A DNA stretch of 22,657 nt, taken from a virus. The DNA lies in IMG/VR virus record IMGVR_UViG_3300042391_000638, positions 1 through 22,657 of that record; one strand, written 5' to 3'. Shown here one piece after another: positions 1 to 22,657 of the stretch (position 1 is its first letter; the number at the start of each line of letters is the position of its first letter). The notes below the pieces were generated by a model that saw only the letters and a list, made by a program, of their open reading frames with translations, did no database searches and was not told the origin of the DNA. A program made the position numbers and the translations under genes.

Positions 1-661
1 CAAACCCACTACAACTATTAAGGCTGCCGTCTGACTCTTTACGCCATATATGGTCTGTACTGCTTTCGAAGTCATCTATATCAATACTATTACGCACGTC
101 CTCATCTTCTTTCTCTATCTCGTAACCAATATAATATCTTGGCTTCTTAGACCATGACTTAGTAGTGTACCCACTATTATGGTACCCTCGCACATAACCA
201 GCAGACGGTTCTTCTGATACCCAACAACCTCTATCGTCATCGTAATATGCATTGTCAACGTCCATATATTCGTCAATATCTTCACACCATACAAGGTCGT
301 GATACTCTAAGCCACTTTCACTATAGTACTCATCATTATATGTACTAGCTCCATATCTTTCTATAGCACGTTGAGACCACCACTCTTGATCTCTTCCAGT
401 ATATACTAAGTGCATATCATCTTCGTCATACCATTCTTCGGTACGTTCGCACCATCTAACATTGTTAACATGTTGTACATCCCCATCGTATGTTACAACA
501 AAGTCATCACCATCGAAAAAAATTCCGTCATAACATTCTGCATCTTCGTAACCATCTATTGATACGTAACCATTCTCTACTGACTTAATGAATAATTTTA
601 CTTTCTCTCTATCGCCATCAAAATAGTCATATAGATTTCTTATCTCGCTTAACGTGTACAT
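1..661 (-). CDS. Amidoligase-like protein, C-terminus cut by the window edge
   Basis: An open frame of 220 codons starts at ATG (659-661) and runs off the left edge without a stop. Residues 1-170 are strikingly acidic and rich in Tyr and Trp, with repeated short motifs such as WCER and WCED about 60 residues apart. Near residues 176-220 the sequence reads YYIGYEIEKE, then WRKESDGSLN. This resembles the start of the glutamine-synthetase-like amidoligase family (PF12224), which has a GxEIE strand followed by W..K.DGSL. Members are ATP-dependent ligases that join carboxyl and amino groups and often occur in phages beside peptidases; here a metallopeptidase gene lies two genes upstream in the same module. 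The start codon sits 2 bases past the stop of the preceding gene, consistent with an operon. The catalytic C-terminal part is missing, so the family call is an inference from two short motifs. Confidence 0.6.
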   Translation of the reverse strand, partial: MYTLSEIRNLYDYFDGDREKVKLFIKSVENGYVSIDGYEDAECYDGIFFDGDDFVVTYDGDVQHVNNVRWCERTEEWYDEDDMHLVYTGRDQEWWSQRAIERYGASTYNDEYYSESGLEYHDLVWCEDIDEYMDVDNAYYDDDRGCWVSEEPSAGYVRGYHNSGYTTKSWSKKPRYYIGYEIEKEDEDVRNSIDIDDFESSTDHIWRKESDGSLNSCSGF

Positions 662-663
662 AA

Positions 664-828
664 TTAGTGATATTTATAGCCCTTACAGCCGTTAGTATTA
701 AAAACTCTACTCATAAATCGGTGCATCTTTGCTTTACGATTTCTTTTGTTTGCCCCGTATCCAGGATCTGCGAACGTCACGTTACTTACTATGGTCAACG
801 TGATAACCATTAAAATTAAATTTTTCAT
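664..828 (-). CDS. Small secreted or periplasmic protein (54 aa)
   Basis: ATG at 826-828 overlaps the stop of the upstream peptidase gene as ATGA, so translation is probably coupled. The protein begins MKNLILMVITLTIVSNVTFA, a textbook signal peptide with a likely cleavage after Ala20. The mature part is only 34 residues, strongly basic (ANKRNRKAKMHR) and ends in GCKGYKYH. Nothing in it identifies a function. Its export and its place between a metallopeptidase and an amidoligase-like protein suggest action on the envelope or periplasm, but this is inference. It is too short for many gene callers, yet the overlap arrangement, the signal peptide and the 2-base gap to the next gene all support it. 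Confidence 0.7.
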   Translation of the reverse strand: MKNLILMVITLTIVSNVTFADPGYGANKRNRKAKMHRFMSRVFNTNGCKGYKYH

Positions 829-1223
829 TTCTTAAAATATTTGATTAATAAAATATCTGCTTCGTCTTTATCCAATGGCACAAGGTTAACACATGGACAC
901 ATCAATCTACAATTGTCATCATGTTCAAAGCCAGTTATTGCATGCACTAATTCATGATACACTACGTCTCTAAGGTGAGTGTTCCACTTCTTTAAACTTG
1001 ACGTACTTATCCAAATTATATTACCTCTCAATCTGCCCATGCCTAACGCATCATGTCCGCTATTGTCTGTTATTCTAACGTCGACGCGTGGTATTTCTAT
1101 TCCTATAGAACGAAGAACATTCTTAGCCTCATATAAATAATTCATTACTTCGCGTCTTAGCGCGTAAACTTCGTTCGACATTTTTAGGTTTTTACCCATG
1201 TCGCATTCCTTATTTTTTCTCAT
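825..1223 (-). CDS. SprT-like zinc metallopeptidase
   Basis: A 132-residue protein carrying HELVH at residues 90-94, the HExxH zinc and catalytic motif, followed by His101 (GFEHDDN) and Cys105, Cys109 and Cys111. The length, the basic helical N-terminus and the extended H(x6)H spacing fit small SprT-like or related metallopeptidase domains found in phages. The substrate cannot be told; proteolysis of a host or phage protein in the cytoplasm is the expected role, as no signal peptide is visible. The start at 1223 gives MRKNKECDMG; ATG codons at residues 9 and 15 are alternatives, and the last (MSNEVYALRR) is plausible. It lies 3 bases after a 27-aa membrane peptide and overlaps the next gene by ATGA, so it is part of a leftward operon. 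Confidence 0.75.
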   Translation of the reverse strand: MRKNKECDMGKNLKMSNEVYALRREVMNYLYEAKNVLRSIGIEIPRVDVRITDNSGHDALGMGRLRGNIIWISTSSLKKWNTHLRDVVYHELVHAITGFEHDDNCRLMCPCVNLVPLDKDEADILLIKYFKK

Positions 1224-1226
1224 GTC

Positions 1227-1310
1227 TTATCTTGTTATATAAATAAATGTTAATACTATAAGCACAGCTTGAATGTATGTGCCTATTAATTCTCTTTTTT
1301 CTTCGCTCAT
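1227..1310 (-). CDS. Tiny single-pass membrane peptide (27 aa)
   Basis: The frame starts at ATG 1308-1310, which overlaps the stop of the upstream peptide gene (AAATGAGC), and ends with TAA 3 bases before the metallopeptidase start. The product has a charged N-terminus (MSEEKRELIG) and a continuous hydrophobic segment (residues 13-26, ending FIYITR), giving one membrane helix. No family is recognised. The tight packing on both sides and the clear amphipathic pattern make it more likely a real gene than a chance frame. Possible roles include a membrane regulator or a lysis-inhibition type peptide; there is no direct evidence for either. Confidence 0.5.
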   Translation of the reverse strand: MSEEKRELIGTYIQAVLIVLTFIYITR

Positions 1311-1408
1311 TTTACATCGAATATAATTAATAATAATACGATAATTCCCATCGTTACCGCATACAATACGCCTACACTAGCGCCCCTTGTTAAGTTACTT
1401 TTGTTCAT
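1307..1408 (-). CDS. Tiny single-pass membrane peptide (33 aa)
   Basis: ATG at 1406-1408 opens a 33-codon frame whose TGA stop overlaps the next ATG by four bases. The first ten residues (MNKSNLTRGA) are polar and basic; residues 11-30 are hydrophobic and include GIIVLLLIIF, a convincing membrane helix. The upstream sequence is A-rich (AATAAAATAAAATAAG), as is usual for Bacteroidota translation starts. It is the first gene after the tRNA-like hairpin. Function unknown. Together with the following 27-aa peptide it forms a pair of coupled micro-membrane proteins. Confidence 0.5.
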   Translation of the reverse strand: MNKSNLTRGASVGVLYAVTMGIIVLLLIIFDVK

Positions 1409-1427
1409 CTTATTTTATTTTATTAGT

Positions 1428-1500
1428 TAGTGGTGCGTAGGGAATCGAACCCTACTTAATACCATAGCACCTAAATATTAATGGCTTACATTGCTTCACT
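1428..1500 (-). other. Degenerate tRNA-like element with an intact T-arm
   Basis: On the minus strand this 73-base stretch ends in a perfect T-arm: GTAGGG, loop TTCGATT, CCCTAC (1437-1455). The 3' bases GCACCACT can pair with AGTGAAGC at the other end except for two central mismatches, which gives tRNA size and closure. The D-arm lacks the GG of the D-loop and no 5-bp anticodon stem with a 7-base loop is visible. Alternatively GGTGC (1467-1471) pairs with GCACC (1432-1436) to extend the T-arm into one bulged hairpin. It could be a decayed tRNA gene, a tRNA mimic or an RNA-processing signal in the leftward transcript. Confidence 0.3.
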
Positions 1501-1807
1501 TAGCCCCGTAATATTAGCGGACGCAATTTGTTTACTTTGCAATATTTTGCAATTGTGTTAACCTTTGTAGTTCTATTCCTTGCAAGAACTTGTTAACGAA
1601 TTCAATTTAATATGTCAATGTACTAATTCACGTTTTTAATTAACTAAGGTTTGCGCCGTCCTTATTTCGGTATGGTTAACCGCTCCATTTATCGCATAGA
1701 GTTAAAAACTTTTTTTGTAGTTTATTTAGTTAAAAGCCCCTTAGCTACGACAAAGCAAAACTACTTTTAAGGGGTGCGCATTTAATGGCATGCGCTAAGC
1801 CTTTTTT
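1501..1807 (-). other. Gene-free stretch with two hairpins
   Basis: No credible coding frame was found. Just after the 128-aa gene there are two compact inverted repeats: GCGCAT/ATGCGC at 1776-1795 with an 8-base loop, and CCCCTTA/TAAGGGG at 1737-1774. Neither is followed by a long U-tract in the leftward direction, so they are not classical terminators. They may stabilise or process the 3' end of the upstream mRNA. The rest is AT-rich, with the short direct repeat TTGCAATATTTTGCAA near 1537-1552. Confidence 0.35.
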
Positions 1808-2194
1808 TTATTCGCCCATTGCTTCAATTAAAGCGTCAATTTTTGAATAATCTACCGCCAAAACGTCGCGCATCATTTCCGTAACTGCTAAGTTTACGCG
1901 CATTGCAAAACGTCGCATAGATTTAGCGTTATTTTGAAATTTTAACTTTTGTTGAATTAAACGGCTACAATTTCCAATGTTTAAAATTTCTTTGCCGTCT
2001 TCGTCACTAACTACAAATAAAACCGCTTCGCTTGATTTGAATAGTCTTAGACCTGAATTTTTAAAATTTCTTTGCATGGTAAATAGTTCGTTTATTGCGG
2101 TACCTGTTAACATACTTGTTTTTTCTGAATTAGTAGAAAATTTTGTTTCTACAATTGTTGCGCCTTGAATAAAAGTTAATTTTAAAGTTTTCAT
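1808..2194 (-). CDS. Hypothetical protein (128 aa), first gene of leftward operon
   Basis: The frame starts at ATG 2192-2194, about 40 bases downstream of the -7 element at 2241-2248, and is preceded by an A/T-rich leader without a Shine-Dalgarno sequence. The protein begins MKTLKLTFIQGATIVETKF. It has a central beta-rich part (LFVVSDEDGKEIL) and a helical C-terminal half with basic patches (QQKLKFQNNAKSMRRFAMRV). No signal peptide, membrane segment or known catalytic motif is visible. Being first behind a strong promoter next to the candidate origin region, it may be an early protein or a DNA-binding regulator, but this is inference from position only. Confidence 0.75.
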   Translation of the reverse strand: MKTLKLTFIQGATIVETKFSTNSEKTSMLTGTAINELFTMQRNFKNSGLRLFKSSEAVLFVVSDEDGKEILNIGNCSRLIQQKLKFQNNAKSMRRFAMRVNLAVTEMMRDVLAVDYSKIDALIEAMGE

Positions 2195-2240
2195 CTTATT
2201 ATATTTTAATTGTTAATTATTTACGTCGTTATTGACATTA

Positions 2241-2272
2241 CAAAGATACACACGAATTTTGTTTGTGCAAGT
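2241..2272 (-). promoter_or_regulatory. Bacteroidota-type promoter for the leftward operon
   Basis: Read on the minus strand: TTG at 2270-2268, a 19-base spacer, then TATCTTTG at 2248-2241. This matches the Bacteroidota housekeeping sigma consensus (TTTG, N19-21, TAnnTTTG). Transcription would start near 2235 and read through the 128-aa gene and probably the small-protein cluster further left. Confidence 0.8.
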
Positions 2273-2438
2273 TTTTTTTTGATTTTTTTTTGATTTTTAG
2301 CTAATTTATAATGATTCTAAATAAAACCTATTGATTTTCAGATAGTTATAAATTTAAGGCGTATAAAAAAAATGTTGTGTTTATTTGTTTATTGTCGGTT
2401 ATAACGCAAAGAACGAAGACAAGCGCAAAGAATTAATA

Positions 2439-2566
2439 AACTAAATTTCTAGTTGAATTCATGGCGGTAGATCAAACTAAATGAATAGTTGAATTTCGGG
2501 CGGTTGATCTAACTAAATCTATAGTTGAATAAATGGCGGGCGGGCGGTAGAACTAAATTAATAGTT
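2439..2566. repeat. Four AACTA-N6-TAGTT inverted repeats, 36-40 bp apart
   Basis: Perfect 5-bp inverted repeats with a 6-base centre begin at 2439, 2475, 2511 and 2551 (e.g. AACTAAATGAATAGTT). The intervals between starts are 36, 36 and 40 bases. The DNA between them is also repeated (GAATT..ATGGCGGTAGATC-like), with an extra GCGG duplication in the third interval. These look like binding sites for a dimeric protein, either iterons or operators. Confidence 0.75.
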
Positions 2567-2586
2567 GAAAGGTCTGGCTATGTTTG

Positions 2587-2612
2587 TGCAATGCATACTA
2601 CTATGCATAGCA
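2587..2612. repeat. Near-perfect 26-base hairpin
   Basis: TGC-a-ATGCATA, loop CTAC, TATGCAT-a-GCA: ten base pairs per arm with a single A/A mismatch and a 4-base loop. It is not followed by a T-run, so it is more likely a protein-binding site or a nicking/initiation hairpin than a terminator. It lies just right of the AACTA-N6-TAGTT array. Confidence 0.6.
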
Positions 2613-2754
2613 AGGTACTGACATATAAAAAGCTAAAAAGTTGAGGGAAATTTTTTGAAATCAACACCCCCCACCCAAAATAAAGATCACTTTCCTTTTC
2701 GGATTTTTTTCGTGGAATGGGGGTATTACCCAACACCTCTTTATTTCTAATTCC

Positions 2755-2821
2755 ATGTCGCTAGACCCCCTTTTATGTCGATATTCAAGTTTTTATGTCG
2801 ACGTATGACGCAAAAATGTCG
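2755..2821 (+). repeat. Four direct ATGTCG sites at 20, 20 and 21 bp spacing
   Basis: ATGTCG occurs at 2755, 2775, 2795 and 2816, the last three preceded by a run of T or A. The spacing equals two turns of B-DNA, so a bound protein would array on one face of the helix. This regular spacing is the hallmark of replication iterons or cooperative operators. Confidence 0.7.
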
Positions 2822-2878
2822 ACAAAAAAAATCGAGCTATCCCACTGTTTATAGGCTTTTAGCTTCCTTTTTTTCTTT

Positions 2879-2997
2879 AAAATGTTGACACCACTACTAC
2901 TATAGAAAAAAATAAAAAAACACTATATAAGAGAGTATATAAAGAAATAAAAAAAAAATAAAAAAAAATTTCTCCGAACCATGCGTGTCAACATTTT
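2879..2997. repeat. 13-base inverted repeats flanking an AT-rich tract
   Basis: AAAATGTTGACAC (2879-2891) and its exact reverse complement GTGTCAACATTTT (2985-2997) enclose about 93 bases that are almost entirely A and T, with long A-runs near 2948-2970. The arms contain ATGTTG, a one-base variant of the ATGTCG site in the neighbouring arrays. The tract would melt easily, as expected of a DNA-unwinding element. Confidence 0.6.
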
Positions 2998-3043
2998 TTT
3001 AGCAACTTCTCAATCCCAGCCTACGATACATCCCCGTTTTTGA

Positions 3044-3080
3044 CAACATTCTATCGACATAGAGCGACATAAGTCGACAT
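3044..3080 (-). repeat. CGACAT array at 10-bp period
   Basis: CGACAT (the reverse complement of ATGTCG) begins at 3055, 3065 and 3075, exactly 10 bases apart, with a one-base variant CAACAT at 3044. It is inverted relative to the array at 2755-2821 and ends about 30 bases before the -33 element of the rightward promoter, so a bound protein could also control that promoter. Confidence 0.7.
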
Positions 3081-3108
3081 GGTGTCAAATATTTTTTTCG
3101 TCTACCCC

Positions 3109-3138
3109 TTGTTTCATTGGAATTAATGCGTATATTTG
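3109..3138 (+). promoter_or_regulatory. Strong Bacteroidota-type promoter, start site almost at the ATG
   Basis: TTG at 3109-3111, 19 bases, TATATTTG at 3131-3138. The first in-frame ATG below it is at 3144, only five bases after the -7 element. This implies a leaderless or near-leaderless message for the zinc-ribbon gene. It may also drive the tRNA and structured-RNA region. Confidence 0.8.
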
Positions 3139-3143
3139 TCAAC

Positions 3144-3374
3144 ATGAAGGTATGCACTAAATGTAATAAGGGCAAGAAGGCTGATTGTTTCCATAAGAAC
3201 TCGAGGTCTAAGGATGGGTTGCACACGATCTGTAAGGTGTGTCGCTTGCCAGAGGTGAAGGTGAAGAAGAAGGAGTGCAGCAAGTGCAAGGTCGTTAAGA
3301 AGCTCACTGAGTATCATGTGTACTCGTTGGGTAGACATGGTGTGTACCCGAGATGTAAAGAATGTAGGAAATAG
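3144..3374 (+). CDS. Small protein with two zinc-ribbon (CxxC...CxxC) repeats
   Basis: A 76-residue, very basic protein (MKVCTKCNKGKKADCFHKNS...). It contains two copies of the same motif: CTKC, then F.KNSRSKDGLHTICKVC, and CSKC, then YHVYSLGRHGVYPRCKEC. Each would bind one zinc ion. The motif is common at the N-terminus of phage HNH endonucleases and in stand-alone phage proteins, but no HNH core is present, so a nuclease activity is not supported; nucleic-acid binding is likely. A TTG start at 3117 would extend the frame by nine residues, but it lies upstream of the -7 promoter element, so ATG 3144 was chosen. The TAG stop overlaps the first base pair of the following tRNA-like element. Its position directly before the structured RNA makes an RNA-binding partner role conceivable. 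Confidence 0.75.
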   Translation: MKVCTKCNKGKKADCFHKNSRSKDGLHTICKVCRLPEVKVKKKECSKCKVVKKLTEYHVYSLGRHGVYPRCKECRK

Positions 3375-3498
3375 TCAGGTGGCGGAATTGGTAGACGCAT
3401 GAATAAAGGTTAATAGTAAGGATAATGTGAGTAACCTCGAAAGACCCGTTAAGAACGCTCATAAGTTATCATACAGGTTCGAATCCTGTCCTCGACTA
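3373..3498 (+). tRNA. tRNA-Leu-like element, enlarged and with bulged acceptor stem
   Basis: The 5' part AGTCAGG-TGGCGGAATTGGTAGACGC matches the acceptor and D-arm of bacterial tRNA-Leu. The 3' part is a perfect T-arm (ACAGG, TTCGAAT, CCTGT) followed by CCT-C-GACT, which pairs with AGTCAGG if one C is bulged, then discriminator A as expected for Leu. The total is about 126 bases, some 40 more than a normal tRNA-Leu. The middle contains a GATAA...TTATC helix and a CGTT/AACG hairpin but no recognisable anticodon stem and loop. It could be a tRNA with an insertion, a decayed tRNA, or a tRNA-like domain of the surrounding RNA. Confidence 0.5.
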
Positions 3499-3600
3499 CT
3501 AGGTGTAATCTCTACCCAAAAAGAGATACTATAAGACGGGAGGCAAGCGTTGGGAATAAAACCGTTAGGATGTCCCAACCAAGTTCTCCCTGAAGAGGTA
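3499..3600 (+). ncRNA. Structured non-coding segment 1 between tRNAs
   Basis: There is no coding frame. Helices seen: ATCTCT/AGAGAT (3508-3527), GGGAG/CTCCC (3538-3590) and, nested inside it, GTTGGGA/TCCCAAC (3549-3579). TCTACC at 3511-3516 can also pair with GGTAGA at 3597-3602. The nested long helices and lack of a T-loop show this is not a tRNA. It is probably part of one long structured transcript with the neighbouring segments. Confidence 0.45.
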
Positions 3601-3674
3601 GAACACTTAGCTCAGTTGGTTAGAGCAATGTCCGCTTAAGACATGGGTCCGTGGTTCGATTCTACGAGTGTTCA
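3601..3674 (+). tRNA. tRNA with anticodon CTT (Lys-like), odd anticodon loop
   Basis: A complete cloverleaf: acceptor GAACACT/AGTGTTC, D-arm GCTC-AGTTGGTTA-GAGC, anticodon stem ATGTC/GACAT, T-arm CGTGG-TTCGATT-CTACG, discriminator A and no encoded CCA. The anticodon loop is CGCTTAA, which places CTT at positions 34-36 and would read AAG (Lys). However position 33, nearly always T, is G. The identity is therefore uncertain, and the molecule may be impaired in decoding or serve another purpose. Confidence 0.8.
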
Positions 3675-3815
3675 CAAAACAAAATATGACTGGCTCGCAA
3701 GACAACTTAACATTGTCGGAGGGAATGCGGATGGTTGAGCATCGTGGCATCGGGAGAACTACTGGAGAGATAAGTTCATGACAGAGAGTAAGTCAGGTGG
3801 GAGGCTCTGTTGTTT
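3675..3815 (+). ncRNA. Structured non-coding segment 2 between tRNAs
   Basis: No coding frame. Visible helices: GACAA/TTGTC (3701-3717), GATG/CATC (3730-3743), GAACT/AGTTC (3756-3777) and ACAGAG/CTCTGT (3781-3810). TGACT near 3687 can also pair with AGTCA near 3791 to enclose most of the segment. The purine-rich joining sequences (CGGAGGGAATGCGG) resemble those of catalytic or scaffold RNAs more than spacer DNA. Confidence 0.45.
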
Positions 3816-3889
3816 GGTCTTTTAACTCAGTTGGTTAGAGTAGCGCACTCATAATGCGAAAGTCCCAGGTTCGAGTCCTGGATGGACCA
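3816..3889 (+). tRNA. tRNA-Met (anticodon CAT)
   Basis: A cloverleaf with acceptor GGTCTTT/ATGGACC (one T-T mismatch and one G-T pair), D-arm ACTC-AGTTGGTTA-GAGT, anticodon arm GCGCA-CTCATAA-TGCGA (the outermost pair is mismatched), T-arm CCAGG-TTCGAGT-CCTGG, discriminator A and no encoded CCA. The loop has T33 and anticodon CAT. The G1-C72 pair argues against an initiator. Elongator Met or a lysidine-modified Ile (AUA) tRNA are both possible. Confidence 0.85.
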
Positions 3890-4173
3890 CATTTTATACC
3901 CGTTATTGTAGTAAACGGCAATATCGGATCATTTTTGCATTATATCGGGTATTAAATAATAGTACCTACCACGCTTCTGGGTTGGGGTGTCACCCAGCCG
4001 AGCGTACCAGGGTAGGTCTTTTGCAAGCCCTGTGTATTTCATTACATAGGCTCAGTACCAAATATGCATCCCGTAAGATCTGCTGCTTGGTCTCTCCGTT
4101 AATGGGAAAGCAGAAATGTATAACCAGTAACACCCCCAAGTAAGACTACCTGATCAGTAGACACTGCTTGGGG
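3890..4173 (+). ncRNA. Structured non-coding segment 3, densely helical
   Basis: About 284 bases without a gene but with many helices: ATACCCG/CGGGTAT (3896-3952); a three-layer nested stem ACCTACC/GGTAGGT (3964-4017), ACGCT/AGCGT (3971-4005) and CTGGGT/ACCCAG (3977-3997); a 10-bp hairpin AGCC-TGTGTA/TACATA-GGCT (4026-4052); TCTGCT/AGCAGA (4079-4114); and CCCCAAG/CTTGGGG (4134-4173) enclosing CTAC/GTAG (4146-4160). The last stem lies just before the next gene but has no T-run. The sequence is GC-richer than its flanks. Such density and nesting indicate a selected RNA structure. Confidence 0.55.
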
Positions 4174-4193
4174 TTAATTTAAAATTATATAGT

Positions 4194-4392
4194 ATGAAAA
4201 CAATAACAAAATCAGTAATTAAATTATCAGAAATTCCAGATAATTTAAAAAAAACAGAATGTTTAATTGGTCATAAGATACATACATATGCTGAATTTCA
4301 TATTGATGATTCAGAAAAAGACGAATTAACATTGTTGCTACTTAATAAGTATCCTAATTTGAAACGTAAGATTAGTTTTTTAATTCATATCG

Positions 4393-4409
<17 letters not shown>
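4194..4409 (+). CDS. Hypothetical protein (71 aa)
   Basis: The ATG follows an AT-rich leader directly behind the CCCCAAG/CTTGGGG stem. The 71-residue product (MKTITKSVIKLSEIPDNLKK...) is mixed alpha/beta with a highly charged C-terminus (HIDEDRR). There is no signal peptide, membrane span or recognised motif. It overlaps the following gene by 17 bases in another frame, and the purines near its end (GATGAAGATAGGAGATAG) may act as a ribosome-binding region. No promoter was seen between it and the tRNA region, so it may be co-transcribed with the structured RNA. Confidence 0.65.
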
Positions 4410-6427
<2,018 letters not shown>

Positions 6428-6438
<11 letters not shown>

Positions 6439-6907
6439 CATACTCATTTATTTTTTTTATTTGAAGGGCAAACACCTTATCTGCATAACCTGCTGTCTTA
6501 TTAAACATCGGGTTGTGCAGTGGGTCTGTCGAGTACTCCTCCTCACCACGTAGCTTCTTATAGAACGATGTTATCATCTTCTTGCACTTATGGGTCACCT
6601 CATAGTACTGGTTGTTACCACTCTCCTTCTTAGCCCACATATGTATCCATCCATTATCTATCATTCGCTTGAATCGAGTCTTATCGAACGCGAATATGTT
6701 GCTGTACTCTAAGAAGTCTGTCTTCTTGAACAGACCCTCAGAGTATAAGAATAGTAGCATATCTAGGTCTGGTAGTGATATATCATATTTTGACTTTACC
6801 CACTTTCGCGCGACCTTGAAGTACTTAAGGTAGTCATACATTGGCTTTACTTGGTAGTGCGCCATGTATGGAGCGCGCTTACGCTTTGATATTTGTATCT
6901 TCGGCAT
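6428..6907 (-). CDS. Probable winged-helix DNA-binding protein
   Basis: Start chosen at ATG 6905-6907 (MPKIQISKRKRAPYMAHYQV), giving 159 residues; a TTG at 6928 would lie inside the -7 promoter element. After a basic N-terminus, residues about 40-120 look like a MarR-type winged helix: KYDISLPDLDMLLFLYSEG, then KTDFLEYSNIFAFDKTRFKRM as a helix-turn-helix, NGWIHMW as the wing entry, and YYEVTHKCKKMITSFYKKL as the last strand and helix. No cofactor site is visible. The promoter overlaps that of the rightward gene at 6958 in a perfect palindrome, so it could control both itself and its neighbour. It is the only minus-strand gene in the right-hand 19 kb, as expected of a regulator. Confidence 0.65.
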
Positions 6908-6925
6908 TTGATTTAATTTATTTTG

Positions 6926-6943
6926 CAAATTTAGTTAAATTTG
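6926..6943. promoter_or_regulatory. Palindromic divergent promoter
   Basis: CAAATTTA-GT-TAAATTTG: a perfect 8-bp inverted repeat whose two arms are each a -7 element (TAAATTTG), one facing left to the winged-helix gene and one facing right to the gene at 6958. No good -33 TTG was found at the right distance for either, which suggests dependence on an activator or weak basal strength. Confidence 0.65.
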
Positions 6944-6957
6944 TAGAAATTTTTATT

Positions 6958-7236
6958 ATGGCAAAGAAGAAAGCAGTATCCCTATCGGTAGGAAGAGGTG
7001 AAAAATCAAAAAGTGGCGGTCTTACTAAGAAGGGTGTCGATAAGTACAACAGAGAGACTGGTTCAAATTTGAAGATGGCTGTAACTACACCACCATCAAA
7101 ACTTAAGCCAGGAAGTAAGGACGCGAACAGACGTAAGTCATTCTGCGCTAGAATGTCTGGGGTTGATGGACCTATGAAGGACGAGAAGGGTAGACCAACT
7201 CGTAAGGCGCTTGCCCTTAAGAAATGGAATTGTTGA
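6958..7236 (+). CDS. DUF6321-like small basic phage protein (92 aa)
   Basis: ATG 6958 was chosen because the -7 element is at 6936-6943; an upstream frame extension would begin before the promoter. The protein opens MAKKKAVSLSVGRGEKSK, followed by GGLTKKGVDKYNRETGSNLK and RRKSFCARMSG, then GPMKDEKGRPTRKALALKKW. This pattern is that of DUF6321, a conserved family of unknown function that is common in phages. The product is basic and has two cysteines (SFCARM and the last residue). It is probably a virion-associated or DNA-binding protein, by inference from its neighbours. It leads a run of four small basic genes. Confidence 0.8.
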   Translation: MAKKKAVSLSVGRGEKSKSGGLTKKGVDKYNRETGSNLKMAVTTPPSKLKPGSKDANRRKSFCARMSGVDGPMKDEKGRPTRKALALKKWNC

Positions 7237-7245
7237 TTTAATTAG

Positions 7246-7253
7246 TAAATTTG
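7246..7253 (+). promoter_or_regulatory. Promoter -7 element upstream of the 107-aa gene
   Basis: TAAATTTG lies 20 bases before ATG 7274 in an AT-rich leader. The -33 position holds ATG rather than TTG, so the match is partial. Confidence 0.5.
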
Positions 7254-7273
7254 TAAAAAAAAATATATATATT

Positions 7274-7597
7274 ATGGCAGCAGAAATGGAAGGACCTAAA
7301 TTGAGAAGATTTGGTAGAAAAGTTAAAAATGAAATAAATGACGTTAAGAAACAAATTAGATCAGTTGGTCGTCAGTTAGGATTTACTAACAACGGTATTG
7401 CGGAGATTCGTCACCCATTGAACAATAAGATTTATAATGTTGTTAAGGATATTAAGAATAACTCTGAGGACAGAAAAGCTAATCGTCAAAAGGCTAGAGC
7501 TCAAGGTAGAGCAGTTGCTCAAGGTACTAAGCCAGCTAACAGCCCTAAGATGATCTGCGGACCAAAAGGTTGTAGAGAAGTAGGAGGAAGATTATGA
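7274..7597 (+). CDS. Hypothetical basic protein (107 aa)
   Basis: The start at ATG 7274 (MAAEMEGPKLRRFGRKV) was preferred to an upstream in-frame ATG at 7211 because the latter lies inside the previous gene and before the -7 element at 7246-7253. The product is rich in Lys and Arg, with a helical middle (KNEINDVKKQIRSVGRQLG), a second charged helix (SEDRKANRQKARAQGRA), and a C-terminal CGPKGCREVGG with two cysteines. There is no known motif. It may be a nucleic-acid-binding virion protein. The stop overlaps the next ATG as ATGA. Confidence 0.7.
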   Translation: MAAEMEGPKLRRFGRKVKNEINDVKKQIRSVGRQLGFTNNGIAEIRHPLNNKIYNVVKDIKNNSEDRKANRQKARAQGRAVAQGTKPANSPKMICGPKGCREVGGRL

Positions 7598-7752
7598 AAA
7601 ACTTAAAAATAAAATATAGCGAGATGACATTCATCGATAAGGCTATTCAGGAGAAGAAAATTCAGAAGATGCAGCGTGAAATGAACGAGGTAGTCATGAA
7701 GGAAACTGTTAAACAGAATATGCGTAAGGATGGCATTAGGAAGAACTGCTAA
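7594..7752 (+). CDS. Small charged helical protein (52 aa)
   Basis: ATG 7594 overlaps the previous stop (TTATGA). The 52-residue product starts MKNLKIKYSEMTFIDKAIQE and continues as an uninterrupted charged helix (KKIQKMQREMNEVVMKE), ending DGIRKNC. It overlaps the next gene by 23 bases in another frame. No family is recognised. The coupled start and the continuous helical pattern support a real gene. Confidence 0.6.
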   Translation: MKNLKIKYSEMTFIDKAIQEKKIQKMQREMNEVVMKETVKQNMRKDGIRKNC

Positions 7753-7993
7753 GTACTACAGGGATAATCCAGAGGCAGCAGAGAAGCACAGGGCTTACCA
7801 ACGAAAGTTAAATAAGGAACCAAAGCAGGTTAAGTATCGTTCTGAGTTGAACGCTGCAAACAGAAAGGCAGGTACTTATGGTAACGGAGATGGTAAGGAT
7901 ATGAGCCATACCAAGAAGGGTAAGTTGGTGCTTGAGAAGGCTAAGACTAACAGAGCGCGTAATGGCGCTAACGGTAAATCTACAAAAAAGTAG
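7730..7993 (+). CDS. Conserved small basic phage protein (87 aa)
   Basis: The product starts MALGRTAKYYRDNPEAAEKH and is very basic and hydrophilic throughout. It carries LNAANRKAGTYGNGDGKDMS and ends TNRARNGANGKSTKK. Small proteins with the same N-terminal MALGRTAKYY and a late D.SH.K.GKLV...NRARN signature recur in phages of aquatic bacteria, but their function is not established to my knowledge. The basic composition suggests DNA or RNA contact, or a packaged internal protein. It is the last of four small basic genes before the fibre region. Confidence 0.75.
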   Translation: MALGRTAKYYRDNPEAAEKHRAYQRKLNKEPKQVKYRSELNAANRKAGTYGNGDGKDMSHTKKGKLVLEKAKTNRARNGANGKSTKK

Positions 7994-8009
7994 GTAGCGA
8001 AAAAAATAG

Positions 8010-8017
8010 TATTTTTG
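8010..8017 (+). promoter_or_regulatory. Promoter -7 element before the fibre region
   Basis: TATTTTTG sits 24 bases before ATG 8041, followed by an A-rich leader. No TTG at the -33 distance. It probably serves the first fibre gene and possibly the whole late block. Confidence 0.5.
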
Positions 8018-8040
8018 TAACAAATATAAAAAAGAAAAAA

Positions 8041-9108
8041 ATGAGTATAATAAACGTAGATCAAGTATTACCATTTTCAGGTACAATAGTTGATGTTAAT
8101 GGAGTAGATATAAGTACCCCATTAACTACATTTGGAAATACAGTTGTAGGAAAAAATGCAGGAACATCAATTATAGCAGGTGGAGCTTATCAAAGTATAA
8201 ATAATACAGCATTAGGAAAAAATGCTATGGAGTCTTTGACAATAGGTAGTAGTGTTACGGCTATAGGATATGATGCTTATGCAGATGGAAATGGTGTAAA
8301 TGATACAGCTATAGGTCAAGGAGCATTAAAAGCAATTACATCAGGTTCATATGGAAATACAGCAGTTGGAAGTCAAGCTTTTTTTCAATTAACAGCAGCT
8401 ACAACTGGTAATTCTGGATTAGGATTAGGAGCTGGTGAGCAGCTTTCTTCTGGTAATCATAATACTTTCATTGGATTTACATCAGGCGCACAATTTAGTG
8501 GTGGAGATTTAAACACAACATTAGGTTCAAGATCTACTGGAATTGGCACACCTGTATCTGGTAATTCTAACCTATTTCTAGGAGCGAATGCTTGTCTTAA
8601 TTATTCTGGAGGAGATAATAATGTATATGTTGGAGCTTATGACCTTATTACAGCAAATTTTACTGCTCAATCAGGAAGTAATAACATACTTATTGGCAAG
8701 AACGCATTAAAAGCTACAGCTTCAACAAGCAACTCAATTACACTTGGAAATGCTAACCATAACATTCTTCGTTGTGCAGTTACATCTATCACGTCTTTAT
8801 CAGATGCTAGAGATAAGAAAGAAATTGAAGAATTACCTGTAGGACTTGAGTTTGTAAAAGGTCTTAAGCCAGTAAAATTTGTATGGGATGACCGTAGCGA
8901 AGAAGGTAAGCATGATATTGCTGACTTCGGGTTTATTGCTCAGGATCTTAAATCAGCTCAAGAAGAGGTTGAGATGTCAGAGACATTGAAGTTAGTATAC
9001 GAAGAAAATCCAGAGAAGTTAGAGGCTTCTTACGGAAAATTAATTCCTATATTAGTAAAAGCTATTCAGGATTTGAATGCTAAAGTTGAACTATTAGAAA
9101 ACAAATAA
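8041..9108 (+). CDS. Tail fibre with C-terminal S74 intramolecular chaperone (copy 1)
   Basis: The 355-residue protein has three parts. Residues 1-25 (MSIINVDQVLPFSGTIVDVN) form an attachment sequence shared with the fibre at 9418. Residues about 30-240 are repeats of the type GNTAVGSQA, NTALGKNAM and NNILIGKNA, like the head repeats of trimeric adhesins. From Ser254 comes an S74 peptidase domain: SDARDKKEI with the Ser254 and Lys259 dyad, then GLKPVKFVW and FGFIAQDL. In characterised S74 domains the chaperone assembles the trimer and then cuts itself off just before the Ser. A coiled coil ends the protein. It likely binds the host surface after maturation. The 3' end is nearly identical to that of the second copy. 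Confidence 0.9.
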   Translation: MSIINVDQVLPFSGTIVDVNGVDISTPLTTFGNTVVGKNAGTSIIAGGAYQSINNTALGKNAMESLTIGSSVTAIGYDAYADGNGVNDTAIGQGALKAITSGSYGNTAVGSQAFFQLTAATTGNSGLGLGAGEQLSSGNHNTFIGFTSGAQFSGGDLNTTLGSRSTGIGTPVSGNSNLFLGANACLNYSGGDNNVYVGAYDLITANFTAQSGSNNILIGKNALKATASTSNSITLGNANHNILRCAVTSITSLSDARDKKEIEELPVGLEFVKGLKPVKFVWDDRSEEGKHDIADFGFIAQDLKSAQEEVEMSETLKLVYEENPEKLEASYGKLIPILVKAIQDLNAKVELLENK

Positions 9109-9110
9109 TT

Positions 9111-9407
9111 ATGGCAACAATTCCATCAGGTACTAGATTCGATGCTATCAGAGTAGGAGCATCAAATCTTAATAAGAGATCAGGATTAATAAATTCTCAA
9201 GATCCAACTTATTCTATTGAAGATATTATAAGCACAGTTGGTGGAAATACTAATAGTATCTCAACTAATGGATTTAGATTGATTGGACCTATTAATTCTA
9301 ATATTATATTACCAGATAATTCAATATTAGAATACACAGGACCTCTAGTTATGGGTCTAGGTTATTCAATAACAATACCATTAGGTACAACATTAACAAT
9401 TGTTTAA
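9111..9407 (+). CDS. Short fibre-partner protein with RFDAIRV N-terminal domain
   Basis: A 98-residue protein lying 2 bases after the S74 fibre. Its first 45 residues (MATIPSGTRFDAIRV..., LNKRSG, DPTYSIEDI) align without gaps with the N-terminus of the 761-aa fibre at 10448, differing at about one third of positions. The rest is a short beta-rich segment (GPINSNIILPDNSILEYTG) ending in SITIPLGTTLTIV, like the cap of a fibre. The common N-domain is presumably the docking module to the tail or to an S74 fibre. It could be a minimal member of the family or a fibre that has lost its receptor-binding part. Confidence 0.75.
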   Translation: MATIPSGTRFDAIRVGASNLNKRSGLINSQDPTYSIEDIISTVGGNTNSISTNGFRLIGPINSNIILPDNSILEYTGPLVMGLGYSITIPLGTTLTIV

Positions 9408-9417
9408 AAAATAAAAA

Positions 9418-10440
9418 ATGAGTACAATAAACGTAAATCAGGTATCACCAGTAACGGGTACAACTGTTACAGTAAACAACATTGAATTAGATTCAAATGT
9501 TTCAAATGGTAATGTATCTTTAGGTGTTAATACTTACCCAGTTGCTAGCAATTGCGTATCATTAACAGCTGTAGGTTTCAATGCATTGTCTCTTAATCAG
9601 ACAGGTAGTGATAACACAGCTGTTGGAGCAAATGCATTAAAGTTAAATGTAGATGGATTCGCTAACACAGCTGTTGGAGCAAATGCATTAAAGAGCAATA
9701 CTTCACAGGGAAATACAGCTGTAGGATCAAGTGCATTATTTTCAAACACAACAGGAAGTTCAAATATAGGAGTTGGTAATGCAGCTTTGTATGTTAATCA
9801 AACTGGAGAGCATAATGTAGCTATTGGTAATAGTTCTCAATTAGATCAGTTAAATGGAAGTTATAACACTTCTTTAGGTGGAGATACATTATATCATCTT
9901 ACAAGTGGATCAGATAATTCAGCTTTAGGTTATGCTTCTTTAGTTAACCTTACTTCAGGAAGTCAAAATACTGCATTAGGATCAGGTTCTATGTTATTTA
10001 GTATTTCAGGAAGTAATAATGTTTGTATAGGATATAACTCAGTTACTGCTACTAATACTGCTAGCAACTCAATTACACTAGGTAACTCATCTAATACTGT
10101 ATTAAGATGCGCTGTTACATCTATCACATCATTATCTGACGCAAGAGATAAGAAAGAAATTAAAGATCTTTCTGTAGGTCTTGAATTTGTAAATGGATTA
10201 AAACCTGTAGAGTTTGTGTGGGATGATAGAGAAGAGATTGGGAAACATGATATTTCTGACTTTGGATTTATTGCTCAGGATCTTAAATCAGCTCAAGAAG
10301 AGGTTGAGATGTCAGAAACTTTAAAATTAGTATACGAAGAGAATCCAGAGAAGTTAGAGGCTTCTTACGGAAAATTAATTCCTATTTTAGTAAAAGCTAT
10401 TCAGGAGTTATCAGAAGAAGTTAAACAACTTAAAAAATAA
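9418..10440 (+). CDS. Tail fibre with C-terminal S74 intramolecular chaperone (copy 2)
   Basis: A 340-residue paralogue of the gene at 8041. It has the same N-terminal plan (MSTINVNQVSPVTGTTVTVN), followed by about 12 adhesin-head-like repeats (DNTAVGANAL, GNTAVGSSAL, SQNTALGSGS), and the S74 domain from Ser240 (SDARDKKEI, Lys245; FGFIAQDL). Only about 8 of the first 90 residues of the chaperone domain differ from copy 1, while the repeat regions have clearly diverged. This fits conservation of the assembly chaperone with variation of the exposed shaft. It is followed 7 bases later by the second RFDAIRV protein. Confidence 0.9.
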   Translation: MSTINVNQVSPVTGTTVTVNNIELDSNVSNGNVSLGVNTYPVASNCVSLTAVGFNALSLNQTGSDNTAVGANALKLNVDGFANTAVGANALKSNTSQGNTAVGSSALFSNTTGSSNIGVGNAALYVNQTGEHNVAIGNSSQLDQLNGSYNTSLGGDTLYHLTSGSDNSALGYASLVNLTSGSQNTALGSGSMLFSISGSNNVCIGYNSVTATNTASNSITLGNSSNTVLRCAVTSITSLSDARDKKEIKDLSVGLEFVNGLKPVEFVWDDREEIGKHDISDFGFIAQDLKSAQEEVEMSETLKLVYEENPEKLEASYGKLIPILVKAIQELSEEVKQLKK

Positions 10441-10447
10441 AGAAAAC

Positions 10448-12733
10448 ATGGCAGTAATTCCAGCAGGAACTAGATTTGATGCGATTAGAGTAAACGCACA
10501 ATATCTTAACAAGAGATCAGAGTTCACGAACACTAATGATCCAACATATTCAATCGAAGATTTAGCTAACACTATCGGTGCAGCTACTCAAGGACCACAA
10601 GGACCAATAGGTCTTACAGGGGCTACAGGGGCTACAGGACAAACAGGTCCTATGGGACCAGTTGGACCAGCAGGTTTAAACTGGCAGGGAGCTTGGGTAT
10701 CAGGTGCTGATTATTTAGAAGATGATGCTGTAGGTTATAACGGAGCTTCTTGGTTTTGTATAGCTGATATACCTGATGGTACGGTTGCTCCAAACTTAGA
10801 CACGACTCATTGGGCATTATTAGCTTCACAAGGGGCTGTTGGACCTCAAGGTAATCCAGGTGTAAATGGACTACCAGGTCTCCCAGGTATAAATGGTCTT
10901 CCAGGTCCAGTAGGTCTTTTATGGCAAGGAGCTTGGGTATCAGGTAGTTTATATGGTTTAACAGATGCTGTTCTATATAACGGATCTGCTTACTACTGTA
11001 TAGCAGCTACATCGTTCTCAAGTACTACAACACCAGACTTAGACCCTACTAACTGGTCTTTATTAGCTCAAAAAGGAGATCAGGGAATTCAGGGAATTCA
11101 AGGAATTCAAGGTATTCAGGGTATGCAATGGCAAGGAATGTGGGTTCTTAATGGATACTATAGCTTGAATGATGCAGTATTTTACGATGGATCTTCTTAT
11201 ATATCTATATCAGTTACTCCATTTAATAGTACAATTGTACCAAGTTCAGATCCTACAAATTGGTCTTTAGTGGCTCAAAAAGGAAATGATGGAGCAGCAG
11301 GTGGTGGATTAACTGGAGATTCATTTGTATATGTTGATGCAAGTCAAGGTACAGAATTAGATAACGGGTCTGTTCTTTTAAATGTATTGAATACAGCACA
11401 ATTCCTAACTCCTTATGGAAGCCCTATAAGCTTTACAAATAGAGTTACTGTATTGGTTCCTCCAGGGACTTATGACTTAGGTTCTAATACATTAACAATG
11501 ACAACAAATTATATTGATGTTATTTCTTTAACAGGAGGTAGAGATATTGTTATCAAAACATCATCACCTACAGCTGTATTACTTGGAGATCAGGTTAAAC
11601 TTGTAGGTGTTAATACGGATAAAAAAATATCTATTCAATCTGGAGCTTTTGCAGAGGTTGAAAATTGCAAGGCTGGTTATAACTCATTTGGAGGTGACGT
11701 AAATGGTTTATATTTGGCAGGTATATTTAAAAATTGTGAAGCCTTAGGTCAGAGTTTTGGATGGGGTAATGGTTTGACTATTGCAGCAACATTTATAGAT
11801 TGTAAGAGTGGAGATGGTAGTTTTGGTTATGGTAATGGAAATTCTACTGAAGGTACATTTATAAATTGTACATCAGGAACAAATTCATTTGGAACTGGAC
11901 CAAATTCAAATGTATCAGGTACATTCATAGACTGTACGGCAGGACAAAATTCATTTGGATACGCCTCATCTGGATATGTTATTTTACAGGGAACATTTAA
12001 AAATTGTAAAGCAGGAGCTTCTTCATTTGGATCAGGTAGAACTGTTACAGTTACATCTATTATTACAGATTGTACAGCTGGACCATTCTCTTTTGGAAAT
12101 GGATTTAGCACACCAGCATTAGTAACAATAGACTCTAGTTCATTTACAAATTGTAAATCAAATAATGACAGTTTTGGTGCTGGTAAAAAAGTAACTATTA
12201 TTAACTCATCATTTGATAACTGTGAAGGTCAAGATAAATCATTTGGATACACTAGCTTAGTTGCAGGTCCATATGAATTTAATATATCAAGTACATTTAA
12301 AAATTGTAAAGGTGGAGCTAATTCTTTTGGGGCTGGTAATGATTTAACATTAGCAGGTTCATTTATAAACTGTACAGCATTATCTAGTAGCTTTGGATTT
12401 GGAACTAATGTTGTAACATCTGGAACTTTTACAGATTGTACAGCAATAAACGAGTCATTTGGTTCTGGAATTGGATGTACATCAGGTGGAGAGTTTAGAA
12501 ATTGTTTTGCTGGATCGGATTCATTCGGTTCAGGTAATAATGATTCTAAATTTACAGGTAGAGCTTATAACTGTATCGCTGGAGACAATTCATACGGAGG
12601 AGATAACTTGATGCTTCAGGGATTATTAATAGGATGTGTATTAACAGCAGGAACATTTAAAACAATCGATCCAGGGAATGGAGTTACTAGACTTTGTATC
12701 GATGGTAATTATGACCTTAACGAACAACCATAA
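10448..12733 (+). CDS. Modular tail fibre: docking, collagen-like, CBM-like and beta-helix parts
   Basis: The 761 residues run in order: RFDAIRV docking domain (1-45); collagen-like Gly-X-Y stretch (49-77, GPQGPIGLTGATGATGQTG); carbohydrate-binding-like module (79-127, WQGAWVSG..Y...DAV.YNG, ending HWALLA); second collagen stretch (129-157); second module (159-208); a (GIQ)n stretch (211-225); third module (228-278); a linker with PPGTYDL and SLTGGRDIVI; then from about residue 385 a right-handed beta-helix of about 20-25-residue rungs ending in C(K/T)AG..SFG.G. The modules resemble CBM5/12 chitin-binding folds. The beta-helix may be the receptor-binding or glycan-cutting shaft, though no catalytic residues could be assigned. 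The TAA stop overlaps the next ATG as TAATG. Confidence 0.85.
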   Translation: MAVIPAGTRFDAIRVNAQYLNKRSEFTNTNDPTYSIEDLANTIGAATQGPQGPIGLTGATGATGQTGPMGPVGPAGLNWQGAWVSGADYLEDDAVGYNGASWFCIADIPDGTVAPNLDTTHWALLASQGAVGPQGNPGVNGLPGLPGINGLPGPVGLLWQGAWVSGSLYGLTDAVLYNGSAYYCIAATSFSSTTTPDLDPTNWSLLAQKGDQGIQGIQGIQGIQGMQWQGMWVLNGYYSLNDAVFYDGSSYISISVTPFNSTIVPSSDPTNWSLVAQKGNDGAAGGGLTGDSFVYVDASQGTELDNGSVLLNVLNTAQFLTPYGSPISFTNRVTVLVPPGTYDLGSNTLTMTTNYIDVISLTGGRDIVIKTSSPTAVLLGDQVKLVGVNTDKKISIQSGAFAEVENCKAGYNSFGGDVNGLYLAGIFKNCEALGQSFGWGNGLTIAATFIDCKSGDGSFGYGNGNSTEGTFINCTSGTNSFGTGPNSNVSGTFIDCTAGQNSFGYASSGYVILQGTFKNCKAGASSFGSGRTVTVTSIITDCTAGPFSFGNGFSTPALVTIDSSSFTNCKSNNDSFGAGKKVTIINSSFDNCEGQDKSFGYTSLVAGPYEFNISSTFKNCKGGANSFGAGNDLTLAGSFINCTALSSSFGFGTNVVTSGTFTDCTAINESFGSGIGCTSGGEFRNCFAGSDSFGSGNNDSKFTGRAYNCIAGDNSYGGDNLMLQGLLIGCVLTAGTFKTIDPGNGVTRLCIDGNYDLNEQP
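11084..11128 (+). repeat. Five 9-base in-frame tandem repeats (GGAATTCAR)
   Basis: Units GGAATTCAG, GGAATTCAA, GGAATTCAA, GGTATTCAG and GGTATGCAA encode Gly-Ile-Gln repeats of the third collagen-like segment. The near-identity at DNA level allows slippage and so change of fibre length without loss of frame. Confidence 0.85.
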
Positions 12734-12981
12734 TGGGATATCAAAAATTACAAGTAAGCAAAGCGCAGGTGGTAACACCTGCCGATGCTCCCATCTTAAT
12801 TGATGGACAGTCTTACCAACCATGTGTACTTTATGTAGGAACTGGTGGGGATTTAGACGTGGTAACAGAAGACGGAGACGTTGTTACATTTAAGAACGTA
12901 CCGAGCGGTATGTTTATGCCAGTATCAATCAAGAAGGTTATGCCGTCAAGTTCGGCAGCTGACATTTTAGCACTTTGGTAA
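12733..12981 (+). CDS. Spike-base-like conserved structural protein (82 aa)
   Basis: The protein starts MGYQKLQVSKAQVVTPADAP. It has LYVGTGGDLDVVTEDGDVVT in the middle and ends NVPSGMFMPVSIKKV...AADILALW. The pattern (LYVG..GDL, then F.NVP.G..lPV.v..v, then I.ALW) is that of a small phage protein often annotated as spike-base or head/tail decoration (RCAP_rcc01079-like). The ATG overlaps the stop of the large fibre (TAATG), so it is probably translated with it and may form its platform. The function is inferred from family resemblance. Confidence 0.7.
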   Translation: MGYQKLQVSKAQVVTPADAPILIDGQSYQPCVLYVGTGGDLDVVTEDGDVVTFKNVPSGMFMPVSIKKVMPSSSAADILALW

Positions 12982-12982
12982 T

Positions 12983-13126
12983 ATGCCTTCAGTATTTGGA
13001 ATATCGATAGCTATACAATCCCAACAACTATATGGGGTTGTACCGCCTGTTACAACGAACATTCGTATAACAGAGGAGGATTTCAATAGGGTAACAGAAG
13101 ACGGAGACACAAGAGAAACAGAATAA
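12983..13126 (+). CDS. Small structural protein with TEDGD motif (47 aa)
   Basis: ATG 12983 follows the previous stop by one base. The 47-residue product starts MPSVFGISIAIQSQQLYGVV and ends IRITEEDFNRVTEDGDTRETE. The C-terminus has two imperfect copies of (I/V)TE(E)D, and VTEDGD also occurs in the preceding 82-aa protein. Small proteins ending in RITEDGD-type repeats are frequent beside fibre genes in Bacteroidota phages. The following fibre starts only 2 bases later. Role unknown, probably virion structure. Confidence 0.7.
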   Translation: MPSVFGISIAIQSQQLYGVVPPVTTNIRITEEDFNRVTEDGDTRETE

Positions 13127-13128
13127 TT

Positions 13129-15360
13129 ATGGCAAATAAAAAAATAACACAATTACCTAGTATATCTGGTCCTTTAAAAGGAACTGATCTATGGGAGGTA
13201 TCTATAGATGATGGAGGATCATTCTCTAGTCATAAAACTACAGGAGATGAGTTAAAAGCATTACTATCTCTAGGTGGTGACCAATATACATTTGTAAAGG
13301 CAGATGGAAATAGTCCATCAGTAAATGGTCAACAATTTTTAGAGGGTTACAACACAGCTATTGATAAATTAAATAATACTGGAACTCCTCAAACATTAAT
13401 TTTGGCTCCAGGAACATATATGTTGAGTCAAGATTTTAACATTGTTGATGGATTAAGTATTGTTTCATTGACAGGTGAGAGAGATGTAAGAATCGATATG
13501 GATGGCTACATCTTCATGATTAAAGATGGTAATACTAAATTAAAAGGATTAAGTTTAACGGCAAGTGGTAATGTTTATTATGATGCTTACGGTACTTATA
13601 ACTGTATAATTGACAACTGCTCTATAAATGCATTTATTGCATGGACTCAGAACATACCATTTTATGGAATCATTAATAATAGTGAGTTATCTGGAATTTA
13701 TGCTCCATTTAGTGGAGAAATTAAGGATAGTACTGCTTTTATTGTTTATACTGATCAATCAACTGTATATGGACTATACTTGACCCCATATTTAGATGGT
13801 GTTAATGTAGGGGCAGGATTTTATTGTGATGGTAATTATGATATTACATTTCAACCAACAATTTTAAATTGTAATGGTAGATTTTTTGATCAGACAAGTG
13901 GTAATACATTTATAGAAGATGGTACATTTAAAAATATTACTAACTTCTCAATGTCTAATTGTAGGGTTTTTGGTAATACTTTATTAGAAAATTGCACAGG
14001 ATATCAAAGAGTATTTGAAAATATTGCTTTTTATCATGTTGTTGGTTTTGTAGATTTAAAAGTTATAAATTGCCATCAGAAAGACAATGATGGAGGTTTC
14101 TTTATTTATTCTAATAAACAAACATATTCAAGTATAAATATAGAATTCAGAGATTGTACAGCTTATGGGAATGCATTTAATTTTCATTATTTTGATACAA
14201 CATTTGATTCATATAATGTATTAGTTGAAAATTGTGTAACAACAGAGACATCATCTCATAATTTTGGTCATATTATTGAAAGTAATGCCTATATTACAGT
14301 TAATGATATAACATTCAAAGATTGTAAGGCTAATGCAGTTGATTGTTTCAACACATCTACAAATATGACTGGTGATTTAGTTGCAGAAAATCAACATTTT
14401 ATTAATTGTAAAGCAGAAGACCAATCATTTTTATATTTTAATGGTCAACAAGTTTTTAAAGCAAATATTGCAAATAATACATTTGAAAATTGTACAGCAG
14501 GATATTCTTCATTTATTTCATTAGAAGAAGTTTTTGAATCATTAATTAATGAAATTAACATAAAAAATTGTACTGGAATAGGTCGTTGTTTCATATCTGC
14601 ATTTGTTTCATCTGGAAATTTGGTTTTAAATAACAATAAACCAGTATATATAGACAACTGTAAGGCAGGTGTTCAATCATTTATTTATGTAGAGAGTTCA
14701 TCAGGTTCAACGGCTAATTTGAATGGAAATGGAAAAATAAGTAATTGTACAGCAACAGATTTTTCATTCTGTAGTGCTTATGATGCGATTGGGTTTGGTA
14801 ATCATTCAATCACTATAAATATGTCAATGGAAAATTGTACAGCACAGAATTTTTCATTTGGATCTATTAATAATACTTTTGGTAGTTGTTATATAGACCA
14901 TGGTACTGGAAATAAATATACTAATTGTATAGCAGAAAGTGCTTCATTTATGGGATTCTTAAATTCTTTATTAAGAAATTGTAGAGCTCAATCTGATTCA
15001 TTTGGAACTGTTTGGATGAATACAAATATGAATGGTGGAGCAAGTGGTACATTTGAAAATTGTTATGGAACTCAATACTGTTTTGGTGGATCAAGTAATA
15101 TATACTTTAATACTCCATCAGCTTATGGAATATTCAAATATTGCACTGGAGAATATGGATGTTTTGGATCTTATTTCTTTGATCCTGGATCCTCATCTGA
15201 TTACACTACAGCAGCAGGAACATTCTTATGGTGTTCAGGATCGCAACCATTTGGAACTCTATTCTCTGGGTTATTAAATGGTGGTGGAACATTAGGTTGG
15301 TCTAAAACAAATAATGCATATAATAATGTAATTTGGTCAAATGATTATTTTAATAAATAA
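13129..15360 (+). CDS. Beta-helix tail fibre or spike (743 aa)
   Basis: The protein begins MANKKITQLPSISGPLKGTD, an N-terminal docking sequence (KITQLP...GTDLWEVS) recurrent in tail proteins of flavobacterial phages. Residues about 55-120 (TFVKADGNSPSVNGQQFLEG, then LAPGTYML and SLTGERDVRI) match the corresponding linker of the 761-aa fibre (PPGTYDL, SLTGGRDIVI). The remaining 600 residues are beta-helix rungs with NC(T/K)A...SF motifs, the same rung type but more diverged. The C-terminal end (AYNNVIWSNDYFNK) has no S74 chaperone. Hence two beta-helix fibres share a shaft type but use different docking modules. No catalytic residues assigned. Confidence 0.85.
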   Translation: MANKKITQLPSISGPLKGTDLWEVSIDDGGSFSSHKTTGDELKALLSLGGDQYTFVKADGNSPSVNGQQFLEGYNTAIDKLNNTGTPQTLILAPGTYMLSQDFNIVDGLSIVSLTGERDVRIDMDGYIFMIKDGNTKLKGLSLTASGNVYYDAYGTYNCIIDNCSINAFIAWTQNIPFYGIINNSELSGIYAPFSGEIKDSTAFIVYTDQSTVYGLYLTPYLDGVNVGAGFYCDGNYDITFQPTILNCNGRFFDQTSGNTFIEDGTFKNITNFSMSNCRVFGNTLLENCTGYQRVFENIAFYHVVGFVDLKVINCHQKDNDGGFFIYSNKQTYSSINIEFRDCTAYGNAFNFHYFDTTFDSYNVLVENCVTTETSSHNFGHIIESNAYITVNDITFKDCKANAVDCFNTSTNMTGDLVAENQHFINCKAEDQSFLYFNGQQVFKANIANNTFENCTAGYSSFISLEEVFESLINEINIKNCTGIGRCFISAFVSSGNLVLNNNKPVYIDNCKAGVQSFIYVESSSGSTANLNGNGKISNCTATDFSFCSAYDAIGFGNHSITINMSMENCTAQNFSFGSINNTFGSCYIDHGTGNKYTNCIAESASFMGFLNSLLRNCRAQSDSFGTVWMNTNMNGGASGTFENCYGTQYCFGGSSNIYFNTPSAYGIFKYCTGEYGCFGSYFFDPGSSSDYTTAAGTFLWCSGSQPFGTLFSGLLNGGGTLGWSKTNNAYNNVIWSNDYFNK

Positions 15361-15373
15361 ATAATAAATAGAT

Positions 15374-15706
15374 ATGAAAAATTTTGAAAAAATAGGAGAC
15401 GGAGCATGGTCAAAAAATAATGTGCCCGTTTTAACAGAAGAACAAAGAGCTTTATTAGCTTCTAAAGATGAAGCAGATGCAGAAGCTAAAGCTGAGGTGA
15501 ATGCTTATATTGCTTCTAATATGAGAGTTGAGGCTACAGCTGAAGAGGTAGTTATTTTAGATGCTACTTATGAAGCTAATAAGCCTGAGTTAAAAGAGAA
15601 TGATACATATTCTTTTATTCACTGTGCTATGTCATTGAAAGATGATAAAGCTATGGGTTTAATCAATTGTAGAATCAACGGAGAACACACTCAAGTAAGA
15701 TTCTAA
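15374..15706 (+). CDS. Hypothetical fibre-associated protein (110 aa)
   Basis: The protein starts MKNFEKIGDGAWSKNNVPVL, has a long Ala/Glu-rich helix (LASKDEADAEAKAEVNAYIAS) and a beta-rich end (SFIHCAMSLKDDKAMGLINC). No signal peptide or known motif. It lies between two fibre genes with gaps of 13 and 2 bases, so it is part of the late structural block. It could be a fibre-assembly chaperone or a minor tail protein; the sequence does not distinguish these. Confidence 0.7.
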   Translation: MKNFEKIGDGAWSKNNVPVLTEEQRALLASKDEADAEAKAEVNAYIASNMRVEATAEEVVILDATYEANKPELKENDTYSFIHCAMSLKDDKAMGLINCRINGEHTQVRF

Positions 15707-15708
15707 TA

Positions 15709-17838
15709 ATGATTGTACCACGTCCTTTAAAAAAAGTTAGGGAGAAGATTACACCCTTCTCCCAAGAGGACAAGATTCCTACATTTAACCTTGGAAGCGG
15801 TACGGCAGACAGCACGACCGTTCTTCACGGAGATGGTACATGGCAACCAGAGGGAGAAGGAATCCCTCCTGGAGGAACAGCTGGTCAGCTACTAGCTAAG
15901 GAGTCTGACACTAACTATGACGTTACGTGGGTGGACCAAGCTCCAGCAGCATCATACACAAGCGTACTTAAGCACACTGTTAAGGCAGGTGAGAACCTTA
16001 TAAAGGGTCAGGCTGTCTATGTTAGCAGTGCTGATGGTACGAATATGGTGGTATCTAAGGCTTCCAACATAACAGAGGCTACATCTAGCAAGACCATGGG
16101 TCTTATAGCTCAAAATTTATCAACTAATGGTAAGGGTTTCGTAATAACTGAAGGTTTATTAGCTGGTCTAGACACAGGATCAACTGTTGCAGGCGCTCCT
16201 GTTTGGTTGGGAACTAATGGAAATCTTATATATGGCTTAGTAGGAAAGCCTTACGCTCCTGCACATCTTGTATTTATCGGTATAGTAACTAGAGCAAATA
16301 ATAACAATGGTGAGATATTTGTAAAGGTACAGAATGGGTTCGAGTTGAATGAGATCCATGATGTTGACCTTAAATCTATACTACCTACAGATGGTCAGGT
16401 CCTACAGTTTGATGGAGCGACTGGTCTATGGAGGAATAATACTATAGCAACTGGCTTAACGGTTGGATCAACTGCGATTTCAAGTGGAACGGACGGGCGA
16501 GTTTTATTTCAAAATGGTGGGGTATTACAGCAAAGCGCGAATTTTACATTTAATACATCAACAACAGCATTAACCCTAGCTACAAATAAAACATTTTCAC
16601 AATATACAAGTGGAGCTGCTAATGATGCTTTAAAATTATCATTAAGTTCTACTGGAGCTGTTTTTGGAGTTCAAAATACAAATGCTTCAGCATTTTCAGG
16701 AATTGAATATTTAGATAATACTGGAGCTGTAAGAGTTTTTACAGGTTATAATAATTCAGGAAATGGGGAATTTAGATTTAATAATGTAGCTTCAAATGGT
16801 TTTATTACGTTTAAAATTGGAAGTGTTGACAGATTAACTGTTGGTAATAATGGGTTTGTAGGTATTGGTCAAGCTTCACCTTCAGCTCGTTTACATATTG
16901 CAGCACAAGGAGCTTTATCAACGGATATAGCATTAAAAGTTAGAAACTCAGCAGATACTGCGGATTTATTTAGTGTTCTTGGAAATGGAACAACTGCACT
17001 CACAACTTTGGTAGCTACGAATGCTATAAATATATCACAAGGAGCAGGTTTATATTATCCAACTTTAAATTTTAGTAATAATGGTGGATCAGCACAAGGT
17101 TCTATTTTTGGTTATAATTCAAGGCTTTGCACTACAAATATACTTGTTCGAAGTGGTTATTCTTTAGGAGTTGGATTTGGTGAATTTGATGCTTTTTATG
17201 CTCAAATGCAAGTTAAAGCAAAAAGTGCATTGTCAACTGATAATGCTTTTGGAGTATTAAATAATCCATTAACTGGTTATCATTTAAGGGTAAATAATGC
17301 TGGTAATGTATTAGTAGGTGTTGGAGGTTTATCAATTTGTAGAACTGACAATCCAGCTGGCTCTCTATTAGGAACAATTACATACAGAACAGACGGAACA
17401 TTTGGGTTCACCTTGCCATTGACTACTACTAAAATAGTTAGCCCAACTTCAGCTTTATCATTTACACAATTAGATGGATTTCAACATATTCAACAAGTCA
17501 CTGGAAGCTGGGCAGACGCACCTAATTCTTTTGTGTTTCAATCTACTGGAGCACAAGGATTAAATTCTATAAATAATAATTTTTTAAGTGTAATAAACGG
17601 AGCAAACACATTATTTGTTGTTAAATCTGTTGGTAATGTTGGTATTGGAACAGCTACAGTTAATGCTTCGGCAAAAGTTCAAATAGATTCTACCACACAA
17701 GGTTTTTTACCGCCAAGAATGACAAACGCGCAACGTATCGCAATAGCAAGCCCAGCAGTAGGTCTAATGGTTTACTGCACGGATGCGGTTGAGGGCTTAT
17801 ATATCTACAAATCAATGGGCTGGACTTTCGTAATCTAA
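15709..17838 (+). CDS. Long tail fibre, probably mosaic (709 aa)
   Basis: Residues 1-60 contain an N-terminal segment with LGSGTADSTTVLHGDGTWQP, typical of phage and adhesin fibres. Residues about 80-220 form a compact beta-rich domain (KAGENLIKGQAVYVSSADGT, GLIAQNLSTNGKGFVITEG). Residues 260-650 are low-complexity Asn/Thr/Ala-rich shaft with VGIGQASPSARLHI and VGIGTATVNASAKVQI units. The end GFLPPRMTNAQRIAI, then GLMVYCTD and GLYIYKSMGW, is a C-terminal cap frequent in Bacteroidota fibre and surface proteins. No S74 domain is present. Base use changes: the first about 260 codons use many C- and G-ending codons, the shaft is strongly AT-rich, and the last 50 codons become richer again. This suggests a swapped central region. 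Confidence 0.85.
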   Translation: MIVPRPLKKVREKITPFSQEDKIPTFNLGSGTADSTTVLHGDGTWQPEGEGIPPGGTAGQLLAKESDTNYDVTWVDQAPAASYTSVLKHTVKAGENLIKGQAVYVSSADGTNMVVSKASNITEATSSKTMGLIAQNLSTNGKGFVITEGLLAGLDTGSTVAGAPVWLGTNGNLIYGLVGKPYAPAHLVFIGIVTRANNNNGEIFVKVQNGFELNEIHDVDLKSILPTDGQVLQFDGATGLWRNNTIATGLTVGSTAISSGTDGRVLFQNGGVLQQSANFTFNTSTTALTLATNKTFSQYTSGAANDALKLSLSSTGAVFGVQNTNASAFSGIEYLDNTGAVRVFTGYNNSGNGEFRFNNVASNGFITFKIGSVDRLTVGNNGFVGIGQASPSARLHIAAQGALSTDIALKVRNSADTADLFSVLGNGTTALTTLVATNAINISQGAGLYYPTLNFSNNGGSAQGSIFGYNSRLCTTNILVRSGYSLGVGFGEFDAFYAQMQVKAKSALSTDNAFGVLNNPLTGYHLRVNNAGNVLVGVGGLSICRTDNPAGSLLGTITYRTDGTFGFTLPLTTTKIVSPTSALSFTQLDGFQHIQQVTGSWADAPNSFVFQSTGAQGLNSINNNFLSVINGANTLFVVKSVGNVGIGTATVNASAKVQIDSTTQGFLPPRMTNAQRIAIASPAVGLMVYCTDAVEGLYIYKSMGWTFVI

Positions 17839-17845
17839 ATTTTTA

Positions 17846-17853
17846 TATCTTTG
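17846..17853 (+). promoter_or_regulatory. Promoter -7 element for the lysis block
   Basis: TATCTTTG lies 17 bases upstream of ATG 17871, with an AT-rich leader. The -33 region has TTTCG rather than TTG. It probably starts a transcript covering the 101-aa gene, spanin, holin and endolysin, all of which overlap. Confidence 0.6.
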
Positions 17854-17870
17854 TATAAAAATTAAATATT

Positions 17871-18176
17871 ATGGGATTATTTGTAACACCAACAGAAGAG
17901 AAAAAGATTTTTATTAAAGGTACTCCAATGGAGTTATCTTCAGTTTATCTAAGAGTAGAATTTGCATCAAGAGCTGATGGAAAGACTATGGAGATTGCTA
18001 ACTATACTTACTTTGATAAGGCAGCTTATACAGAAGGAACAGTGCTTCCAACAGATTTACCTTCAGGTAGTTTAACAATTCAATTAGAGGAAGGTCTTAC
18101 TCAAGATCCAACTACAGCTTTATCTTACATGAAGTTGGCGCTAGAACAACAAGGATATACTGTTACAGAAGAATGA
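17871..18176 (+). CDS. Hypothetical late protein (101 aa)
   Basis: The protein starts MGLFVTPTEEKKIFIKGTPM. It is mostly beta-strand (LSSVYLRVEFASRADGKTME) and has a helix at the end (TTALSYMKLALEQQGYTVTEE). It is soluble, with no membrane segment. It is the first gene behind its own -7 element, and its stop overlaps the spanin start as ATGA. It resembles small structural proteins found after fibre genes, but no family name can be given. Confidence 0.7.
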   Translation: MGLFVTPTEEKKIFIKGTPMELSSVYLRVEFASRADGKTMEIANYTYFDKAAYTEGTVLPTDLPSGSLTIQLEEGLTQDPTTALSYMKLALEQQGYTVTEE

Positions 18177-18613
18177 TCAGATTCCTATACATATTAGCAT
18201 TATTTTTAACTATAACTTCGTGTAGTCCTGTTAAGCGTTACAATAGACTTATCAAACTGCATCCAGAGCTTATAACATCTGATACTGTTACACTAGTTGA
18301 TACATTCAGGATCATTGTACCAGAAGTAAAGGTAGATACGGTCGTGTCTGTTGAGTCTTTGTTAGACACAGTATATCTAGAGCAAGAGCGACTTAAAGTT
18401 AAGGTTTGGATGAAGGGTGACCAGGTGTTTATTCAAGGAAAATGCGATACTGTATATGTAAATAAGATCATCGAAAGAAAAGTCCCAGTAAAATATTATC
18501 AGAAAGAAACAACATTTAGTGACGTAATGAAGTACATATATAAGTCCCTTTGGATTTTATTTGTCTTGTTACTAATTGTATATATAATTTACAGATTTTT
18601 ATTAGGACGATGA
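18173..18613 (+). CDS. Single-molecule spanin (u-spanin) lipoprotein
   Basis: Two features define the 146-residue protein. First, an N-terminal lipoprotein signal MIRFLYILALFLTITSC with lipobox ITSC, so Cys17 would be lipidated and anchored in the outer membrane. Second, a C-terminal membrane helix (residues 125-144, LWILFVLLLIVYIIY) for the inner membrane. The periplasmic part between is beta-rich with repeated valines (VDTVVSVESLLDTVYLE, KVKVWMKGDQVFIQG). This topology is that of a u-spanin such as phage T1 gp11, which fuses inner and outer membranes in the final lysis step. Context agrees: holin and endolysin genes follow. Sequence identity to known spanins was not checked. Confidence 0.75.
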   Translation: MIRFLYILALFLTITSCSPVKRYNRLIKLHPELITSDTVTLVDTFRIIVPEVKVDTVVSVESLLDTVYLEQERLKVKVWMKGDQVFIQGKCDTVYVNKIIERKVPVKYYQKETTFSDVMKYIYKSLWILFVLLLIVYIIYRFLLGR

Positions 18614-18876
18614 CATACACGGAATTAATACAGGCAGGATTGGTAGCTTCAACAGGGATTGTTGGATATTTTTTAAGAATGGTTCACACAGACGTTAGAT
18701 CTGTTGTTGAGGACATGGGGAAACTAAAGGGGAAGATAGAGCTTGTAGAGCAGGAGAGTAGATTGAAGTACCAATCTATACAGGAACAAACTCAGTTAGA
18801 AATTAAGATGCTTGCAAAGAATGTAAGTGAGTTATCCAATGCGGTTAAGGAGTTAATGATTAAAATGCATAATTAA
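18610..18876 (+). CDS. Coiled-coil membrane protein of the lysis cassette (88 aa)
   Basis: The start is ATG 18610, which overlaps the spanin stop as ATGA; an upstream in-frame start would lie inside the spanin gene. MTYTELIQAGLVASTGIVGY opens with a moderately hydrophobic segment (6-25), followed by a long charged helix (about 28-80: KLKGKIELVEQESRLKYQSI) predicted to form a coiled coil. The plan resembles XhlA-like or antiholin-like proteins that act with a holin, but no family motif is present. The stop overlaps the next start as TAATG. Confidence 0.65.
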   Translation: MTYTELIQAGLVASTGIVGYFLRMVHTDVRSVVEDMGKLKGKIELVEQESRLKYQSIQEQTQLEIKMLAKNVSELSNAVKELMIKMHN

Positions 18877-19097
18877 TGTTTAAAAAGATACTAGACGACA
18901 CATTAAGACCTAATGGTAAGTGGAGCTTAAAAAGAGTTGCATCATTTGTTTCGTTTCATGTATCTGCACTATATGCATTTCTACCTGTAATATTTAATTC
19001 TTTTAAGGTTCAAGAGTTTGTATTCTGGGGATTTATAACTTATTCAGCTACGGCAATAGGAATAACAGTTTGGAATAAAAAAATAGACAAAGGATGA
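18876..19097 (+). CDS. Holin-like protein with two membrane spans (73 aa)
   Basis: The N-terminus MFKKILDDTLRPNGKWSLKR is basic and cytoplasmic. Two hydrophobic helices follow (about 21-41, FVSFHVSALYAFLPVIF; about 46-66, FVFWGFITYSATAIGIT), with a short turn between and a charged C-terminus (WNKKIDKG). Size, two-span topology and position immediately before an endolysin without a signal peptide are typical of a holin that opens the inner membrane. The stop overlaps the endolysin start as ATGA. Confidence 0.75.
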   Translation: MFKKILDDTLRPNGKWSLKRVASFVSFHVSALYAFLPVIFNSFKVQEFVFWGFITYSATAIGITVWNKKIDKG

Positions 19098-19582
19098 AAT
19101 TCACACATAAACCATTAAAGACTTGTAAGTTAAGAACAGCTGGACTTTATTCTGTAAAGGGAGCTATGTTTGGATTAACTAGAAAGAACAATGACGGATC
19201 TCCAAGATCTCATCAAGGTATTGACTTAGCTACAGACGAGGGATACAGACTTTATGCTGTTGAAGATGGTGAGATAGTTGGAATAAATAAAGGTAAGGAC
19301 GGATATGGATTCACTATTACATTGAAGATAAGTCGTCCTGAAGAAACAACTCTTCATAATAAATTTGCTTTCTACGCACATTGCGATCGTATTGATGTAA
19401 ACATCGGAGATAAGGTTAAGGCAGGTGATCAGATTGCATTGAGTGGAGACACAGGTAATGCTCATGGAATGACAACCGTTTCAAAGGGAGGTCACTTACA
19501 TTTTGAGTTAAGAGAAAAGGCAGTATGTGGTTTAGGATTGAAAGGAAGATTAGACCCACTTGTATTTATAGAATTAGATTGA
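19094..19582 (+). CDS. Endolysin, M23 family zinc endopeptidase
   Basis: The 162-residue protein has both M23 signature motifs: H40-Q-G-I-D44 (HxGxD) and G-H134-L-H136-F-E (HLHFE), plus His96 in FYAHCD. These are the zinc ligands and catalytic His of LytM-type peptidases, which cut peptide cross-links of peptidoglycan. The G.V..G..IA.SG.TG segment (KAGDQIALSGDTGNAHG) completes the fold. There is no signal peptide, so release depends on the holin. The start overlaps the holin stop. The domain fills the protein, with no separate wall-binding module. Confidence 0.9.
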   Translation: MKFTHKPLKTCKLRTAGLYSVKGAMFGLTRKNNDGSPRSHQGIDLATDEGYRLYAVEDGEIVGINKGKDGYGFTITLKISRPEETTLHNKFAFYAHCDRIDVNIGDKVKAGDQIALSGDTGNAHGMTTVSKGGHLHFELREKAVCGLGLKGRLDPLVFIELD

Positions 19583-19583
19583 T

Positions 19584-19721
19584 ATGGCAAAGAAACAAGG
19601 AGAAGTCAAAGCAATGACTAAGAAAAACGTATCACGCCCAGGTGTTCACGCTAAGGCAGGTACGTCAAAACTTAAGACAAGCAAGAACTACAAGAAGAAG
19701 TACGCAAAACAAGGTAGATAA
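19584..19721 (+). CDS. Small very basic conserved protein (45 aa)
   Basis: ATG 19584 lies one base after the endolysin stop. The 45-residue product starts MAKKQGEVKAMTKKNVSRPG and is almost entirely Lys, Arg and small residues (TSKLKTSKNYKKKYAKQGR). The MTKKNVSRPGVH signature recurs in small open frames of Bacteroidota phages and looks like a nucleic-acid or ribosome-interacting protein, but its function is not known. The TAA stop forms part of a promoter -7 element (TAAATTTG). Confidence 0.65.
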   Translation: MAKKQGEVKAMTKKNVSRPGVHAKAGTSKLKTSKNYKKKYAKQGR

Positions 19722-19748
19722 ATTTGTAACAAAAAAATATTATCTTTG
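19719..19748 (+). promoter_or_regulatory. Tandem -7 elements before the packaging block
   Basis: TAAATTTG at 19719-19726 and TATCTTTG at 19741-19748 lie 20 and 42 bases before ATG 19768. Neither has a TTG at the usual -33 spacing. The pair may give two start sites for the terminase-leading operon. Confidence 0.55.
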
Positions 19749-19767
19749 TTACTTAAAATTAAATTAA

Positions 19768-20004
19768 ATGAAAAAATTAACACCAGAAGAATTAGAGTCT
19801 TTCAAAACGGCTCGTGAAAACTACTACTCATTGAGAGGTAGATTAGCAGATATCGCTATTGCTGAAGAGCGTTTAAAGAACGACAAGCAGTCAACATTAA
19901 TCAATATTAGCATCGCTGAGGAACAACTTAACAAAGTGAATAACGAAGTTCATGAGAAGTATGGTGACGGTAATGTTAATATGCAGACAGGAGAAATATC
20001 ATGA
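19768..20004 (+). CDS. Coiled-coil hypothetical protein (78 aa)
   Basis: The protein starts MKKLTPEELESFKTARENYY. A continuous helical heptad pattern runs through RLADIAIAEERLKNDKQSTL and ISIAEEQLNKVNNEVHEKY, ending NVNMQTGEIS. It probably forms a homodimeric or trimeric coiled coil. It leads the packaging operon behind two -7 elements and its stop overlaps the next start as ATGA. A head or packaging accessory role is possible but not shown. Confidence 0.75.
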   Translation: MKKLTPEELESFKTARENYYSLRGRLADIAIAEERLKNDKQSTLINISIAEEQLNKVNNEVHEKYGDGNVNMQTGEIS

Positions 20005-20219
20005 TAATCAGGAAAATATCAGTAGGTCCTGACTACATGAAGTGTATGCATTATGTTGTTGGGCAGCCAGTTCTTGATAAGAGCTATTCTATACAAGATA
20101 TCATTCAGGATGTATCAGGGAATATTGATATTTATGTGGTAAAAAATGGAGAGATTATTAAGTGGAAAACATTTAATAATACAGTTCCAGCAACTATAGA
20201 ATATAAAATAGACTTTTAA
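20001..20219 (+). CDS. Hypothetical protein (72 aa)
   Basis: The protein starts MIIRKISVGPDYMKCMHYVV, then YSIQDIIQDVSGNIDIYVVK, and ends ATIEYKIDF. Mainly beta-strands; no membrane or catalytic motif. The start overlaps the preceding stop (ATGA) and the stop overlaps the following start (TAATG), so it is an integral member of the operon. Short proteins with RKISVGPDY recur next to terminase genes in Bacteroidota phages; the function is unknown. Confidence 0.7.
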   Translation: MIIRKISVGPDYMKCMHYVVGQPVLDKSYSIQDIIQDVSGNIDIYVVKNGEIIKWKTFNNTVPATIEYKIDF

Positions 20220-20770
20220 TGGTATCACCCTATTATTTTATTGTTAAGCCCCTTAATGGTAAAAGATATGACAGTGAGAAAAAGTACGGAGATAAGACAT
20301 TTGTCGTAAGTTCATCTCAAGAAGATCATACAGTTACCAATAGGTTCGCAGTCGTTGAGGAGTTACCCTTGAACTATAATGGATTTATAGAGAAGGGTGA
20401 CATCGTTATTGTACACCACAACGTATTCAGAATTTACTACGACACTAAGGGTAGAGAGAGAAGCAGTTGGAACTTTTTCGAGGATGATATATTTATGATT
20501 GAATACGATCAGATATATTTATACAAGGGACAAGATGAAGAGTGGAAGTCTCCATATCCATATTGTTTCGTAGAGCCAATAATGAATGAAGCAGGAGATA
20601 TTACAGCAGAGAAGGAACTATATGGTGTAATTAAGTATGTTCCTGAGAACGATTACAACTTAAATCAAGGTGATAATATATCATTTATACCTGAATCTGA
20701 ATACGAATTTAGAATTGACGATCAGAAGTTATATCGAATGAAATTAAATAACATATGTCTGAGAGCTTAA
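20219..20770 (+). CDS. Beta-barrel protein, possibly GroES-like (183 aa)
   Basis: The protein starts MVSPYYFIVKPLNGKRYDSE. The order of strands YFIVKP...NRFAVVEELP...IEKGDIVIVHHNVFR resembles a GroES fold (V-K-P strand, mobile loop, GD.V.V strand). A second similar half follows: YCFVEPI, YGVIKYVPEN, LNQGDNISFIPESEYEF. This would make a tandem co-chaperonin-like barrel, as in diverged phage head-assembly co-chaperonins (T4 gp31 type). The similarity is at pattern level only. Alternatively it is an unrelated beta-rich structural protein. It sits between small genes and the terminase, consistent with a capsid assembly function. Confidence 0.55.
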   Translation: MVSPYYFIVKPLNGKRYDSEKKYGDKTFVVSSSQEDHTVTNRFAVVEELPLNYNGFIEKGDIVIVHHNVFRIYYDTKGRERSSWNFFEDDIFMIEYDQIYLYKGQDEEWKSPYPYCFVEPIMNEAGDITAEKELYGVIKYVPENDYNLNQGDNISFIPESEYEFRIDDQKLYRMKLNNICLRA

Positions 20771-21051
20771 AAGATAAGAAGATTCGCGTACTTGAAGCAG
20801 CAGAATGTGCTGTTGATGAGTTAATCAATGTATTGAAGGAGAAGATCATTACTCATGGAGAGGATGACCTATCCGCTGACAAGATGAAGAACGCTGCATC
20901 AGCCAAGAGATTGGCATTTGATGATGCTATTGCTATGTTACAGAAGATTGATGACGAAAGAAATAAGCTAGAAGAGAAGCCAGTAGTTGAGGTTAACTCA
21001 GGTAAGTTTGGTTTTGCTGAGGGAAGGGCAAGTAAGAATGGAAGGAAATAA
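20755..21051 (+). CDS. Probable terminase small subunit (98 aa)
   Basis: The protein starts MSESLKDKKIRVLEAAECAV. It is almost all helical: a first helix with VDELINVLKEKI, a second with ADKMKNAASAKRLAFDDAIA, and a third MLQKIDDERNKLEEK, then a basic tail (FAEGRASKNGRK). Size, helical content and position directly upstream of, and overlapping, the large terminase gene (14 bases) fit a DNA-recognising small subunit. The characteristic helix-turn-helix could not be assigned with certainty. The start overlaps the previous gene by 16 bases. Confidence 0.6.
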   Translation: MSESLKDKKIRVLEAAECAVDELINVLKEKIITHGEDDLSADKMKNAASAKRLAFDDAIAMLQKIDDERNKLEEKPVVEVNSGKFGFAEGRASKNGRK

Positions 21052-22651
21052 CTACGACTTATATACAATCGATACAAAGCACGTATCTCAGAGCGTCATA
21101 AATTCTAGGAATAAGAAGAAGTTATGGAAGTATGGATACGATGAGAAGTACGACCTAGTTGTGATATCTAAGGACGGAACAGTTGGTGAAGTATATCTTA
21201 TAAATGGTCTATATATCGGTCTCCCACTAGCTCCAGAGAAACTTTCTAAGGGATATAATAGATGGGTACCATATGATTATCCAAAAGAATTATCAAAAGT
21301 TAAGACAATATTTGAGTGGAACAGGAGAGATAACGAGTTCAAAGCTAAGTGGGTAGACTTTATTGAGGAGGAGTTTGACAGACGAGAGTTTGGTCACTTC
21401 TTTATGAATAACAGCAAGCCTACTTACTTGACAGGTACTCACTATATGTACCTACAGTGGACTAAGATTGATGTTGGTCTGCCTGACTTCCGTGAATCAA
21501 ATAGAATATATTTTATCTTTTGGGAGGCTTGTAAGGCTGACTCAAGATGTTTTGGTATGTGCTACCTAAAGAACAGACGTTCTGGGTTCTCATTTATGTC
21601 ATCAGCAGAGACGGTTAATATTGGAACGCTTGCAAAGGATTCACGACTTGGAATATGTTCTAAGACAGGGTCGGATGCTAAGAAAATGTTTACGGATAAG
21701 GTAGTTCCAATCATTAGAAACTACCCATTCTTCTTCAAGCCTGTTCAGGATGGTATGGATAACCCAAAGACGGAAATCGCGTTCCGTGTTCCTGCTAGTA
21801 AGATTACTAAGAAGAACATGAACGATGAGCATGAGGAAGAAATAGAAGGACTTGACACAACGATTGACTGGAAGAATACAGCGGACAACTCTTACGATGG
21901 TGAGAAGTTGTTGTTCTTGGTTGAGGATGAGGCTGCTAAGTTAGAGCGACCTAATAACATACTTAACGGTTGGCGAGTTAGAAAGACTTGTCTACGTTTG
22001 GGTAGTAAGATTATTGGGAAGTGCATGATGGGATCAACATCTAACTCACTGGATAAAGGTGGTGAGAATTACAAGAAGTTATACAATGACTCTAATCCTG
22101 CGATAAGATCAGGTAACGGTCAGACAAAGAGTGGTTTATATTCTTTGTTTATTCCTATGGAGTGGAACTTCGAGGGTTATATTGACGAGTTTGGTATGCC
22201 TGTATTCGATGACCCAGAAAAGCCAGTAATTGGTATTGATGGAGAACCTATCAAGATTGGAGTTATATCATATTGGAATAATGAGGTTGCTGCATTGAAG
22301 AATGACTCAGACGCATTGAATGAGTTCTACAGACAGTTCCCTAGAACAGAGTCTCATGCATTTAGAGATGAGTCTAAGCAATCTTTATTTAATTTAACTA
22401 AGATATATCAACAGATAGATTATAATGACTCTCTAGTCAAAGAAAAATTCCTTACACGCGGTAATTTTCATTGGATGAATGGTCAGGAAGATTCAAAGGT
22501 AGTTTGGTCACCAGAAAAAAATGGAAGATTTTTAGTTTCATGGATGCCAACTGGATCGATGGCTAATAATGTGATCCAGTTGGCATCCATGAAACTAAAA
22601 ATCTTCCATTTTTTTCATGGATGCCAACTGGATCGATGGCTAATAATGTGA
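21038..22651 (+). CDS. terL: Terminase large subunit, C-terminus disrupted by fold-back repeat
   Basis: The start is ATG 21038 (MEGNNYDLYTIDTKHVSQSV), overlapping the small subunit; an upstream in-frame start would be deep inside that gene. The ATPase domain shows a deviant Walker A (LKNRRSGFSFMSS, residues 177-189), Walker B LLFLVEDEAA (291-300, Asp297 and Glu298) and coupling motif MGSTSN (331-336). It would power packaging of DNA into the head. From about residue 513 (position 22576) the frame enters an inverted copy of its own sequence and ends with QLASMKLKIFHFFHGCQ..., which is not natural protein. The C-terminal nuclease domain is therefore absent. If the 77 inserted bases are removed, the frame continues MANNVIV past the right edge, so the true gene is intact but cut by the window end. 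Confidence 0.85.
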   Translation: MEGNNYDLYTIDTKHVSQSVINSRNKKKLWKYGYDEKYDLVVISKDGTVGEVYLINGLYIGLPLAPEKLSKGYNRWVPYDYPKELSKVKTIFEWNRRDNEFKAKWVDFIEEEFDRREFGHFFMNNSKPTYLTGTHYMYLQWTKIDVGLPDFRESNRIYFIFWEACKADSRCFGMCYLKNRRSGFSFMSSAETVNIGTLAKDSRLGICSKTGSDAKKMFTDKVVPIIRNYPFFFKPVQDGMDNPKTEIAFRVPASKITKKNMNDEHEEEIEGLDTTIDWKNTADNSYDGEKLLFLVEDEAAKLERPNNILNGWRVRKTCLRLGSKIIGKCMMGSTSNSLDKGGENYKKLYNDSNPAIRSGNGQTKSGLYSLFIPMEWNFEGYIDEFGMPVFDDPEKPVIGIDGEPIKIGVISYWNNEVAALKNDSDALNEFYRQFPRTESHAFRDESKQSLFNLTKIYQQIDYNDSLVKEKFLTRGNFHWMNGQEDSKVVWSPEKNGRFLVSWMPTGSMANNVIQLASMKLKIFHFFHGCQLDRWLIM

Positions 22652-22652
22652 T
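22514..22652. repeat. 44-bp inverted repeat plus 40-bp direct repeat (fold-back)
   Basis: Positions 22514-22557 are followed, after 15 bases, by their exact reverse complement at 22573-22616. Immediately after, 22613-22652 repeats 22536-22575 exactly. All copies are identical, lie within a conserved coding gene and break its frame. This is the pattern of a template-switch chimera or of an assembly fault at a contig end. Confidence 0.9.
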
Positions 22653-22657
22653 TGTAA

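Follow-up and report, generated by a model that had tools for sequence, protein, structure and literature searches.

An uncultivated phage is represented in IMG/VR by a 22.7-kb fragment (22,657 nucleotides, called the window below), one region of which is best explained as a cluster of discrete genes for small structured RNAs, among which lie two tRNAs and one tRNA-like RNA. Comparison with bacterial loci argues strongly that one of these RNAs, which we call module D, contains in tandem two orphan abiF-type antitoxin RNAs that belong to different sequence classes. The explanation that best accounts for the cluster as a whole, and that we regard as fairly probable, is that it delivers decoy antitoxins against AbiF, with modules B and C perhaps as other decoys and module A perhaps as a carrier of variable inserts.

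Layout of the region

The features discussed below are listed with their coordinates in the window, their strand and the evidence by which they were assigned.

3109–3138, + strand: predicted promoter of the Bacteroidota type, TTG...TATATTTG (pattern match)
3144–3374, + strand: small Cys-rich zinc-finger ORF, Lar-like or endonuclease VII-like (matches to phrog_5558 and phrog_1035)
3373–3499, + strand: module A, tRNA-Leu-like scaffold RNA (tRNA model, 22.7 bits; insert conservation; family)
3527–3599, + strand: module B, hairpin RNA of ~70 nt with conserved loop AUAAAACCGUUAGGAU (homologues, covariation)
3601–3675, + strand: tRNA-Lys (CTT) (ARAGORN; Rfam tRNA, 54 bits)
3685–3815, + strand: module C, RNA of ~130 nt with five helices and a terminator-like hairpin at its end (homologues, covariation, covariance model R2)
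3816–3890, + strand: tRNA-Met (CAT) (ARAGORN; Rfam tRNA, 62.3 bits)
3892–3958, + strand: element E, 67-nt inverted-repeat spacer, conserved before module D (three-phage alignment)
3957–4022, + strand: module D hairpin 1, putative abiF-type antitoxin RNA of the class CCACGCU...AGCGUACCAGGG (host-only abiF covariance model R3, HMM)
4029–4050, + strand: module D helix CCUGUG/CAUAGG (81.7% of cells paired, 20 sequences)
4053–4095, + strand: module D hairpin 2, putative abiF-type antitoxin RNA of the class GCAUCCCGUNAGAUCUGC (covariance model R1)
4098–4131, + strand: module D helix GUUA.UGG/CCA.UAAC; GGGAAA and UAUAAC are conserved (double changes at 3 of 8 pairs; 93.8% paired)
4134–4173, + strand: terminator-like hairpin of module D, its CUGAUCA loop conserved (double changes at 7 of 11 pairs)

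A first-pass annotation, made from the window's letters, had proposed a non-coding stretch of structured RNA interrupted by tRNAs. The ORF, tRNA and covariation results bear this out for positions 3373–4180: no ORF of at least 60 amino acids lies in 3375–4193, the following ORF starts at 4194, and the right-hand limit of the RNA stretch falls at ~4180, as against the 4173 given earlier. Over the whole region the folding free energy was not significant (z = −1.42, with 2 of 20 shuffles equally good), and free energy alone is weak evidence for structured RNA here. Modules B, C and D are real structured RNAs; module boundaries were drawn from homology, the alignments are modest in depth and the E-values come from short calibrations.

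The pattern TTG-N17-23-TANNTTTG has a single match in 2900–4300, at 3109–3138, which makes the promoter previously placed there plausible, and it is probably the predicted start of the cluster transcript. The first gene 3' of this promoter is the zinc-finger ORF, whose stop codon overlaps module A. We suppose that the whole cluster would probably be made as one precursor starting at this promoter, and that host tRNA-processing enzymes would cut the precursor at the ends of the tRNAs and the tRNA-like RNA. Modules C and D each have a terminator-like 3' hairpin of their own. A homologue of the zinc-finger protein in the related contig L003 (about 3690–4029) contains additional copies of the CxxC repeat.

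The phage had been taken to be of the Bacteroidota-phage kind, in agreement with the relatives of its terminase, which is 65% identical to the homologue of a Manatee Spring podovirus and 36–41% identical to those of Cellulophaga (Pachyviridae) and Flavobacterium (Elemovirus) phages. It also encodes its own GroEL and GroES (4607–6175 and 6172–6438; phrog_5725 and phrog_3188; Pfam Cpn60 and Cpn10), and two large tail-fibre-like proteins (10448–12733 and 13129–15360) that contain many short repeats of the FxNCxAGxxSFG type.

Module D and its abiF-type hairpins

As resolved here, module D spans 3957–4180. Its alignment of 20 sequences contains 60 double-changed cells, and its covariation score of 0.288, versus 0.123 for shuffled data, was reached in none of 500 shuffles. 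A nested helix pointed out in the first-pass annotation (ACCTACC/GGTAGGT, ACGCT/AGCGT, CTGGGT/ACCCAG) is indeed present, at about 3964–4016, and corresponds to hairpin 1. A candidate pseudoknot, UCUGCU/AGCAGA, is available in a subset of sequences only, so we do not claim it.

To identify relatives of the hairpins in bacteria, AbiF genes were collected by the protein profile PF07751 from the Bacteroidota and from the phylum of a Gammaproteobacterium. Most of the collected genes are immediately preceded by a hairpin RNA, and these RNAs fall into several sequence classes. An HMM built from six of these upstream RNAs has its sole window match at 3958–4024 (E=9.5e-11), and because the AbiF genes were collected by protein, this test of hairpin 1 is independent of the window. 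A covariance model of 26 RNAs (R3), the training set of which also holds RNAs from the search with the hairpin 2 core, has its best window match at 3957–4022 (41.6 bits, E=5.4e-9). The apical loop of hairpin 1 is longer than in most bacterial versions.

A search of 84,980 bacterial and archaeal genomes located the 18-nt core of hairpin 2, GCATCCCGTNAGATCTGC, at 21 places, all bacterial; AbiF/AbiD-type genes directly follow at least 10 of them. A covariance model of five AbiF-linked bacterial hairpins (R1) matches the window at 4053–4095 with 35.4 bits (E=2.1e-9, against E=0.12 for the next match). As the core had originally been taken from the window, this test is partly circular with respect to sequence, though not with respect to genomic context.

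The Rfam abiF model, RF03085, has no match in the window even at E≤10. This model also misses the hairpins of the GCAUCCCG class that are linked to AbiF in bacteria, and it covers only part of the AbiF-linked RNA classes. RF03085 is narrow and recognizes another class only, and therefore the window hairpins are invisible to Rfam. Upstream of the AbiF genes in L223–L286, at least four classes can be distinguished, namely CGCUUCCCGUNAGAUCAGCG, CCACGCU..AGCGUACCAGGG, GCAUCCCGUNAGAUCUGC and CCAAGCCUCU..AUGCUCAAAUC.

Module D resembles the abiF RNA (RF03085) and its Clostridioides difficile example RCd22 in several respects. Its hairpins share their outer stem, short inner stem, conserved loop and 3' bulge, its two classes also directly precede AbiF genes in Bacteroidota and Gammaproteobacteria, and, like RCd22, it has two motifs in tandem. 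However, it differs in that no phage AbiF gene accompanies it, two classes are combined in one RNA, this RNA is a longer one within a tRNA cluster, and the Rfam model does not match it.

With the abiF-type models, hairpins were detected at dozens of further phage loci; they occur singly or in tandem, in phages that are unrelated. The carriers include a crAss-like contig (L036, by its portal protein) and podovirus-like relatives of the window. In nine named relatives, hairpin 2 and the module A frame (sought at three mismatches) were both absent. We found no Abi_2 gene (PF07751) in 51 phage records (38 + 13), most of which are fragments such that AbiF could sit in the unsequenced parts of some; bacterial controls were positive. 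Module D has the two properties that mark a phage RNA antitoxin mimic, in that it is a homologue of a host antitoxin and the toxin gene is absent.

Several related arrangements were seen elsewhere. L016, L027 and L051 have an upstream second tandem hairpin copy, with the core GCATCTCGTAAGATCTGC, before the main hairpin. In L068, a Bacteroidetes MAG contig (~1965, minus strand), a hairpin of the GCAUCCCG class is followed at a distance of ~40 nt by one that resembles the RF03085 class; an AbiF gene was not found just downstream, making this another orphan dual array, perhaps on a phage contig. The Bacteroidaceae gut MAG contigs L070, L074, L078 and L080 have an orphan hairpin, AACCCGUCAGCAUCCCGUAAGAUCUGCUGGCGGGUC, with no adjoining AbiF, which may come from contaminating phage DNA or be an RNA gene of its own.

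Proposed function of module D and alternatives

The C. difficile abiF RNA RCd22, with its two tandem motifs, acts in trans, binding AbiF directly and thereby neutralizing it; mutations that destabilize its stems abolish this neutralization (PMC12373285). In Prevotellaceae, the AbiF homodimer has two RNA copies bound (PMC12373285). There is also a precedent for phage RNA antitoxin mimicry: phage PhiTE defeats ToxIN by a mimic of ToxI (PMC3475682). Because published abiF antitoxins act in trans, and given the ToxI precedent, we infer a corresponding function for module D. It would be expressed as surplus antitoxin RNA during infection and, most likely, would bind host AbiF toxins in trans. Host AbiF, an abortive-infection nuclease, would thereby be held inactive, to the benefit of the phage. 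The two hairpin classes might suit two kinds of AbiF, as suggested by the fact that they occur apart, each before different AbiF genes.

Like the PhiTE mimic, module D is a phage-borne RNA that resembles a host RNA antitoxin, with the toxin absent. However, its putative target belongs to another toxin family (HEPN AbiF), and while the PhiTE mimic arose in rare escape mutants, the hairpins of module D are conserved in many unrelated phages. An abiF-type RNA in a phage genome also has a parallel in the lytic cyanophage S-CREM1, in which an abiF sRNA match was reported (PMC9964418), with its role left unconfirmed (PMC12197685). That case is a single match to RF03085, whereas module D consists of tandem hairpins of other classes, which we compared with host AbiF loci, and these hairpins occur in Bacteroidota-type phages, including a crAss-like one.

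Two other accounts of the hairpins deserve consideration. Bacterial copies are placed in cis before abiF, and AbiF systems can be borne by prophages (PMC12373285), such that the hairpins might be relics or cis-regulators of a phage AbiF toxin-antitoxin system that has since been lost. We consider this unlikely: a relic would decay, but covarying stems and an invariant core are kept in 20 phage sequences that lack Abi_2, and an array that joins two classes in tandem would be unexpected. Alternatively, the hairpins might be terminators, processing signals or sites for phage proteins, in which case the likeness to abiF RNA would be due to shared ancestry only. In favor of such a role, the minimal hairpin in the crAss-like and other contigs precedes CUUUUU, just before an ORF. 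However, the conserved loop and 3' bulge are precisely what AbiF-linked RNAs conserve, and termination needs neither, so this account also seems improbable to us in comparison with a decoy antitoxin.

Module A, the other modules and their arrangement

In module A, the acceptor (AGUCAGG/CCUcGACU), the D-arm and the T-arm are constant, and an insert of ~72 nt replaces the anticodon arm. Scored as a tRNA, this Leu-like element (3374–3497) reaches 22.7 bits versus a cut-off of 29 bits, and it fails the tRNA-Leu test. Its frame is that of a family with a constant acceptor, AGUCAGG/CCUGACU, a constant T-arm and a variable insert; the window's copy has one additional C in the 3' acceptor strand.

The exact 3' end of the frame, CAGGTTCGAATCCTGTCCTGACTAC, occurs in at least 120 viral contigs. 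Collected around these ends and near variants of them, the family comprises at least 156 distinct elements in at least 117 phage loci, with lengths of 70 to about 320 nt (the longest may span two). Among the matches listed, 151 of the 156 elements have the 5' acceptor AGTCAGG, and the inserts form 133 unrelated clusters, including 119 singletons. AGTCAGG lies 40–330 nt upstream of 147 of the 162 3' ends listed, compared with a mean of 2.7 for 7-mers of the same composition. Position −1 is U in 132 of the 156 listed elements, and therefore an acceptor of eight pairs is possible. One 62-kb contig contains 11 copies of the frame within three mismatches, and others contain 8. Among the carriers are T4-like relatives of Flavobacterium phage immuto (L122). 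A search of 395 Bacteroidota genomes that allowed one mismatch gave no copy of the frame, and in no record of a cultured phage were both of its ends seen.

The window element, insert included, is common to five phages with a column identity of about 91%, which argues that inserts are maintained where they are present. This conservation also bears on the possibility that module A is a degenerate or intron-bearing tRNA-Leu, since decay would not produce it. While the D-arm and T-arm do match tRNA-Leu, and ARAGORN calls some family members intron-bearing tRNAs, so many members share the frame, with so many unrelated inserts and no anticodon arm, that we find this possibility doubtful. As a guess, the frame, which suits RNase P and RNase Z and favors stability, might act as a stable, self-processing carrier of variable decoys. 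A literature search, with thin coverage of subscription journals, returned no such tRNA-frame family, which is undescribed so far as that search reached. A constant tRNA frame with more than 100 unrelated inserts, for which we did not find a described counterpart, is directly testable.

Tentatively, a more general arrangement is conceivable, mainly in phages of Bacteroidota-type hosts, in which tRNA clusters house an RNA counter-defence arsenal composed of tandem, multi-class antitoxin mimics and a hypervariable display of tRNA-frame decoys. It is similarly speculative that host tRNA enzymes would make and trim the frame, and that the set of each phage would number up to about ten. AbiF has been proposed as the ancestor of Cas13, and the crRNA is likely to have its forerunner in the AbiF antitoxin RNA. 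If the hypothesis is true, orphan AbiF-type antitoxin RNAs in phages would be a natural inhibitor of the AbiF/Cas13 lineage, the presence of abiF RNAs in lytic phages would be explained, and phage tRNA clusters would conceal counter-defence RNAs that are missed by gene callers and Rfam.

For module B, seven distinct phage sequences are available, in which 6 of 14 pairs and 12 cells are double-changed; the covariation score was 0.364, versus 0.144 for shuffled data, and none of 500 shuffles was as good. Its loop ACCGUUAGGAU resembles CCCGUUAGAUC of hairpin 2. We do not class module B as an abiF RNA, as the abiF models give no match in it.

Module C has 12 homologues, with 96% of cells paired over the 33 proposed pairs. 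Double changes affect 13 of the 33 pairs and 31 cells; none of 500 shuffles was as good, and slid controls were far lower. The loop-loop helix CUUAAC/GUUAAG pairs fully in every row, with variation on one side only. A kissing loop of CUUAAC (3706–3711) with GUUGAG (3734–3739) is therefore probable, although the data are consistent with it rather than proof of it. No host counterpart of module C was found by its model in 395 Bacteroidota genomes, and blastn of the modules against cultured phages gave nothing other than tRNA or chance matches. A search pattern, CAAGTAAGACTACC..., matched the near relative only. We guess that modules B and C might act on other host factors, as decoys or as antitoxins. 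In L009, element E contains a promoter-like sequence, TTTG-N20-TAATTTTG, as judged by eye.

The arrangement of the modules varies among relatives. L002 and L003 are the nearest relatives by GroEL. The order in L002 is tRNA-Lys, the Leu-like element, an ORF, module C, more ORFs, tRNA-Met and module D, while in L003 module C alone is present. L009 and L010 have C and E, then an ORF, then D, and many viral contigs have one hairpin by itself. Because the modules are shuffled, separated by genes or solitary in relatives, we regard them as separate units. The homologues do exhibit strong covariance, as had been proposed for a check, but inside the separate modules.

The first-pass annotation had favored one very large ornate RNA, of the GOLLD or ROOL kind, interrupted by tRNAs. 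Although modules B, C, E and D follow in this order and nearly contiguously in L042 and L014, and GOLLD RNA is also found near tRNAs, we view such an RNA as highly unlikely in light of the reordering and solitary pieces just described, the separate terminator-like hairpins that close C and D, and the Rfam scan, in which tRNAs alone exceed the cut-off and neither the GOLLD (RF01998) nor the ROOL covariance model has a match at the gathering level or at E≤10. The window's RNAs are like GOLLD and ROOL in being structured phage RNA near tRNAs, but they are modular small RNAs and not one large fold. Another resemblance is to the tRNA cluster of phage T4, where stable small non-tRNA RNAs lie among the tRNAs and are released by tRNA processing; the window likewise has small non-tRNA RNAs interspersed with phage tRNAs.

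Three further non-coding stretches of L002 that look structured lie between genes and tRNAs (2545–2645, 2774–2850 and 4340–4440; fold z of −1.9, −1.6 and 0.3, respectively), and could be additional RNA modules. A gene for a predicted lipoprotein of ~119 amino acids is located between RNA modules in L002 (3388–3747), and between E and D in L009 and L010.
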